This document shows, piece by piece, positions 1 to 64,000 of a stretch of DNA of 64,000 nt. The translations under genes were made by a program, and so were the position numbers. The stretch comes from an uncultured delta proteobacterium. GTDB lineage: Bacteria > Desulfobacterota > Desulfobulbia > Desulfobulbales > Desulfocapsaceae. The notes below the pieces were generated by a model, which had not been told where the DNA came from, made no database searches, and saw nothing but the letters and a program-made list of their open reading frames with translations. Numbering within the stretch: position 1 is the first letter of the stretch; every line of letters starts with the position of its first letter. Location: NCBI GenBank assembly GCA_903875445.1, contig CAIQWD010000069.1, positions 1 through 64,000 on the forward strand. The letters run 5' to 3'.

Positions 1-45
1 CAAATTCATCTCTTTGAGCAGATCAGCAATCAGATGGGAAAATAA
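1..45 (+). CDS. 3' end of an unidentified gene
   Basis: The first 14 codons are open in frame 1 and end in TAA at 43-45, giving the C-terminal string QIHLFEQISNQMGK. It lies just upstream of IS21-like terminal repeats, so it could be the tail of an element-borne gene, but the fragment is too short to assign. It could also be a chance open stretch. Confidence 0.25.
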   Translation, partial: QIHLFEQISNQMGK

Positions 46-87
46 AAAGGAGGGGAATGCAGGATTTCAGAAAAAAAGAGATGGCGC

Positions 88-133
88 AGGTGGCTCAGTT
101 TTCGTTAGCAGAGGTGGTTCAATTTTGATTAGC
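88..133. repeat. tandem 22-bp repeats resembling IS21-family element ends
   Basis: Two copies of a 22-bp unit, 88-109 and 112-133, match at 18 of 22 positions and begin AGGTGG(C/T)TCA. Multiple short terminal repeats of this look are typical of IS21-family ends (family knowledge from memory). No istA or istB gene is visible in the window, so this is either the edge of an element lying to the left or a leftover end. Confidence 0.5.
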
Positions 134-201
134 GTTGAAGCTACTGGTAGTGTAATGTAAAAATGGGGTAAACCGCTCCCATTCCTTACGCTACGTTCGT
201 T

Positions 202-645
202 GACAAGCAGGCTGCGCTTTGTTTCAGTTTTTTCCCTATCCGTGGGATTCGGTCCAATCGATTCCTGCGCCAGAGGTGCTTCAATATTCGAACCATCAGC
301 AGCCTGCCAACGTCAGGCAATCCCTTCCAGTTCATCGTATTCAACCAAGCCTCGCCGCAAGATATTCTCAAACACTCCGGCCTTGGCCCACTGTTGAAAC
401 TTGTGGTGGTCCGCAGCCGATCCGAGACCTTCAAACTTTGCCCGTGGTAAAGCATTCCTGATGGTACCCGTACGTAACACATATACGATAGTGGCAAAAT
501 ACAAACGGTCTGAATATTCCCGTTTTCTTCTACCCCCTGGTTTGCGCCTGTATCCTTTTTCATCAACCCGAAGACTCGTGGGGATCAATGGCTCGACCAA
601 TGTCCAGAACCCATCGGATATTTCCCATGTTTTAACTCGTGCCAT
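202..645 (-). pseudogene. IS5-type transposase, stop codon inside and 3' end lost
   Basis: The reading frame from ATG at 645 encodes an IS5-family transposase N-terminus (DUF4096-like helix-turn-helix part) for 110 residues, then meets TGA at 313-315. Reading on in the same frame restores typical family sequence (RWQAADGSNIEAPL, then ESIGPNPTDREK and KRSLLV), so the TGA sits where a conserved Trp (TGG) is expected. Similarity stops near 202, before the catalytic core, so the 3' half is missing as well. This is a dead transposase. Confidence 0.8.
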
Positions 646-654
646 GTCTTATCT

Positions 655-679
655 CCGCAAAATTGAATATATTTTGCGG
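655..679. repeat. 9-bp inverted repeat upstream of the transposase remnant
   Basis: CCGCAAAAT (655-663) and ATTTTGCGG (671-679) form a perfect 9-bp inverted repeat around a 7-nt loop. It begins 10 bp upstream of the remnant transposase start codon. It could be an operator or a hairpin in the leader; nothing further can be said. Confidence 0.4.
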
Positions 680-713
680 ATTATCAAACATTTAGATATG
701 GAATTTGAGAAAT

Positions 714-1856
714 TTATTCATAGATAATCTCTAAAACCTTGGCCTCGGCGGCGACAACACCGGGGTCGACCATGCCCTGGCTAAAGAACAAAATAAACAA
801 AAGCCGACCGTAGCAGAGAACCGCTAAAACAGCAGCTACCGGGTAAAAAAAGCCTAAGGGGCAGAGGATGAAGACGGTCAACCAATGGAGCAGGATAACC
901 GCCCGTGAATGGAGCTCTATGGGGAAGTCGCCATGCCGGCTGATCACCGCAAGTCCGCTGAGATTCCAGCCGTACAGGGCGGTGAAGGCGTGCATCCGCA
1001 GGAGGGGCAGGCTCTTTTCCGGATCATAGGTGGCGGAAAAGGCCAGCAGGATATAAAGAATGCCGGTTATCGAGGTCACCAGAAGAAAAAGGATTCCGGA
1101 GGTTAGAAAGGCCTTCTGCTGCAACTGCATGCCCTGTTGCCAATAGAGAAAGAGGATCAGAGCGACTGTCAGGAAAAGGATCGTCGCAATGGCCACCTGG
1201 GGAACGAACCAGTTGGCCAGGATGAACAAAAAGAAGAGGATGACCCCAAGATTAATAACCCAGAAGGAAAACTCTTTGAGAAAGGCGATAGGCGGCTCGG
1301 CCTGTTTTTTCATGAGGGCAAAGATTACCGACATGCTGATCAGGGAGATGGGAAAGGAAAAGCCGAGAAAAAAGGTGTCCAGTTTGAATTTCTTCAGGAG
1401 AAACCAATGGGCGAATTCGCTGTTGTAGATGGCCAGGCTGGAGATCATTAGGCCAAGGGACAGACAGAGCAGCGAGGCCTGATGAAATTTTCTTGAGGTG
1501 CTCTCCCCGGCGGAAAAAAGGGCGACCGGGATGCATCTGCCGAAATGGCGCACTCGGATGCTCTCAATAATTACCGACAGCACAAGGGGGATCACCAGAG
1601 TCGGGACATACCACTTGAGAAAGGCGCAGAGGGCGAAGGTCAAGGCCAGAAGGAGAAAGGCGCGGCCCCTTATGCTTAAATGCGGTTTGCCTTCAGTGAA
1701 ATAAATGAGCAGAGTCCCGCCGCTGCACAGGTTGAAAAGAAAGATGTGCAGTCGCTCAAAATTGATTACCTCCGGGGCAACGAGATGGTGGAGAAAACCA
1801 CATGTCATGGCTCCTGTCATCACCATCCATAAAAGTATCTTGAGCTGCCGGCTCAT
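714..1856 (-). CDS. multi-pass membrane protein of unknown function
   Basis: This 380-residue protein is almost entirely hydrophobic, with about 10-12 predicted membrane segments beginning at residues 6-22 and 34-52. I do not recognise a catalytic motif. Its ATG (1854-1856) overlaps the stop of the upstream SDR-like gene by 4 bp (ATGA), so the two are translationally coupled and probably act together. A membrane partner for the oxidoreductase is an inference from this coupling only. The neighbour downstream is IS debris, so it is the last gene of its transcription unit. Confidence 0.8.
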   Translation of the reverse strand: MSRQLKILLWMVMTGAMTCGFLHHLVAPEVINFERLHIFLFNLCSGGTLLIYFTEGKPHLSIRGRAFLLLALTFALCAFLKWYVPTLVIPLVLSVIIESIRVRHFGRCIPVALFSAGESTSRKFHQASLLCLSLGLMISSLAIYNSEFAHWFLLKKFKLDTFFLGFSFPISLISMSVIFALMKKQAEPPIAFLKEFSFWVINLGVILFFLFILANWFVPQVAIATILFLTVALILFLYWQQGMQLQQKAFLTSGILFLLVTSITGILYILLAFSATYDPEKSLPLLRMHAFTALYGWNLSGLAVISRHGDFPIELHSRAVILLHWLTVFILCPLGFFYPVAAVLAVLCYGRLLFILFFSQGMVDPGVVAAEAKVLEIIYE

Positions 1857-3277
1857 GGTCTCTGTATCCTTTGCATGGCATCTGTTTTCAGCTCTTTGCC
1901 GAGAAGCGCTCTGAGCGCCACCTCTAGGCCGGGGTGGCGGAAGCTGAAGCCGGAATCGGTAAGCTTCTTGGTTGCAACACGACAGCTGGAAAGTAATATT
2001 TCCGAGGCCATCTGTCCATATATGATCTGCAGCAAACGGGCAGGAAGGGGACAGAGCAGAGGCCGCCCAGTGATCCGGGCGAGGGTCTCTATAAACTGAA
2101 GATTGGTTACCGGCTCCGGAGCCGCTATATTCAATGGGCCGGACAGCGAGGGGCAGGTGAGGGCGTGGAGCATGGCGGAGATCATGTCGTCGCTGCTGAT
2201 CCAGCTGATATACTGCCTGCCCGTACCAAAACGGCGGATGAAGCCGAGGGGTGAGGCGGCAAGAATGCGTCTGAGAGCCCCGCCCCTCGGGGTGAGACCG
2301 ACGCCCAGACGCAGGAAGACGGTTCGGATGCCGGCCTGGCGAGCCGGTTCGGTGGCCTGTTCCCAGCGACTGCAGACCTCGGACATAAAACCCGTGCCGG
2401 GTGGCGCCTCTTCTCCGATGACCTGATCACCGCAATCGCCGTAGTAGCCGACCGCCGAGGCAGAGACGAAAACCTCCGGCGGCCGGCGACCTGCGGCAAG
2501 GGCCCGGACCAAGAGGCCGGTGCCATTCACCCGGCTGTCGATGACCCGTCGTTTTTTGTCTTCGCTCCAGCGCGACAGACCGATATATTCCCCGGCCAGG
2601 TGGATGACCCCGTCGAGTTCCGGGAGGTCGTCCGCGTTCAGGATATTTTTCTCTGGGTCCCAGAAGATTTCTCCCTTCGCTCGATCCGGTGGGCGACGCA
2701 CCAGGGTGAAGACCTGGTGTCCGCCGGTGGTGAGCAAAGGCAGGAGATCCCGACCGAGGACACCGCTTGCCCCGCTTACCAGAAGCCGCAAGGGCCGAGA
2801 GCTGCAACGCTTATGCAGAAGAATATCCTCCCGCAGGATGGCTTCCCGGTAGCGAAACATTCTCTTCAGCTTGGCGGTCACCGACTTTTTCAGCCATTCG
2901 GGGAGAAGGGCATGGCCCGGCAGGGAGTATCCCACCTCATCGGTCAGCAGCGCACCTTCCGGGGTGTCGTCGAAAAAATGGCTATGCGACCAATAAGCAA
3001 AGGGGCCTTTCTCCTGGATGTCGCGGAACATTCTGTCGGGAATATTCTCAAGGTGCCGCCCCTGATAGTGCATGGAAAAAGGGCCAAGATGCATCTTCAG
3101 CAAAACCTGGCCGCCCGGGTCGATGCCGCCGCTTTTCGCCAGGACGACGGTGTCGTCCCAGGGTGGCAGGAGCCTTTCCAGAGCTCCGGTTCGGCTGTGC
3201 CAGGCGTGCAGTTCGGCCGCACTGCAGGGATAGGTGGAGCGGTAGGTGAAAAGGCTTCGGTTCTTGGGGTTTTTCAT
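1853..3277 (-). CDS. SRPBCC domain fused to an SDR39U1/YfcH-like (TIGR01777-type) oxidoreductase
   Basis: This 474-residue protein has two parts. Residues about 15-155 resemble a START/SRPBCC ligand-binding fold (polyketide cyclase/dehydrase-like). From about residue 165 a short-chain dehydrogenase-like Rossmann domain begins, with the NAD(P)-binding motif GASGVLG and a later YYGD segment characteristic of the YfcH/SDR39U1 epimerase-like family (often misnamed cell-division inhibitor SulA). The substrate is unknown for the family. It lies 8 bp downstream of livF and overlaps the following membrane-protein gene, so it may be co-transcribed with the liv operon, but no link in function to amino-acid uptake is evident. 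Confidence 0.85.
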   Translation of the reverse strand: MKNPKNRSLFTYRSTYPCSAAELHAWHSRTGALERLLPPWDDTVVLAKSGGIDPGGQVLLKMHLGPFSMHYQGRHLENIPDRMFRDIQEKGPFAYWSHSHFFDDTPEGALLTDEVGYSLPGHALLPEWLKKSVTAKLKRMFRYREAILREDILLHKRCSSRPLRLLVSGASGVLGRDLLPLLTTGGHQVFTLVRRPPDRAKGEIFWDPEKNILNADDLPELDGVIHLAGEYIGLSRWSEDKKRRVIDSRVNGTGLLVRALAAGRRPPEVFVSASAVGYYGDCGDQVIGEEAPPGTGFMSEVCSRWEQATEPARQAGIRTVFLRLGVGLTPRGGALRRILAASPLGFIRRFGTGRQYISWISSDDMISAMLHALTCPSLSGPLNIAAPEPVTNLQFIETLARITGRPLLCPLPARLLQIIYGQMASEILLSSCRVATKKLTDSGFSFRHPGLEVALRALLGKELKTDAMQRIQRP

Positions 3278-3285
3278 AGTTGCCT

Positions 3286-3993
3286 TCAGCAGTCGACCCC
3301 AAGATAACGCGATTGCAGTTCCGGCTCGGCCCGCAATTCGGAGCTTGAGCCGTGCCAGACGGTTCGCCCTTTTTCCATGATATAGTGGCGTTCGGCGATA
3401 TGCAGCAGAACCTCGATGTTTTTATCGATGATGAGAATGGACAAGCCTTTTTCCTTTAGCAGCGTCAAAGCTCGCCAAATTTCCCGGCGGATCAGGGGGG
3501 CCAGTCCTTCCGTCGCCTCGTCGAGGATGAGAAGACCGGGGTTGATCATCAATGCCCGGCCTATGGCGAGCATCTGCTGTTCCCCGCCGGAGAGCTGGTT
3601 GCCGTAATGGCCGAGCCTCTCGGAAAGCCTCGGGAAGATGCCGAGGATGGCCGCAAGGTCAAAGGGTTGCGGAATGTTGCGGGTGTTGGCGGCGGTGGCG
3701 ACGAGGTTTTCCCGCACCGTAAGATTCGGGAAAATCTGCCTTCCTTCAGGCACAAGACCAATACCCAGGCGGGCAATTTGGTAGCTTTGCAGCGCCTCTA
3801 TCGATTGTCCCAGATAGCTGATCCGGCCGGCACGGACGGGGCTGAGGCCGAGAATCGAACGCACCGTCGTGCTCTTGCCCATACCGTTGCGGCCAAGAAG
3901 GGTGACCACCTCGGCCTCCCCGATCTGCAGAGAGACGCCGAACAGGGCCTGGCTTTCACCGTAGCAGGTCTCGATTTCCTCGACGATAAGCAT
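3286..3993 (-). CDS. livF: branched-chain amino acid ABC transporter ATPase LivF
   Basis: This ATP-binding subunit energises uptake of branched-chain or related amino acids through the LivHM permease. It shows Walker A (GRNGMGKST, about residues 34-42), the signature LSGGEQQ and Walker B LLILDEATEGL, and has LivF-like length (235 aa). I place the start at ATG 3991-3993, which overlaps the livG stop as TGATG; a GTG lies one codon upstream. It is the last of the five liv genes, transcribed from livK. Confidence 0.93.
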   Translation of the reverse strand: MLIVEEIETCYGESQALFGVSLQIGEAEVVTLLGRNGMGKSTTVRSILGLSPVRAGRISYLGQSIEALQSYQIARLGIGLVPEGRQIFPNLTVRENLVATAANTRNIPQPFDLAAILGIFPRLSERLGHYGNQLSGGEQQMLAIGRALMINPGLLILDEATEGLAPLIRREIWRALTLLKEKGLSILIIDKNIEVLLHIAERHYIMEKGRTVWHGSSSELRAEPELQSRYLGVDC

Positions 3994-4742
3994 CACCCAC
4001 CCTCCCCCAGATAGGCCTTACGGACAAGAGGATTACGCCTGATTTCGTCAGGGCTGCCGGTCGCGATGTTTTCCCCGTAGACCAGGACGGTTACCCGGTC
4101 GGCCAGGGAGAAAACGACATCCATATCGTGCTCGACGAGCAAGATGGTGACCTGGCCTTTCTGCTTGCGGATGAGTTTGGCGAGCTCAACTGTCCCGCCA
4201 GGGCCGAGACCCGCCATCGGTTCGTCGAGAATAAGCAGTTCCGGTTTGCCGATAAGGGCCATGCCGACCTCCAGTTGCCGCTTCTCACCGTGTGACAGAT
4301 GACGGGCGACAAGTTCGGAGCGATGCAGGAGATCGACCCTTTCCAGGGCAAAGGGCAGTTCTTTTTGGATTGCCGAAGCGCTGCGCCAATGGCGCCAGAA
4401 CCGGAAATTATGTCCAAGGCCGGCGCAGATGGCCAGTCCCATGTTTTCGGCGACACTGAGGTTTTCGAAGATATGGGTGATCTGGTGGGACCTGGCGATG
4501 CCAAGCCGGGCGCGGCGGTAGGACTTCCAGCGGGTGATGTTACGACCGCGGAAATGAATGCTGCCGCTGTCGGGGCGCATATCGCCGCTCAGTTGATCGA
4601 CCAGGGTTGTCTTGCCGGCCCCGTTTGGGCCGATAAGAGCATGGATATGGCCGCGGGTGACGGCAAGCGACAGGTTGTTGGTGGCCAGTATCGCCCCGAA
4701 CGATTTATTGAGTCCACGGACCTCAAGCAGGGTGTCAGCCAT
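3993..4742 (-). CDS. livG: branched-chain amino acid ABC transporter ATPase LivG
   Basis: This is the second ATPase of the LivFGHM importer. It has Walker A (GPNGAGKTT), the signature LSHGEKRQLEV, Walker B LLILDEPMAGL and a long insert between them typical of LivG. The start is set at ATG 4740-4742 (protein begins MADTLLEVRG), since upstream codons lie inside livM; the two genes overlap by 8 bp. The length is about 249 aa. Confidence 0.93.
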   Translation of the reverse strand: MADTLLEVRGLNKSFGAILATNNLSLAVTRGHIHALIGPNGAGKTTLVDQLSGDMRPDSGSIHFRGRNITRWKSYRRARLGIARSHQITHIFENLSVAENMGLAICAGLGHNFRFWRHWRSASAIQKELPFALERVDLLHRSELVARHLSHGEKRQLEVGMALIGKPELLILDEPMAGLGPGGTVELAKLIRKQKGQVTILLVEHDMDVVFSLADRVTVLVYGENIATGSPDEIRRNPLVRKAYLGEGG

Positions 4743-5730
4743 TTTTCCCCTTGTCGCCTGCGAGAAAACCAAAAAGCCCACGCTTGGCAAAAATGACCGT
4801 CACTACCAGGAAAGGCCCCATATAGACCATCCAGTGCTCGGTATACATGGCCAGCGTCTCTTCAAGCAGAAGGAAAACCGCGGCACCGAGGACCGGCCCG
4901 AACAAGGTCCCGAGGCCGCCGAGGAGGACCATGACCATCAGTTCACCGGAAAGGGTCCAGTGCATCAAGCCGGGAGTGACGAATTCCGTCTGGTTGGCCA
5001 GGAGGGCGCCGGCCAGCCCGGCACTGCCGCCGGCGATAACGAAGACGGCCAGTTTATAGTGGTAGGAGTGAATGCCCAGCCCCTTGATACGCCTGTCGTT
5101 GTTGCCGGCTCCGCGGATAACCAGACCGAATCTGGAACCAACCAGCCTATAGGCGAAAAAAAGAAATACAAAAAGAGCCGCGAGACAGAGATAATAGAAA
5201 TGGCTAGGGTTGCCGAGATTAAGACCGGGCAGGGTGTTTCGGGCGGCAAGCGACAAGCCGTCGTCACCGCCGTATTTTTCCAGGGAGGTGAAGAAGTAGT
5301 AGAGCATTTGGGCAAAGGCCAGGGTGATCATGATAAAGTGCATGCCGACCGTGCGCAGGCTGAGCGCCCCGATGATCAGTGCCGCAAAAGCGGCGGTGAG
5401 GGCGGCCAGAGGCAGGACGACCAGACCGTTATTGCTGCCGGCAAAAAGAAATGGCCAGGTAAAAAGCGGTTCCGCGGCGGTACTGTGGAAGTGCAGGATG
5501 CCCACTGCATAGGCGCCGACGCCGACAAAGGCGGCATGACCCAAACTGATCATGGCGCCGTAGCCGAGCAAGAGATCAAGGCTTGCGGCTGCCAGGGCGT
5601 AAATGACGATGCGGCTGGCGAGGGAAAGCAGATAGGGCTTGCCGCCGAACAGAGCAACCGGTGGCAAAAAGATCAGAAAAAGTGCGACACTTATAATAAT
5701 TATCTGTTTTCTCGTCATGAGCAAATTCAT
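4735..5730 (-). CDS. livM: branched-chain amino acid ABC transporter permease LivM
   Basis: This inner-membrane permease (331 aa) has about 8-10 membrane segments and the conserved LivM stretch GYGAMISLGHAAFVGVGAYA near the N-terminus. The start is ATG 5728-5730 (MNLLMTRKQ), overlapping the livH stop as ATGA; the longer open frame upstream is only the shadow of livH. It partners LivH to form the transmembrane channel. Confidence 0.93.
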   Translation of the reverse strand: MNLLMTRKQIIIISVALFLIFLPPVALFGGKPYLLSLASRIVIYALAAASLDLLLGYGAMISLGHAAFVGVGAYAVGILHFHSTAAEPLFTWPFLFAGSNNGLVVLPLAALTAAFAALIIGALSLRTVGMHFIMITLAFAQMLYYFFTSLEKYGGDDGLSLAARNTLPGLNLGNPSHFYYLCLAALFVFLFFAYRLVGSRFGLVIRGAGNNDRRIKGLGIHSYHYKLAVFVIAGGSAGLAGALLANQTEFVTPGLMHWTLSGELMVMVLLGGLGTLFGPVLGAAVFLLLEETLAMYTEHWMVYMGPFLVVTVIFAKRGLFGFLAGDKGKNG

Positions 5731-6641
5731 CCGTGCGCCGGGAAGAGGCCCCGGGGTTTCCACACCAGGATGGCCGCCATGAGGATATAAATGGCCATCG
5801 AGGAAAGCGAAGCGGCGACACTGTCGGCGGTTGCCGTGGCGAGTATTGTCCTGAGGAGTGAGGGGAGAAAGGCCCGGCCGAGGGTATCGACCATGCCGAC
5901 GAGCAGGGCTCCCGCCACCGCCCCGCGGATCGACCCGATGCCGCCGATGACGATGACGACGAAGGTGAGAATGAGGATGCTCTCGCCCATGCCCGGCTCG
6001 ACCGCGAGAATCGGTCCGGCCATGACTCCGGCAAGACCGGCCAAGAGCGCCCCAAGGCCAAAGACCAGGGTGTAGAGCAGGTTGATGTTGACGCCGAGGG
6101 CGCCGATCATCTCCCGGTTGCTGGAGCCGGCTCGGATCTGCATGCCGACCTTGGTCTTGGCAAACATCAGCCATAAAAAGAGGGCGACCAAGAGGCCGAC
6201 GGCGATCACCACCAGGCGGTAGGTCGGATACGGCAGGCCGGGCAATAGCTCGATGCTTTTGTTAAGACCCGCCGGTACGTTCATAAACAGCGGTTGCCGG
6301 CCCCAGACAATCCGAATCAGCTCATTGAAAAACATGATCAGACCGAAGGTGGCCAGCACCTGATCGAGATGTTGCCGGCGGTACAGGTGGCGGAGGACGA
6401 GAATCTCGACGACGCAGCCGACGAGGGCAGCAGCACCAACGGCTGCAAGCATGGCCAGGAGAAAGGAACCGGTATGGGCGGCTACCGTTGCCCCGACATA
6501 GGCGCCAATCATATAAAAGGAGCCATGGGCCAGATTGATAACCTGCATGATCCCGAACACCAGGGTGAGTCCGGCAGCCATGAGAAACAGGGTGATCCCC
6601 AGTTGCAGTCCGTTAAGAAGCTGTTCGATTACCAGGAGCAT
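5727..6641 (-). CDS. livH: branched-chain amino acid ABC transporter permease LivH
   Basis: This 304-residue permease has about 8 membrane segments and the family motif GLTLVFGIMQVINLAHGSFY near the N-terminus. It forms the membrane channel with LivM. It follows livK by 11 bp and overlaps livM by 4 bp, so the liv operon is tightly packed in the order K-H-M-G-F. Confidence 0.94.
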   Translation of the reverse strand: MLLVIEQLLNGLQLGITLFLMAAGLTLVFGIMQVINLAHGSFYMIGAYVGATVAAHTGSFLLAMLAAVGAAALVGCVVEILVLRHLYRRQHLDQVLATFGLIMFFNELIRIVWGRQPLFMNVPAGLNKSIELLPGLPYPTYRLVVIAVGLLVALFLWLMFAKTKVGMQIRAGSSNREMIGALGVNINLLYTLVFGLGALLAGLAGVMAGPILAVEPGMGESILILTFVVIVIGGIGSIRGAVAGALLVGMVDTLGRAFLPSLLRTILATATADSVAASLSSMAIYILMAAILVWKPRGLFPAHG

Positions 6642-6652
6642 AAACTCACATC

Positions 6653-7813
6653 TTACATCTTACATTCCTTAGCGTAGGCATCGACATGATTGGTAAAGAC
6701 CTTCTTGACAGTCTTATTGGTGAAGCCGGTTTCGGTCTGCACCACTTCCCGGATATAGATATCCTGGATCGGGTGCTGGTTGTTGCCGAAGGAGAAATTG
6801 CCGCGAACAGAGGCAAAATCGGCTTTTTTTATTGCTGGTCGCAGAGATTCCGGATCAGTTTTGCCACCGGTTGCTTTAAGGGCGGAGGCAAGCAGCCTGG
6901 CGGTGTCATAGCCCTGGCTGGCATAAAGAGTCGGAGTCCGGTTATAGGCCTTGCGGTAGGCGGCGACAAACTCGCGGTTGGCGGGGTTGTCGAGATCGTG
7001 TGTCCACTGCGAGCCGTTCTTTACGCCGAGTGCCGCATCGCCGACGGCGTCGAGAATACGTTCGTCAAAGGAAAATGCCGGACCATAAATCGGAATGGTT
7101 TGCTTCAGTCCGGCCTGCGCATACTGTTTGAGGAAATTGATGCCCATGCCGCCGGGCAGGAAAAAGAACACCGCCTCGGGCTTGGCATCGCGGATTGTGG
7201 CAATTTCCGCGGCGTAATCCGCCTGATCTAATTTGGTATACACCTCGCCTGCAATTGTGCCCTTATAATATCGCTTAAAGCCGGCGAGGTGGTCTTTGCC
7301 GGCCGGATAATTAGGGGCGAGCAGGTAGACATTCTTATGGCCGACCTCGGTCACATATTGGCCGACCACCTCATCGAGGTTATCGTTTTGATAGGAAACG
7401 CTGAAATAATTGGGGTCGCAGCCGCTCCCGGCAAGTTCGGAAGGACCGGCATTGGCGCTGAGATAGAGGACGTTCTCCTTGATGATTTTTGGGACCACGG
7501 CCATTGCAACATTAGAGAAAACGATGCTGGTCATGATCTGCACCCCGTCTTTTTGCGCGTATCTTTCGGCGATCTGCTTACCTTTTTCCGGTTTGCCGCC
7601 GTCGTCCTCGACGAGAAGTTCCACTGCCATGCCGCCTAATGTTCCGCCTTCCTGGTCAATGGCCAGTTTGAAGCCGTCGCGAATTTCCTCACCCAGGTAC
7701 CCGCCTTTGGTCGAAAGGGTCGTTATCATGCCGATTTTTACCGGATCGACGGCAAAACCGAGGGTTGGCAGCATCAGTCCCAGGGCACAAAGCCCGATGA
7801 CCAGTTTTTTCAT
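6653..7813 (-). CDS. livK: periplasmic amino acid-binding protein, LivK type
   Basis: The 386-residue protein starts with a Sec signal peptide (MKKLVIGLCALGLMLPTLGFA) and continues with a type I periplasmic-binding fold of the Leu/Ile/Val-binding family (VKIGMITTLSTKGGYLG near the mature N-terminus). It captures the ligand in the periplasm and delivers it to LivHM. The ribosome-binding site GAAGGAGA is just upstream of the ATG. It is the first gene of the operon. The ligand cannot be told from sequence; family members bind Leu, Ile, Val, aromatic amino acids or small amides. Confidence 0.9.
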   Translation of the reverse strand: MKKLVIGLCALGLMLPTLGFAVDPVKIGMITTLSTKGGYLGEEIRDGFKLAIDQEGGTLGGMAVELLVEDDGGKPEKGKQIAERYAQKDGVQIMTSIVFSNVAMAVVPKIIKENVLYLSANAGPSELAGSGCDPNYFSVSYQNDNLDEVVGQYVTEVGHKNVYLLAPNYPAGKDHLAGFKRYYKGTIAGEVYTKLDQADYAAEIATIRDAKPEAVFFFLPGGMGINFLKQYAQAGLKQTIPIYGPAFSFDERILDAVGDAALGVKNGSQWTHDLDNPANREFVAAYRKAYNRTPTLYASQGYDTARLLASALKATGGKTDPESLRPAIKKADFASVRGNFSFGNNQHPIQDIYIREVVQTETGFTNKTVKKVFTNHVDAYAKECKM

Positions 7814-8081
7814 AATGTCTCCTTCTGTTGTTGGTGGTGGAACGCAAATCGGATTGTTGCAGAAGATGATCTTGCCAGGTACAGCAGACTAAAGAAATGA
7901 CCGTAAAATTGCAAGAAAAAATGGAGAATCAAGTTGATATCGTAATCATAAATGTGGTAAATTTGAGCGTTCAACTATTTGTTATAACGTATTGATCTGG
8001 AATCTTCTTACTGAGCTGTGGGCGAGAAGCTGATGGCGATGCTCTGTGAATTTCCAATAAAATTAAACTGAGAGGGCTATA
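7814..8081. promoter_or_regulatory. divergent intergenic region between livK and the omptin gene
   Basis: This 268-bp AT-rich stretch separates two outward-facing genes and must carry both promoters. A good Shine-Dalgarno is seen on each side (GAAGGAGA for livK, GAGAGG before 8082). I see no clear -35/-10 pair or riboswitch. Confidence 0.5.
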
Positions 8082-9089
8082 ATGTCTCTGCACAATCAAA
8101 CTAAAAAGCGTCTTACCGCCTGTCTTACTTTGCTTGCTTGCGGCGCCGCTCTTTTCCCAGCATCGGTTGGAGCAGCCGGTGGGGTGGCTCCGATGAGTGC
8201 AAAAGAAATGACCTACAATGCCAATGAACAGGACCCTGTCGTCAGCGGCAGGATGTCTCTTGGTCTCGCCAATGGACAATCGGGCGAGTATGTCTATAAT
8301 CCGAGGTCGGGGCGCAAGGTCAGCGACTTACAGTGGGGAATCGACAGTGTCTACATGCTTGGCCTTGGCGGTTCCGTTTCCCCCCTGTCGTGGTTGAAAG
8401 TCAACGCCGATGTGTGGTTCAAGTTGAACGACGGCAGTGGTAAAATGGACGATTATGATTTCATGATTCCGAATTATCAATATACCGACTGGTCACATCA
8501 TAATGTTGACCTGACTACGGGGTTGCTGTTTGATATCAATGCCGAAATAACCTTCTACCGATGGGCAGGAAGCAAATTTTTCGGCATCGCCGGATTCAAA
8601 CATGATGACTGGGAGTGGGAAGCAAAAGGTGGAAATTACATCTATTCCACGTACTCCCTGTATGACACGGTGGGCAACTTTCCTGATGACACCAAGGTCA
8701 TCACCTATGAACAGAAGTTTAATACTCCCTACATCGGCATCGGCTTCTCGTCCAATCTCAACCCGACACCCATCACCTTTAGTGGTCGCTTGATTGCCAG
8801 TACCCTGGTATCGGCCGAGGATAAAGATCAGCACCATCTGCGCGACATAGTTTTTGAAGAAAAATTTGATTCAGGAAGAATGGTTGGTTTTGACCTAGGC
8901 GGAGCCTATAATTTCACCAAAAATTTCTCCCTCATGCTTGCCTATCATTACCAAAAATACGATGAGATGAAAGGGGAAACGACCCAGACCGATCTTACTA
9001 CCGGGAAGATCACCAAATATACCGGTGAGGTCGCCGGGATCGATAACGACTTAAGTATTGTGTCGTTTTCAGCCATTGTCAGCTTCTAG
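8082..9089 (+). CDS. omptin-family outer-membrane protease
   Basis: This 335-residue protein has a signal peptide (cleavage probably near residue 32) followed by a 10-stranded beta-barrel of the omptin family (OmpT, Pla, SopA). Both catalytic pairs of omptins can be placed: D124-x-D126 (DDYDFM) matches OmpT D83/D85, and D249-x-H251 (KDQHH) matches OmpT D210/H212. The conserved GGNYIYST and QKFNTPYIG stretches also match, and the chain ends in Phe as outer-membrane barrels do. It should cleave peptides at the cell surface and, as in enterobacteria, would need LPS for activity. It is monocistronic, ending at a strong terminator. The N-terminal 50 residues before the barrel are longer than in OmpT. 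Confidence 0.88.
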   Translation: MSLHNQTKKRLTACLTLLACGAALFPASVGAAGGVAPMSAKEMTYNANEQDPVVSGRMSLGLANGQSGEYVYNPRSGRKVSDLQWGIDSVYMLGLGGSVSPLSWLKVNADVWFKLNDGSGKMDDYDFMIPNYQYTDWSHHNVDLTTGLLFDINAEITFYRWAGSKFFGIAGFKHDDWEWEAKGGNYIYSTYSLYDTVGNFPDDTKVITYEQKFNTPYIGIGFSSNLNPTPITFSGRLIASTLVSAEDKDQHHLRDIVFEEKFDSGRMVGFDLGGAYNFTKNFSLMLAYHYQKYDEMKGETTQTDLTTGKITKYTGEVAGIDNDLSIVSFSAIVSF

Positions 9090-9111
9090 CATTTTCCATC
9101 CCGATATCGCC

Positions 9112-9149
9112 CCTCCCTTCCTGCTCTTGGCGGGAAGGGAGGATTTTTG
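9112..9149. terminator. intrinsic terminator after the omptin gene
   Basis: A perfect 10-bp stem (CCTCCCTTCC at 9112-9121 with GGAAGGGAGG at 9133-9142) is followed by ATTTTTG on the plus strand. It lies between the convergent omptin and ppk1 genes and ends the omptin transcript. Confidence 0.88.
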
Positions 9150-9161
9150 TCTTCTCGGCAG

Positions 9162-11372
9162 TTAACCTTCTTGTTTTAGCCCATGCCGACCAGCACTCTT
9201 CTTCTTACTTTTCTTCTTGGCCAGAGCGAGCCGCCCGGCGGCCGATCGTTTCTCCGCCTTGTCGATGAGAAAATGATGGACGCAGGCTGATCCTTTCTCA
9301 TCGCTTGCCTGTCGCTGGCTGTAGGAACCGTCCTGCTGCATTTCCCAGACGTTGCGGATGTTGGTCAACTGCAGGTCGAGTATCTCCCGCAACAGGGCCT
9401 TGTGCCGTGTCGACTCTACGGGAGCGCAAACCTCCACCCGACTTTCCAGGTTACGTTTCATGAGGTCGGCGGAACCGATATAGTATTCATCCTCGCCATC
9501 GTTTTTAAAATAGTAGATCCGACCATGTTCAAGGAATCTGCCGACCAGGGAAATGACCCGGATGTTTTCCGATAAGCCGGGAATGCCCGGACGAAGCCGA
9601 CAGGAGTCGCGGACGATGAGATCGACATGCACCCCGGCCATGGAGGCACGATACAGGGCCTCGACCATCTCCTTGTCATCCAGGGCGTTAGTTTTCAGTT
9701 GGATAAGCCCGGTCCGACCCTGTTTCTGATGCTCGATTTCCCGTGCTATTTTCGCCAGCAGAGCCTTTTTCAACTGTTTCGGCGACGGCAGTATCTTTAC
9801 ATAACGGCGAATCGCCGTGCAGCCGCTGGTCAGATAATTAAACAGTTCGGTGAGGTCTGCACCGATCTCGGGATCACAGGTAATGAGACCGAAATCGACA
9901 TAGGCCCTGGCCGTTCCGGCATGGTAATTGCCTGTGCCGATATGGGCGTAGCGGCGCAGGCCGTTATAGTCCTTGCGGATGACGAAAATGAGTTTCGAGT
10001 GCGTCTTCATGCCGACAATACCATAGGTGACATGAATGCCCGCTTCCTCAAGAAAACCGGCCCAGCGGATGTTCGCCGATTCGTCGAACCTGGCCATGAG
10101 CTCAACCACCACCGCCACCTGCTTGCCGTTCTGGGCGGCATTGATCAGGTACTGAATGATCCGCGAGTTTTTCGCTGTCCGGTAAAGGGTCGCCTTGATC
10201 GCCAGGACCTTGGTGTCCCGGCTTGCTTCCCGTAAAAAACGTTCCACCGAGGTGTCGAAGGATTCATACGGGTGCTGCAGGAGAATATTGCCTTGCTCCC
10301 GGATGGTATGAAAAATATTCGGGTCGTCGCCGAGAAGCTCGGGGTTATCGACCGGATGATGCGGTGCAAAATGCAGGTCGGGGCGATCAATTGCGGCGAT
10401 TTGAAAGAGGTCGCGGAGTCCTAAAATGCCGTCCACGTCATAGACATCCTGTGCTTCATCGACCCCCAGTTCGGCCGCCAGCTTACCCCGGTGCATTTCG
10501 GACATGCTGCGGTCCACCTCCAGCCGGACAATTTCGGCAAATTTGCGGTCACGGAGAGCCGACTCAATCATCACCAGCAGATCATTGGCTTGTTCTTCAG
10601 AACGCTCGGTGATGGCATTGCGGGTTACCCTGAAGGCCGCGCATGACTCGATTTCCATGCCGGGCAGGAGGAGCGGCAGGTTGTTGGCAACCAGGTCTTC
10701 GAGGAGAAGAAAGACGTTCTTTTTGCCGAGCTGCACGAAGCGCGGTACTTCGGTGCCGGTGGGTATCTTGATGCGGATGAGGTAGCTGTGATCGGTTTCC
10801 GGGTAGCGAACACTGACCAGGAGGTTGATCGACAGATTGGAAATGAAGGGAAACGGGTGCGCCGGGTCCATGCCCTGGGGGGTAAGGAGCGGATAGATTT
10901 CGTTACGAAAATAGCCGTCGGCGATTTCTCGGTCCGGCGGGGTAAGCTCTAGGTACTTGAGAATGCCGATACCCTGTTTGGCTAGTTCCTGGTGAAGTTC
11001 TTTCTCCAGAAGCAATTGCTCGGCAAGAATTTCGTGAACCACCACATGACAAGCATCTATTTGTTCCTGGGGCAACCGGCCATCAATCGACAGCCTCCTG
11101 ACGCTGGCCCCGACCTGCTGCTTCAGGCCACCGATTCTCTTCATGAAAAACTCATCGAGATTGGAGCCGACAATCGCCTGGAAAAAGACTTTTTCCAGCA
11201 GAGGGTTACGGTTGTCCTGTGCTTCATGCAGCACCCTTTTATTGAAGGCAAGCCAGGTGAGTTCCCTGTTGAGGTAGAATTCCGGCGATTGCAGATCAAA
11301 AACCGGTTCAACGGGAGGTGGCGGATTTGCTTGGATAGGTGCCGGATGGTCGGGAGAAGACTTTACGTTCAT
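9162..11372 (-). CDS. ppk1: polyphosphate kinase 1
   Basis: The 736-residue protein reversibly transfers the terminal phosphate of ATP to growing polyphosphate. It has the full Ppk1 order: N-terminal domain beginning YLNRELTWLAFNKRVLHEAQ, head domain, and two C-terminal phospholipase-D-like domains with KTHSKLIFVIRK (the catalytic phospho-His region), HIGTGNYHAGTARAY, and YYIGSADLMKRNLE. The C-terminus carries an extra Lys-rich tail (KKKSKKKSAGR) of about 60 residues beyond the conserved core. It sits back to back with a CHAD-domain gene, a polyphosphate-binding type. Confidence 0.96.
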   Translation of the reverse strand: MNVKSSPDHPAPIQANPPPPVEPVFDLQSPEFYLNRELTWLAFNKRVLHEAQDNRNPLLEKVFFQAIVGSNLDEFFMKRIGGLKQQVGASVRRLSIDGRLPQEQIDACHVVVHEILAEQLLLEKELHQELAKQGIGILKYLELTPPDREIADGYFRNEIYPLLTPQGMDPAHPFPFISNLSINLLVSVRYPETDHSYLIRIKIPTGTEVPRFVQLGKKNVFLLLEDLVANNLPLLLPGMEIESCAAFRVTRNAITERSEEQANDLLVMIESALRDRKFAEIVRLEVDRSMSEMHRGKLAAELGVDEAQDVYDVDGILGLRDLFQIAAIDRPDLHFAPHHPVDNPELLGDDPNIFHTIREQGNILLQHPYESFDTSVERFLREASRDTKVLAIKATLYRTAKNSRIIQYLINAAQNGKQVAVVVELMARFDESANIRWAGFLEEAGIHVTYGIVGMKTHSKLIFVIRKDYNGLRRYAHIGTGNYHAGTARAYVDFGLITCDPEIGADLTELFNYLTSGCTAIRRYVKILPSPKQLKKALLAKIAREIEHQKQGRTGLIQLKTNALDDKEMVEALYRASMAGVHVDLIVRDSCRLRPGIPGLSENIRVISLVGRFLEHGRIYYFKNDGEDEYYIGSADLMKRNLESRVEVCAPVESTRHKALLREILDLQLTNIRNVWEMQQDGSYSQRQASDEKGSACVHHFLIDKAEKRSAAGRLALAKKKSKKKSAGRHGLKQEG

Positions 11373-11724
11373 GGCGATTCCGTATGTAGAGGGGACAGTT
11401 GCTGTATTTTTGCAGGAAGCATTTCTTGTTTAAGAGACATGCTTACCGGGAGCTGCCAGTCTTTTATGATAGCCGATCTTGTCGATAAATGATAGGGTGT
11501 TATACACCTGATTTACTGGTGAAAAAATAGATTTATGATGTTTTTGGGGTTTCTTTTGACAGAGGAAAACCGATATGACAGAATTACGCCAAGAGAGTAT
11601 CCAGCCTGAGCGGCAGCGATCATACTCTGTTTCTGCAGCTTTTCTTTCTTTATACCTTCAACAATTTGAAAATATAAGGTAAAATTACCACCAAGAAGTT
11701 ACTCTCATTCGGGTCTTAGGTCAT
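11373..11724. promoter_or_regulatory. divergent intergenic region between ppk1 and the CHAD gene, with a possible 35-codon ORF
   Basis: These 352 bp must hold promoters for both directions. A TTGACA at 11556-11561 is the best plus-strand -35-like element; no convincing -10 follows. A short frame at 11575-11682 (MTELRQESIQPERQRSYS..., 35 aa) has GAGGA nine bases before its ATG and could be a leader peptide, but its composition gives no clue. No Pho-box-like repeat was seen. Confidence 0.35.
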
Positions 11725-13275
11725 ATGGAACCATTTGTCTACTTTTTGCCGTCCTCGCTCAGTCTGAGAAAGCTCAGGCAGCATCTGCCTGCCGATTCCC
11801 CCTATCAGATCTTTCTCGAACAAGGGGAGATGCAGGAAGCCGTACTTCTCGATACCTTCGACAACGGCTTGTTGCAAACCGCCAAGCTGCTTTTTGAGGT
11901 CGACGGGCAGCTGCTCTTGCTCGATCTGCAGACCGGACAGTTGCTCGAACAATCGGCAGCCGCGGGTACACCTGCGATCGGCGAAATGGCCAAAGGGCCG
12001 GTTGTCGATATGCTTTTGGAAGTATCAAGATTGCGGGCCTTGCTGCCGGTTGCCGGGGTGCGGGTGCGGCGGGAGGAGGGGCGGGTGCTTGACGACGAAG
12101 GCAAGACCCTGGTGCGTTTTTCTCATCTGACCATCGGTCGCGGTCGCAGGAAACTTGTGGGAATGGGCTGCGCCAGGTATCTCAGGGGTTATTCCGAGGC
12201 CTATGCCGATCTCTGGCAATGGCTGGAAAACTGCGGGGCTACAGCCTGTCAGCATGCCGGGGATCTTTACAGCGGGCTGGGTATTGTCGAGCGGCAGTAC
12301 AGCGTCAAGCCGGAAATTGAGCTCCTGCCGGAAACCCCGGTGAAAGAGAGTGCAACGCTCATCCTCCGGACTTTTCTGAGCATTGCCAGGCAAAATGAAC
12401 AGGGCCTCATCAGCGACAGCGATACCGAGTTTCTCCATGACTATCGAGTGTGTTTACGTAAGGTTCGTTCGGTTCTCAGCCTTTGCACCGGGGTTTTTGA
12501 TGCCAAGGATTCGAGCCGGTTGAAAGAACAATTGGCGGCCCTCATGCGAACCACCAATGGCCTCAGGGACCTTGATGTATATTTGCTCAACCGGGTGGAA
12601 TATCATCGACTGGTTCCACCGTCAGCCCATGCCGGCTTGCAGATACTGTTCGAGGATTTTGCCCAAAAACGAAAAGGGGAACAAAAAAAGGTTGCCGGTG
12701 CCATGCAAAGCAAAGGGTATTGCCGCAGCATGGCAAATCTTGAAAAATTGTTCGCTACCGGTGCCGGCATCAAGAGCGGGCCGCAGGCAGGAGTCCCTTC
12801 CCTCACCTTTGCCTGCCGGTCGATCATGAAAAGATACCGGAAGGTATGCAAGACCGGCCGCGATCTTGACGAAACGACAGCGGACGAAGTCATCCACCAA
12901 TTGCGCATCCATTGTAAGAAACTGCGCTACCTCATGGAATTTTTCACACCGCTGTTCCCCCCTGCCGAGATCAAGCACCTTATTCGGTCCCTGAAAATGC
13001 TGCAGGATAACCTGGGAAATTTCAATGACTATTCGGTCCAGCAGCAATTCCTCGGCAAGATGTTGACAAGCGACATAGCCAGCGGTGGAAAAGCCATTCT
13101 GGTAGCCCATGCCATTGGCGCTTTAACGGCGATGCTCCACCAATTACAGGGAGAGGAACGCGGACGGATCATAGAAAATCTTGCCGGTTTTGATAGCCTT
13201 TCGATTCGCGAGGCCTTTAAGGAACTGTTTTCGATCGAGGAAGGAGCAGATGAAGATAATCGCCTGTTACAGTAA
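11725..13275 (+). CDS. CHAD-domain protein
   Basis: In this 516-residue protein, residues about 1-215 form an N-terminal region that I do not recognise (no clear CYTH ExExK motif). From about residue 230 to 500 it has a CHAD domain, an all-helical fold with conserved histidines and basic residues (HDYRVCLRKVRSVL near 235 and HQLRIHCKKLRYLMEF near 393). CHAD domains bind polyphosphate and are found at ppk loci and polyphosphate granules (family knowledge), which agrees with ppk1 next door. The downstream ParA-like gene starts inside its 3' end (26-bp overlap), so the two are coupled. Confidence 0.85.
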   Translation: MEPFVYFLPSSLSLRKLRQHLPADSPYQIFLEQGEMQEAVLLDTFDNGLLQTAKLLFEVDGQLLLLDLQTGQLLEQSAAAGTPAIGEMAKGPVVDMLLEVSRLRALLPVAGVRVRREEGRVLDDEGKTLVRFSHLTIGRGRRKLVGMGCARYLRGYSEAYADLWQWLENCGATACQHAGDLYSGLGIVERQYSVKPEIELLPETPVKESATLILRTFLSIARQNEQGLISDSDTEFLHDYRVCLRKVRSVLSLCTGVFDAKDSSRLKEQLAALMRTTNGLRDLDVYLLNRVEYHRLVPPSAHAGLQILFEDFAQKRKGEQKKVAGAMQSKGYCRSMANLEKLFATGAGIKSGPQAGVPSLTFACRSIMKRYRKVCKTGRDLDETTADEVIHQLRIHCKKLRYLMEFFTPLFPPAEIKHLIRSLKMLQDNLGNFNDYSVQQQFLGKMLTSDIASGGKAILVAHAIGALTAMLHQLQGEERGRIIENLAGFDSLSIREAFKELFSIEEGADEDNRLLQ

Positions 13276-14009
13276 CAAGGGTGGGGTAGGGAAAACGGCC
13301 ACTTCCGTCAACCTGGCTTATGTCAGCGCCATGAAAGGCTATCGGACCCTGTTGTGTGACCTCGATCCGCAGGGTGCTTCGGGTTTCTATTTCCGCATCA
13401 AACCGTCGAAAAAACTGGCGAGCACGGCCTTTTTCGATGATGTCGGCAAGCTTGTATCAGCCATTCGCGCCAGTGATTACGAAAATCTTGATCTGCTCCC
13501 GGCGAATCTGACCTATCGCGATTTTGATATTTTTCTCTCACGGATGAAGAATAAGCGCTCGCGGTTGAAGAAGTCCTTGCAGGCAGTGGATAAGGACTAT
13601 CAGGTGCTTATTCTCGATTGTCCGCCGAATATTTCCCTGCTCTCGGAGAATGTCTTCAAGGCCGCCGACAAGGTCGTGGTGCCGGTGATACCCAGCACCT
13701 TGTCGGTGCGCACCCTTGAACAGCTGTATATTTTTTTTTAAAGAAAACGGCTATCAGGATAAAAAGATTCTGCCCTTTTTCTCGATGGTGCAACAGAGTA
13801 AAAATCTGCATCGGGAGACCATGGCCGCCTTGCAAATGGAATATAAAAGCTTACTTAAAGGCTATATACCTTTTTCCACCGATGTCGAGAAAATGGGCGT
13901 TCATCGAGCACCGGTACTGACCTATGCAGGCAAGGATCAGGCGTCGATCGCCTACCGGACAATCTGGAGTGATATCGAGAAAAAGGCGAAAATCACTCTG
14001 AAAAGATGA
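13250..14009 (+). CDS. ParA-like P-loop ATPase, frame broken at a T9 run
   Basis: The protein starts MKIIACYSNKGGVGKTATS, a deviant Walker A of the ParA/MinD/Soj type (KGGVGKT, residues 10-16), with ILDCPPNISLLSENV as Walker B/switch. The first frame ends at TAA 13739-13741, right after nine T (13731-13739). The family sequence continues in the next frame (FFKENGYQDKKILPFFSMVQ onward) to 14009. Removing one T would give an uninterrupted protein of about 252 residues. The break is either a real mutation, a sequencing indel in a homopolymer, or a transcriptional slippage site. The neighbours suggest a role in placing or segregating polyphosphate bodies, which is an inference. Confidence 0.8.
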
Positions 14010-14021
14010 AGGAGGCCGTGC

Positions 14022-14108
14022 ATGGGCAAGAAGAAAGAAAAAAAAGAATGCTGTGAAAAGTATAAAAAGAAGAAGGGTAAGCGTTGTGCAGATTGTCCTA
14101 AGGCCTAA
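14022..14108 (+). CDS. 28-residue Lys/Cys-rich small protein
   Basis: A strong ribosome-binding site (GAAGGAGG) precedes ATG 14022, which opens 28 codons rich in Lys (11) and Cys (4), with a CC pair and a CxxC at the end (CADCP). It lies 12 bp behind the ParA-like gene, so it is the last gene of the CHAD operon. I recall similar tiny Lys/Cys proteins ending in CxxCP in other proteobacteria, sometimes next to CHAD genes, but cannot confirm that here. The cysteines could hold a metal and the lysines could bind polyphosphate; both are inferences. Confidence 0.7.
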   Translation: MGKKKEKKECCEKYKKKKGKRCADCPKA

Positions 14109-14158
14109 CGTGTTTAAGATTGAATCGAGTAAGACTGGGAGCATGCCGAGAGGGCTGA

Positions 14159-15502
14159 TCATTGTCCCGGATGTTGGTCAATCAACAGATCCCATAACGG
14201 GCCGACATGTCCCATTTGGTGGAGGAAAGGGATCAAATGCTCACATTTTGCCACGGGATGGATGCGACCCTTTCTGCCGTGAAATGACGAAAGGAGCCGG
14301 CCTTCAATGAAATCCCTGGCAACATGCGGCGAATAGTAGAAAAGAGGGGCGACGAGATCTGTCGTCTCGGTAATTAATTTTTCCAGCAGGGCCCGTTTAT
14401 GGAGCCTTGTGCCCGGCAGTATGCGAATACCGATATAGGCGAAGACTACAGTTCTTCGCAATTTCTCAAGATTTATCAGTCCTTGCTCAAGCGTTTCCAC
14501 GGTTTCTCCGGGGCCGCCGAACATGACAAAATGGGCGCAGGGGAGAGACTCGGCAATACTCGCCTCATTGACGGCGACCACCTCTTCAAAAGTAAAACCT
14601 TTATTAAGTGCTGCAAGTGTGGTGTCGCAAGAGGCATCCGTGCCAAGTTCCATGGCCACCATTCCGCTTCTTTTCAATAAACGGAGAGTCTCTTTCGTAA
14701 GGTTTTGCGGGCGGAAGAATGCACACCAAGGCGTTGTGTTCTCCGCTCGGATAAGTGCTTCGGCAACCTCAAGATAACGGTCGTCGGGGTCATTAAATAC
14801 GGCATCGGTGAAAAAGATATAGCGGGCTCCGAATTGCCGGCAAAGATGTTCGATCTCTTGCACTACCTCGGCTGAATCGCGGTAGCGCAGGTTTTTCCCC
14901 TCAATGGTCGGATAGGAACAATAGGCGCAGCCGTAGTTGCATCCGCGCTTGGTTTGCACATTCAGCATGCCGCCATGGGCGACATAATAGGGGGCCACTT
15001 CTGTCGAGTAGGATGGTCGGCAGTCGGGAAACCTTGTGAGACTCTTGGAGAACAACCTTTGCTCCGGGCGTTCTCCTGTCATAAGCCTGTCTATCAGCTG
15101 CGGAAAAGCCTTTTCACCTTCCCCCACTATGCCGTAATCGGCATTGCAATAGTCGAGAAGCCGTTCCGGCATGATGGAAAAGCCGGGCCCGCCGAGGACA
15201 ATGGGTGCTTTGGAATATTTTCGTATGCAGCAAACCGCTTCCCTAATGTCACTCAGCAACTCCTGGGGAGAGGCGCTGTCGACACTATCTATGTTTCTGA
15301 TGGAGACGCCGATAATATCGTAGTGGCTGTCCTGGAGTCGTTTCGTAAGGGCATCATAACCCCCGGATGCCAGGATGTCGACATGATCGGCCCGGTGGCC
15401 ATGGCGTTGCAGGGCACCCATGATGTGTGCTATCCCGAGCGGATATACCGGGTAGGGTAATACCATTCGGTTGGCGGAAACCAGGAGACAGTGAGCACCC
15501 AT
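14159..15502 (-). CDS. B12-binding-type radical SAM enzyme (lipid-cluster family), copy 1
   Basis: This is a cobalamin-dependent-type radical SAM enzyme of 447 residues. Residues about 1-145 form a Rossmann-like region of the B12-binding kind (no DxHxxG motif, as often in this class), with GGPGFSIMPE and IVGEGEKAFP. The radical SAM core follows with CNYGCAYC (C188, C192, C195) for the 4Fe-4S cluster. It starts at ATG 15500-15502 (a TTG lies two codons upstream). It is the last gene of the 24000-14159 operon, 22 bp after the ammonia-lyase. Enzymes of this class methylate or rearrange unactivated carbons; a role in modifying the polyene or acyl chain is inferred from the neighbours. Confidence 0.85.
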   Translation of the reverse strand: MGAHCLLVSANRMVLPYPVYPLGIAHIMGALQRHGHRADHVDILASGGYDALTKRLQDSHYDIIGVSIRNIDSVDSASPQELLSDIREAVCCIRKYSKAPIVLGGPGFSIMPERLLDYCNADYGIVGEGEKAFPQLIDRLMTGERPEQRLFSKSLTRFPDCRPSYSTEVAPYYVAHGGMLNVQTKRGCNYGCAYCSYPTIEGKNLRYRDSAEVVQEIEHLCRQFGARYIFFTDAVFNDPDDRYLEVAEALIRAENTTPWCAFFRPQNLTKETLRLLKRSGMVAMELGTDASCDTTLAALNKGFTFEEVVAVNEASIAESLPCAHFVMFGGPGETVETLEQGLINLEKLRRTVVFAYIGIRILPGTRLHKRALLEKLITETTDLVAPLFYYSPHVARDFIEGRLLSSFHGRKGRIHPVAKCEHLIPFLHQMGHVGPLWDLLIDQHPGQ

Positions 15503-15523
15503 GTTCAACTCGTTTATCTTTAA

Positions 15524-17116
15524 TTATTGGGAATAATAGACCGACAGGTCGGTAAAAATATCGCTGGAAAAGAGCAATTTGCGAAATTTCACAAGATCCT
15601 CGTGGAATATTCTCGAGTCGTCATAGACTTGGAACTCTTTTGCCAGGACGGCATGGATTCTGCCGGTTGCCTGGCCAAGTTTATCGGCATTCCTGAAAGA
15701 CAGGGCCTGGAGGTCGGCTAAAATTTCCAGGGTCACAACATGTTTAGCGTTGCTGACTAGGCGAAATGCCTTGCGGGCGGCAACGGTTCCCATGCTGACG
15801 ACATCCTGGTTTGAGGCGTTGCAGGAGATAGAATTGACACTCATGGGCGCCGCCAGGCCTCGGTTCTCGGCAGTCGAGGAGGTAGCCAGATACTGGGCGC
15901 CCATGAAGCCCATCGTCAACCCGATTTCTCCAGGAATCAGGTGCTCGGGCAGGCCTTCATTGAGATTTTTGTCGAGCAGTTTGTTCAGTCTTCGCTCGGA
16001 AAGATTGCAGAGGGTCGAAATGGCGATACACAGCATATCCATGGCAAAACTGATGCTTTGCCCGTGGAAATTGCCGCCGTGGATGATCTTGTTTTTTTCC
16101 GGGATTATTATGGGATTATCATTCGAGGAATTGGCCTCCGTTTCCACCGTGCTGGTGACATAGTCTAAGGTTTCACGCACGGGGGCGAGGATCTGCGGCG
16201 TACAGCGGATCGAATAGACATCCTGGACATTGATGTTCGTCTCGAAAACCGGGGTGTCGCCGTTGCCCTGGCGTCTGATCTTGTCATGGAGTTCATCCCG
16301 GTAGGTAATATTGCCGGTACCCTTGTAGAGTTTCTTGATGGTCTCGGCGACACGTATCTGGCCGGGATGCGGTTTTACCGCATGCAGGTCGGCGTCAAAG
16401 GCGTCGTCGATACCGCCGAATATTTCGACGGCAAAGGCGGCATTGATGCAGGCAATATTATACAATTTTACGGCACCGCACAGGGCAAAGGCGGCGATGG
16501 CCGTCATCGCTGCCGTACCGTTCATCAGCGCCAGACCTTCCTTGTAGCTGAGAGTAAGCGGCGTTAAGCCGGTTTTTTTAAAGGCCTCGTCCGCCTCCAT
16601 GAGTTCTTTGCCGAGAAAGACCTTACCCTTGCCGATGATGGCAAGAGACATATGGGCAAGATGGATAAGGTCGCCCGAGGCGCCGACACTGCCGCACTCC
16701 GGGATATACGGCGTCAGCCCGGCGTTGATCATATCACGCATGAGCTCAAGGAGTTCAAGGCGAACCCCGGAATAGCCCTTGGCCAAGGTGTTGAGGCGGA
16801 CGGCCAGGGTGGCAAGGGCTATGCAGGGGAGAATGGGTGCTCCGAGACCCGCCGCATGACTGATTATCAGGTTTTTCTGCAGGGTCTCGATATCACGGTC
16901 ATTAACAATTTTATTGCACATCGGACCATAGGAGGTGTTGACGCCATAGATAATTTTTTTATCCCTCAGCGCTTTTTCGAGAAAGGCCCTGGAGGCCTTA
17001 CATCGCTCTATGGAATCCTTGTCAAGGGCGACTTTTTTGCCGCCTATGCCAATTGCCACTATGTCTTGAAAGGTGAGATCGTTTCCGGAAAGGCGTATGA
17101 CTGGTGGAGTATGCAT
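15524..17116 (-). CDS. aromatic amino acid/histidine ammonia-lyase (HAL/PAL/TAL family)
   Basis: The enzyme removes ammonia from an aromatic amino acid to give an arylacrylate (cinnamate, coumarate or urocanate). The MIO-forming Ala-Ser-Gly triad is present (VGASGDL, A146-S147-G148), as is the substrate-loop YGVNTSYGP near residue 57. The selectivity pair reads Ser86-His87 (IISHAAGLG), seen in histidine lyases and, as I recall, in flavobacterial tyrosine lyases used for flexirubin, so the substrate is open. No hut gene is nearby; the setting among ACP, ketosynthase and ligase genes favours a starter-unit role. Length 530 aa from ATG 17114-17116; a TTG seven codons upstream is the alternative start. 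Confidence 0.9.
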   Translation of the reverse strand: MHTPPVIRLSGNDLTFQDIVAIGIGGKKVALDKDSIERCKASRAFLEKALRDKKIIYGVNTSYGPMCNKIVNDRDIETLQKNLIISHAAGLGAPILPCIALATLAVRLNTLAKGYSGVRLELLELMRDMINAGLTPYIPECGSVGASGDLIHLAHMSLAIIGKGKVFLGKELMEADEAFKKTGLTPLTLSYKEGLALMNGTAAMTAIAAFALCGAVKLYNIACINAAFAVEIFGGIDDAFDADLHAVKPHPGQIRVAETIKKLYKGTGNITYRDELHDKIRRQGNGDTPVFETNINVQDVYSIRCTPQILAPVRETLDYVTSTVETEANSSNDNPIIIPEKNKIIHGGNFHGQSISFAMDMLCIAISTLCNLSERRLNKLLDKNLNEGLPEHLIPGEIGLTMGFMGAQYLATSSTAENRGLAAPMSVNSISCNASNQDVVSMGTVAARKAFRLVSNAKHVVTLEILADLQALSFRNADKLGQATGRIHAVLAKEFQVYDDSRIFHEDLVKFRKLLFSSDIFTDLSVYYSQ

Positions 17117-17203
17117 AATATTTTTAACTGTTCCCAAACTTTTTTAAAACAATGAAAAAAAACCGATTCCCATGTTGATGGTGATAGGAGGCGCCGTCGA
17201 AGA

Positions 17204-17470
17204 TCATCCACCCGGTTTATTTTTTTTTATATATTCGACAAGACTGGCCAGGGACTGCAAAACAACCCGGCTGGTATTTTCCGAATCCATTCGCACGCCA
17301 TATTTTTGCTGTATGGTAACGGCAATTTCCAGGGCATCGAGAGAATCGGTTCCGAGGGGAGACTCGGGACCAATCAGAGGATCATCAATGTGAATCTTGT
17401 CCAATTCGACATCCTGCAGGTTACAGGTTGTACAAATGAGTTCCAAGAGTTCTCTTGCAAAAGGTTCCAT
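17204..17470 (-). CDS. acyl carrier protein
   Basis: The 88-residue protein has the four-helix ACP pattern with the phosphopantetheine attachment serine in GTDSLD (S43). It carries the growing acyl or aryl-polyene chain as a thioester. It is placed between the dehydratase-like gene and the ammonia-lyase in the same operon, and is one of four distinct ACPs in the cluster. Confidence 0.92.
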   Translation of the reverse strand: MEPFARELLELICTTCNLQDVELDKIHIDDPLIGPESPLGTDSLDALEIAVTIQQKYGVRMDSENTSRVVLQSLASLVEYIKKNKPGG

Positions 17471-17497
17471 AGAAAATTCTATAATATATTTAGTATC

Positions 17498-18331
17498 TTA
17501 GATGATTTTTTCTTGTTTTTGCATGGCCTTACGCACGTCTCGCATCCGCAGCCCGATGACGCTTTCGTAAAGCTGTCCATCACTATTGAAGATATGCAAA
17601 TCAAAAACCAGTTCCTCGCCGGTCAGCGAGGTCATTGACACCCTGGTCGCGTACCCCTTGCCGGGTTGTGTCGGCCGGAAAATGCTCCGCCTTGCAAAAC
17701 CCACCGGAAAGGGTGGAAAATTGACAAATTGTTGGCCCAAAACACAGGCGGCATGCAGGGCCCCGTCGAGAGGAAAGGGCGAGCCGATAAGAGTCTGGAC
17801 AGGATCTGTAAAAGGCAGTCTTGGCGCCTTTAATTCTCCCCAGGCCTGGCCATCCGAGAGATACAGAGTTCCCTGCAAGGTCTGATAAGATCTGCCGAAG
17901 GGGACCAACTCGCGATACAGCAGCTCGGCGCTGATCTCCTTCCCGGCACCGCTCGGCGGTGCCGGGTCGATGTCGGCAGGCGGCTTCTTGTCGGTTGTTG
18001 CCGGGGGGAAATGGATTTCGCCATGCTCCTTGATTCTCGACATTGTCGCCAATTGCATATGGCTAAGCAGTTTTGCCCGGATTCGCCCATCGGCATCGGC
18101 GACACACTCAACCAGGGTCGCCACTGTTACGGCAGTGGCAGGGATCTCAAGAAATTTACCAAAGCCGGCATTTTCCATGACCCTGATATCCGTCTCCGGA
18201 TGGAGCTCCAAGCACCTGGCGGCGAGGTACAGCATGGTTTCCACCGCCGGGAGGACGATTTTACCGCCAACCGAGTGATCTTGAAACCAGGGTTGTACGG
18301 CAAGAGTGCATGAAAGACGCTCGGCGCTCAT
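17498..18331 (-). CDS. polyketide synthase-type dehydratase (double hotdog)
   Basis: This 277-residue protein looks like a stand-alone PKS dehydratase domain. The first hotdog carries the catalytic motif HxxxGxxxxP (H19, G23, P28 in DHSVGGKIVLP), and the second has the partner acid in FPLDGALHAA. It should remove water from a 3-hydroxyacyl-ACP to give a trans double bond. It overlaps the thioesterase gene by 4 bp (ATGA). Stand-alone PS-DH genes are unusual beside FabZ-like dehydratases, of which this cluster has two more. Confidence 0.8.
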   Translation of the reverse strand: MSAERLSCTLAVQPWFQDHSVGGKIVLPAVETMLYLAARCLELHPETDIRVMENAGFGKFLEIPATAVTVATLVECVADADGRIRAKLLSHMQLATMSRIKEHGEIHFPPATTDKKPPADIDPAPPSGAGKEISAELLYRELVPFGRSYQTLQGTLYLSDGQAWGELKAPRLPFTDPVQTLIGSPFPLDGALHAACVLGQQFVNFPPFPVGFARRSIFRPTQPGKGYATRVSMTSLTGEELVFDLHIFNSDGQLYESVIGLRMRDVRKAMQKQEKII

Positions 18332-18807
18332 GAATGAGGAAACTCATTCCAGAGGTTAATGGTTTTTTCGTCGATCTCCACAGGGATGTTTTTGCCGTTG
18401 ACGGCGCAGTGTCTGGTAAAGCCGGTGCAACATATCTCGCCGCTGTCGGCCCTGGTGATCACATAGTCGAATTGCAGTTTAACCAGCTCGATCTTGCCGG
18501 GCCGGGTGTGAATATACATCAGGTCGTCGTAAAAGAGCGGCGAATAATAGTTGAGTTCGGTTTTGATGATCGGATAGATATAGCCGCTTTCCTCAATTTT
18601 TTTATAGGGGTAGCGCGCTTCGCGCATCAGGGACGCCCTGCCGAATTCGAAATATTTCAGATAGTTGGCATGATAAACAACCTGCGAGCGGTCGGTATCG
18701 ACGTACAGGGTGCGGAGCTCGGAGCGATGCCAGATCTTGCCGCTGCCGGCATCTCTGACATAGCAGGGTTTTTCGAGGAATTCCGGAATAAAGGGTCGTG
18801 GTCGCAT
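18328..18807 (-). CDS. hotdog acyl-thioesterase (4HBT/YbgC type), copy 1
   Basis: This 159-residue hotdog enzyme has the 4HBT signature VDTDRSQVVYHANYLKYFE, whose Asp is the usual catalytic acid. It would hydrolyse an acyl- or aryl-ACP/CoA. The start is ATG 18805-18807, sharing one base with the ketosynthase stop (TAATG) behind a GAGGA ribosome-binding site, which decides against the longer TTG-started frame. Such a thioesterase (ApeK-like) is a regular part of aryl polyene clusters. Confidence 0.85.
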   Translation of the reverse strand: MRPRPFIPEFLEKPCYVRDAGSGKIWHRSELRTLYVDTDRSQVVYHANYLKYFEFGRASLMREARYPYKKIEESGYIYPIIKTELNYYSPLFYDDLMYIHTRPGKIELVKLQFDYVITRADSGEICCTGFTRHCAVNGKNIPVEIDEKTINLWNEFPHS

Positions 18808-20072
18808 TACATTCCTCGAAAAACGATACAGCAATTGGTGCCGCCGAAACCGAAGGAATTGGAAAGGACGAATTCGTGGGCATGCCTGCGAGCGGCATTC
18901 GGGACTACATCCAGGTCGGCGAACTCGGGGTCGGGGATATGGTTGACGGTCGGCAGGACGATTCCCCGACGCATGCTTTCAATAGCCAGGGCCGCTTCTA
19001 TGCCGGCGGAGGCGCCAAGAGAATGGCCGACCTGGGATTTATTGGACGATACCGGGATCTTTGCCAGCTGCTTGCCGAAAATAGTCCGCAGGCAGTTGAC
19101 TTCCGTGCTGTCGCCGGTAGGGGTTGAGGTGCCGTGGGCATTAACGGCGCCGATATCGGCAGGGGTTATTTCCGCATCGTCGATGGCATCGTGGATGGCA
19201 CGGACAATGGTCGCCCTGTTTGGCCGGGTAAAATGATGGGCATCCGAGTTCCAGCCGATACCGGCGATTTCCGCCCTGGGAGTCAGACCAAGGGAGCGGA
19301 CCGCATCTTCGGCGGCGAGTACCAGCACCCCGGCACCTTCAGCCAGGACAAAACCCTTGCGGTCAAGACTGAACGGCCGTGAGGCCTGAGTGGGATCCTC
19401 GGCGGCCCGGTCTTTAGGGCCGACTTTAATGGTCGCCAGCATGTTGGAAAAACCCTGAATTATTTCCGGCACGAGACAGGTCTCAACCCCGCCGGCCAGA
19501 ACAAAATCACAATCGCCGTCGCGTATCATCCGCGCACCGATACCGATGGCGTGATTTGCCGAGGCGCAGGCACCCTGCGGTGAAAAAACAGGGCCGGTAA
19601 ATCCGATGAGCATCCCGGCCTTGCCGGCCGGTAGGTTGGCGCAGACATTGGGCAGCAGATAGGGGCTGACCTTCAAGGGGCCATTGTTGACATAGTTGTC
19701 CATGGCGATTCGATACGAATCGGTGCCGTTCAGGGCGGAGCCGATCAGGCAGCCGGTTCGTGGCCCGGTCTCGGCGTTTATTTCAAGGCCTGCATGCAGA
19801 AGAGCCCGGCGGCAGACCTCCATGGTAAGAAACACATAGGAGGCGTTCCAGAGAGACGCCTCCTTACGGTTGACATAGGGGAATTGGTTCGGATCCCAAT
19901 CGGGAATCTCGCCCACCACATTGCTCCTGCTGGTGGACTGGCAGCGGGTGAGCCTGCGAAAGCCGGCGAGGCCGTTTACGGCAGCCTGCCAGGTTTTGTC
20001 AAAGGTGTTGCCGAGGGCGGTTGCAACGTCATAGCCGACAACATAGACCCTTCTGTTTTTCGGTGCCTTCAT
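18807..20072 (-). CDS. beta-ketoacyl-ACP synthase (FabF-like), KS1
   Basis: The condensing enzyme (421 aa) has the full Cys-His-His triad: C169 in GACASANHAIG, H313 in NAHGTSTPTGD and H350 in KSQVGHSLGAS, so it should be active in decarboxylative condensation. It lies 9 bp after KS2 and is coupled to the thioesterase by TAATG. It differs from a housekeeping FabF in its inserts and is one of four ketosynthases in the cluster. Confidence 0.93.
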   Translation of the reverse strand: MKAPKNRRVYVVGYDVATALGNTFDKTWQAAVNGLAGFRRLTRCQSTSRSNVVGEIPDWDPNQFPYVNRKEASLWNASYVFLTMEVCRRALLHAGLEINAETGPRTGCLIGSALNGTDSYRIAMDNYVNNGPLKVSPYLLPNVCANLPAGKAGMLIGFTGPVFSPQGACASANHAIGIGARMIRDGDCDFVLAGGVETCLVPEIIQGFSNMLATIKVGPKDRAAEDPTQASRPFSLDRKGFVLAEGAGVLVLAAEDAVRSLGLTPRAEIAGIGWNSDAHHFTRPNRATIVRAIHDAIDDAEITPADIGAVNAHGTSTPTGDSTEVNCLRTIFGKQLAKIPVSSNKSQVGHSLGASAGIEAALAIESMRRGIVLPTVNHIPDPEFADLDVVPNAARRHAHEFVLSNSFGFGGTNCCIVFRGM

Positions 20073-20081
20073 GGATGGTCT

Positions 20082-21332
20082 TCAAGCTGATTTTTTAAAA
20101 ACGGCACAGGCATTACAGCCTCCAAAGCCAAAGGAATTTTTCAGGACAAATTCCTGCAGAAGAGGACGTTTCCCCTCTGCTACGCAGTCGATCTCGATTT
20201 CCGGATCAGGCGTGTAATTGATGGTCGGAGGGAGGATACCCTCCTCTAGGCCCTGCAAGGCAAAGATGGTTTCAATAACGCTGGAGGCGCCCATGGCATG
20301 GCCGATGAGGGATTTATTGGCACTGACCGGCGGCAGCTTGTCGGCAAAAATAGCGCGCAGCGCCTCATATTCGGTTTTGTCGCCGACCTTGGTGGACGCT
20401 GCATGGGCGTTGATAGCCGCAATGTCCTCGGGGGCAAGGGCGGCATCGGCAAGGGCGTTCACCATACACTGCCTGATAGTGTCAAAATACGGGGCGACAA
20501 AATGATGGGCATCCGAGGTCATGCTCCAACCGGCCAGTTCACTGCTGTAATGCAGGCCGTGGGCCTCGGCAAATTCTCTGGTGGCAAGGATCACTGCTCC
20601 TGCCCCTTCGGCAATGACAAAACCGCGGCGATCTCTGGAAAACGGCCTGCTGGCCCTTTCCGGTGGATCCATTTCCCGGCCTTCTTTGGGGGAATAGACG
20701 CCGTTCATGGTATAGAAACCGGCGACAATCGGTTCAACCAAGGCGAAATCCACAGCCCCGCAGATGGCGACATCGGCCCTGTTCTGGGCGAAAAACATGG
20801 AAGCGATGAGCATCGAGGTAAGACCGGTGGCGCAGGCGGTGATGGTCGAGGTAATCGGCCCTTGTGCCCCGGTTTCAATGGCTATCTTGCCGCCGATCAT
20901 ATTGATGCAGGAGTTGGGGTTGGTATAGGGGTGAGGCAGTTTGTTCTCGGCTTGCAGGCGTCTATCGGCGGCGAGGACTGCGTCGAGGCCGCCGATCGCC
21001 GAGCTGTAGGTGACTGCCGTTCGTGGCGCTATCGCAGGGCTTATCTCTATGCGGCTGCGTTTAAGCGCCCTTGCAACCGTCAGCAGGGAGTATTTAAAGA
21101 CCGGCGAACTCCAAGCCGCCTGATGCCGGGCGGAAAGGAAAGGATAGTCTTCATGGTCGATGTTCGGCACCTGGCCGGCAATGTGCACCGGAAAACCGTC
21201 GGGGAGGGGGAAGCGGGTCAGTGGGCCGATGCCGCTTTTGCCTGCAAGGGCTTTTTGCCACTGCTCCGGCAGGGTATTCCCAAGAGGAGAAATGGCATCG
21301 TAGCCAACAATGACCGCATCCTTTTTCCCCAT
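20082..21332 (-). CDS. beta-ketoacyl-ACP synthase (FabF-like), KS2
   Basis: This 416-residue ketosynthase keeps the catalytic triad: C167 in TITACATGLTSM, H310 in NAHAASTKVGD and H345 in KSLIGHAMGAS. It is a paralogue of KS1 directly upstream of it. Two adjacent ketosynthases may pair as a heterodimer, as KS pairs do in aryl polyene systems, though both keep Cys here, so neither is a classical chain-length factor. Confidence 0.93.
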   Translation of the reverse strand: MGKKDAVIVGYDAISPLGNTLPEQWQKALAGKSGIGPLTRFPLPDGFPVHIAGQVPNIDHEDYPFLSARHQAAWSSPVFKYSLLTVARALKRSRIEISPAIAPRTAVTYSSAIGGLDAVLAADRRLQAENKLPHPYTNPNSCINMIGGKIAIETGAQGPITSTITACATGLTSMLIASMFFAQNRADVAICGAVDFALVEPIVAGFYTMNGVYSPKEGREMDPPERASRPFSRDRRGFVIAEGAGAVILATREFAEAHGLHYSSELAGWSMTSDAHHFVAPYFDTIRQCMVNALADAALAPEDIAAINAHAASTKVGDKTEYEALRAIFADKLPPVSANKSLIGHAMGASSVIETIFALQGLEEGILPPTINYTPDPEIEIDCVAEGKRPLLQEFVLKNSFGFGGCNACAVFKKSA

Positions 21333-21334
21333 GA

Positions 21335-22333
21335 TTACCAGGGAATAAACTGATACAGCTTGGCAAACATCTCGTAAACCTCAATCCAATTCTGCAGATC
21401 CTTGGTAGTTTTGATATGCGCCCGTTTGTTGACCATGACCCAACTCATATGCGCTGCACCATCCTTGCAGGTGGAGCAGTCACGGGTTTCCGAGGTACAG
21501 CAGCGATGCATGGTCTGCAGTTCCGAGGACCAGCGAATGAAACTGATCAACCTCTTGGGACGGGGATTTCGTTTGTCGAGGGGCTCGGTTACCGAAGGGC
21601 ATTCCATCCAGCCAAACGACCGGCCGAGCATTTTCCCGGTAGTGATGACCTCGTGGTAGTATTTGGAGGAAATCACCGTCTCCGGGTAGGCGTCGAGCAT
21701 ACTGTCCATCTCCGCACGCACCGCTATCAGCTCTTCCGGTTGCCAGGAAAAGCCGTCGACCTTTTCGTCGTTGGACAGGAGTTGCATGTGCACCTTGAGG
21801 CCGACGTCACGGATCTTGCCGATAATTTTTTCGGTCTTGCCGAGCTGTTTCGGGGTAATGGTATAGAGGTAGTAGGCGTGCGGATCTCCTGCGTAGTTGG
21901 CGCTGGAGATCTTGAAGGTGTCCTTGCCGCGGAGGATTGTTTCATCTTCGGCATCGCCCCAGAGGGAGATGCCGACCATCATGTCGGGGAAGCGATCCCG
22001 GGGCACTTTAATCAGGCCATTGGTGGCACAAAAAGTCGGCAACTTCTTATAAAAGGCTTCAACCCGGTCAAGGCAGAGGGTCGGTTCGCCGCCGATGAGA
22101 ATAGCCAGATTCACCCCGCGGTCCATCTCCTTGGTGACGAAGGCATGCCATTTGCCCACATCGTTTTCCTCGGCAGCCACCTCGTGTTCGCCAGAGGAGA
22201 AAAAGAAGCAACCTTTGCAGCGCAGGTTGCAGCGGTTGGTCACATCATAGATGGAACTGCGGATATTGAGCTTTGAGATATTTTTATACCGCTCGTACCA
22301 GGGTTCATCAAGGAGGGAACTGACTGTTTTCAT
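21335..22333 (-). CDS. radical SAM enzyme with C-terminal Cys cluster, copy A
   Basis: This 332-residue radical SAM protein has the cluster motif CNLRCKGC (C35, C39, C42) and lacks a B12-binding N-terminus. Near the C-terminus it carries a second Cys group (HRCCTSETRDCSTC) that could hold an auxiliary iron-sulfur cluster. GGEPTL after the first strand is the usual SAM-binding GGE motif. It is a close paralogue of the next gene, lies 2 bp from KS2, and is embedded among acyl-chain genes, so it probably modifies an acyl or ACP-bound substrate. Confidence 0.88.
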   Translation of the reverse strand: MKTVSSLLDEPWYERYKNISKLNIRSSIYDVTNRCNLRCKGCFFFSSGEHEVAAEENDVGKWHAFVTKEMDRGVNLAILIGGEPTLCLDRVEAFYKKLPTFCATNGLIKVPRDRFPDMMVGISLWGDAEDETILRGKDTFKISSANYAGDPHAYYLYTITPKQLGKTEKIIGKIRDVGLKVHMQLLSNDEKVDGFSWQPEELIAVRAEMDSMLDAYPETVISSKYYHEVITTGKMLGRSFGWMECPSVTEPLDKRNPRPKRLISFIRWSSELQTMHRCCTSETRDCSTCKDGAAHMSWVMVNKRAHIKTTKDLQNWIEVYEMFAKLYQFIPW

Positions 22334-22340
22334 AATTTTG

Positions 22341-23396
22341 CTAAGTGGTTGGAGGCGGACTGATAAAGGTATTGCAGAGGTTCAGCCCCTTTTCATATCC
22401 TCTGACCCAGACGGCAAGATAGGTATCTACATAGTCAAGCCAGGCGGAAAAGGTCACGGGATCGGTGGCGTGACGATACATTCTGGCGGTGACGACGGCA
22501 CTGCCCGCCGCATAATGCCGGCAGTCATGGCAATCGGTATCCGGCACGCAGCAGGCGGCATTACGATCCCATTGCAGATCGGTGCGATACTGCCTGAATG
22601 ATCTGCCAAGGCCGATGTCCGTCGACGGGTTCATGCGTGGATAGGAACAGGAAAAAAGATCATGCAAACCAAGTTGTTCGGTATGGGCTACGATATTGTA
22701 TGGCGAAAAGATCACCGTCTGCGGATAGCCTGTCAGCAGTTCGCTCATCATCGACCGGGTTTTTTTCAAGCTTTCCGGGGTGTGACGGAGATGGCCCTGG
22801 TAGCCGACCGGTGCCGAGAACATGTTGAAGGTAATGTGCTGGCCGTTATCAGCCAGGAGTTCGGTTACCTCTTTCGCCTCCTCGATGTTTTCCGGCGTGA
22901 AGGTGTAGACGAAAACCGCCCTGGGGTCATCCTTATAGTTCACCATCTGCCTGGCAAGCATGTCCTTTGCCCGGCGGATGGTTTGGCTGGTGCTATCGTT
23001 GCCCCAAACGGAGATATGAATCCGGTAATCGATTTCCCGCGGAATCGTTTTAAGGCCGTTCGTGGCAATTGCGCCAAGAGGAATCACCTTATAACAAATG
23101 GCACAGAGATGCGGCACCAGCGAGGGTTCGGCACCGGCTAGGACGGCGAAGGTGATGCCGCGCGCTTTTTCCGATTGAAGGAGCTGCCGCCAGGCATTTT
23201 CGTCGGTATTTTCAGGGGCGAACTGCTTCTCACCGGTGAAATAATAACAGCCTTCACAACGAATATTACAGCGGTTGCTCATGTCATAGGTGGATTCGCG
23301 CAGAAAAAAATAGCGGCGAACCTTTTCCCAACGCTCTCTGATCAGCGGGTCGGCGATGATATCGGAGAATTTGTATTCCTGCGGCCGGGTGGACAT
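22341..23396 (-). CDS. radical SAM enzyme with C-terminal Cys cluster, copy B
   Basis: This is a paralogue of copy A (351 aa) with CNIRCEGC (C43, C47, C50) and the matching C-terminal group AACCVPDTDCHDC. The GGE motif of copy A reads AGAEPSL here, a change in the SAM-binding region. The two genes are 7 bp apart and follow an ACP gene whose stop abuts this start. A paired function (two steps on one chain, or a heterodimer) is plausible but not shown. Confidence 0.88.
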   Translation of the reverse strand: MSTRPQEYKFSDIIADPLIRERWEKVRRYFFLRESTYDMSNRCNIRCEGCYYFTGEKQFAPENTDENAWRQLLQSEKARGITFAVLAGAEPSLVPHLCAICYKVIPLGAIATNGLKTIPREIDYRIHISVWGNDSTSQTIRRAKDMLARQMVNYKDDPRAVFVYTFTPENIEEAKEVTELLADNGQHITFNMFSAPVGYQGHLRHTPESLKKTRSMMSELLTGYPQTVIFSPYNIVAHTEQLGLHDLFSCSYPRMNPSTDIGLGRSFRQYRTDLQWDRNAACCVPDTDCHDCRHYAAGSAVVTARMYRHATDPVTFSAWLDYVDTYLAVWVRGYEKGLNLCNTFISPPPTT

Positions 23397-23663
23397 CTAT
23401 TCTTTGCTATTCTGTTTGTCGAGGATGTACTGGGCAATGATGCGCACAGAGGTCAGTTTGGGATAATCATCCTCGTCGATCCTGATCCCGTATTCATCTC
23501 GCAGAACCAGGGCGACGGTTGCCAGATCCATGGAGTCGACCCCAACCTCATCGATCAAGTCAAGGTCGGGATTGAAGGTTTCAGGGGTAACATCTTCAAG
23601 TTTCAGTTCATTGATGATGATTTCGGCGATTCGTGTGATGGTCTGCTTGATATCGTTACTCAT
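23397..23663 (-). CDS. acyl carrier protein
   Basis: The 88-residue ACP has its phosphopantetheine serine in GVDSMD (S44) and the common acidic helix II. The start is ATG 23661-23663 (MSNDIKQ), overlapping the upstream hotdog gene by 8 bp; the longer open frame upstream is that gene's shadow. It directly precedes the paired radical SAM genes, which suggests that it may present their substrate. Confidence 0.9.
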   Translation of the reverse strand: MSNDIKQTITRIAEIIINELKLEDVTPETFNPDLDLIDEVGVDSMDLATVALVLRDEYGIRIDEDDYPKLTSVRIIAQYILDKQNSKE

Positions 23664-24000
23664 GAATTCGTGTTTTTTTGTTTTGGGTGAATTGCATTTT
23701 GCCGGAACAAACATCCTCGTTCCCGCTGGTAATCTTGAAGATAAAGTGATTTTTCGTAGTGTCGCATCTGACTTGAATATCGAGTTGTTCTTCGGGTCGG
23801 ACAATTTTTCTGAATTTAACCCGGCTTAAACCCGCCATGCACCCATCGCCCGCTCCAGATTTTCTAAGAAGATCGACAACCATTTTTAACTGCGCAATTC
23901 CAGGCAGAATCGGATTGTTGGGAAAATGGCCGGAAAACCAGGGAGAATTGCCTTCAGTTATCACGGACACGGTTGTCTCGGATACTTCCATCTTTCTCAT
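23656..24000 (-). CDS. FabZ/ApeI-like hotdog dehydratase with a changed catalytic acid
   Basis: This 114-residue hotdog protein carries the dehydratase motif GHFPNNPILPG with the catalytic His at H25. In FabZ and ApeI the acid lies five residues after the PG; here that place reads Lys (GIAQLKM, K39). It is therefore either impaired, uses another acid, or works as a partner subunit. It is the first gene of the long minus-strand operon that runs to 14159 and overlaps the ACP gene by 8 bp. Confidence 0.75.
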   Translation of the reverse strand: MRKMEVSETTVSVITEGNSPWFSGHFPNNPILPGIAQLKMVVDLLRKSGAGDGCMAGLSRVKFRKIVRPEEQLDIQVRCDTTKNHFIFKITSGNEDVCSGKMQFTQNKKTRIHE

Positions 24001-24430
24001 CCAATCAACAACTCAATACTAAATACAATACAGTATCTTGGTTAAATACAAAAAGTATCTCAAGGTTGGGAACATCTCCCGTCGTTGCCGGTATCCCGGC
24101 TTTGTCGGCAGGGGTGCAAACGTATACCACTTGGGCTGGAAATATACAACAGGTAAGCAAATACAGAAAGTTCCTTTTCCTGCCGACACCTATACTAGGT
24201 GTGTAATGCATTGACATGAAAAAGTATATTTCATCGCAGGCCCGGCAATTTTAACATCTTCGTGATATTTTACAAGTATAATTTCCTTGAGGTAACTGAC
24301 CGGCTTTACTGGTGGAAAAGAGAAGTTTGACATTTCCTGAACTCATTGTTCTTCCAGTCAATGCATACTTTCTCAGGGTGTGGTAATAAAGATGAAAAAT
24401 TTGCTCTCGATAAGGGATGGAAAAACTACT
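24001..24430. promoter_or_regulatory. divergent upstream region of the main lipid operon and the methyltransferase gene
   Basis: These 430 bp hold no convincing gene. Close to the minus-strand start lie two AGTATCT copies, at 24032-24038 and 24054-24060, spaced exactly 22 bp (two helix turns), which looks like a repressor or activator site. AT-rich stretches fit a promoter here but no clean -35/-10 pair was found. The middle (24085-24190) has several GC-rich short palindromic bits that could fold in RNA. Confidence 0.4.
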
Positions 24431-25111
24431 ATGAAGCGAATTCCCGAACCGGAACTGATGAATGATCCTAAACAGGTCGCCATCTACGCAGGCCCTTATC
24501 TTGACAGCGCCTGCTGGCTGTTTATTCAACGCTTTCGAAAATATTTCCCCGGCCTGGTACCAACCGATGCAATTCTTGATCTTGGGTGCGGCCCGGCCGC
24601 CATCCCTCTGGCCCTGGCTGGACATTTCCCGCATTGTGAGATACATGGTGTCGAGGGGGCTCCCCGCATGCTGGCCTATGGCAAGGAGGCTGTGCAACGT
24701 AAAGGTTTGGAAAAACAGGTGCATCTTTTCCATGGTATCCTGCCGAGCACTTTTCCTCTGCCACGCGAACGCTATGAGGTGGTTATTTCCAACAGCTTTT
24801 TGCACCACCTTGCCGATCCCATGGTTTTGTGGAATGCCATCCTTAAATATGGCCAGACGTATGCAGCGATTTTGATCATTGACCTGCTGCGACCAACAAG
24901 CGAAGAAGCAGCTGAGTTTGTGGTTGACACATATATCCCGGATGCCCCGCCATTGTTGCGTAAGGACATGCTGCTCTCACTTCGTGCCGCATATACCCTG
25001 GATGAGGTAACTGCTCAATTACAGAAAGCAAATCTGGCTGAAAATCTTACTCTCACCATGGCCTCGCCGTTCCAGTTTGCGGCCCACGGCTATCTCTGCA
25101 AAGAGAGTTGA
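24431..25111 (+). CDS. class I SAM-dependent methyltransferase
   Basis: The protein shows the methyltransferase motif I AILDLGCGPAAIPLAL and a downstream acidic strand end (HGVEGAP), followed by VVISNSFLHHL. I start it at ATG 24431 (MKRIPEPELMNDP), because this beginning is a recurring form in the family; ATG codons at 24392 and a non-ATG at 24380 are alternatives. About 226 residues. The substrate is unknown. It is co-directional with the U32-like gene 22 bp later and lies opposite to the lipid operon. Confidence 0.8.
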   Translation: MKRIPEPELMNDPKQVAIYAGPYLDSACWLFIQRFRKYFPGLVPTDAILDLGCGPAAIPLALAGHFPHCEIHGVEGAPRMLAYGKEAVQRKGLEKQVHLFHGILPSTFPLPRERYEVVISNSFLHHLADPMVLWNAILKYGQTYAAILIIDLLRPTSEEAAEFVVDTYIPDAPPLLRKDMLLSLRAAYTLDEVTAQLQKANLAENLTLTMASPFQFAAHGYLCKES

Positions 25112-25133
25112 ACCGTATTAAAAAGAGAAATCA

Positions 25134-26333
25134 ATGAAACTGAGCGTTGCTGCAAATTGGGATATGGAGTTGTTGGAAGGTCTGGCGGAAATCCCCGAGG
25201 TAACTTCGGTCTACGCCAAGTTGCCTTTCGATATAGTGGGAGGGGGTAGAGCTGGGATGGTAATACCCTCGGTGGATTGGGAATCCGCCGTAGCCTATAT
25301 TCGTGCAGCCCATGACCGCGACCTGTCCTTCTGCTACCTCATCAACGCCCCCTGCCTCGGCAATCTTGAACAAACCCAGGAAGGCAAAAAACAAATATTG
25401 AGCTTCATTGGACAACTGGTCGAGATAGGTGTCGACAGCGTATCGATCGCTAATTTGGCCGTATTGTCGCTGGTGCATCGTAATTTCCCGCATCTGGCTA
25501 TCCGTGGCAGCGTCCTCAGTTGGCCGACCAATCTTTCACGACTCAAGTACCAGGAATCTCTTGGTGTCGATCCGCTGATCATCCCCTACAGCGAGTTCAA
25601 TCGTGATTTTAAGATGCTGAGCAAAATCCGTTCCGGGCTCTCATGTGGCATGCAACTGTTCGTCAACGTCTCATGTATCTATAACTGTCACTACCTTGCC
25701 GAACATGCGTCCAGCGTGGGACACGCTTCTCAGTTGGAACACAAGACTCGGCAGGTGAGTTTTTTTCTTGATTCCTACCTCTGGCAATGTACGCGACGTC
25801 GTCTGTTGCACCCGGAACTCCTGCTGATGAGTCGTTGGATTCGTCCCGAAGATCTCCATGTATACGAAGCGCTGGGCTTTGATGAATTTAAGATTATCGA
25901 TCGTTCTCGCTCCACAGCTTGGCTGTTGCGTGCCGCCAAGGCGTACGCCGATCGGCGCTACGAAGGGAATCTGCTGGACATCCTTTCGCTCGAAATGCTC
26001 GGTGATCCGGGCGGTTTCCACAGTGATATAGACAATCAGGTGCGTGAGCGCATGCGACACTACGGCAAAGAGGAACGGCATCTCATGCTGCGCATGCTTA
26101 AATTGCGGCGGCGACTCCTGACATTTGATCTCTCTATCGATAATGCTGAATTAACGGACTTCTTGGCTGGCTTTCAGAAAATTCGCTGCGCCGAAACATA
26201 CTGCGAGGATTGCCGCTACTGTCACCGATATGCCGAACGTGCCGTCCGCTTTGACCGCGCGGAAGCCGAGGTGCTGGCAAAGGATATCAACGACTTACTG
26301 GAAGATTCCATGACGCTAGGTTCTTTCGGGTAA
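25134..26333 (+). CDS. peptidase U32/UbiU-UbiV-like protein
   Basis: This 399-residue protein resembles the U32 family (YhbU/YhbV, UbiU/UbiV, RlhA), whose members bind a 4Fe-4S cluster and act in O2-independent hydroxylation or RNA modification rather than proteolysis (family knowledge). Cysteines occur in two groups: CGMQLFVNVSCIYNC (about 169-183) and CAETYCEDCRYC near 350. The N-terminal TIM-barrel-like alternation (FCYLINAPCLGN, IRGSVLSWPTNLSR) supports the call. An O2-independent hydroxylation of the pathway product is a speculative but attractive role. Confidence 0.65.
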   Translation: MKLSVAANWDMELLEGLAEIPEVTSVYAKLPFDIVGGGRAGMVIPSVDWESAVAYIRAAHDRDLSFCYLINAPCLGNLEQTQEGKKQILSFIGQLVEIGVDSVSIANLAVLSLVHRNFPHLAIRGSVLSWPTNLSRLKYQESLGVDPLIIPYSEFNRDFKMLSKIRSGLSCGMQLFVNVSCIYNCHYLAEHASSVGHASQLEHKTRQVSFFLDSYLWQCTRRRLLHPELLLMSRWIRPEDLHVYEALGFDEFKIIDRSRSTAWLLRAAKAYADRRYEGNLLDILSLEMLGDPGGFHSDIDNQVRERMRHYGKEERHLMLRMLKLRRRLLTFDLSIDNAELTDFLAGFQKIRCAETYCEDCRYCHRYAERAVRFDRAEAEVLAKDINDLLEDSMTLGSFG

Positions 26334-26387
26334 AAAGCCCGGCACTGGCCCGGATTTGCTCGCAAGGCTGATTTCTTTGCGGTGCTT

Positions 26388-27182
26388 TCACAGCTGATGG
26401 GCGCTGAAGGCTTGCCGCACCTGCTGCTCTAGTTGTGCGGTGGAAGGGGGATCGTTTTGATAGTCCGGTTCAAAATGATCGATAATCTTAATGCTGATGT
26501 CGTTGTCTATCCTGGAATTAAAGAGAAATTTGCCTGGCGTAAAGAGCTTGTCGGTATTGCGGAGCTGCAGGACATAGAGAGGGGCTTTGCACATCCGGGC
26601 AATTTTCATCGCCCCCTGGTTAAGGTTGCCGATTTTTCCGTCTCTACTTCTCGTTCCTTCCGGAAAGATGAAAAGATTGCCGCCGTCTTTAAGATACTGT
26701 CCCATTGTTTCCATCTGTTCAATCATCAAGCCGGAAAAACGCCCTTCACTTGAGGCCGGCAGATACCCGGATTTTTTAAGCATCCAGCCAAAGACCGGAG
26801 CGTCGAAAAAACGAGGTTTCACTATGGTTTTTTGCCGAGGGAAAAGGGTGATCAGCAATAAAGGGTCGAGGTAGGAAAGGTGGTTGCAGACAACCACCGA
26901 AGAGCGTATGGCGTCTATCTTGTCGTCGATTTCAATTTTTTGCCGGGGGGCAGTGATCCTGACAAGACGGAAAAATATCCGAAAAAAATAATAGTTTAGC
27001 CGTTGGAAAGGGGCTTCCGGTCTTTTGGCAAACAGGGCGACGGCAAGATAGGCCCAGGAAAAGAAAAAGAGAAAACCGAAAATAAACCAGGTCCAACAGG
27101 CTAGCGTTACCGCAAAATCAAGAATTCTATCGGTGAAAGATTGCGAGGAATTTTGACCGGGAGCTTGTTTCTCTGAACTCAT
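26388..27182 (-). CDS. PlsC-type 1-acylglycerol-3-phosphate acyltransferase
   Basis: This 264-residue membrane-bound acyltransferase has the NHxxxxD motif (CNHLSYLDPL) and the FPEGTRSRDG motif for glycerol-phosphate binding, after an N-terminal membrane segment (about residues 20-45). It should transfer an acyl chain to a lysophospholipid or related acceptor. Acyltransferases of this kind accompany aryl polyene clusters and may attach the finished chain to a lipid. It is minus strand and, apart from the toxin-antitoxin insertion, follows the KS3/ACP pair. Confidence 0.88.
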   Translation of the reverse strand: MSSEKQAPGQNSSQSFTDRILDFAVTLACWTWFIFGFLFFFSWAYLAVALFAKRPEAPFQRLNYYFFRIFFRLVRITAPRQKIEIDDKIDAIRSSVVVCNHLSYLDPLLLITLFPRQKTIVKPRFFDAPVFGWMLKKSGYLPASSEGRFSGLMIEQMETMGQYLKDGGNLFIFPEGTRSRDGKIGNLNQGAMKIARMCKAPLYVLQLRNTDKLFTPGKFLFNSRIDNDISIKIIDHFEPDYQNDPPSTAQLEQQVRQAFSAHQL

Positions 27183-27420
27183 TTTCTTTAGATAGTCTCT
27201 TCAAAGGGTTATGTGTAGAAGGCCGAGATCTGAGCGGGCATATTCTCATTCTCAGTTCCGATATTTTTTGACTCCTCAAAATCGGCAACGTCTTCGAAGA
27301 TTTTCGGGAAAATCATTTCGATTCAACATCGCAGGGGCAATAACTGAACGTCACAGTCCTATCGAGGTCGAAACATTAGACAGAATGAATTATTTTGTTT
27401 AATCAGAGGCAAGTTAACTT

Positions 27421-27738
27421 CTAAGCCTGACCCGCTATTCTTTTTATTTGCTCTTCACTCAAAGGTCTTGTGATCCAACTCAATATTGTTTCATCATCTA
27501 TATTTTTTATTTTTTCAAGGCACTCCACTAGTGCTTTTTCATGCGTTTCTGCAAATCCATAGTATTCTTTAGGCACTAACCCATTGGACATTGGAAGTAG
27601 ATAGGCCTGAAATTTGTGCCCATGGCTAGGTTCACCAGATATTATTTCGATAACCTCTATCGTGAATTGGTGATTTTTTCTGATAAGCAAAAATTGATGT
27701 GTTTTAGCAAGAAGTTCACCGTCATTTAAAGGATACAT
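27421..27738 (-). CDS. hypothetical protein
   Basis: This 105-residue soluble protein has no motif that I recognise, is of mixed charge and contains no membrane segment. It lies in an AT-richer accessory island between PlsC and KS3, together with toxin-antitoxin genes and remnants. The 238 bp between it and PlsC hold nothing recognisable. Confidence 0.5.
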   Translation of the reverse strand: MYPLNDGELLAKTHQFLLIRKNHQFTIEVIEIISGEPSHGHKFQAYLLPMSNGLVPKEYYGFAETHEKALVECLEKIKNIDDETILSWITRPLSEEQIKRIAGQA

Positions 27739-27834
27739 ATTTGCCTCATATTTTTGAGATTGATAACGTGGAGGGTATCCACTATGTTAAGGTGGCTCTC
27801 TACCGCACCGAGTGATGATGCAAGAAATTGTTGG

Positions 27835-28230
27835 TCAATCTGTCTTTGACAGAATAGATATAGACAGTTTGTCGGAAAAAGTCTCAATGCAATCATCAGT
27901 CTTTTTCCCTTTCATGAATGTTTTCCGATGTTTTTCAAGAAACAAGGCGTTGACTTCCGTAACAACCTCAACCCCCCAATTTAAAGCGTAAGAAAACCCA
28001 ATATATTCCCCTGGCGGAGGGGGGGTGCTTGTCTCCCTTGCCTGTCGAAAGAAAACACTCAAGTCTTCTCTTGCCTCGCCGTAAGACAAATCGAAGCAGT
28101 ACGCAAACTGCGGAAGCTTTTGAAGCATGTCTGTGGCGAAGTCGGCCTTGTTAATATTAGCCTCAAAATCGACTCTTTTTATCGAACACCCGGCCAATAC
28201 CAGCACAGTAAGTAATATCAACACTCTCAT
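27835..28230 (-). CDS. small lipoprotein of unknown function
   Basis: The 131-residue protein has a type II signal peptide with lipobox LVLAGC (Cys at residue 15), so it is lipid-anchored. The mature part has two further cysteines and a Pro-rich PPPP stretch but no known domain. Its ATG overlaps the stop of a small upstream frame by 4 bp (ATGA). Confidence 0.65.
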   Translation of the reverse strand: MRVLILLTVLVLAGCSIKRVDFEANINKADFATDMLQKLPQFAYCFDLSYGEAREDLSVFFRQARETSTPPPPGEYIGFSYALNWGVEVVTEVNALFLEKHRKTFMKGKKTDDCIETFSDKLSISILSKTD

Positions 28231-28349
28231 TTTCCTGTCTCCATGGACTTGTATTTGGTAAAAAACTTATTTATCAAATCCCCATACTTCTCACGGATCT
28301 CTTCAAGATAATGGATGTCTTCCTGTTCAGCGTGTAAATTAGGGGACAC
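28227..28349 (-). CDS. 40-codon small or 5'-truncated gene upstream of the lipoprotein
   Basis: A frame of about 40 residues (ending INKFFTKYKSMETGK) stops in TGA overlapping the lipoprotein ATG, which argues that it is translated. It is rich in charged helix-forming residues (EEIREKYGDL). Its 5' end runs into the 28341-28381 palindrome; a GTG at 28347-28349 is the only start seen. It may be the tail of a gene cut by the palindrome-bearing element. Confidence 0.35.
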   Translation of the reverse strand: MSPNLHAEQEDIHYLEEIREKYGDLINKFFTKYKSMETGK

Positions 28350-28381
28350 CTTACCTATTTAAATTCAATAAGGTGTTCCCT
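28341..28381. repeat. REP-like palindrome of 13-bp arms
   Basis: AGGGGACACCTTA (28341-28353) pairs with TAAGGTGTTCCCT (28369-28381) with one mismatch, around a 15-nt AT-rich loop. Sequences with GGGGACACC and similar are often seen with Y1/IS200-type REP elements (from memory). It lies exactly between two truncated reading frames, so it probably marks an insertion or deletion scar. Confidence 0.55.
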
Positions 28382-28383
28382 CA

Positions 28384-28461
28384 TTATTCATTCCTGCTGC
28401 CTTTGGTGGCGGCAATCAGCTTTTCGACTTCGGCGGAAATAAAGTGTTTTCGGACGTTCAT
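28384..28461 (-). pseudogene. N-terminal fragment resembling a tyrosine recombinase
   Basis: Twenty-five codons from ATG 28459-28461 read MNVRKHFISAEVEKLIAATK and on to a stop. This resembles the start of phage-type integrases (F-S-x-x-E-V-x-x-L-I-x-A). The rest of the gene is missing and the palindrome follows directly. The match is short, so the call is weak. Confidence 0.35.
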
Positions 28462-28472
28462 GAGAATTGGTT

Positions 28473-28766
28473 CTATCTCAACTCAAGACGAAGCTCACGC
28501 CCCACAAACGCGGCAGCACGTTGAAGAGTCTCGATTGTGATGTTTCCTTTAGCCTTAAGAATCCGGTCAATCTGTGCGCGGCTCGTATGCATCTGCTCTG
28601 CCATCTGCGTTTTAGTAATGCCTTTTTTGAGCATTTCTTCCGCAATCTGCCATGTGATTACGCGTGTCACTGCCTCAATCTTCGCGGATTCATAGATACC
28701 CTCTTCTTTCAGGAAATCATCGAGCGTTGAACCACAATGTCTGTTTTTTTTGCTTTTCTCGCTCAT
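28473..28766 (-). CDS. HigA-like XRE antitoxin, module 1
   Basis: This 97-residue DNA-binding protein has a helix-turn-helix of the XRE/Cro type (KTQMAEQMHTSRAQIDRIL). It should neutralise and repress a HigB/RelE-type toxin. Its ATG overlaps the toxin remnant stop (ATGA). The toxin in front of it has lost its 5' half, so this antitoxin is orphaned. It is about 45% like the module 2 antitoxin by eye. Confidence 0.8.
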   Translation of the reverse strand: MSEKSKKNRHCGSTLDDFLKEEGIYESAKIEAVTRVITWQIAEEMLKKGITKTQMAEQMHTSRAQIDRILKAKGNITIETLQRAAAFVGRELRLELR

Positions 28767-28920
28767 GTTATTATCTCTTTCATTCGTTTTTGCGCTAACT
28801 CAATCTCATCTTTTGGCGTTTTTTGCGTTTTCTTAATGAACCCGTGCAGAATGAAAATCTGTCCTTCATGCACACAAAACAGCAACCGTACGATATGCAG
28901 GCTCGGCAAAATACAATTCT
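28763..28920 (-). pseudogene. 5'-truncated HigB/Gp49-like toxin, module 1
   Basis: The last 50 or so codons of a phage-derived Gp49/HigB toxin are readable (VRLLFCVHEGQIFILHGFIK, then KTQKTPKDEIELAQKRM) ending in TGA 28763-28765. The matching region of the intact module 2 toxin is ARVFFCAHEGYMVLLHGFIK. The N-terminal 65 or so residues are gone, with no start codon in frame, so it should be inactive. Confidence 0.75.
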
Positions 28921-28999
28921 CTGTTTCTAAACATAGAAAGTAACCTAAAGTTGAACTTTCTGTATTTATAAAGCGTTCCCGCCATTGTTAGTTCTTGCC

Positions 29000-29293
29000 T
29001 TATTGAAGCTCAAGGCGAAGCGTACGCCCCATTGCTTTTGCAGCTCGTGAAAGAGCTGCAAGGGTCACTTTGTCGTTATCAGGATCAAGCAAGCGGTCAA
29101 GTTGAGAACGGCTTGTTTTAAGTTGTTTGGCCATTTCAATTTTATTAATCCCGCTTTCCTTCATGGCCGCCGCGAGTTGGTGAGCAATAACCCGCTTTAC
29201 GGCTTGTTCCGTTGTTTCTTCGTAGGTGCCTTGTTCTTTCAAAAAATCACTGAAAGAACCCCCAACACGGCCTTTTTCAATTTCCTTATTCAT
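29000..29293 (-). CDS. higA: HigA-like XRE antitoxin, module 2
   Basis: This 97-residue antitoxin has an XRE helix-turn-helix (KIEMAKQLKTSRSQLDRLL). It is translationally coupled to its toxin (ATGA at 29290-29293), with the toxin gene first, the usual order in higBA systems. It probably represses its own promoter at the palindrome 29653-29670. Confidence 0.87.
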   Translation of the reverse strand: MNKEIEKGRVGGSFSDFLKEQGTYEETTEQAVKRVIAHQLAAAMKESGINKIEMAKQLKTSRSQLDRLLDPDNDKVTLAALSRAAKAMGRTLRLELQ

Positions 29294-29643
29294 GGCTTTA
29301 GTCCTTTCATTCTTTTTACGGCAACCGCTAATTCGTAATCTGGCGTTTTTTGGCTTTTCTTGATGAATCCGTGCAAAAGCACCATATATCCTTCATGCGC
29401 ACAGAAAAACACCCTTGCTATTCGTCCGCCTGATAGGTTTACGCGGACTTCCCATAATCCCTTGTGTCCCTTAAGGGATTGACACAGGGGCATACCCACA
29501 GGCCAACCAAATTCAGCAACTCGAATATCATCTCCTACAGTTTTTCGGTCCTCAGGCGGCAGTTCTAAGAGCCATTCCCTGACCGGCATGCGCCCAAATT
29601 CTGTTTCAAAGAATCTTGCGGGTAATATTTTAAAGCTGTCCAT
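29290..29643 (-). CDS. higB: HigB/RelE-superfamily toxin (phage Gp49-like), module 2
   Basis: This 117-residue ribosome-dependent mRNA interferase-type toxin shows the family pattern LKGHKGLWEVRVNLSGGRIARVF and the C-terminal HGFIKKSQKTP. The start is ATG 29641-29643; a TTG two codons upstream is less likely. It is complete, unlike the module 1 copy. Confidence 0.85.
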   Translation of the reverse strand: MDSFKILPARFFETEFGRMPVREWLLELPPEDRKTVGDDIRVAEFGWPVGMPLCQSLKGHKGLWEVRVNLSGGRIARVFFCAHEGYMVLLHGFIKKSQKTPDYELAVAVKRMKGLKP

Positions 29644-29652
29644 ACACAAATA

Positions 29653-29670
29653 TGTACCACATGAGGTACA
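29653..29670. promoter_or_regulatory. probable HigA operator
   Basis: TGTACC and GGTACA form 6-bp arms about a CATG centre, an 18-bp near-perfect palindrome 10 bp upstream of the module 2 toxin start. Its position and symmetry fit a site for the XRE antitoxin dimer. Confidence 0.55.
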
Positions 29671-29695
29671 TTATGTCAATCCGGTTTCTCTTGGC

Positions 29696-29728
29696 TGATG
29701 TCTTGCAACGGGGCGCGGCAAGACATCA
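29696..29728. repeat. perfect 11-bp inverted repeat at the island edge
   Basis: TGATGTCTTGC (29696-29706) and GCAAGACATCA (29718-29728) are perfect complements around an 11-nt GC-rich spacer. It lies between the toxin-antitoxin module and the 3' end of KS3. No T-run follows on either strand, so it is a poor terminator; an element end or attachment scar is possible. Confidence 0.5.
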
Positions 29729-29816
29729 CGGCCAGCCATGCAACGGGCAGGCCTTTTCTACGCACTACGGCGACAAGTGCGCCTTGTGCTTTCGTGTGTT
29801 CGCTGTAATTCTACAG

Positions 29817-31061
29817 CTATCGTACTTCACTACCGTTTTTCACGAGCAGACAAGTGTTCACGCCACCAAAAGCGAAATTTTGGATGCCGGCAATTTTCGT
29901 TTTGGTGTCGGTAAGTTCACGGGTATGGCGCAGCATGCGGCAGCGTTCATCGACATTTTCCAGGTTGAGGGTCGGGGCGATAAAGCCCTGTTCCATCATA
30001 TAGGTGGTTAAAATCAACTCGATGACGCCACAGGTGCCCATGGTATGGCCCATATAGCTCTTCAGGCCGGTAACCAGCGGTTTATCGCCATAAACTGCAG
30101 CAATCGCCTGGGCCTCAATGACATCGCCCATTTTGGTGGCGGTGGCGTGGGCGCTGATGAAATCGACATCAGCGGGAGTGATTGCCGCATCCTGCAGGGC
30201 CAGACGCAGGGTGGCGGTAATGCCGTCGAGGTTCGGCAGGATGAGGTCGCCACCGTTGTTGTTGCAGGCAAAGCCGATGATTTCCCCAAGGATAACGGCA
30301 CCGCGCTTTTTCGCCGATTCATATTCCTCAAGCAGGACGGCGCCACCACCTTCGCCGACGACCAGACCGTCGCGGTTGGTGTCGAAGGGTCGGGGGGTGC
30401 AGTGCGGTGTGGCGTTGTAATTGACGGAACAGGCAAGGAGGTTGTCGAAAACCGCCACGGTGGTGGTGTCGTATTCGTCCGCCCCGCCGCAGATCATCGC
30501 ATCCTGCATGCCGTACTTCACCATTTCATAGCCATAGCCGATGGACTGGCTGCTGGTTGTACAGGCGGTGGAAGAGGCAATGACTCGCCCGGTTATACCA
30601 AACATCCGGGTAATGTTGACCGCCGTGGTATGCACCATGGAGCGGAGATAGTCAACCGCGCCGATGGAGGAGAATTTTGTGTCAATGTCATGAAAAAAGG
30701 TTTTATAGATCTCGCGCTGGACGGTGGGGCTGCCATGGGTTGAGCCGAAGGCGACGCCCAGCCGGCCGGAGGTGATAAAGTCCTGACTGAGCCCTGATCT
30801 CTCCAAGACATCCTTGGCAACCTGACAGGCATAATAGGCCACGGGCCCCATGGTTTTGGTAAAATGCCGTTTGAAGCCGTATTCTATCGGATAATCAACG
30901 GTTCCGAAGACTCGGGAGTGAATGTGGCGGGTCAGGAGGCCGTCATCGCGCAGGGGTTTTACTCCGGACCGCCCCAGTCGCAGGTTTTCGATGATGGTAT
31001 CTTTGTCGTAGCCGATGGGAGTGATGGCGGAACAGGCAGTGATGACAACGCGTCGTTTCAT
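29817..31061 (-). CDS. beta-ketoacyl-ACP synthase (FabF-like), KS3
   Basis: This 414-residue condensing enzyme has its triad intact: C167 in SSTACTTSSQSIG, H305 in SAHATATKMGD and H339 in KSYMGHTMGTCG. It follows its own ACP gene by 15 bp, forming a two-gene unit apart from the other ketosynthases. The unusual CTTSS around the nucleophile sets it apart from KS1 and KS2. It may initiate or terminate chain growth. Confidence 0.93.
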   Translation of the reverse strand: MKRRVVITACSAITPIGYDKDTIIENLRLGRSGVKPLRDDGLLTRHIHSRVFGTVDYPIEYGFKRHFTKTMGPVAYYACQVAKDVLERSGLSQDFITSGRLGVAFGSTHGSPTVQREIYKTFFHDIDTKFSSIGAVDYLRSMVHTTAVNITRMFGITGRVIASSTACTTSSQSIGYGYEMVKYGMQDAMICGGADEYDTTTVAVFDNLLACSVNYNATPHCTPRPFDTNRDGLVVGEGGGAVLLEEYESAKKRGAVILGEIIGFACNNNGGDLILPNLDGITATLRLALQDAAITPADVDFISAHATATKMGDVIEAQAIAAVYGDKPLVTGLKSYMGHTMGTCGVIELILTTYMMEQGFIAPTLNLENVDERCRMLRHTRELTDTKTKIAGIQNFAFGGVNTCLLVKNGSEVR

Positions 31062-31076
31062 GGTAGGCGGACAGTG

Positions 31077-31337
31077 CTATTTGTTACGGGATTGCTTTAT
31101 ATCTTCAATATAAGCAACTATATCGTTGATTGTCCTGATGCCCATGGCCTTTTCCTTTTCGTCTCGGGTGAGGGAAAAGCCCAGGATGGTGAGTTCAATT
31201 TTTCCCAAAAGTTCGATGGCATCGATGCTGTCAAAACCATGGTCGTCGCGGAGATTGTCATCCAGGCCCGGCTTTTCAAATTCAAAATCTTCGGTGAGAA
31301 TTGCTAAAATTTTATTCTGAATGTCATCTTTGGTCAT
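31077..31337 (-). CDS. acyl carrier protein
   Basis: This 86-residue ACP has its phosphopantetheine serine in GFDSIDAIEL (S37). It is paired with KS3 in the same unit. The 183 bp upstream (31338-31520) hold nothing recognisable beyond AT-rich promoter-like sequence. Confidence 0.92.
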   Translation of the reverse strand: MTKDDIQNKILAILTEDFEFEKPGLDDNLRDDHGFDSIDAIELLGKIELTILGFSLTRDEKEKAMGIRTINDIVAYIEDIKQSRNK

Positions 31338-31520
31338 AATGGAATCGAAAAGGAGAGGAATTTTTTAATATAGGTAAGAGTTACTTAGCGCTTTCTTGCT
31401 GAGCCGGTTTTGTGGAAAATCGGCTTGGATACTACACAGTTTTTTGCAATTGCAAAAGGAAATACTGAATCACCAAGAGTGCCCATCTTGATAATAACCC
31501 TGGCTAAATCACAGGAATGC

Positions 31521-32009
31521 TTACCGGCAAAGTTTCGCCCCTTTCGTCATGGGGCCTACAGTCAATGGGTCTACCGAATGAATCTCGAGCTCACGTACGC
31601 GACTCATATTCGACCATAGCAGCTTGTATCCTTTGAAAAATTTAAATTGGCGTACTCTGTGCGCAAATAACCGCATTTCGTCTTGGGTGGCTTCCCGCAA
31701 AACTCCTGCCGTTGCGTGCAGTCTGATCCCTGGCAGGGCTGCAAAACGACCTCGCACCATACCCGAAATAAATCCCCACATCGTCAACCGCATTGCCAGA
31801 ATACAGAGCTTTGGGTTGGCTGAGTAGTGCGCGGGTAAAGTCGTCGGATATTTCTCGAAATAATATCCCTTGCCCGGCCTGGTCAAAAAGAGGGAACCAA
31901 TCGGTGTGGCGTGTGGAGTTCCATCGGCATCGGTTGTTGCGAAAATGCAACTTTCTGCCTTGTTATTGACGAAGTAGCTGATTTCAGCCCAAGACTTTTC
32001 TATCTCCAT
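31521..32009 (-). CDS. pyridoxamine 5'-phosphate oxidase-like flavin-binding protein
   Basis: This 162-residue protein has the split beta-barrel pattern of the PNPOx-like superfamily (CIFATTDADGTPHATPIGSL near residues 21-40). Such proteins bind FMN, F420 or haem; the cofactor cannot be chosen here. It is a single gene in the accessory island. Confidence 0.65.
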   Translation of the reverse strand: MEIEKSWAEISYFVNNKAESCIFATTDADGTPHATPIGSLFLTRPGKGYYFEKYPTTLPAHYSANPKLCILAMRLTMWGFISGMVRGRFAALPGIRLHATAGVLREATQDEMRLFAHRVRQFKFFKGYKLLWSNMSRVRELEIHSVDPLTVGPMTKGAKLCR

Positions 32010-32081
32010 GATACACCCTCCGTGTTTTAGAGATTTGTCATTGTAAACTCTATTCTGGTTTTTCGAGAATTCCTTAAGGGC

Positions 32082-33374
32082 TTACCATTCATGAATATTG
32101 CGAAAGCCGACCCTGGCTCCCAGCATTTCGAAGATACGGAGCAGACCGTAGCGGGTGCGGTCAAGAAAGATAAGATCAGGATTCACCAGAAAATAGTTCC
32201 GCAAATGCTGATAACCGCGCATTATTTTCCAGCCTTCCGCCATCATCTGGGGATGCATTCGGAAATCAAACCATTCTTCAGCATACAAACGGCCGTACCA
32301 CCTGCACATCGCGTCGGAAAGCTCCCGGACTTTCACTATGATCGCTTGATCCAACTCTGATGGGATCAGGCCCAGGGTGATCATCAACTGAAAATGGGTT
32401 TCACTGTCCTGATGGGCTGCGGCAACAGTCAGTTGTCTATAATGTTCGACAACAGTCGGCGTAAAGCGTTTGACGCAGCCAAAATCGACCAGACCGATTG
32501 TGCCGTCATCACCAATGATGAAGTTCCCCGGATTGGGGTCGGCATGGATGGTATGCAGGTTGTACAGGCTTTGAGTCAGCAATTCATTCAACAGCTGGGC
32601 AACGGAATCCCTGGCCTGTTGCGGAGGGGAGCCCGCAAGCCAGAGATCCAATGGTTTCCCGTGCATCAGGGTAGTGGTCAGTACGGTACATGAGGTCAGC
32701 TCTGGATGAACCTGAGGGATATTTATCCCGTCCATCTGCAGGGAATCGAAAAAAAAATTGAGATTTTCGGCCTCTTGCAGATAATCTACCTCTTCATGCA
32801 ACCGGGCAGCGATCTCATCGATGGTCGGGATCAGATGTTTGTCAGGGATAAGCGGTCCGAGCAAGCGGCGAATCAAATCGACATCACCTTCAATGGTCTT
32901 GGCAATTCCCGGATATTGGATCTTGATCGCCAAAGATTGACCATCCATCGAGACAGCGCGATGGACCTGCCCCAGACTGGCCGCCGCGAAAGCCACGGTG
33001 TTAAACTGGGCGAAGGTCTCTTCCAGAGACCGCCCTAAGCCGGTTTGTACGACTTGACGCACGAGAGCGCGGTTGATGGGAGGCACTTGATGATATGCCC
33101 TCGCCAACTCACGGCAGGCCCCTTCCGGCAACAGGTTCACCTCCAGGCTGAGTTGTTGGGCCATCTTCAACGCCGTCCCTTTCAGCAAACTCAGTCCTTG
33201 AAATAATGCCTGGGCGCCTTCAAGGGTGGCCTGTTCCTTCGCCTGCAATCGTCCTGCTGCTGTGAGAAAGGGACGCTTCGTGTAATAGGTCAGGATCTTT
33301 TTTCCAACCCTGGCCGCCGTTTTGCCGCCGGCGAGGCCGCGTTTCAATCTGCCGGTGGGAATATCATCTTTCAT
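32082..33374 (-). CDS. ABC1/UbiB/ADCK-type atypical kinase
   Basis: This 430-residue UbiB-like protein has an Ala-rich nucleotide loop (AAASLGQVHRA), IHADPNPGNF as catalytic loop and LVDFGCVKRF in place of DFG. The N-terminal KxGQ motif reads K70-M-A-Q73, with Ala for Gly. UbiB proteins support ubiquinone synthesis or lipid transport as ATPases. The gene overlaps the TetR gene by 11 bp, so the pair is co-transcribed and probably self-regulated. Confidence 0.88.
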   Translation of the reverse strand: MKDDIPTGRLKRGLAGGKTAARVGKKILTYYTKRPFLTAAGRLQAKEQATLEGAQALFQGLSLLKGTALKMAQQLSLEVNLLPEGACRELARAYHQVPPINRALVRQVVQTGLGRSLEETFAQFNTVAFAAASLGQVHRAVSMDGQSLAIKIQYPGIAKTIEGDVDLIRRLLGPLIPDKHLIPTIDEIAARLHEEVDYLQEAENLNFFFDSLQMDGINIPQVHPELTSCTVLTTTLMHGKPLDLWLAGSPPQQARDSVAQLLNELLTQSLYNLHTIHADPNPGNFIIGDDGTIGLVDFGCVKRFTPTVVEHYRQLTVAAAHQDSETHFQLMITLGLIPSELDQAIIVKVRELSDAMCRWYGRLYAEEWFDFRMHPQMMAEGWKIMRGYQHLRNYFLVNPDLIFLDRTRYGLLRIFEMLGARVGFRNIHEW

Positions 33375-34104
33375 CCATGGCCTCCATAAATCGCCGTTTG
33401 ACCTTGGAGGCGGTCGTTAGCGGATCGATAAAATGGTCCAACCGTGGCAGGATATGGGTCTTGAATAGAAAAATCGTAATATCGAAGATTTTGTTGGCAA
33501 TGCCGGCTTTCAGCAGGGTACAGGCCAGATCCAGGCCTCGGTCAATGAGCACGCTGGTGTTGCTAAAAGCTTCCGAGGTATCGGTCAGCCAATAGTGGAC
33601 TGCACCAAGATAGGAGTCCATGAAAAACTGGCTGATCAGCCCCCGAAAGACCTGTTCGGGAATCTCTCCCACTTCGGCGGCGGCGGCCAGCATATCATCG
33701 ATGGCGGACAAAAAAGCCGTTCGAATCGGTTTCAACCGGGACCAATCTCCGCTACCGCCAAACAGCACCAAGCGAAAGGTCTCGCTGACAAATGTGCGAT
33801 CCGGCAGAAAGAGATTCAAGCTGGTCTCAAAAAAGGTCTGAAGCTGCTCCTGCAGGCTGAAGGTGTGAAAATCTTCCACCTGTTGGAGAATACCAATGCA
33901 AGCCTGGACGTGGTCCTGATAATAGCCATAAAGGATAGTCTCTTTCGTTGGAAAATAATTGTATATCGTTGCCTCACCCATGCCGGCATTCTTGGCAATT
34001 CCTCGCATTGTTGCCGACTTAAACCCTTTTTCTGAGATCAAATCGACAGCAGCACGGATAATTATCCGGCGGTTCTCTGTTTTCTGTTCCTGGTTTATCT
34101 TCAT
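33364..34104 (-). CDS. TetR/AcrR-family regulator
   Basis: This 246-residue repressor-type protein has an N-terminal TetR helix-turn-helix (SATMRGIAKNAGMGEATIYNY) and a ligand-binding helical C-terminal domain, which is somewhat long for the family. It lies directly upstream of and overlaps the UbiB-like gene, so it probably controls that gene in response to a hydrophobic ligand. Confidence 0.88.
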   Translation of the reverse strand: MKINQEQKTENRRIIIRAAVDLISEKGFKSATMRGIAKNAGMGEATIYNYFPTKETILYGYYQDHVQACIGILQQVEDFHTFSLQEQLQTFFETSLNLFLPDRTFVSETFRLVLFGGSGDWSRLKPIRTAFLSAIDDMLAAAAEVGEIPEQVFRGLISQFFMDSYLGAVHYWLTDTSEAFSNTSVLIDRGLDLACTLLKAGIANKIFDITIFLFKTHILPRLDHFIDPLTTASKVKRRFMEAMDER

Positions 34105-34214
34105 TTATGATATCTCGCTATGTATTAATGCGTTTGTAATGCTATTTAATATATAGTTATTTCGCTTAATGTCAACAAAAGGTTGCGATTTTTGATTGAA
34201 TCACCGATGGCGCA

Positions 34215-34243
34215 TTGACTCTTGAGAAGCAGGAGAGTATGAT
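34215..34243 (+). promoter_or_regulatory. sigma70-type promoter of parDE
   Basis: TTGACT (34215-34220) and TATGAT (34238-34243) are separated by 17 bp. The likely transcript starts about 25 bp before the ribosome-binding site AAGGAG (34262-34267) of parD. The overlapping TGATTATATCA could be the antitoxin operator. Confidence 0.72.
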
Positions 34244-34275
34244 TATATCACACCATTGCATAAGGAGAAAAGACA

Positions 34276-34569
34276 ATGCAAACGGAAAAAGCTGAAAGGA
34301 TAACCATTACCTTACCGCCTGAAATGCTCGCATCGATCAAGGATAAGGTGCGGTCTGGAGCCTTCGGTTCCACCAGTGAACTTATCAGAGAGGCGATGCG
34401 TTTATGGCAAAAGAAAGAAGAGGAATACGAAACGCGGCTTTCTTTAATTCGCGACCGTTTGGCAAACTCGACCCAAAGCGGTACCCCTGTACCGCTGGAT
34501 GATGCTTTTAAAACAATCGAGCGGTTGCACCAACAGCGAATAAAAAAGAAGCTTGATGAAAAAATATAA
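34276..34569 (+). CDS. parD: ParD-like antitoxin
   Basis: This 97-residue protein has a ribbon-helix-helix N-terminus (RITITLPPEMLASIKDKV, then GSTSELIREAMR) typical of ParD/CopG antitoxins. It binds DNA at its own promoter and neutralises the toxin encoded by the overlapping next gene. Confidence 0.9.
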   Translation: MQTEKAERITITLPPEMLASIKDKVRSGAFGSTSELIREAMRLWQKKEEEYETRLSLIRDRLANSTQSGTPVPLDDAFKTIERLHQQRIKKKLDEKI

Positions 34570-34891
34570 TGTTTACCTGATGCCGGATGCGATCAAAGAC
34601 CTTGAGGCCATCTATGGTTATATAGCAAACAAAAGCGGCTACCCCGAGAGAGCGTGGGCGTTCGTTGAAAAACTTCGACAAAAATGTCATGAGCTGGAAA
34701 CCGCGCCCCTGCGCGGGCAACAAAGAAATGACCTGATGAAAAACCTGCGGATTATGCCGCTCGATAAAAAAGCCGTGGCAGCCTTTCTTGTTGATGAAGA
34801 AACGCAGGCCGTTCTCATTCTCAACATCTTTTATGGGGGCAGAGATTATGAAGCTCTGATAACTGCGCCCCCAAAATCACAATGTGAGTGA
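34556..34891 (+). CDS. parE: ParE-like toxin
   Basis: This 111-residue RelE/ParE-superfamily toxin has the pattern DLEAIYGYIANKSG, LRIMPLDKKAVAAFLVD and ILNIFYGGRDYEAL. ParE toxins poison DNA gyrase (family knowledge). It starts at ATG 34556, overlapping parD by 14 bp; the codon before is a TTG that would add one residue. Confidence 0.87.
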   Translation: MKKYNVYLMPDAIKDLEAIYGYIANKSGYPERAWAFVEKLRQKCHELETAPLRGQQRNDLMKNLRIMPLDKKAVAAFLVDEETQAVLILNIFYGGRDYEALITAPPKSQCE

Positions 34892-34933
34892 GCAAGGACT
34901 TTTCTGGGGGAATTGGAAGATATTCGATTTCTC

Positions 34934-37630
34934 TTATGTGCCGATATCAAGCACCATTTCGGTCATATCGTCATCTTCAACGCCCGGCACCCGTTTAAAC
35001 CCGAACTTCTGTCCGAATGTAATCATCCGCGGATTACTCTTCAGGATCTCCATCCACAGGGTTTTGATCCCTATTTCCTTGGCAATGGCAATGCAATAAT
35101 CCATCAGGATAATGCCAACCCCCTGGCCTTGCCAGCGGTCACCAACGACAAAGGAAAGCTCGGCGTTGTCGGGATCGACGAATCTGTTCAGCCTGACATC
35201 GCCGATAATCGATTCCTCGTCGCCCTTTACAACCGCCAGGAAGGCGAGATCCCGGTCATAGTCAATCTGACAATAGCGTGCCAGATTGTCATGGGGCATA
35301 TTGATACGGCGCTGGCAAAACCGATAAAAAACCGATTCATCCGATAAGGACTCAAAAAAACGACGTAAGGCCGGCTCGTCCTCGCCGCGGATTGGGCGAA
35401 TGTGAATGGCCGTGCCATCCCGCAATTCCGATTCCCTTTCATATTTGAAGGGATAGGGAGGGATTGAAAGATGCAGAGGGCAGAGATCGCCCTTTGTCCA
35501 CCGGTATTCCTTCGGCAATTGTCTGTCGATGTGAATATCGACATCAAAGACGTGAATCCCGTCACTTTCGGTCAGCAGAAAGGGGTTGATATCAATTTCG
35601 CCGATCTGCGGCAGATCGATAATCAGTTGCGAGAAGCGCACCAGCATCTCTTCGAGGGAGCGCAAGGCGCCATGGTAGGAAGGGATGCTTTGCATATACC
35701 GATATATTTTTGTCTCCTCCATCATCCGCCTGGCAAGGGTCTGATTCAGAGGGGGCAGGCCTATGGCATAATCCTTCTCCGCTCGCAGGTATTCTCCTCC
35801 GAGACCGAAAAGTATTACCGTCCCGAAATTCTTGCTCTTTTTGGCACCAATCGCCAACTGGTAGCCAATTTTTATGACCATTGGCTGGAGGATCACCCGG
35901 GCCTTCGAGTCTTCAAGGGAATGGATGAGGTTTTGCAAGGTGGCAAAGGCGTTTCGCACCTCACGGTCATCTCGCAGGTTGATCAGTACTCCTCCCTTCA
36001 ACACCCGATTGTGAACGGTCAAGGAATCAATTTTCATCACCACCGGATAGCCGATACGGCGCGCCTCGGACACCGCCTCTGCTTCATCGCCCGCTCCCAC
36101 CGTTTCGATTACCGGAATGCCGTACGACCTGACTAAATCGAATGCCTCATCCATATGCAGCGAGAACCGCTTTTGCTCCATGCTGCCTCTCAGGATTCTT
36201 TCTGCAATAGCCGGATCAGGAGAGAAATCTTTCACAAGAATTTCCGGTGTTTCCTGCAACAACTTCAGGTTGTAATCGTATCGATACATATACATGAAAC
36301 TCTTGACAGCCTGTTCGGGCGTATAATAGGTCGGGATACCTTTGTTGTTCAGAAAGGCAATTTCACTAAGAGCAGTCTGTTCTCCGCACCAGGTAGTAAA
36401 CAGAGGGATTCCCGGATTGCCTTGGGCGGCATCCACAATCGCCTCGGCAATCTTTTTCAAGTCAGTTCCAGGTAAGGGTATACAAATTACCAGAATACCG
36501 TCGATTTCTTTATCCAGCAGACAGGTTTCGATGGCCAGTTTGTACTCGGTAGCGGATGCGTCGGCAAGGAGATAGAGGGGATTGTTCAACTCCCGTTTGA
36601 TGGACAGATTGTCGCCGATGGTTTCCAGGGTAGCCCTGCCTGGTGTTGCCAGTGCGCCGCCCATCCCTTTCAGTGCATCGATGGCTAATTCGGAGGGGGC
36701 GAAGGAGTTGGAGATGATCGCCAGCCGTTTTCCCTTCGGTCTTTTCTGTTTAGCCAGCGTTTCGACCATATAGAGAAGATCAACCATGTCGTTGACCCTT
36801 AAGCCACCGGCCCTTTTGAACACCGCTTCATAGATCAGATCTTCCTCGGCAAGACAACCGGAATGGGTTATTGCCAGCGAGGAGAAGATATCGGCCTTTC
36901 CCGATTTGACAACGACGATGGGCTTGGTTTTTGCGAAGCTCCGCATCGCGGTCATGAACCGTCGACCATTGTTGATATTCTGGATGTGCAGGAAAATTGC
37001 CCGGGTGCTGCCGTCCCCTCCCAGGTAATCGATAATATCGGAGAAATTGATATCCAGCTTGGCGCCAAGTGAGATAAAATAGCTGAACCCAACCTCTTTG
37101 CTTATCGCCCGTTCGAGAAAGGCCGTAGAAAAGATGCCGCTTTCCGAGATAAAGGCGATATTACCTTTCTTTGGTATCTCCGGATACAGACTGGCGTTCA
37201 GATTACTGGCAGGTCGCAAAAACCCAAAAGAATTGGGGCCGAGAACCCGGCAACCATGCATCGCCGATAACTTCTCAAGTTGCTCGGAAATTTGATAGGC
37301 ATTGTTGCAGCGGTTTTTATATTCCGGAGCCAGGAGGACAACCCCTTTCACCCCTTTTTGGCCGCAATCCTTGAGAACAGCCTGCAGATTTTCAGGATGG
37401 GTTGCCACCATGGCCAAATCGATCGGATGGGGGATGTCACAGACGGTTTTATAGGCCTCGACGCCCTGCACCCCACCCATGTTGGGAGCGACCGGATGGA
37501 CGATTCCTTTGAATCCTTTACCGATCAGGTTTCGGAAAATATGATAGCCAATATCCTTTTCGTCCTCGCTCGCACCGATAACGGCTATCCTCTGTGGTTT
37601 GAAGAGAGCCTCCAGGTTCTTGATCGACAT
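34934..37630 (-). CDS. ADP-forming acyl-CoA (acetate-CoA) ligase fused to a GNAT acetyltransferase
   Basis: This 898-residue protein has the CoA-binding domain (IAVIGASEDEKDIGYHIFRNL), succinyl-CoA-ligase-like flavodoxin domains, an ATP-grasp domain (about residues 500-700) and a C-terminal GNAT domain (GVGIILMDYCIAIAKEIGIK). Relatives either make acetyl-CoA/ATP or act as protein lysine acetyltransferases (Pat-type). The start is ATG 37628-37630 with GGGAGG in front; the longer frame has no such site. It is monocistronic. Confidence 0.9.
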   Translation of the reverse strand: MSIKNLEALFKPQRIAVIGASEDEKDIGYHIFRNLIGKGFKGIVHPVAPNMGGVQGVEAYKTVCDIPHPIDLAMVATHPENLQAVLKDCGQKGVKGVVLLAPEYKNRCNNAYQISEQLEKLSAMHGCRVLGPNSFGFLRPASNLNASLYPEIPKKGNIAFISESGIFSTAFLERAISKEVGFSYFISLGAKLDINFSDIIDYLGGDGSTRAIFLHIQNINNGRRFMTAMRSFAKTKPIVVVKSGKADIFSSLAITHSGCLAEEDLIYEAVFKRAGGLRVNDMVDLLYMVETLAKQKRPKGKRLAIISNSFAPSELAIDALKGMGGALATPGRATLETIGDNLSIKRELNNPLYLLADASATEYKLAIETCLLDKEIDGILVICIPLPGTDLKKIAEAIVDAAQGNPGIPLFTTWCGEQTALSEIAFLNNKGIPTYYTPEQAVKSFMYMYRYDYNLKLLQETPEILVKDFSPDPAIAERILRGSMEQKRFSLHMDEAFDLVRSYGIPVIETVGAGDEAEAVSEARRIGYPVVMKIDSLTVHNRVLKGGVLINLRDDREVRNAFATLQNLIHSLEDSKARVILQPMVIKIGYQLAIGAKKSKNFGTVILFGLGGEYLRAEKDYAIGLPPLNQTLARRMMEETKIYRYMQSIPSYHGALRSLEEMLVRFSQLIIDLPQIGEIDINPFLLTESDGIHVFDVDIHIDRQLPKEYRWTKGDLCPLHLSIPPYPFKYERESELRDGTAIHIRPIRGEDEPALRRFFESLSDESVFYRFCQRRINMPHDNLARYCQIDYDRDLAFLAVVKGDEESIIGDVRLNRFVDPDNAELSFVVGDRWQGQGVGIILMDYCIAIAKEIGIKTLWMEILKSNPRMITFGQKFGFKRVPGVEDDDMTEMVLDIGT

Positions 37631-37738
37631 GTGCCAATACCTCCCAAAGAGGGAAATTCTCACTCCTGTCAATACGCGTTGCAACGGATCAAAATAGGTA
37701 TATCACTATGATCGGCAATTACCAGATATTTTTATATC

Positions 37739-38035
37739 TCACTGAAACGTTTGGATAAAAAGAGGTTTGATGTTCAGTTCATGTTTATGTTGCTCTACGT
37801 GCCAAAGATCATAGGCAACCTGATGTCCCATCCAACTTTCCGGGCTTCCACCAAAGGCAATGGACAAACGAAACGCCATTTCCGGTGAAATTCCTGCATG
37901 GCCGTTTATAATTTTCGACAGAGTTTTACGGCTGACACCGAGAGCAATTGCGGCTTTGGTAACAGACAGGCCCATGGGGTTAAGCCATAAGCCGCTGAGA
38001 ATTTCACCGGGATGTGGGGGGTTGTGCATTCTCAT
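37739..38035 (-). CDS. higA: HigA-family antitoxin, module 3
   Basis: This 98-residue XRE-type addiction-module antitoxin begins with the hallmark [10 protein letters not shown] and has the helix-turn-helix [21 protein letters not shown]. It lies 8 bp behind the toxin gene, whose frame now contains an amber codon, so this antitoxin may be orphaned. Confidence 0.9.
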
Positions 38036-38043
38036 AGTCTCAC

Positions 38044-38322
38044 CTAATGATAATCTTCATAATCAACAATTTCAGCGTCTCCGTTCTCAAAACGGAAAGT
38101 AACACGCCAATTTGCCTGCACGGTTACAGCCTAGGTCTTTTTTCTTTCACCCTTCAATTCGTGGAGGGCAAGAGTCGGGATCTGCATGTCTTCGACTGCC
38201 CTGGCTTGATTAAGCTGGGCCAGGATGAGTCGCAACCGCTCGGCATGCTTTGCCTGGATTCCCGCCAAACTTCCGGTAAGGAAAAATTTCTTCAATCCTT
38301 TATGCGCAAAACTCCTTATCAT
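38044..38322 (-). pseudogene. higB: HigB toxin with an in-frame amber codon, module 3
   Basis: From ATG 38320-38322 the frame reads MIRSFAHKGLKKFFLTGS and continues as a typical HigB. It hits TAG at codon 64 and then resumes in the same frame with AVTVQANWRVTFRFENGD to TAG at 38044. Family members have Trp at codon 64 (KGxW), so TGG became TAG. Without suppression the product is a 63-residue fragment lacking the C-terminal active part. The full length would be 92 residues. Confidence 0.85.
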
Positions 38323-38372
38323 CTCTTTATCGTAACCCCTGTGTTCTCACATTGCAACCATATTGGTTACAT

Positions 38373-39908
38373 TTATTTTGCCACGTTCTCCAATTTCGTG
38401 TTCAATCGTGCTTCCTTATTGGCAAAGTCGTAATAATGCCAGTATTGCACCATTATCGATATTGCCCTGGAAATGAGGCGTGGATTGATACGCCACGCCT
38501 TTCTCAGCACCTTCCAGAACATTCGCCGCACCCTGGTCGGGACTTTGAAATTAAAATGATATACTATGCGAATAATTAGCGGGATGCGGTGCAAGGTCTT
38601 CCTGCGGGTCGAGTAAAGTTCGGTGAAATAGCTGATGCCTGCCAACCAGGCAATAATTCGGCGCTCGAAATTCTCTGGATCGTAAATGCGCTTAAAGAGG
38701 TTTTTATGGCCGGTGTATAGCTCTTCCAGGGTCATATTTTTCGGAATGATGTTGGTGGTCAGGTGCCAGAATCCGCGAAAATCCTCAACCAGGCGATTTT
38801 CTTTTGCCATGCGCTCGTAGAGGGGCGTGTTTTTCGGGGCGTTGAGTACGCTGACCGAGGCGATAGGGCTTGCCGTATCTTCGAGATATTTTTCAACATC
38901 AGTGAAAACCTCGGAAGTATCGTGATCAAAGCCGACGATCATGCCGATAAACGGCACAATCCCGTAACTCGATATGCGCGGGATCACCTCGTAGGGATCG
39001 TATTGAAACATCTGACCCTTATTCACCTCATCAAGGCATTCCTTCTTGGTTGTCTCAAGGCCAATGAATATGACGCTGAAGCGGGCATCGGCAAGCAGTT
39101 TCAGGATCTCTTCATCGGCGCCGATCTTCACCGTCGCCTGGGTGCTGAAGGAAAGGGGACTTGAAAGGGTCCGGTTCCAGGTGATGATCTCGGTGAGAAG
39201 ATCCGTTGTGAATATTTTGTTTACATAGAAATTGTCATCTGAAAAGAATACCGTCTCGGCGCCGGCGGCCTGGGCATTCTGCACCTCACGCATGATATGC
39301 GCTATTGGTTTGCTCCGGTATTTTCTGCCGATGACCCGCACAACGTCGCAGAAGTCGCAATTATTCGGGCATCCCCGGCTGGTTTGGACGGAAAAATAGA
39401 GATAGTTCCGGGCGTTGATATACCTTAGGTCAGGCGCCGGGCTGTCTGCCATTTTAATAAAGTCCAGCTGTTCATAAACGGCCCCGGCCTTGCCTGCGAC
39501 CCACTCAAGGAGAAATCTCGGCCAGGTATATTCGGCCTCGCCGATGAACAGGTAATCGGCAATTGCTTCAACCGCTTTCGGGTCAATCGTCGCGTATATC
39601 CCTCCGACCGCCACGGAAACGCCCCGCTCCCGAAAGCGTTGGCAGATCTCCTGCATACGCTCGAACTGCAAGGTGTAGCCGGTAACGCCCACTAGATCAC
39701 ATTCGATATCCCAGTTAATGCGGTCAACGTTCTCATCACAATAAATGTATTCAATGTCGAGGTCGGGTGGGGTGAGGGCGATCAAGGTGAGGAGGGCTGC
39801 ATTGGGCATAAGGGTCTTATGTTTGCCCGCTATATCGATAGCCCCCTGCATGGCCCAGAAATTTTCCGGACATTTCGGATTGACGAGGTAGATGCGCTTT
39901 TTTCCCAT
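38373..39908 (-). CDS. B12-binding-type radical SAM enzyme (DUF4070-like C-terminus), copy 2
   Basis: This 511-residue enzyme has a cobalamin-binding-like N-terminus (residues about 1-140, with VGVTGYTLQ and VGGIYAT) and a radical SAM core with CPNNCDFC (C180, C184, C187). The long C-terminal region resembles the DUF4070 extension seen in hopanoid methylase-like enzymes. It lies 37 bp behind the LpxL-like acyltransferase gene and ends the 47147-38373 minus-strand operon. A methylation or C-C bond step on the lipid is inferred. Confidence 0.86.
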   Translation of the reverse strand: MGKKRIYLVNPKCPENFWAMQGAIDIAGKHKTLMPNAALLTLIALTPPDLDIEYIYCDENVDRINWDIECDLVGVTGYTLQFERMQEICQRFRERGVSVAVGGIYATIDPKAVEAIADYLFIGEAEYTWPRFLLEWVAGKAGAVYEQLDFIKMADSPAPDLRYINARNYLYFSVQTSRGCPNNCDFCDVVRVIGRKYRSKPIAHIMREVQNAQAAGAETVFFSDDNFYVNKIFTTDLLTEIITWNRTLSSPLSFSTQATVKIGADEEILKLLADARFSVIFIGLETTKKECLDEVNKGQMFQYDPYEVIPRISSYGIVPFIGMIVGFDHDTSEVFTDVEKYLEDTASPIASVSVLNAPKNTPLYERMAKENRLVEDFRGFWHLTTNIIPKNMTLEELYTGHKNLFKRIYDPENFERRIIAWLAGISYFTELYSTRRKTLHRIPLIIRIVYHFNFKVPTRVRRMFWKVLRKAWRINPRLISRAISIMVQYWHYYDFANKEARLNTKLENVAK

Positions 39909-39945
39909 TGGCTAATGCCCTGGTGGAATTTACAACTGTGATGTA

Positions 39946-40815
39946 TCAATGGATAAATCGATCAAAGTGATACCATTCAAAGGGATGTTGCCGCAGTGCC
40001 TTTTCCATAAGATCGGCGTACTGCTGGGCGGCTTCTTCAATGGCCCTCTGTCTTTCTTGCCGGCATTTCGCCTGGATGAAAATCGGACCTGCCAAGGGCA
40101 TGTGGTAGCTGTTCCTGCCGACGCGAAACGCGAAAAATACGAAGAGCGGCGCACCGGACAGCAGGGCAAAAATAAAAGGTGCTCCCGGGAGATAGGCGTC
40201 ACGGCCGAGGAAGGTGACACGCACCTTGCGTTGATCGCTTCGCCAGACGATATCTCCGGCAATAGACACCAAGCCCCCGGATCGCAAGACGCGAAAGGTT
40301 TCGACCGCCGAAAAGGGTGAGTTGTCGGTTTGGTCGACGCCGATGATGGTTACTCCGGAGCGGCGCAGATCGTCTTTTTGCAGCCGCTCCACCCCTTCTT
40401 TTTCCTTCACCCCCATATAGAGAAGGAGTTGCAGGTTTGTTCGCTGTTTTTTTAAGAGCGTTGCCGCCATTTCCCAGTTGCCGAGGTGCGACATAAGAAG
40501 AATGCCGCCTTGCCGACCGATGACCGCATCCAATTTTTCCAAGCCCTGGGAGGTGTAGGTCGTCGTTTTGCCATGACTTGCAAGATACCTGTCGAGATGG
40601 ATGCTGGTAAAATTCTGGTATTGGTGAAAGGTACAGTAAAGCTGATACAGCCTTCCCTTCTCCGGATAGAGGGCGGCATAGAAGCGACGGCTTTCCGCAA
40701 CCCGCGGTGAAATGACAAAAAAGCCTGCGGCAATGATCCGCGAGGTGAGGACAAATAACCAGGAGCCGCACAGGCCGGCGACCCGGACAAGAAGTGTATA
40801 CCAGAAGCCGGTCAT
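39946..40815 (-). CDS. LpxL/HtrB-type lipid acyltransferase
   Basis: This 289-residue membrane acyltransferase has one N-terminal membrane segment and the HxxxxE motif (SHLGNWE, catalytic His-Glu). Late lipid A acyltransferases of this type transfer an acyl chain from ACP to a lipid hydroxyl. In aryl polyene clusters a homologue is thought to attach the polyene to its lipid. It overlaps the glycosyltransferase gene by 4 bp. Confidence 0.87.
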   Translation of the reverse strand: MTGFWYTLLVRVAGLCGSWLFVLTSRIIAAGFFVISPRVAESRRFYAALYPEKGRLYQLYCTFHQYQNFTSIHLDRYLASHGKTTTYTSQGLEKLDAVIGRQGGILLMSHLGNWEMAATLLKKQRTNLQLLLYMGVKEKEGVERLQKDDLRRSGVTIIGVDQTDNSPFSAVETFRVLRSGGLVSIAGDIVWRSDQRKVRVTFLGRDAYLPGAPFIFALLSGAPLFVFFAFRVGRNSYHMPLAGPIFIQAKCRQERQRAIEEAAQQYADLMEKALRQHPFEWYHFDRFIH

Positions 40816-41564
40816 GATCGAAAGAGAGAAAAGATTCGGGACCAGATAAGTCTCGTGAACGTCGTCGAATTACGGAGAAAATCACGCCAGGGGCGAAAAT
40901 GGCTGATGCGCGCACCTTTTTCCTGATAAATTACCCGGATCGGCACTTCCTGAGTTGCGATGCCCTGCCGCTGTGCCAGCACCAGGATCTCCACCTCAAA
41001 CTGGTATCTCCTGGCTCGGGTCTTCAAGTCAAGGGCCTCCGGCAGGGGATAGAGCCTAAAACCGGACTGGGAGTCTGCCACCCAGGGCCCGCCGGCCACC
41101 CATACCCAGAAGTTGGAAAAGGTGCGACCGAACCGGCTGGTCCACGGCACGTTGCTATTATCATGCATGCCCCGGCGCTTGCCGATGACGATACACCTTT
41201 CGCCATCTTTGACCGCTTGCAGCAAGGCCCCGGCATCTTCAGGATTATGTTGGCTATCGCCGTCAAGGGTGATTGCCCAATTGCATTGTTGCGCTAGAGC
41301 TGCGGCAAAACCGGTAAGGAGAGCCGCGCCTTTCCCTTGGTTTGTCGCATGGCGCAGGACCGTGATGCCCTCAATTGCACCAAGGATTTTGCCGGTAGAA
41401 TCGGTTGAGCCGTCATCGACGACAAAAACCGGCAGGCCGAGATTCTGCGCCCTGCTGATAACCTCGCCAATATATACACTATGGTTATAAACCGGGATAA
41501 TAATTGCCGGTCGGATGAGTAGCGACAAAGCTTGACTGCCAAGCTTGGAGCGTGAGGCTTTCAT
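40812..41564 (-). CDS. GT2 glycosyltransferase (dolichol-phosphate mannosyltransferase-like)
   Basis: This 250-residue GT-A enzyme has AIIIPVYNH at its N-terminus, VVDDGSTDST, and the metal-binding DGDSQ (DxD). It should transfer a sugar from a nucleotide donor. The start is ATG 41562-41564, overlapping the upstream stop (ATGA). The longer frame upstream is a shadow of that gene. Aryl polyene clusters commonly carry such a glycosyltransferase beside the acyltransferase (ApeJ-like region). Confidence 0.87.
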   Translation of the reverse strand: MKASRSKLGSQALSLLIRPAIIIPVYNHSVYIGEVISRAQNLGLPVFVVDDGSTDSTGKILGAIEGITVLRHATNQGKGAALLTGFAAALAQQCNWAITLDGDSQHNPEDAGALLQAVKDGERCIVIGKRRGMHDNSNVPWTSRFGRTFSNFWVWVAGGPWVADSQSGFRLYPLPEALDLKTRARRYQFEVEILVLAQRQGIATQEVPIRVIYQEKGARISHFRPWRDFLRNSTTFTRLIWSRIFSLFRS

Positions 41565-43321
41565 CGGGCCGGACCGCCAGCCGCGGGGAGAGAGGCGAAG
41601 GCCAGCGACCAGGTGCCCGGCCCCATGTGGACCCCGGAGGTCAGTGACAGGGGAGTAAGAAGAATCTCCGCCTGCGGCAGCAGGGAGCGAATGTGTTCTT
41701 GCACCGTGCTTGCTACCCACTGCTCATTGTCGGAATATTGAAGCAAAATCAATGGGGTGGCAGCTCTATCGTAGCGCTGCCCAAGCTTTTCCACGGCGAA
41801 AGCCAACTGCCCCTTGCTGCTATGGACAAGGCCCACTTTTTTCACCCCATCGAGCGTCGGACTGATAATCGGTTTCATATGCAGCATGTCGCCGAAAAAG
41901 CCGCTCGCCTTTGAGACTCGACCGCCGGCGACCAGATATCTCAGCTCATTAATAAAGACATATTCGCTGCACTCGGCAACAAGGTTTTGCGCAAGGGCAA
42001 GGATTTCTTCCGGGGTGTCGAATTTACTGGCATGGCGGGCGGTGAGGAGAGCAATAAGTGCAAGTCGTCCGGAGGCAGCCCCGGTATCGATAACCGTCAA
42101 CAGTTCGCCCAGGGCATTTTCCTTTTTCCAGGCCATGGCGGCATCATAATTGCCGGTAAAGGCGGCGCCGACGGCGAGATAGAGGGATGGCCCGAACTGC
42201 TGACAGATACTTCGATAGTGCTGCTGCCGCTCAAAGGTCGAGGCCTGGGCGGTGGTTATTTTGCAACCCAGGCGCAGCAAAGGGTAGATCTGTTCGGCGG
42301 TGTACAGGCTTTCAGGCCGGCAATCGTCGCCGACTATGATGTAGCTGTCAAGCAGGGTGATGCCAAGGCCCTCGGCCATCGCCCTCGGCAGTGAGCCAGC
42401 CGCATCCGTTACCAGGTGGAGACTTGGTCTTTCTCCGGCTGCCGGTACGGGTTTAAAACTGCCCTGATCAATTGCCGCATCGTTCCACTGGACGATATCG
42501 CCGAAGGCGTCAAGACGTCCGCGCAACTGGTCCGGGTCCGGGGTATGGATATGGATCTTAAGGAAGGATTCATCTTGAACCACCACCAGGCTCTCCCCCA
42601 ATTTGGCAAGGTTGTCGCGGACGGTTGCTTGGTTTGACGCGTAGTCGTCGCCGGCGATCTGCTTGTCGTCCAGTTGGAGAACAACATCGACACAGTAGCA
42701 GTCGCTAAGGTCTTGGCGAAAAGCACTATCGATTGCCAGCCTGCCGGCAAAGATGTCGAAAATGGAGGTGGTTGCCGCAGTCTGTTGCGTGAGGTGCCGG
42801 AAAAAGCCATCAAAAAAAATGTACATGGCCAAGGCCCCGGAATCGACTACCCCGGCTTTTTTCAAATCGGGGAGGAGTTGCGTGCTGGCCAGAACCGCCT
42901 TTTGCAGGGCGAGGCAGAGGGGCGAATAGAGGGTGGGCAGCTCGGCATGGGCCGCTAGAACTGCGGCCAGGCTGTCAAAAACCGAAAGCATGGTCCCGTC
43001 GCAGGGACGGGCAATAGCCTGCCAGGCTTTATCCCTGCCGAGAGCCGCTTTTTCAGCCAGCTGGCTAAAACTCTCTGCCTGACAAAATTCCCGGAAGAAG
43101 GCGGCGGCAATATTGCCTGAGTTGCCGGTGGCGGAGCGGGCTAAGAGATGGCGGGTTGTCTCGTTATTTTCGCTCGGATTGCGCAGCGGTGCCAGGCTGA
43201 TGCGCAGATTGCTTCCGGTATCGCCGTCAGCCACAGGGAAGACATTGATCCGATCGAGAAGATCGGCCCAAGCCGCAAGACAGGCATAGGCTGCGGCAAA
43301 ACTGTCGCGGGGAGTGCTCAT
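41561..43321 (-). CDS. DhaL (FakA-like) domain fused to a DegV (FakB-like) domain
   Basis: Residues about 10-200 form a DhaL/DAK2 kinase domain with NVFPVADGDTGSNL (D32 and D34 for Mg-ATP) and ATGNSGN. Residues 200-290 match the FakA middle domain (YCVDVVLQLD, KIHIHTPDP). Residues 300-580 form a DegV fatty-acid-binding domain with LVTDAAGSLP, RYLVAGGRVSK and SGVHMGPGTW. In staphylococci FakA and FakB together phosphorylate fatty acids; here both are on one chain of 586 residues. It overlaps the ligase and glycosyltransferase genes by 4 bp each. It may activate a free acyl or aryl acid as acyl phosphate. Confidence 0.85.
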   Translation of the reverse strand: MSTPRDSFAAAYACLAAWADLLDRINVFPVADGDTGSNLRISLAPLRNPSENNETTRHLLARSATGNSGNIAAAFFREFCQAESFSQLAEKAALGRDKAWQAIARPCDGTMLSVFDSLAAVLAAHAELPTLYSPLCLALQKAVLASTQLLPDLKKAGVVDSGALAMYIFFDGFFRHLTQQTAATTSIFDIFAGRLAIDSAFRQDLSDCYCVDVVLQLDDKQIAGDDYASNQATVRDNLAKLGESLVVVQDESFLKIHIHTPDPDQLRGRLDAFGDIVQWNDAAIDQGSFKPVPAAGERPSLHLVTDAAGSLPRAMAEGLGITLLDSYIIVGDDCRPESLYTAEQIYPLLRLGCKITTAQASTFERQQHYRSICQQFGPSLYLAVGAAFTGNYDAAMAWKKENALGELLTVIDTGAASGRLALIALLTARHASKFDTPEEILALAQNLVAECSEYVFINELRYLVAGGRVSKASGFFGDMLHMKPIISPTLDGVKKVGLVHSSKGQLAFAVEKLGQRYDRAATPLILLQYSDNEQWVASTVQEHIRSLLPQAEILLTPLSLTSGVHMGPGTWSLAFASLPAAGGPAR

Positions 43322-44679
43322 TTTTTGAGAAGCCGGACAATGGCTGTCCAGTCATATTTACCGTTTTTGGTTACCGGAATCCGTTCAACTTTTTTTATGC
43401 GACGCGGCAGGGCGTAGGCTTCAAGGTTAAGGGCCAGGCTTTTTTTAATTGCCTTGCTATTGGCCGCATCGCCCTCTATCAAAGCGACGATGCAGTGTTC
43501 GCGTCCGCCTGTTTCGGGCAGGGCCATGACCACACAGTCGCTCACTCCCGGTTCCTTTTTAATGAGAAGGCTAACCTCTTCAAGATCGACTCGCTTACCG
43601 CCCACCTTGGTGACGGTATCTATCCGACCCTGGAGGGAGAATTGGTCGGTGCCTTCGGCTTCCACCCGATCGCCGGTGGTAAAGAAACCGGCTGCATCGA
43701 CCGGCAGTTCTGGGGAAATAAAGGGGGAGTGGACGGCCAGGCGAGAATCGATGATTTTCCACTGAATCGGCGAAAAGGGGGTGAAGAACTCTTCGCCCTG
43801 CGATCTGTTTCTCGTGGCAATGCCACCGGTTTCGGTGGAACCGTAAACCTCGACAATGCCATGCGCATTCTGTCTGCAAAACATCTCATTGTCTTCTCTG
43901 TCCAGCATGCCGGCCGAGGAAAAGGCAAGGCGCAGAGACATCTTTTTATGCCGCAAGACCCGGTAATGCACCGGGACGCTGGCGAGAACAGTAGCCTTCT
44001 GGGCATTAGCGCTAGCTACAATCTCGTTGGGAAAAGATGGCGTTTCGCCTACGACAGTCGCCGAAGAAACAAGCGGCAGGATAACCGAATAAAGCAATCC
44101 GTAGATATGGTAGGGCGAGACGGTCGCCAAAATGCAATCATGTTCCGTCACGGCAAAACGCTTTGCCAGGAAAAAACCTTCGCCGAAAAGATTCTCGGCG
44201 GTTTTCGACCAGACCTGCGGCGTGCCGGTGGAGCCGCCGGTGAAAATGCGCAGCAATTCCGATTGCGGCAAGGCCCGCGGCGTGAGCGGCATCTTGGTAA
44301 ACCCTGGTGCTTGCGGGCAGAGCACTTTTACTCCTTCCGGAAAGTCTCTGGTTGTATCGGCAATGGCGGTTGTGAAGCCCGTAGTTTGCTGCAGTTGGGC
44401 AAGGGCATTGGCGGAAAAAGCATAGGGCAGCAAGAGGGTGGGGCCACCGCCAAGAGAGGCGAGGAGTGCAGCAGCCATTATCGCCTTGTCTTCGGCGGCC
44501 AGACAGACGGCTGCCGGTTGTTGCATTTCGGCAAAGGCAATACGCAAATCGACTGCCATTTTATATACTTCGCCAAAGGTGGCACCGGCCCGAACAAATT
44601 CCTTGTCCGGGTATCTGGGCCCCTGCAGCAAGTTCTGCAGGGCATTATCAAGGCTATTTGTCGAATAATGCGCTGTCAT
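43318..44679 (-). CDS. AMP-forming acyl/aryl ligase (ApeH-like)
   Basis: This 453-residue member of the ANL family adenylates a carboxylic acid and passes it to CoA or ACP. It has the P-loop TGGSTGTP (147-154), YGSTETGG (279-286), the TGDR motif and the C-terminal catalytic lysine in NGKYDW (K441). It is short for a CoA ligase and resembles the aryl polyene AMP ligases that load the aromatic starter. It overlaps the radical SAM gene by 26 bp. The best substrate guess is the arylacrylate made by the ammonia-lyase at 15524-17116. Confidence 0.87.
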   Translation of the reverse strand: MTAHYSTNSLDNALQNLLQGPRYPDKEFVRAGATFGEVYKMAVDLRIAFAEMQQPAAVCLAAEDKAIMAAALLASLGGGPTLLLPYAFSANALAQLQQTTGFTTAIADTTRDFPEGVKVLCPQAPGFTKMPLTPRALPQSELLRIFTGGSTGTPQVWSKTAENLFGEGFFLAKRFAVTEHDCILATVSPYHIYGLLYSVILPLVSSATVVGETPSFPNEIVASANAQKATVLASVPVHYRVLRHKKMSLRLAFSSAGMLDREDNEMFCRQNAHGIVEVYGSTETGGIATRNRSQGEEFFTPFSPIQWKIIDSRLAVHSPFISPELPVDAAGFFTTGDRVEAEGTDQFSLQGRIDTVTKVGGKRVDLEEVSLLIKKEPGVSDCVVMALPETGGREHCIVALIEGDAANSKAIKKSLALNLEAYALPRRIKKVERIPVTKNGKYDWTAIVRLLKK

Positions 44680-45946
44680 CTTCCCTGTTTACCGTCCTGC
44701 CGAAGGATTGTCCGGCAAGGCTTCTGTCGCGTGGCCTGAAGGTGTTGCCATCCATTTCTCTTTTTACGACCTGCTTGAACAGCTTGGCCATTTTAATTCG
44801 TTGCGGCTCTTCATGATAAAAGGTGTTCCAGGCATAATCAAGCAGCCCCTGGAGTTTTTCCGGGCTCATATGCTTTGGCTGAAAGACCACCTGGTCGGCG
44901 GAAAAATCATTCCAATCATGGGAGAGGATGCGGTTTTGCCGGTTCAGTTCGTCATAGGCTTTGGTGTGCGGAAAGGGGGTGAGGACGGTGAATTCGGCAA
45001 GGTCAAGCTCAATCTCAAGGAGGAAATCGATGAAACGTTTGATAAAATCCTCGGTGTGCGTGTCGAGCCCCAGTAAAATTGTGCCTTCCACCATGATGCC
45101 GTGGTCGTGGTAGCGTTTGATCCGTTCCTTGATATAGTCGGAGGTGTCGAAGACCGCCTGATAAACGTACCAGGCCCCGGCCCGGGCCGCTAGATCGAGG
45201 ACCTCCGGCTTGTCTTCGATGGGATGCGAACACCAGTTCTTCTTCAGGGGAATCATCTCGCGAAACAGCTCCATTTCCCATTTGGTGTCCTGGGCCAGGG
45301 AGTTGTCGACGATGAACAGCCGGTTATTGTTGATTCCGGCCATCTCGGCCACGGCCTTGTCAATGGGGCGGGGGCGAAAGGCTCTGCCCCCTAGATAGGA
45401 TACGGCACAGGGATAGCAATTAAAGCGGCAACCGCGCGAGGCATGCACCAGATCAACCATCTGCACGCCTTTATGGTTGTAGAGTTTGCGGTTGAGGATA
45501 TCCCGGCGTGCCGGACCAACCAGGGCTATATCCGGGCGTTGGTTGATATAATCATAGCAAGGCTGTAATTTGTTATGCCGGAAGTCGTCGAGCACCTGCT
45601 CCATCCGTCCTTCGGCTTCACCTAAAAAAACCGCGTCGGCGTGCTCCATGGTTTCTTCGGCGTGGAGCATAGTGGCAATGCCGCCGAAGATGACCTTGAT
45701 GCCTCTTTTACGGTAGGTGTCGGCTATTTCCCAGCCTCTTTTTACCTGAATTGTAAGCATCATGGAGATGCCGACCAGATCGACCGCCTCGTCAAAATCA
45801 ATGGCCTGCAGATTCTCATCGACAAAATCGACGTCGACATAATCGGGAAGGGTGGCGGCAAAGACTACCGGGCCATGCGGCGGCAGATGAAACTCGGTTT
45901 GTCGGTCGAGTTTCGACCATTTCGGATAGATAAGTTTAAATTTCAT
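44654..45946 (-). CDS. B12-binding-type radical SAM enzyme, copy 3
   Basis: This enzyme has 430 residues from ATG 45944-45946 (MKFKLIYPKW); a start 12 codons upstream would lie in the ketoreductase end. The N-terminal 125 residues are cobalamin-binding-like (VGISMMLTIQ, FGGIATML). The core carries CRFNCYPC (C173, C177, C180), with Pro in place of the usual aromatic before the last Cys. It is located between the ketoreductase and the ligase, so it may act on an early intermediate. Confidence 0.86.
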   Translation of the reverse strand: MKFKLIYPKWSKLDRQTEFHLPPHGPVVFAATLPDYVDVDFVDENLQAIDFDEAVDLVGISMMLTIQVKRGWEIADTYRKRGIKVIFGGIATMLHAEETMEHADAVFLGEAEGRMEQVLDDFRHNKLQPCYDYINQRPDIALVGPARRDILNRKLYNHKGVQMVDLVHASRGCRFNCYPCAVSYLGGRAFRPRPIDKAVAEMAGINNNRLFIVDNSLAQDTKWEMELFREMIPLKKNWCSHPIEDKPEVLDLAARAGAWYVYQAVFDTSDYIKERIKRYHDHGIMVEGTILLGLDTHTEDFIKRFIDFLLEIELDLAEFTVLTPFPHTKAYDELNRQNRILSHDWNDFSADQVVFQPKHMSPEKLQGLLDYAWNTFYHEEPQRIKMAKLFKQVVKREMDGNTFRPRDRSLAGQSFGRTVNREDDSALFDK

Positions 45947-45965
45947 TTTCAATGAGAGTTTTTTG

Positions 45966-46703
45966 CTAAAACATTCCGCCATTAACGGAAATTACCTGGC
46001 CGGTGACGTAGGAGGCGGCATCCGAGCAAAGAAAGCCGACGACCCTGGCAACCTCTTCCGGCCTGCCGATACGGGCCATGGGGATCAAGGTCTTGATGTG
46101 ATCTTTTGGGGCTTCTTGAATCATGGCGGTTTCGATCAGGCCTGGTGCCACGACATTCATACGGATGCCGAGGCGCGCGACCTCGGTTGCGACCGACCTG
46201 GAAGCCGCATTCAGACCGGCTTTGGCCGCCGAATAGTTGGCCTGGCCACGGTTGGCCATAAGTGAGCTGGCGGAGGAAATGGAGACAATGGACCCCTTGC
46301 GCCTGCGCACCATCTTTTCGATCACCGGCCGGGTCATGTTATAAAAGCCGGTCAAGGTGGTGTCGATGACCGACTGCCAATTTTTTGCCGGCATCATCAT
46401 GAACAAGCCGTCGGCGATGATGCCGGCGTTGTTGATGAGGACATCGATTCTCCCGAGTCGTTCAGCAATATCCGCGACCGCCTTTTCCGTTGCCTGGCCA
46501 TCCCTGACATCGAACTGATAAATTTCACCTTGGCCACCAAGCTGTACGACCGTCGCCAAGGTCTGTTCCGCCCCGTTTTTATCACTCATGTAGTTGATTA
46601 CGGTGTAGTATCCTTGCTGCGCCAGCTCAAGGCAGATGGCCCTGCCGATTCCCTTGCTGCCGCCGGTGATAATGGCAATTTTCCCTTCGTCTGAATCCGT
46701 CAT
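45966..46703 (-). CDS. 3-oxoacyl-ACP reductase (FabG/ApeQ-like)
   Basis: This NADPH-dependent ketoreductase of the short-chain dehydrogenase family has TGGSKGIG (13-20), NNAG, and the triad S144, Y157, K161 (ANYSAAKAG). It reduces the 3-keto group after each condensation and is the only ketoreductase in the cluster. I use ATG 46701-46703; a GTG nine bases upstream abuts the preceding stop and would also work. 245 aa. Confidence 0.93.
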   Translation of the reverse strand: MTDSDEGKIAIITGGSKGIGRAICLELAQQGYYTVINYMSDKNGAEQTLATVVQLGGQGEIYQFDVRDGQATEKAVADIAERLGRIDVLINNAGIIADGLFMMMPAKNWQSVIDTTLTGFYNMTRPVIEKMVRRRKGSIVSISSASSLMANRGQANYSAAKAGLNAASRSVATEVARLGIRMNVVAPGLIETAMIQEAPKDHIKTLIPMARIGRPEEVARVVGFLCSDAASYVTGQVISVNGGMF

Positions 46704-46712
46704 TTTTTTCAC

Positions 46713-47147
46713 TCACGCTTGAAAGAGCTGGAGAGTCATTCTGCCGATGAGGGTATTGTCCAGGTGTTGTTCGCAGGACACTTCCCGGAGATTGGAAAAA
46801 CTATAGATATTTTCGGCCCGGGACAGGATTTTGCCGCCAAAGGGCAGGTAATCGATAAAAAAATCGGCCTTTTTAATGCCTACCAGCCAGCCCATCTTTT
46901 CCGAATCAAGTCCCTTGGTTTGAATTCTGTCCCAACCGTTGCATACCCCTGCCGTCTGCGCCGCCAACTCCACTAAAATCAAAGAAGATATCCCGTTTTC
47001 ATCGGCCAAAGGCCAAGATTTATCGACCCAGCAGATTGCCAGGGCATGCTGTCGGTCAACCTCAAGTATCTCGCTCACCAGCAGCATGTTGCCACGATGC
47101 GGGAGGAGGTCTTCCAGGGATATATGCGAGAGAGGTAGAATGTTCAT
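46713..47147 (-). CDS. ApeP/FabZ-like 3-hydroxyacyl-ACP dehydratase
   Basis: This 144-residue hotdog protein starts with the ApeP-type LPHRGNMLLV and has the acid in LILVELAAQTAG (E60). It lacks the HFPxxPxxPG motif. In aryl polyene systems an ApeP-type and an ApeI-type protein form one dehydratase complex (as I recall). The ApeI-like counterpart here is probably the protein at 23656-24000, which keeps His but not the acid, so the two may complete each other. It is the first gene of its operon; start ATG 47145-47147. Confidence 0.82.
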   Translation of the reverse strand: MNILPLSHISLEDLLPHRGNMLLVSEILEVDRQHALAICWVDKSWPLADENGISSLILVELAAQTAGVCNGWDRIQTKGLDSEKMGWLVGIKKADFFIDYLPFGGKILSRAENIYSFSNLREVSCEQHLDNTLIGRMTLQLFQA

Positions 47148-47390
47148 GGCAAAGTATCGACACTGATACCTTATTATTTGTGAAATCGCCACCAAATTAG
47201 ATGACAAATTCCTGTTCGTTCTATAAGATGGCGGCGTAGGAATTCTTCGATGTCGTTTGAAAATAGTTAAGTCAATACGCCATGTAATTCCATATGGCGG
47301 GGAATTGATCTGTCGCCACATGAGGGGTGTAAGCGGCATTGGTCGTTCCCCCAATCCGTGTTCAATCTTTTCGACAAAAAATACGAAATT
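47148..47390. promoter_or_regulatory. divergent promoter region in the lipid cluster with nested palindromes
   Basis: Two outward operons start here. CGCCAT (47278-47283) faces ATGGCG (47294-47299), and AATTCC (47286-47291) faces GGAATT (47301-47306), giving interleaved 6-bp palindromes. They are candidates for a shared regulator site. No regulator gene lies next to it. Confidence 0.42.
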
Positions 47391-47657
47391 ATGCAACAAC
47401 TTATACAAGAACTGAAAGTCAAACTCATAGATATTCTCAACCTTCAAGACGTAACTCCCGAAAAATTTGATGAAAATGCCCAGTTGGTCGGTGGTGAACT
47501 GGGGATCGACTCCATTGATGTCTTGGAAATGGTGGTCATGGTTGAAAAGGATTACGGCATTATCATCAACAACCAGGAGGTTGGTGAAAAGGTCTTTTCA
47601 TCCCTTGTAAACCTTGCCCGCTATATCAAAGAAAACTCCTCCAGGGCATCTTCTTGA
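47391..47657 (+). CDS. acyl carrier protein
   Basis: This 88-residue ACP has its phosphopantetheine serine in GIDSIDV (S41). The start is ATG 47391 (MQQLIQE). Its stop overlaps the KS-CLF start (TTGA), so the two are made together and this is probably the ACP that serves chain extension. Confidence 0.92.
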   Translation: MQQLIQELKVKLIDILNLQDVTPEKFDENAQLVGGELGIDSIDVLEMVVMVEKDYGIIINNQEVGEKVFSSLVNLARYIKENSSRASS

Positions 47658-49831
47658 CGGACGCAACAGTCTATATTGCAGGAGCCGGGATCATCAGTGC
47701 ATTTGGCTCGGGTCTTCCAACTACGGAAAAGGCCTTGCGGGCCAACCGCTCGGCGATCAAACCCCTGACACTCTTTTCCTTGCTGCAGGGGATACCTTTG
47801 CCGGTAGGGCAGATTGATGGCCTGGATACGCCATCGTCTCTGCCGAGAACCCACAGGTTGGCGCGGATTGCCGCCAGCCAGGCAATGGCCGGGGGCAGTG
47901 GCCCGCCCGATGCGATAATCATCGGCACCACAACCGGGGGCATTGCAACCACCGAAGAGTTGCTGCGCAAGCTGGAAGACAACAAGGAGCTGTACCGGTA
48001 TCACGGTTTAAATACCGTTGCCCAGTTTCTTGCCCGGGAATTTGGCTGCAATGGACCGGTACTCACCGTTTCCACGGCCTGTTCTTCCGGGGCCGTGGCC
48101 ATTGCCATCGGCCTTTCGCTGCTCCGCAGGGGGCGCGCCAGGACAGTGCTTGTCGGCGGAGTCGATTCTCTCTGCCGTCTCACCTATTTCGGCTTTCATT
48201 CTTTGCAGCTTGTTGATCGTAACGGCTGCAGGCCTCTTGATGAAAATCGCCAGGGGATGGCTGTTGCCGAAGGCGCCGGCATGCTTCTTCTGACCACCAA
48301 AGCACCGCATGGCCGGCACGCCGAACTCCTCGGCGCCGGGCTGTCCTGCGACGCCTACCATGCCGCCGCCCCGCATCCAGAAGGCCAGGGCGCTTTTATG
48401 GCGATGCAGAATGCGTTGACCGATGCCGGTCTTCAACCCGAAGATATTGGCTATATCAACCTGCACGGTACCGGTACCCCGGACAACGATCTCGCCGAAT
48501 CAAAAGCGGTGCGCAGGCTTTTTGCCGTGCCGCCGCCGCTTTCTTCGATCAAAGGGGCCACCGGCCACAGTCTGGCCGCCGCCGGCGGCCTTGAGGCGGT
48601 AGTGTCGGCAATTGCCGTAACCCAAGGTTTGATGCCGGCCAATACCGGCTTGCAGAAGGTCGATCCCCTGCTCGGCCTGACCCCGCTGGCAAGCCCGGCG
48701 GAGGGCTCGGTCAAAGCGGTGTTGTCCAACTCCTTCGGCTTTGGCGGTAATAACGGTTCGCTGGTGATTGGGGCGTCCGGCGCATTTCCGCGACACTCCT
48801 CGATTCAATCTTGTGGAGCCTTAGCCATCCACGGCTATGCCTGCCTGAGCGGAGCGGGAAATACCATGGCCACCATGGAGCAGGTCAGCCGTGGTATTTC
48901 TGTGGCCGGCATGGCCGGTATGGACCACGTTTCGGAAAACCTGCCGCCGCAACTCATTCGTCGGCTCAAGCGTTTGCCGCGCATGACTTTGTCGCTTGCC
49001 CTCATGGCCCAGCAGGATTCCGGGCTTGGTGACCAGAAACCGGGTGCCGTTTTTATGGGCACAGGCTGGGGAGCCCTTTCGGAAACCCATGATTTCCTCG
49101 CCCGTCTTACTGCGTCCAAGGAACAGTTTCCAAGCCCCACCGATTTTGTCGGTTCCGTTCACAATGGACCGGCCAGCCAGGTGGCGATCATGTTTGCCGC
49201 AACCGGGCCGAATATTACCGCCAGCGGTGGCGATTATTCTTTTGAGCAGGCGCTGCTTACCGCCGACCTCATGTTCCATGACTCGCAGCGACCGGCCTTG
49301 ATCCTCGGTGCCGACGAGGGGCATACCACCTTCTCGCCGCTGCTTGATGCCTCGATCGCCCCTGGAACGGCGCTTGCCGACGGCGGTGGCGCCTTTTGTG
49401 TAAGCAGGACGACACAAGGTGCCAAGTGCTGCATAACCATTCCTTTTTTCGCAAGCAGCGAGGGCAATGACAGCTTAGAGGCCATGCTTACCTCCCTTGC
49501 CGCTACCGATCGACCGAGCCGCTATGCCCTTATCCTGGCCGGTATTCCTGCCGCCATGGAGGAGCAGGGAGAAGCCCAGTTGCAACAGTTTTTGGCCCTG
49601 GCACAACCCTCTGCCCCGGTTGTCCGCTACCGAAAATTTACCGGCGAGTTTGCCTCCGCTTCGGCTGTGGCCGCTGCCTTTGCCGCCTCGTTTCTTAAGA
49701 GCGAGGTGGTTCCTGGGAATTTTCTTGGCGGCGGCGATATTGCCATCGACGCATCGCGGAATACAATTCTGGTACTTGGTTTCGGCCACTTTCTTACGGC
49801 CATGGAGCTTTATGTTGATACGCAGCAGTAA
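47654..49831 (+). CDS. ketosynthase fused to a chain-length factor-like domain (KS4-CLF)
   Basis: This 725-residue protein has an active N-terminal ketosynthase (about residues 1-375: C143 in STACSSGA, H271 in NLHGTGTPDND, H305 in GATGHSLAAA). A second ketosynthase-like half (about 390-725) is of the chain-length-factor type, with PRMTLSLALMAQ, PTDFVGSVHNGP and SGGDYSFEQA where the Cys is lost. In known aryl polyene systems these are two genes (ApeO/ApeC); here they form one chain. The start is TTG 47654, overlapping the ACP stop; no better start exists before the conserved VYIAGAG. Confidence 0.88.
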   Translation: MTDATVYIAGAGIISAFGSGLPTTEKALRANRSAIKPLTLFSLLQGIPLPVGQIDGLDTPSSLPRTHRLARIAASQAMAGGSGPPDAIIIGTTTGGIATTEELLRKLEDNKELYRYHGLNTVAQFLAREFGCNGPVLTVSTACSSGAVAIAIGLSLLRRGRARTVLVGGVDSLCRLTYFGFHSLQLVDRNGCRPLDENRQGMAVAEGAGMLLLTTKAPHGRHAELLGAGLSCDAYHAAAPHPEGQGAFMAMQNALTDAGLQPEDIGYINLHGTGTPDNDLAESKAVRRLFAVPPPLSSIKGATGHSLAAAGGLEAVVSAIAVTQGLMPANTGLQKVDPLLGLTPLASPAEGSVKAVLSNSFGFGGNNGSLVIGASGAFPRHSSIQSCGALAIHGYACLSGAGNTMATMEQVSRGISVAGMAGMDHVSENLPPQLIRRLKRLPRMTLSLALMAQQDSGLGDQKPGAVFMGTGWGALSETHDFLARLTASKEQFPSPTDFVGSVHNGPASQVAIMFAATGPNITASGGDYSFEQALLTADLMFHDSQRPALILGADEGHTTFSPLLDASIAPGTALADGGGAFCVSRTTQGAKCCITIPFFASSEGNDSLEAMLTSLAATDRPSRYALILAGIPAAMEEQGEAQLQQFLALAQPSAPVVRYRKFTGEFASASAVAAAFAASFLKSEVVPGNFLGGGDIAIDASRNTILVLGFGHFLTAMELYVDTQQ

Positions 49832-50459
49832 TTCCTCGTTTTCCCTAGTCGTTTTCCTGACGGTGCTTTGTTTTTTTCCTGCCGCTGCTCTTGCCGCCCC
49901 CGAGTTGGACAAGTTTTTTCAGGAAATTCAGGCTGCTTCCGCCCAGGTGCAGTCCTTTTCCAGTGAATTCGTGCAGGAACGACGGCTGGCACTTTTTACC
50001 GACCCGGTAATCTTCCATGGCAAGTTGACGGTGATCCGGCCCGACCGCCTGCGCTGGGAGTTTACCGCACCCGTCCCCTCCGCCCTGATCTTCGACGGCA
50101 AGAAGGGAATACGCTGCAACGACAAGGCACCGCCCGCCCATTTTGATCTCGGCACCGATCCGGTGATGCGCACCGTTGCCGAGCAGCTCTGGCTCTGGCT
50201 GGGCGGCGATTATTCCAAGCTGAACGACAAATACCATATGACACAACAAGGGTACTCTCTGGTCATTACCCCGAAAGACCAGGCGGCGCTCGACTACATC
50301 GGCGCCATAACCATCACCTTCGACCCAGCCAGTAAACAGCCGGAGACGGTGCTGATCACCGAACCGGGTGGCGACTCGACCCTGATGCGCTTCAATTCCT
50401 ACGTACTGAATGGTGTCTTGCCGGACGCCCTGTTCGATCGCTGCGCCTCCGATGAGTAA
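49812..50459 (+). CDS. LolA-like outer-membrane lipoprotein carrier protein
   Basis: This 215-residue protein has a signal peptide (MLIRSSNSSFSLVVFLTVL..., cleavage near AALA) followed by a LolA fold (FSSEFVQERRLALF, LRWEFTAPVPSALIFDGK). It should carry a lipid through the periplasm. The start is ATG 49812, inside the last codons of KS4-CLF (20-bp overlap); a longer frame upstream is a shadow. It corresponds to ApeL-like genes in aryl polyene clusters. Confidence 0.88.
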   Translation: MLIRSSNSSFSLVVFLTVLCFFPAAALAAPELDKFFQEIQAASAQVQSFSSEFVQERRLALFTDPVIFHGKLTVIRPDRLRWEFTAPVPSALIFDGKKGIRCNDKAPPAHFDLGTDPVMRTVAEQLWLWLGGDYSKLNDKYHMTQQGYSLVITPKDQAALDYIGAITITFDPASKQPETVLITEPGGDSTLMRFNSYVLNGVLPDALFDRCASDE

Positions 50460-52833
50460 GCTTTCGGTCTTTTGGCGGTGGAGCCTCGTCCTCGGGCTTG
50501 TGGTTCTGGGGCTCCTTGCCTCGCGGCAGTTGAAGGTCAGCGACGAAGCTGTCGATCTCCTGCCGGGCGATTCGGTGCGCGGCGATATCCGGCAATTGCA
50601 GCGGATGGGCCTGGTGAATCGACTGTTTATCACCCTCTCTCTTTCCGGAGAAAGCGCCGACAGCCAAGAAACGGCCAAGAAGGCTCTGCAAAAAAGTGCA
50701 GTGCAACTGGGTGAAAAAATGGTGAAGAGCGGCCATTTTTCCTACGTCCTGGCGCGGTTGCCGGAAGGCTACGAGTTCGCGCTCTTTTCCCGGCTGCAGG
50801 CATCGTTGCCGATGCTGCTTGACAAAGGGGATATGGCAAACCTCGCTACCCTCACTTCGCCGGAGGGAATTCGTACCGGCCTTGCCAAGGCCTTTGCCCT
50901 CCTCAACAGCCCCACCGGCATCGCCTTGAAAAAACAGGTGCAGCTGGACCCTCTGGGGCTGGTCACTTTGGTGCTGCAGAAGTTGAATTCCCTGCGCTCC
51001 GAGTTCTCCATGCGCCTTGAGGAAGGCTTTTTCATGAGCCGGGACGGCAAGAGTTGTCTGCTGGTTGCCGAAAGCCGTGATTCGCTGACCGATTCGCATA
51101 ACGCCCTGATGCTGCAAAAATTCTTTGATGACGCCTACCTAGAGACACTGGCGACCGGAGTCGAGGCGCGAATCATCGGCAGCCTGCCGCACACCCTGGC
51201 CAACAGCCAATCGATTCAGCGCGACCTGCAGTGGCTGCTGACGGCGGCGACCATCCTCCTTGCCATTCTCCTGGCCGTCACTTTACGGGATATTCGGGCG
51301 GTGGTGGTCTTCAGTGTGCCGTATCTCGCCGCTCCACCGGCCATCGCCATCACTCATCTGGTGTACGGCGATCTCAGCAGTATGGCCCTGGGCTTCGGTG
51401 TCGCCTTGCTGGGAATCGCCATTGATTATCCCATTTATCTGTATCTCTCCCTCACCCGCGGCCAGGGAGACAGGCAGAATATTTTGAAAAACCTGGCGAC
51501 GCCGCTGTTTTTTGCCGCCCTGACCACCATGGCGGGTTTTATCATCCTGCTCTTTTCCCAGGTTGTTGCCCACCGACAGATGGGGCTGCTGGCCTTTGTC
51601 GGAGTGGCAATTGCCTTGGTCTTTGCCTGGCTGCTGATTCCGACCATCGCCGGGCCGCGGCCACAGGCAAAAGAGCAGAAGAAGGGCAAATGGCGGCTGC
51701 CCGATTTTTCTTCGAAGTATCCTCGATGCATTCTTGGCGTCTGGCTGGTGAGTTTAACTCTCGGCATTTTTGCCTGGCCGCATCTCCGCTATAATGGCGA
51801 CCTGCGGGCCCTCGATGTACCGGACCGACAGGTTTTGGCAGATGAGCGGCATTTTGCCGCCACCTGGGGAGAAAAAGGGGAGCAGGCCTTCGTTATCGCC
51901 GAAGGGGCGACACTTGCCGAGGTGCTTGATCGCAATGCCCGGATCGCAAGCTTTCTCCAGGAGCAAAAATTTAAAAAATTTCAATCTTTTGCTCCTCTTC
52001 TGCCGGGACCCGGAACGCAGGCGGCAAACCACGATGGCTGGAAGCAATTCTGGGCAACTCTGCGCCCGGACTTTGACCGGCGGTTTGTTGCCGAAGCGGT
52101 CTCTTTAGGTTTTACCGAACAGGCATTTACGCCGTTTTTCTCGTGGCTCGACCGCGAGCCGGAGACACTTTCGCCGGAAAAATTTCTCGGTGGCCCACTC
52201 CAGCCGCTTTTTGCCTCAATGCTGAAAATGCCGCTGGCCGATGGCAAAAAGGGCGACAACAAATATCTGGCAATGACCACGGTGGCAATCGACGACACGA
52301 CCCTGCCGGTCCTCTTGCAATTTGCCAAGGGGGAGCCGCAGGTAACGGTATTGGCCACCGCCAAGTGGCGGGCGGAGGTCGAGCGGCTTCTCCGGCATGA
52401 TATCTTTACCCTGTCCCTTGCCGCCGGGCTGGTTATTGTCCTCTTGGTAACGGTGCAATATCGTCAGGCAAGGGCCGTGGCGGCGGCATTGGCACCGGTG
52501 CTGACGGCCCTGGCTGCCATGTCAATATTCTGTTACCTGACCGATGGCGAGTTGACCATGATGCACCTGATCATGGGCATTTTGGTCATCGGCATCAGCG
52601 TCGATTACGGCATCTTTATTGTTTGCGACAAGCTTGGCGATCATGGCGCCAACTCGGCCCCGGCGGTGAGCCTCTGCGCGGCGAGTACCCTCATCGGTTT
52701 CGGCGTCCTGGCCTTTGCCGGCCATCCCGCCCTCCATGCCCTGGGGATTACCGTCCTGGTTGGCGTTGGCGTGTCCTGGCCGGTAGCGCTTCTTGTCAGT
52801 CCGGCCATCTTGGCAGTGGGGAAGAGAGGTTAG
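50452..52833 (+). CDS. MMPL/RND-family lipid exporter
   Basis: This 793-residue inner-membrane protein has the RND layout: one N-terminal membrane segment, a periplasmic loop, five segments, then the same again. Both halves carry a GIxxDY motif (GIAIDYPIYLY and GISVDYGIFIV) for proton coupling. It should lift the polyene lipid from the inner membrane to the LolA-like carrier (ApeM-like role). The start is ATG 50452, overlapping lolA by 8 bp; the longer frame upstream is a shadow. Confidence 0.9.
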   Translation: MSKLSVFWRWSLVLGLVVLGLLASRQLKVSDEAVDLLPGDSVRGDIRQLQRMGLVNRLFITLSLSGESADSQETAKKALQKSAVQLGEKMVKSGHFSYVLARLPEGYEFALFSRLQASLPMLLDKGDMANLATLTSPEGIRTGLAKAFALLNSPTGIALKKQVQLDPLGLVTLVLQKLNSLRSEFSMRLEEGFFMSRDGKSCLLVAESRDSLTDSHNALMLQKFFDDAYLETLATGVEARIIGSLPHTLANSQSIQRDLQWLLTAATILLAILLAVTLRDIRAVVVFSVPYLAAPPAIAITHLVYGDLSSMALGFGVALLGIAIDYPIYLYLSLTRGQGDRQNILKNLATPLFFAALTTMAGFIILLFSQVVAHRQMGLLAFVGVAIALVFAWLLIPTIAGPRPQAKEQKKGKWRLPDFSSKYPRCILGVWLVSLTLGIFAWPHLRYNGDLRALDVPDRQVLADERHFAATWGEKGEQAFVIAEGATLAEVLDRNARIASFLQEQKFKKFQSFAPLLPGPGTQAANHDGWKQFWATLRPDFDRRFVAEAVSLGFTEQAFTPFFSWLDREPETLSPEKFLGGPLQPLFASMLKMPLADGKKGDNKYLAMTTVAIDDTTLPVLLQFAKGEPQVTVLATAKWRAEVERLLRHDIFTLSLAAGLVIVLLVTVQYRQARAVAAALAPVLTALAAMSIFCYLTDGELTMMHLIMGILVIGISVDYGIFIVCDKLGDHGANSAPAVSLCAASTLIGFGVLAFAGHPALHALGITVLVGVGVSWPVALLVSPAILAVGKRG

Positions 52834-52836
52834 GGG

Positions 52837-53406
52837 ATGAAAAACGGCTTTCTTTCCTGCTGTTTTTTTCTTTTGCTTGGCGCCTGCAGCGTGCCGCTTG
52901 CCGTTCCCGACAAAAACCTGGCGCCGGACGGTGAGTCCTCGGCCCGGCTGCTGCAAATTCGCATTGAAAGATGGGGAGAGGTGCGGTTTTCCGGGCTCCT
53001 GGCCTTGCGGCAACGGGGGGAAGGATTGTACTATATCCTCCTTGATGCCACCGGCGTAAAACTTCTGGAGGTGGCGGTGGATGGCGCTGGCGAATACCGC
53101 TTGATCCACGCCAAAGGTGGTTTGCAGGATTCCGCTCTTGGCGGCTTTCTGGCTGAGGTCCTGATCAGGACCTATGGTCAGGAACCGGCGACCTTGCCGT
53201 GTGCAGGGACTTGGTTGTATCAATTATGCCGTGAAGAGAATACCGGGAACGGCTGGCGCAAATACGGCCAGGTCGGACCGCTGCAGCTCTGGCAGGTGGT
53301 TGCCGATCCCGGGCATGCGGCAAATGCAGCCGTGATCTACCGGCAGCCGTGGCTGGGAGTACGGATTTTCCTTGCGCCGACTAAAGAAGATACTAAAAAA
53401 GGATAG
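52837..53406 (+). CDS. DUF3261/ApeN-like lipoprotein
   Basis: This 189-residue protein has a type II signal peptide and lipobox LLGAC (Cys at residue 17). The body is a beta-rich fold resembling the DUF3261 lipoproteins that follow LolA and MMPL genes in aryl polyene clusters. It may act as the LolB-like outer-membrane acceptor. It lies 3 bp after the MMPL stop. Confidence 0.75.
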   Translation: MKNGFLSCCFFLLLGACSVPLAVPDKNLAPDGESSARLLQIRIERWGEVRFSGLLALRQRGEGLYYILLDATGVKLLEVAVDGAGEYRLIHAKGGLQDSALGGFLAEVLIRTYGQEPATLPCAGTWLYQLCREENTGNGWRKYGQVGPLQLWQVVADPGHAANAAVIYRQPWLGVRIFLAPTKEDTKKG

Positions 53407-53414
53407 TTGCAGAT

Positions 53415-53888
53415 ATGGCTGTTCCACGCAGTTATTTCCCCGGTCAGGAAGGTGAGCCGGCGCCCCTGGTGGCCACGGCCTGCAGACGGATAAATTTTGA
53501 GGAGGTCGATATCCTCGGCATGGTCTGGCATGGCCGCTATGCCAGCTATTTTGAGGATGGACGGGTGGCCTTCGGCGATGCTTACGGCTTGAACTACCAT
53601 ACCATCCGGGAAAACAAGATGATGGCCCCGATAGTGCAGATGCATCTCGATTACAAACTGCCGCTGCGCATTGATGATACCATCCGGATCGAGGCGGCCC
53701 TGCACTGGACGGAGGCGGCCAGGTTGAACTTTTCCTATACCATTTTCAACCCAGCGGGCCAGGTCGCCACCCGTGGTTATACCGTGCAGATGTTGACCGA
53801 TACGCAAGGGGTGGTGCAGTTTTTCACCCCCGACTGGCTGCGCGATTTTCACCAGAAATGGCGCGAGGGTTTTTGGCAAAAACCATGA
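53415..53888 (+). CDS. hotdog acyl-thioesterase (4HBT type), copy 2
   Basis: This 157-residue hotdog enzyme has the signature EEVDILGMVWHGRYASYFEDGR, with Asp as likely catalytic acid. It is similar in fold to copy 1 at 18328-18807 but distinct in sequence. It may release the product or edit mis-primed ACPs. It is 8 bp behind the lipoprotein gene. Confidence 0.85.
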   Translation: MAVPRSYFPGQEGEPAPLVATACRRINFEEVDILGMVWHGRYASYFEDGRVAFGDAYGLNYHTIRENKMMAPIVQMHLDYKLPLRIDDTIRIEAALHWTEAARLNFSYTIFNPAGQVATRGYTVQMLTDTQGVVQFFTPDWLRDFHQKWREGFWQKP

Positions 53889-53964
53889 TAACAAACGATT
53901 ATCGCTGATTGACCACCTTCTCCCGCACCCACAAAAAAGCAATCCTTTGCCCAAATAACCGCCC

Positions 53965-55422
53965 ATGCAACAGAACGGAACAACCATTCTTCTCGTCCAT
54001 CCCCTCGGCTATAGCGCGAAACAAGCGGGCAGCGATATCTCCCGGGTGGCCAACATCATGCCGCCGCTCGGCCTTGCCTCCATTTCCGCCTACCTTACCG
54101 CCCATGGCTTGCGGAACGATATCATCGACTGTTACGCCCACCCCGACGCCGGTGACCGGATCATTGCCTATCTGCAGGCCGAGAACTCGGCATTTATCGG
54201 TTTTTCCTGCACCACCTCAAGTTTTTTCGATGGGGAGCGGCTGGCGCGTTTGGCTAAAAGCATCCAACCGGGAATTCGCGTGGTCTTCGGTGGGGTGCAC
54301 GTCTCCGCTGTCAGGGAGGCGGTCCTCGACGCCTACCCGGTGATCGACTATGCGGTGGTCGGCGAAGGCGAGGAAACCCTGAGAGAGTTGCTGGCAACCC
54401 CGGAAGAAAGGCGGAATGCAGTGGAAGGGCTGGTCTTGCGCGGTGCGGACGGCAAGGCCTTCTTCACTGGGCGGCGGGGAAAACTTCTTGACCTCGATAG
54501 CCTGCCTTTCCCCGACTATAAAAAATTGGCAGGCTACCCTGAATCCTACACCCTGCCCATCTTCAACTATCCGAAAGCCCCGAACGGCAGCTGTATCTCC
54601 AGCCGCGGCTGCCCCTACGCCTGCAGCTACTGTGACCGCTCGGTTTTCGGCAGGACCTTTCGCTATAATTCCGCCGGCTACCTGTACCGCCATGTGCTCT
54701 TTTTGAAAGAGACCTATGGGCTCCGCCATCTCAATTTCTATGATGACCAGTTTACCTTCAACCGCCAACGGGTGGTGGATTTCTGCCGGATGGTCATGGG
54801 AAAACCGCTCGGCATGACCTTTAATTGTGCAGCCAGGGCCGAGCACCTCGACTTTGAACTGCTGCAACTGATGAAGGCGGCCGGCTGCTGGATGATCAGC
54901 CTGGGAATCGAGACCGGCGATGAGTTGCTGCTCGCCGCCCATCGACAAAATGTCGATCTGCAGATGATGCGGGATAAAATAGCCCTGATCAAAAAGGCGG
55001 GAATACGGGTCAAAGGCCTGTTGATGATGGGTTTACCCGGCGAGACCGAGGCCAGCATCAAAAAGAGCAAGGCCTATGTTTTTTCTCTGCCCATCGACGA
55101 TTTCAATCTCTCCAAGTTCACCCCCTTTCCCGGTTCGCCGGTGTATAAACAGATTAAAGAGGCGGGCGAGACCATGGGAACCTTCATGGAGGACTGGGAG
55201 AAGATGGACTGCATGGCCTTCCAGTTTGTGCCGCGGGGGATTGAACTGGCCAGGATGGAAGAACTGTTCATCGACTTTTACCGCAGCCATTTTCAACGCC
55301 CCCGGGTCATCTGGGGCTATGTGGCGATGCTCTGGAAATCCCCGGACAGCTGGTTGCGCTTTCTCGGTAATCTATCTTCTTTTATCAGATTTGTCGCCAC
55401 CAATAAGAGAATCGGCGGGTAG
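53965..55422 (+). CDS. B12-binding-type radical SAM enzyme, copy 4
   Basis: This 485-residue enzyme has a B12-binding-like N-terminus (MPPLGLASISAYL, GFSCTTSSF, VFGGVHVSA, VVGEGEETLREL). Its radical SAM core carries CPYACSYC (C216, C220, C223), and the later SLGIETGDE and MGLPGETE match the group that includes lipid- and cofactor-methylating enzymes. It is the last gene of the plus-strand export operon. Confidence 0.86.
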   Translation: MQQNGTTILLVHPLGYSAKQAGSDISRVANIMPPLGLASISAYLTAHGLRNDIIDCYAHPDAGDRIIAYLQAENSAFIGFSCTTSSFFDGERLARLAKSIQPGIRVVFGGVHVSAVREAVLDAYPVIDYAVVGEGEETLRELLATPEERRNAVEGLVLRGADGKAFFTGRRGKLLDLDSLPFPDYKKLAGYPESYTLPIFNYPKAPNGSCISSRGCPYACSYCDRSVFGRTFRYNSAGYLYRHVLFLKETYGLRHLNFYDDQFTFNRQRVVDFCRMVMGKPLGMTFNCAARAEHLDFELLQLMKAAGCWMISLGIETGDELLLAAHRQNVDLQMMRDKIALIKKAGIRVKGLLMMGLPGETEASIKKSKAYVFSLPIDDFNLSKFTPFPGSPVYKQIKEAGETMGTFMEDWEKMDCMAFQFVPRGIELARMEELFIDFYRSHFQRPRVIWGYVAMLWKSPDSWLRFLGNLSSFIRFVATNKRIGG

Positions 55423-55628
55423 TGCATATTTAAGGTTCGATGAGGCCTGTCGCCAAAATGATGGATGCAGCTGATATCCATTGACAAGAGGGCTGTTTGG
55501 TGTGGTACGAAACATGGGATTTTGGAGCATGAAAATTTAAGAAAAAACCTTATTATTCAAGACCTGACTTTTTGTCACCCCCCTAAGAAGGCAAAATTAG
55601 ATGAAGAAAAATTTCACTGTTGTTTTGA

Positions 55629-56051
55629 AGTATTCCTCCAAAAAAGCAAAATCAGTCGACCATCAGGCGGTACTACGATAAATGGAGGCAAGAACAAAAT
55701 CTGCCAAGGCGATGTGATAATCTAGAATGTGCTTTTCATGAGCAATCGCTAAGGTGGAACGGAAAGCAACTGCCATTGATCTTGGACCACATAGACGGAA
55801 ATCGTAGAGACAATAGACCTGAAAGTCTTCGATACCTATGTCCAAATTGCGATTCACAGCTGGCAACCCGCGGAGGTGCAAACAAAGGCCGTGTCCGGAG
55901 AATCGATGAGAATGGTTTTTTGCTAGTTTCCCGCGAAGGAATACAATCGTTCACTTTTTCCCATCAGGGGGTGCAGTATGTGGTGGGGCGGCAGAAATTT
56001 CATTCTCTTGCCAAAGAGACCCGGGAAGCACAAACAAAGCCTAACCAATAA
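55629..56051 (+). pseudogene. HNH endonuclease gene without a usable start
   Basis: The frame encodes an HNH nuclease: RRYYDKWRQEQNLPRRC, then LILDHIDGNRRDNRPESL and RYLCPNCDSQLATRGGANKG, with the D-H and C-x-x-C of the finger. It is open only from the TGA at 55626 and has no ATG or GTG; a TTG at 55776 would start inside the active site. The N-terminus therefore seems lost or frameshifted. The 206 bp upstream (55423-55628) hold nothing else recognisable. Confidence 0.6.
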
Positions 56052-56286
56052 AGGACTGATTAATGGCCAGGTCAAATGGAGGGTCGGGTTTAGAAGTTGA
56101 CAAGTTAAAGCAAGAAGGGGGTCTTCATTGTTGACAAGTGTGAAAATATTATACAAAACCAATAACTTTTATAAGTTGCAATAATGGGTTGATGTGGACA
56201 GCGGAAAAATGGCTATTTTCAAAAACAAAGTACTGGTTGAATAATGGTTGCCGCCGTTTACCTAACTCGTTTGGAAAGGCATCGAT

Positions 56287-56430
56287 ATGAGAACAACGAA
56301 ACTAATAATATGCATCATCTTCGCTATGCTTATAGTTTCTTCAACTTATGCAGATAATCCTGAACGATCAAAAGGTATTTCTGCCCATGCACTCCCTAAA
56401 CGAGTTGCAAAACTAGACCGGAGTTGTTGA
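56287..56430 (+). CDS. 47-residue secreted protein, possibly frameshifted
   Basis: The frame starts MRTTKLIICIIFAMLIVSS with a signal peptide ending near TYA and stops after 47 codons. Deleting one C near 56420 would extend it in frame through VVDPKTRRITIELTGSPVYR and ILFDIGGGF, so it may be a broken longer gene. I know no family. About 235 bp upstream hold nothing clear beyond two TTGACAAGT repeats. Confidence 0.35.
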   Translation: MRTTKLIICIIFAMLIVSSTYADNPERSKGISAHALPKRVAKLDRSC

Positions 56431-56589
56431 CCCCAAAACACGCCGGATTACCATCGAACTGACAGGATCCCCCGTTTATCGGAATCAAAAAGGGACAAGA
56501 AAGCTGATTTTATTTGATATTGGCGGCGGCTTCGCGAATCATTTCAACTCCATTTGCGGGCAGAGGAATATAGCCGAATCTATCTATTC

Positions 56590-56769
56590 TTATTTCTGGT
56601 TTTTGAAGATGTCTAATTGCTTAAGAAGATCTGCAAGATGGTTTTCTATACTCATCAGGAGAAGTCTTGCACTGTAGCTATCTGAATTTTTCTCAAAATT
56701 TTCCCGAGACTCAGCCAGTACGATTTCAGTCTTTCTTATTTTCTCTTCCAGTGACTCAAGTTGGTTCAT
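56590..56769 (-). CDS. 59-residue coiled-coil protein behind the sensor kinase
   Basis: A clear frame of 59 codons (MNQLESLEEKIRKTEIVLAE...) has AAGGAAG eight bases before its ATG and follows the kinase stop by 13 bp on the same strand. Composition is charged and heptad-like (LESLEEKIRKTEIV), so a short coiled coil is likely. It is probably co-transcribed with the kinase. No family is known to me. Confidence 0.65.
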   Translation of the reverse strand: MNQLESLEEKIRKTEIVLAESRENFEKNSDSYSARLLLMSIENHLADLLKQLDIFKNQK

Positions 56770-56782
56770 AATAAATGCTTCC

Positions 56783-59437
56783 TTAAAGAGTATTCAATAA
56801 CGGGTATATGTCTTTTGCATCTAAAATCTCCCTTATCTTAAGCAACAGTGCATTTGGCGACAGCGGCTTGGAAATGAAGTTGAATTCTTTTTCCTGAATC
56901 CCTTTGTCAAGAACGACATCGCCGGTGTAGCCACTCATGAAAAGGACCTTTATATTCGGTTGTATCTTCTTTATTTCATTGTAGGTATCCATCCCGTTTT
57001 TCTTGGGCATAACGACATCAAGAATGAGGAGGGATATCTGCTCCATAAAATCCACGTACTTCTGTACTGCCTCCGATCCATTCTCAGTTTCTATGACGGT
57101 ATATCCTGTACTCTCCAGGACCTCTTTTATAAGGCGTCGCAGGTCACCATGGTCTTCAGCAATCAGGATTGTTTCCGAACCGCCTTTCACTTGAGGGGTA
57201 TCGTTGGATATATTTTCTTCTGCCTGTTTCACCACTCCAGGGAAATAGACGTTAAATGTCGTCCCTTCACCAGGCTCACTATAAACTGTAACAAATCCAT
57301 CGTACTGTTTGACAACGCCGTAGACCGTGGAGAGACCGAGCCCTGTTCCTTTTCCCACCTCTTTTGTGGTGAAGAAAGGCTCAAAAATTTTCTTTCTGAT
57401 CTTTTCATCCATACCAATCCCTGTATCAGAAACGGAGATCAATACATATCTCCCGGGTTTTCCAAACCCATGGGCTTTTACAAAGGGATCATCGAATTCA
57501 ACAGGGTGCGTCTCAATTACCAGCTTGCCACCTTTGGGCATGGCATCCCGGGCATTGGTAACAAGGTTTAACAGCACCTGGTCAACCTGGGTGACATCTG
57601 CCATAATGGTCACATCCTCATCGGTGAGGACTGTTTTAAATTCAATATCTTCCGCAAGCAATCTCTGTAAGAGTTTTTCGATGCCCTGAATGATAGTATT
57701 GACGTTATGCTGCTTCAGCTCCGTCACCTGTTTTCTGGTGAAGGCCAGAAGGTTCTGGGTAAGATTTGCAGCTCTTTCCGACGACGCCAATATCTGGTCA
57801 ACATATGTTCGCAATGGATCGTCCACCGCCATTTTGGCTTGCAACAGGTTGCTGTAGCCGATGAGTGCAGTCAGGATGTTATTAAAGTCATGGGCAATTC
57901 CCCCGGCCAAGGTACCGATAGCCTCCATCTTCTGGGCCTGGAACAGCTTTCCCTCAAGGGCCGCCTTCTCCACCTCGGCTTCTTTCTGTTCGGTGATATC
58001 GCTGATGGTGACCAGGAGGCGATCCGTACCACCTATTTCGGCACGTCGCATTTTTACTTCGACCCAGAACAGCCGCCCTCCTTTATCTTTCGCCTTCCAC
58101 TCAAAGAGCTGTGGTTCTCCCTGAGCAGCCTTAGCAATCCATCCCAGGGCATCCTGCATGGTATAGGGAGGGTAACCGGCGCTTAAAACGCCGATATCGG
58201 TCTGTCGTGCTTCCTCCCGGCTGAATCCGTACATCTCGCACATCTTTTGGTTCACGTCGAGAATGGCGCCGGTATCCAGATCCTGAATAAAAATAGCATC
58301 ATTGGCCGAATCATAAATTGCCCGATACTGTTCTTCACTCTGTCGGAGGGTTTCCTGCCGGCGATCGAGTTCCTCGACCATCCGGTTGAAGGCCTGGGAC
58401 AGGGTGCCGATCTCATCGCCCGTTCCGATCTCGAGCAACCTGTCTGAGCCCGACTTTCCGGGGAGTTCTTTTACATGACGCGTGAACACAACAAGAGGAT
58501 AGGTTAAGCGCTTGATGAGATAAAAGACGATAACTAAAACACAGACGATGCCAATGATCGCTGCCGCAAAAAATTTTTTCTCCAGGTCAAAGATTATCTC
58601 GTGCGCCTCGGAAACAGGATAGTTTGCGGCGAGGATCCAGTCGTTCACCTTGAGGCGCTTGAGGGAGGTCAGCATGCGCACGCCATAGGTATTAACCGTT
58701 TCGCCGGTCCCCTCGAACCCGTCAACGGCCTTATCGTAGAGGAGGTTGGTGCCGGGTGAAACCTGTTTTAATATCCGCTCGGTATCGGGATGCATGATGA
58801 TCGTCCGGCTCTCCCGGGTAGTCAGGTACAGGTAGCCTGTACGCCCAATGGTCACCCGCAAGAGGTCCTGAAGGATGTTCTCCCCCACCAGGTCCATGGC
58901 CCCCAACAGGATTCCTACTAAGAGGCCCTTCTCGTCGAAGATCGGGGCAGTCATTATGATATCGGGATGTTTTTGGGCCAGGGACGAAATATAAGGGTCG
59001 GAAATGACCGGTGCCTTGGTTGCCACTGTGCTCTTGTAGAAAGGGCGGAAAGAGGCATCGAATCCACGACGATTGGGACGGAAGGGCGACTCGGCCAGTA
59101 TCTTCCCTTCTGGAGTTAAGATCAAGACATCTACGTCGAAGATGCGTTGCAGGCCGGTCAGGTTGTCGAGAAAAACCTGCGCCCGATCCGAGTCCTTGAG
59201 TGCCGCAGGAGGGACCCTCAGGGCCGCATCGATGAGCTGGCTATGGGCAGCCATAAGTTTCTTGTCGATCTCGCCCGCCAGCGCCGTCACCATGACAAAC
59301 TGGCTCTGGGAAATGGTGGCTTTGAGCTGCCTTTCAAAGAATGAAAAGGTAACATACGCCACTGCTGATATGAGAAAAATGACCAATATCGAGACCGTGA
59401 TCGTAATCTTTGCCTTTAATCCCATCGGGTAAGCCAT
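56783..59437 (-). CDS. hybrid sensor histidine kinase (dCache-HAMP-PAS-HisKA-HATPase-REC)
   Basis: This membrane sensor of about 884 residues has a first membrane helix near the start and a periplasmic double-Cache domain (PVISDPYISSLAQKHPDIIM). A second helix is followed by a HAMP domain (DEIGTLSQAFNRMVEEL) and a PAS domain. The HisKA H-box is GGIAHDFNNILT. The HATPase has NLVTNARDA, DTGIGMD and GTGLGLSTVYG. The C-terminal receiver has LLILDVVMPKKNG as phospho-acceptor. The start is ATG 59435-59437 (MAYPMGLKAK). No DNA-binding response regulator is adjacent, so the partner must be elsewhere. Confidence 0.93.
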   Translation of the reverse strand: MAYPMGLKAKITITVSILVIFLISAVAYVTFSFFERQLKATISQSQFVMVTALAGEIDKKLMAAHSQLIDAALRVPPAALKDSDRAQVFLDNLTGLQRIFDVDVLILTPEGKILAESPFRPNRRGFDASFRPFYKSTVATKAPVISDPYISSLAQKHPDIIMTAPIFDEKGLLVGILLGAMDLVGENILQDLLRVTIGRTGYLYLTTRESRTIIMHPDTERILKQVSPGTNLLYDKAVDGFEGTGETVNTYGVRMLTSLKRLKVNDWILAANYPVSEAHEIIFDLEKKFFAAAIIGIVCVLVIVFYLIKRLTYPLVVFTRHVKELPGKSGSDRLLEIGTGDEIGTLSQAFNRMVEELDRRQETLRQSEEQYRAIYDSANDAIFIQDLDTGAILDVNQKMCEMYGFSREEARQTDIGVLSAGYPPYTMQDALGWIAKAAQGEPQLFEWKAKDKGGRLFWVEVKMRRAEIGGTDRLLVTISDITEQKEAEVEKAALEGKLFQAQKMEAIGTLAGGIAHDFNNILTALIGYSNLLQAKMAVDDPLRTYVDQILASSERAANLTQNLLAFTRKQVTELKQHNVNTIIQGIEKLLQRLLAEDIEFKTVLTDEDVTIMADVTQVDQVLLNLVTNARDAMPKGGKLVIETHPVEFDDPFVKAHGFGKPGRYVLISVSDTGIGMDEKIRKKIFEPFFTTKEVGKGTGLGLSTVYGVVKQYDGFVTVYSEPGEGTTFNVYFPGVVKQAEENISNDTPQVKGGSETILIAEDHGDLRRLIKEVLESTGYTVIETENGSEAVQKYVDFMEQISLLILDVVMPKKNGMDTYNEIKKIQPNIKVLFMSGYTGDVVLDKGIQEKEFNFISKPLSPNALLLKIREILDAKDIYPLLNTL

Positions 59438-59710
59438 CTTCACAGTCCTTGTTGTTTGGTCATATTCATTCGTCCAAGACAATAGTAATGCAAACCGGAG
59501 ACAAATAGCAACTCAATGGAAACTTCTTGTTCCCGTCAGCCCCCGGAGAATTGTTGCAATTCACCGTTTTGCAACACATTTTAAACATTTTCTTAACACG
59601 AGGTGTCTACTCTTGCCTGATACGCCTGCGCCTATACAGCCCTAAGCCTACGAGCAGCGACTCTCAACCGACGGGCGAGGTTCTCAGTTTTCATTTGATA
59701 AGGATACCAT

Positions 59711-59794
59711 GAACACACTGCCGAATCCCTGCAAGGCAAAGGAAATGTGGTGCGGCGGATGTTTGCTGATATTGAGGCGGAGGTGTATGTCTTA
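59711..59794 (+). pseudogene. fragment of a GT2-type glycosyltransferase gene
   Basis: In the plus strand 28 codons read EHTAESLQGKGNVVRRMFAD and on to EVYVL. QGKGNVVRRMF followed by AD(I/V)xAxxYVxVDGD is a hallmark of GT2 dolichyl-phosphate-sugar-type enzymes. The VDGD that should come next is replaced by unrelated sequence (GDQQAQPPG), so this is a remnant cut at about 59794. Confidence 0.5.
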
Positions 59795-59940
59795 GGTGAT
59801 CAACAGGCCCAACCACCAGGGTAAAGACCGTATCCCTGGGGATAACCTGGTGGCATGCGCTACCGGAGTAGCAAGTCCGGACATTCTCCGTAAAAGATGC
59901 AGGGGGTATTCCATTTTCAGGGTTTCCGATAAATTGAAGG

Positions 59941-59986
59941 CCCGATAGCTATCAACGGGCGTTATCGCCTGTTGATAGCTATCGGG
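59941..59986. repeat. 46-nt perfect hairpin downstream of the alkaline phosphatase gene
   Basis: CCCGATAGCTATCAAC (59941-59956) is the exact complement of GTTGATAGCTATCGGG (59971-59986). The 14-nt loop itself contains GGCG/CGCC. On the minus strand it lies 58 bp past the phosphatase stop but no T-run follows, so it is more likely a transcript-stabilising hairpin or element end than a classical terminator. Confidence 0.7.
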
Positions 59987-60043
59987 GTGAGACGGACCTG
60001 CAAGGACCCACAAGGGAGAGGTGCGGGCAAACAGATCCGGGGC

Positions 60044-61531
60044 CTATTTCATGGTCACGGTTACCGGCACCGTTAATGCCATGGCTTTGCTGAGTTTTCT
60101 AAAGATATCGGTATTGTCATAATAGCCGGAAAACAGGTCCCGTCCAACTCCGCGGGCAAAGGTGGCCACCGGTACGCCGGTGTGGGAATACGAGGTCCAG
60201 CCGATCCCGGCCTGTTGATTGAGAATATGGGTAAGAGCCACGGTGAAGGGTTCATAGGTGCCATAGAGGTTGTAAATGTTCTCCTGGGCAACACGCTCGA
60301 CCTCGCCTCCGAGACTGCGACGGAAGGCCCGGTCCAGCAGTTCCTTGTCGGAATCGTTCAACTCGGTGTATTTGATGCCGAAATACTTTTGCACATCGGC
60401 CAGCATGTCTTCGAGCTTAGCGTTTTCTTTGCTGTGATTCTTCTTGTAAGGGGTGAGAACCTCGTCATTGAAGGCAATGTATGAGCCTTTCTGCAGAGCA
60501 ATTTTCTCAAAGAAGGTCGAATACTTTGTCCCGGAGAAACCGATGGTCATACCGCCGGTTTCATGGTCACCGGTGACCACGATCAGGGTCTCACTCGGAT
60601 GGGCATCGGCGAATTTCACCGCCTGGACGATTGCATCATCAAAAGCCAGGGTGTCTTTGATGGCGGCAGAGGCGTCATTGGCATGGCAGGCCCAATCGAT
60701 CTTGCCGCCCTCGACCACCATGAAGAAGCCTTTGGGATTGTCTAAAAGCTCAATGCCCTTGCGGGTATAATCGGCGAGACTCAGATCGTCCTTGGCACGG
60801 TCCATCTCATAGGAGAGGGCCGATTCGTCCTGAAGAACACTGTTATGAGCAAGGACCTTGCCGACTCCAGGTCTCAATGCATCGAAAGCAGCCTTGCTGT
60901 TCACCACGGTAAAGCCATTCTTGCGGGCGAGGTCGAAGACATCGGCGTCACCGTCTTTTTTACCCTTCTGGGTCAGACCGCCACCGCCGAAGTAATCGAA
61001 AGAAGACTGGGCCAGTTGGACATCGATGCTGTACATCTCGCCCCTTGAAGCAACCTTGGCATAGGTAGCCGCCGGAGTGGCGTGGTCGAGAGAGACCGAA
61101 CTGACGACCCCGACCTTATATCCGCCTTCTTTTGCAAATTCCGCGAGGGTTTTATATTTCTCAATCTTCTTGGTGTCCATATTGATGACCCCGGAAAGTG
61201 TCTTGTGGCCGGTCATCATGGCGGTCATCGCTGAGGCTGAATCGGTGATAAACGAACCGGCATCATAGGTGGTGGTCAGTCCGCTGGTCGGAAACTGGGT
61301 GAACGACAGACGCGACACCTTGATGTCGGAATTGACTGAGGCATTCTTGAAGATCTCGGCGGCATTTACCTGCGGCATGGCCATGCCGTCACCGACAAAG
61401 AAAAATACAAACTTGGGGTGGCTTTCAAGTCCCTGCTCGGCCACTCCTTTGGCCATCAGCGGATTGGTGAAGGTTAAAATGAGGGCAGCCGCGCTGAGGG
61501 TGATGCCGAAATGTGTTCGGTTTCTGTTCAT
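60044..61531 (-). CDS. phoA: alkaline phosphatase, PhoA family
   Basis: This periplasmic metallo-phosphatase (495 aa) has a signal peptide from ATG 61529-61531 (MNRNRTHFGITLSAAAL; AGGAG in front). Active-site parts are visible: FFVGDGMAMPQ with the metal Asp, TDSASAMTAMM with the phosphorylated Ser, VEGGKIDWACHANDA and VTGDHETGG for the metals. It releases phosphate from esters. A possible Pho box lies 80 bp upstream. Confidence 0.93.
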   Translation of the reverse strand: MNRNRTHFGITLSAAALILTFTNPLMAKGVAEQGLESHPKFVFFFVGDGMAMPQVNAAEIFKNASVNSDIKVSRLSFTQFPTSGLTTTYDAGSFITDSASAMTAMMTGHKTLSGVINMDTKKIEKYKTLAEFAKEGGYKVGVVSSVSLDHATPAATYAKVASRGEMYSIDVQLAQSSFDYFGGGGLTQKGKKDGDADVFDLARKNGFTVVNSKAAFDALRPGVGKVLAHNSVLQDESALSYEMDRAKDDLSLADYTRKGIELLDNPKGFFMVVEGGKIDWACHANDASAAIKDTLAFDDAIVQAVKFADAHPSETLIVVTGDHETGGMTIGFSGTKYSTFFEKIALQKGSYIAFNDEVLTPYKKNHSKENAKLEDMLADVQKYFGIKYTELNDSDKELLDRAFRRSLGGEVERVAQENIYNLYGTYEPFTVALTHILNQQAGIGWTSYSHTGVPVATFARGVGRDLFSGYYDNTDIFRKLSKAMALTVPVTVTMK

Positions 61532-61875
61532 TACATTCTCCTGAAGGTATGTGTTTGTCTGTACGTAATTTCTCATTGAGACTTCTGTTTACAAGAGAAA
61601 TATTGGGGCTTGGTTAAAAGCTGGTTACATCTCTATTATCCTGCAGTTTCAGCCTGAGGAGACCATTCTGCTTTTACCGATGCCACTTCTCTTTGCGAAA
61701 GACCCAAGGTCTTTTCCGGAAAAATGTATGAGGGTAATTTGACAATTTCAGCCATCCTATGACATCATTGGTTTTAGGTCGTTGTCAAATAATAACATAG
61801 CCAGATAGCTAGCGGGAGCGGCACTTCTGCCGGTCAAAACTTATGCATCACCACATTTAAAAGGAGTTGTAACTC
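61532..61875. promoter_or_regulatory. divergent region between phoA and the Cache gene, with a possible Pho box
   Basis: On the minus strand, TGTAACCA and TTTAACCA (61622-61629 and 61611-61618) are tandem 8-bp repeats with a 3-bp spacer, the layout of the Pho box known from cyanobacteria and a form of PhoB site. They lie 80 bp before phoA. For the plus strand a weak TTGTCA at about 61783 may serve as -35; AAGGAG precedes 61876. Confidence 0.45.
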
Positions 61876-62343
61876 ATGAAAAATTATTTAATTTCCGCAA
61901 GTGTTGCAGTGTGTTATGGAATCTTTTTTTTGGCAGGCTTTGCCGCTGCAGGCGATCAAGGCACCAAGGATGAAGCCGTGGCAATGGTCAAAAAAGCCGT
62001 TGAATTCATCAAAGCCAACGGCAATGAAAAAGCGTTTGAGGAGATCTCCAATCCCAAAGGCAAATTCGTCGATCGGGATCTTTATGTGGTTGTCTACGAT
62101 ATGAATGCAATATGCCTTGCCCATGGCCAAAAAGCGAGCATGGTCGGTAAGGAATTGATCGATTTCAAGGATACCGATGGCAAGGAATACATGAAAGAGC
62201 GCATAGAACTCATGAAGAAGGAGCCGAGTGCGTGGCAGAATTACAAATTCATGAATCCCGTGTCCAAGGAGATCGAGCCCAAATCCATGTACCTGGAACG
62301 ATCCGGTGACTTGATTGTTGGCTGCGGAGTCTATAGCAAGTAG
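61876..62343 (+). CDS. secreted single Cache-domain protein
   Basis: This 155-residue protein has a signal peptide (cleavage near FAAAG) and a single-Cache (sCache_2-type) domain: EFIKANGNEKAFEEISNPKG, DLYVVVYDMNAICLAHG, GKELIDFKDTDGK. It lacks a membrane anchor past the signal. Such soluble sensors bind small acids in the periplasm. It is followed 43 bp later by a chemoreceptor gene, so it probably feeds ligand information to it. Confidence 0.85.
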   Translation: MKNYLISASVAVCYGIFFLAGFAAAGDQGTKDEAVAMVKKAVEFIKANGNEKAFEEISNPKGKFVDRDLYVVVYDMNAICLAHGQKASMVGKELIDFKDTDGKEYMKERIELMKKEPSAWQNYKFMNPVSKEIEPKSMYLERSGDLIVGCGVYSK

Positions 62344-62386
62344 TCCTATATTGTAGGAAACCATCAATTACTATTAGGATCTTGTC

Positions 62387-64000
62387 ATGAAACTCAGTTC
62401 AAAAATATTTGCGGGATTCGGGATTGTTCTGGCTGTTGCCATGATATTGACGGGAGTTGCTCTCTACATCATGAAAGGTGTTGCGGGACAGGCCCGGGTT
62501 TTATCGAATCAATATATGCCTGAAACACGCATCGCCAGTAGCGTTGAACGCGATGCAGCGAGGGCTATTTCCGAGATGAATGGCTATGATGCCGCTTACG
62601 AGGATTCCTTCCTTTCTTCGTCCCGTGAACATTTGGAAAATGTGAAACAAAATCTGCAGGATGCAGATGAGTTGACGACAAGATTTCCAGAGTTGAAAAT
62701 TCTTAAGGAAAATACGGTCGAGGCATCGGCCCACCTTTTGGAATACGAAACACTGGTAAACGAGACAGAAAAAACAGGAAAGGAAATAAAGGTTATCCGG
62801 AAAAAACTCGAGGCGGCAGCTCAAGAATTTATGAAGGCCTGCCTCGAATTTGTCGACGATCAAAACAGCGCGATGACCGCCGGCATAAAACAAGGAGAGA
62901 TCAATCCTGCATCTTTAAAGGAGCAGCTGCAAAAGCTCGGCGATATGAATGACGTAATACAACTCGGTTATGTTATTCAACTGGATACTTTGAAGGGGCA
63001 GCTGACGAAGGATCCGCAGATGATCGAAAAGTCGGCAAAAAAATTCGAGGAAATGGAAAACACCTTAAAGACAATCCAGAAAAAAACCAGCAGCAAAGCC
63101 AGCATATCACAACTGGAAGACATCAGAATGGCCGGTTCCAGTTATAAAACGAATATGAAGAAGCTCGTTGCAAGCTCTACCGCTTTGGCGGATCTTGGTA
63201 AAAAACGCAGTACTATCGGAAATGCAGTTTCCGCGTCGGCCGAAGAGACCGCTGTTGAAGGAATCGGTGAAACTTTGAAGAGTGCAAGCAGTGTTGAAAG
63301 CATTCTCAACAGTTCCAGTAAAATTCTCTTTATCGGCGGGATTATTGGTCTTTTAATCAGTATCGCGCTGATTTTTCTCATCACCCAAGGCATCGTCCGT
63401 CCCATTCGTCGTACGGCAAACATGCTCAAAGACATTTCGGCGGGCGAAGGTGATCTGACCAAGCGTCTCGATGTAACCAGTTCCGATGAGATTGGCGAAA
63501 TGTCGACTTATTTCAACTGCTTCATAGAGAAATTGCAGGGTATAATCGGACAGATTGCCGATAACACCCATTCAATCGATGCCTCCGCCAATGATCTGTC
63601 GAAAACCGCCCGTAAATTGTCTGCTAACTCGGAAGATACCTCGCGGCGAGCTGACAGTGTCGCAACCGCCGCAGAAGAGATGACTGCCAATCTGAACAAT
63701 GTGGCTGCTGCCATGGAGCAGTCGACCACCAATACTTCCATGGTGGCTACTGCCGCTGAAGAGATGACGGCGACGATCGGCGAGCTTGCCAATAACGCCC
63801 AGCGGGCACACGCCATTTCACTTTCCGCGGTAGAACAGGCGATATCCACCTCAGCCAAAATGGCGGAGCTTGGGCAAGCGGGGCAGGCCATCGGCAAGGT
63901 TACCGAGGCTATCAATGAGATCTCCGAACAAACCAACCTGCTGGCGCTTAACGCTACCATCGAAGCGGCAAGAGCAGGTGAGGCGGGAAAAGGTTTTGCA
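62387..64000 (+). CDS. methyl-accepting chemotaxis protein (3' end outside the window)
   Basis: The frame is open from ATG 62387 to the window edge (538 codons). It starts with a membrane helix ([21 protein letters not shown]), then a helical periplasmic sensor of about 285 residues without a Cache fold. A second helix ([20 protein letters not shown]) is followed by a HAMP domain ([18 protein letters not shown]) and the signalling domain up to [20 protein letters not shown]. The hairpin tip lies beyond the end. Confidence 0.92.

Follow-up and report, generated by a model that had tools for sequence, protein, structure and literature searches.

Two adjacent genes on the minus strand of the window (the whole stretch of 64,000 nucleotides analysed here) encode two members, A and B, of one uncharacterised radical SAM family that consists of the core and a C-terminal cysteine extension. 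A and B form a real, phylum-wide pair of distantly related enzymes that is kept together almost everywhere, in a probable polyene-lipid gene cluster of anaerobes of the sulfate-reducer type, and they fall into two fixed classes that carry GGEP or GAEP at the SAM-binding site. From the gene context we consider it about an even chance that each of them catalyses its own radical step on an (aryl) polyene chain carried by an ACP, where we infer both the ACP-bound substrate and the separateness of the steps. No characterisation of the A/B pair itself was found in the literature.

Gene B (22341..23396, minus strand, 351 aa, with an identity of 60% or more among the compared loci) is located upstream of gene A (21335..22333, minus strand, 332 aa, with an identity of 70% or more throughout the phylum) with 7 bp between them. 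The preliminary description had placed both ORFs at these positions, packed between an ACP and a ketosynthase, and this holds: the acyl carrier protein ACP2 (23397..23663, minus strand; Pfam PP-binding) lies directly upstream of B with its ORF end (23397) abutting the B start, and the end of A is 2 bp away from the start of KS2 (21332). On the minus strand the cassette is arranged as ApeI/FabZ-like dehydratase (23656..24000; Pfam ApeI-like, 2e-9), ACP2, B, A, KS2 (20082..21332) and KS1 (18807..20072), both FabF-like ketosynthases, a YbgC/FadM-type thioesterase (18328..18834; TIGR00051 above cut-off) and a PKS-type dehydratase (17498..18331; Pfam PS-DH), with few-base gaps or overlaps between the genes. 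The position of B/A after ACP2 is fixed in most loci, and counted over 90 loci, many of which end early so that all counts are lower bounds, ACP2 accompanies B/A in 82/90, the ApeI/FabZ-like dehydratase is found in 78/90, KS2 in 73/90, KS1 in 65/90, the thioesterase and the PKS-type dehydratase in 60/90 each, a TIGR04072-like gene in 50/90 and an ammonia-lyase in 3/90.

The radical SAM superfamily hallmark CxxxCxxC is invariant in A, B and their single-copy relatives. It provides the radical SAM cluster ligands C35, C39 and C42 in A (22208..22231, minus strand) and C43, C47 and C50 in B (23247..23270, minus strand), and the shared N-terminal CNxRCxGC described before is seen as CNLRCKGC and CNIRCEGC, respectively. 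Both proteins are divergent members: against Pfam PF04055, a convenient test that does not by itself define the superfamily, they reach 23.6 and 22.3 bits, below the cut-off of 29.5, with E values of 6.7e-5 and 1.6e-4, and no curated family in Pfam or NCBIfam names A or B beyond weak core-domain matches. The SAM-binding motif is GGE in A (residues 81-83, 22085..22093, minus strand) and is replaced by GAE in B (residues 88-90, 23127..23135, minus strand). It had been reported as GGE against AGAE; IGGEP and AGAEP are confirmed and the in-register change is GGE to GAE. Among 207 distinct sequences GGEP is present in 99/99 A, AGAEP in 102/102 B and AGAEP in 6/6 single-copy proteins, in a set selected by a filter that demanded GGEP or GAEP together with CC..C..C and could hide exceptions; matches collected by similarity only show the same motif pattern with 0 exceptions. 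As a comparison, 30 further radical SAM loci were inspected in the genome that carries the window, and the approximately 10 with a recognised typical xGxE(P/A) carry GGE and never GAEP.

At the C-terminus A possesses CC-x6-C-x2-C (C278, C279, C286 and C289; 21467..21502, minus strand) and B CC-x5-C-x2-C (C282, C283, C289 and C292; 22521..22553, minus strand), both invariant and corresponding to the previously noticed cysteine group, which reads CC-x5-DC-x2-C in A and CC-x4-DC-x2-C in B. A fifth conserved cysteine (C245 in A, C250 in B) had been missed, and the complete pattern is C-x32-CC-x6-C-x2-C in 99/99 A, C-x31-CC-x5-C-x2-C in 102/102 B and C-x20/21-CC-x5-C-x2-C in the single-copy relatives. 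CxxxCxxC and the C-terminal cysteines are retained in 207/207 distinct family members examined; a loss of the latter in most homologues, named earlier as a result that would count against the description, was seen in no member. In A there is also an invariant cysteine beside ATNG, and some A proteins hold only nine cysteines, which are exactly the conserved set. The C-terminal cysteines of A and B are probable ligands of a single auxiliary Fe-S cluster, which with five conserved cysteines would correspond to the Twitch type. The cysteine order of SPASM domains is CX2CX5CX3C. This order is not found in A and B, which show C..CC-x5/6-C-x2-C, and a SPASM family match was absent for both at E 0.01 among the Pfam and NCBIfam matches.

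AlphaFold2 models reached a mean pLDDT of 88.5 for A and 81.8 for B, with the B model being least certain around the C-terminal cysteines (block pLDDT ~41-58). The closest solved folds to the A model are BlsE, SkfB, SuiB, anSME and viperin (Z 14.5-17.5), and the B model has the same nearest solved radical SAM folds with similar scores. The best fold match to A, the cytosylglucuronate decarboxylase BlsE (PDB 7vob; Z 17.5, rmsd 3.8, 261 residues), contains a GGEP motif as A does but shares only 15% identity and belongs to a different pathway. The sporulation killing factor maturase SkfB (PDB 6efn) is second-best for A and best for B, within 1 Z of BlsE, and of the solved structures it also gives the best match by sequence profile (E 1.8e-12 and 3.1e-13), limited to the radical SAM core (profile 27-179). 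SkfB matures a peptide, however, whereas A and B are located among acyl-chain genes.

Using A as query, A-type genes were detected in 36/97 relatives, 28/395 genomes of the phylum and 48/93 genomes of the family, three samples that overlap. From the distinct genomes with A, ~77/80 also contain B, normally adjacent, and it is therefore not the case that the two never occur together elsewhere, which the preliminary description had named as a result that would count against it. The three exceptions are all draft genomes: the contig of G504 ends within A, G048 shows no more than a short piece that perhaps belongs to B, and G494 (88% complete) has A and KS2 but not B, on a contig where the genes upstream are unrelated. 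In a scan of named genomes, the best 80 of 312 relatives are mostly Desulfobacterota and some Spirochaetes and Myxococcota bins with the pair, and Janthinobacterium with a single copy. The proposed search for species with one copy led to Janthinobacterium LM6 and G113, both with GAEP and without A. In the Janthinobacterium locus (L066 5908-9440) the single-copy gene is immediately followed by an MBOAT acyltransferase and a protein that matches no Pfam family, and neither ACP nor KS was found among its neighbours. Genome G177 contains, in addition to the usual pair, a second A without B that adjoins ACP2 and a B12 radical SAM gene (L053, G177:C330).

A and B are 30% identical over 324 aa (BLASTP, E 3e-46), which is far beyond chance and in agreement with their first description as a tandem paralogous pair. 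In the phylogenetic tree A, B and the single-copy type each form one clade, and with distant radical SAM proteins as the root the single-copy type falls together with B (97/91), although the outgroup branches are very long. The duplication suggested earlier is therefore upheld only in part: A and B are related and in tandem, but their clades are old and separate and the single-copy relatives group with B and not outside A+B, leaving a recent tandem duplication unsupported. The division of labour suggested together with it is supported by the two fixed, separate motif classes. Both genes are under strong purifying selection with dN/dS values of 0.02-0.09 for A and 0.05-0.15 for B, which are rough as several dS are near 1, and in a comparison of six cassette proteins A shows the strongest conservation (mean distance 0.263). 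B is thus not decaying, and the fixation of GAEP in B and in the single-copy relatives argues against decay as well, so that this possibility is ruled out. That A and B are redundant after a recent tandem duplication and that B is heading for loss could be argued from their 30% identity and the tandem arrangement, but with old clades, motifs fixed over the phylum and a dN/dS of B of at most 0.15 we find it scarcely credible.

With regard to the function of GAEP, alanine replacement of each residue of G73G74E75P76 in BlsE abolished activity in all mutants, among them G74A with the motif GAEP (PMC3715490), whereas B carries GAEP naturally. As noted in the same study, BioB carries AAW at the position of the BlsE GGEP with equivalent function (PMC3715490). 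By analogy, the natural GAEP of B suggests an altered SAM binding. Since BlsE G74A is inactive, it is possible that SAM is not cleaved by B, which could either bind it in another way or act in a role without cleavage. The weakened SAM binding considered earlier for one copy would agree with the BlsE mutant, while the fixed GAEP of B and of the single-copy relatives speaks against decay. The single-copy GAEP relatives without A suggest that GAEP proteins have their own function. Tentatively, and with more doubt than confidence, we propose that the B lineage with its fixed GAEP either cleaves SAM in an altered geometry or is a SAM-binding, non-cleaving partner, and that together with A it modifies ACP-bound polyene chains by radical chemistry. 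A residue change that inactivates a studied radical SAM enzyme is here the fixed natural state of a whole lineage, which allows a direct test of how the motif controls SAM binding.

In the preferred reading the cassette with its ApeI/FabZ-like dehydratase, ACP2, KS2, KS1, thioesterase and dehydratase would build a polyene-like chain on a dedicated ACP anaerobically. A and B would be two non-interchangeable enzymes of one radical SAM family, A with a canonical SAM site and B with a permanently altered one, each modifying the chain on the ACP, or the acid released from it, in a radical step of its own. It is also conceivable that they form an obligate A:B heterodimer, with the radical chemistry carried out by A while B, its SAM site being crippled, serves as scaffold or relays electrons, as might be expected from the near-constant pairing and from the fact that all 102 B proteins carry the motif of the inactive BlsE G74A mutant (PMC3715490). 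Yet GAEP single-copy relatives exist without any A, the second A in G177 has no second B, A and B are 7 kb apart in Desulfobacter vibrioformis and have KS2 between them in G171, and all cluster cysteines are kept in B. Rate covariation does not point to a specific A:B complex either, as the A-B partial correlation is ~0 after removing the other cassette genes, compared to 0.44 for KS2-KS1. Such mirror-tree statistics are weak evidence either way, and the vanished covariation speaks slightly more for separate steps than for a tight complex. Taken together, we regard the heterodimer as unlikely.

The cassette resembles aryl-polyene and ladderane-type systems in its ApeI-like dehydratase, its FabF-like ketosynthases and the B12-binding radical SAM protein of the ladderane-type family TIGR04072 (14159..15508, minus strand), which scores 608 bits against a cut-off of 360, with the corresponding genes in two other loci scoring 414 and 393 bits. 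The window also contains an aromatic ammonia-lyase, a 4-coumarate-CoA-ligase-like enzyme and an RND/MMPL-like transporter, all of which, like the ApeI-like dehydratase, are shared with aryl polyene (Ape) clusters, but its ammonia-lyase is located outside the conserved cassette. The Ape gene set is not known to contain a counterpart of A or B. Three further ORFs in the window (38373-39908, 44654-45982 and 53965-55422) resemble B12-type radical SAM proteins.

Clusters of FASII and radical SAM genes have been described by Rattray 2009 in Kuenenia and Desulfotalea psychrophila and also in other deltaproteobacteria, with the radical SAM pairs Kuste3343/DP1855 and Kuste3342/DP1853 in the comparison (PMC2649909). 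The cassette is likened to them by gene content, as they are anaerobic and FASII-like and combine several ketosynthases, ACPs and FabZ with radical SAM genes, plus one for a B12 radical SAM protein. Expression of kuste3342 and kuste3343 in E. coli gave no detectable protein, and no ladderanes were obtained (PMC4790861). That A and B make strained rings in a ladderane-like cyclisation, as proposed for the anammox radical SAM genes, would fit the TIGR04072 gene beside the cassette and the published synteny of the anammox and Desulfotalea clusters including their radical SAM genes (PMC2649909). Nevertheless, we think this very improbable, as Desulfotalea psychrophila was found to produce polyunsaturated hydrocarbons but no ladderanes (PMC2649909) and the context in the window is aryl-polyene-like. 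As two separate enzymes, A and B would mark two as yet unassigned steps of a polyene/ladderane-type lipid pathway that is widespread among anaerobes.

At 24380-26333 (plus strand), in divergent orientation to the cassette, the window encodes a methyltransferase together with a U32-type protein weakly similar to UbiU/TrhP, and such a pair is also located beside the cassette in a second locus (L062); it is possible that they represent an O2-independent hydroxylase and methylase pair. Further along, inspection by eye revealed two similar HTH-type ORFs (28473-28766 and 29000-29293, minus strand) and a small ORF resembling a RelE/HigB-type toxin (29290-29649, minus strand).
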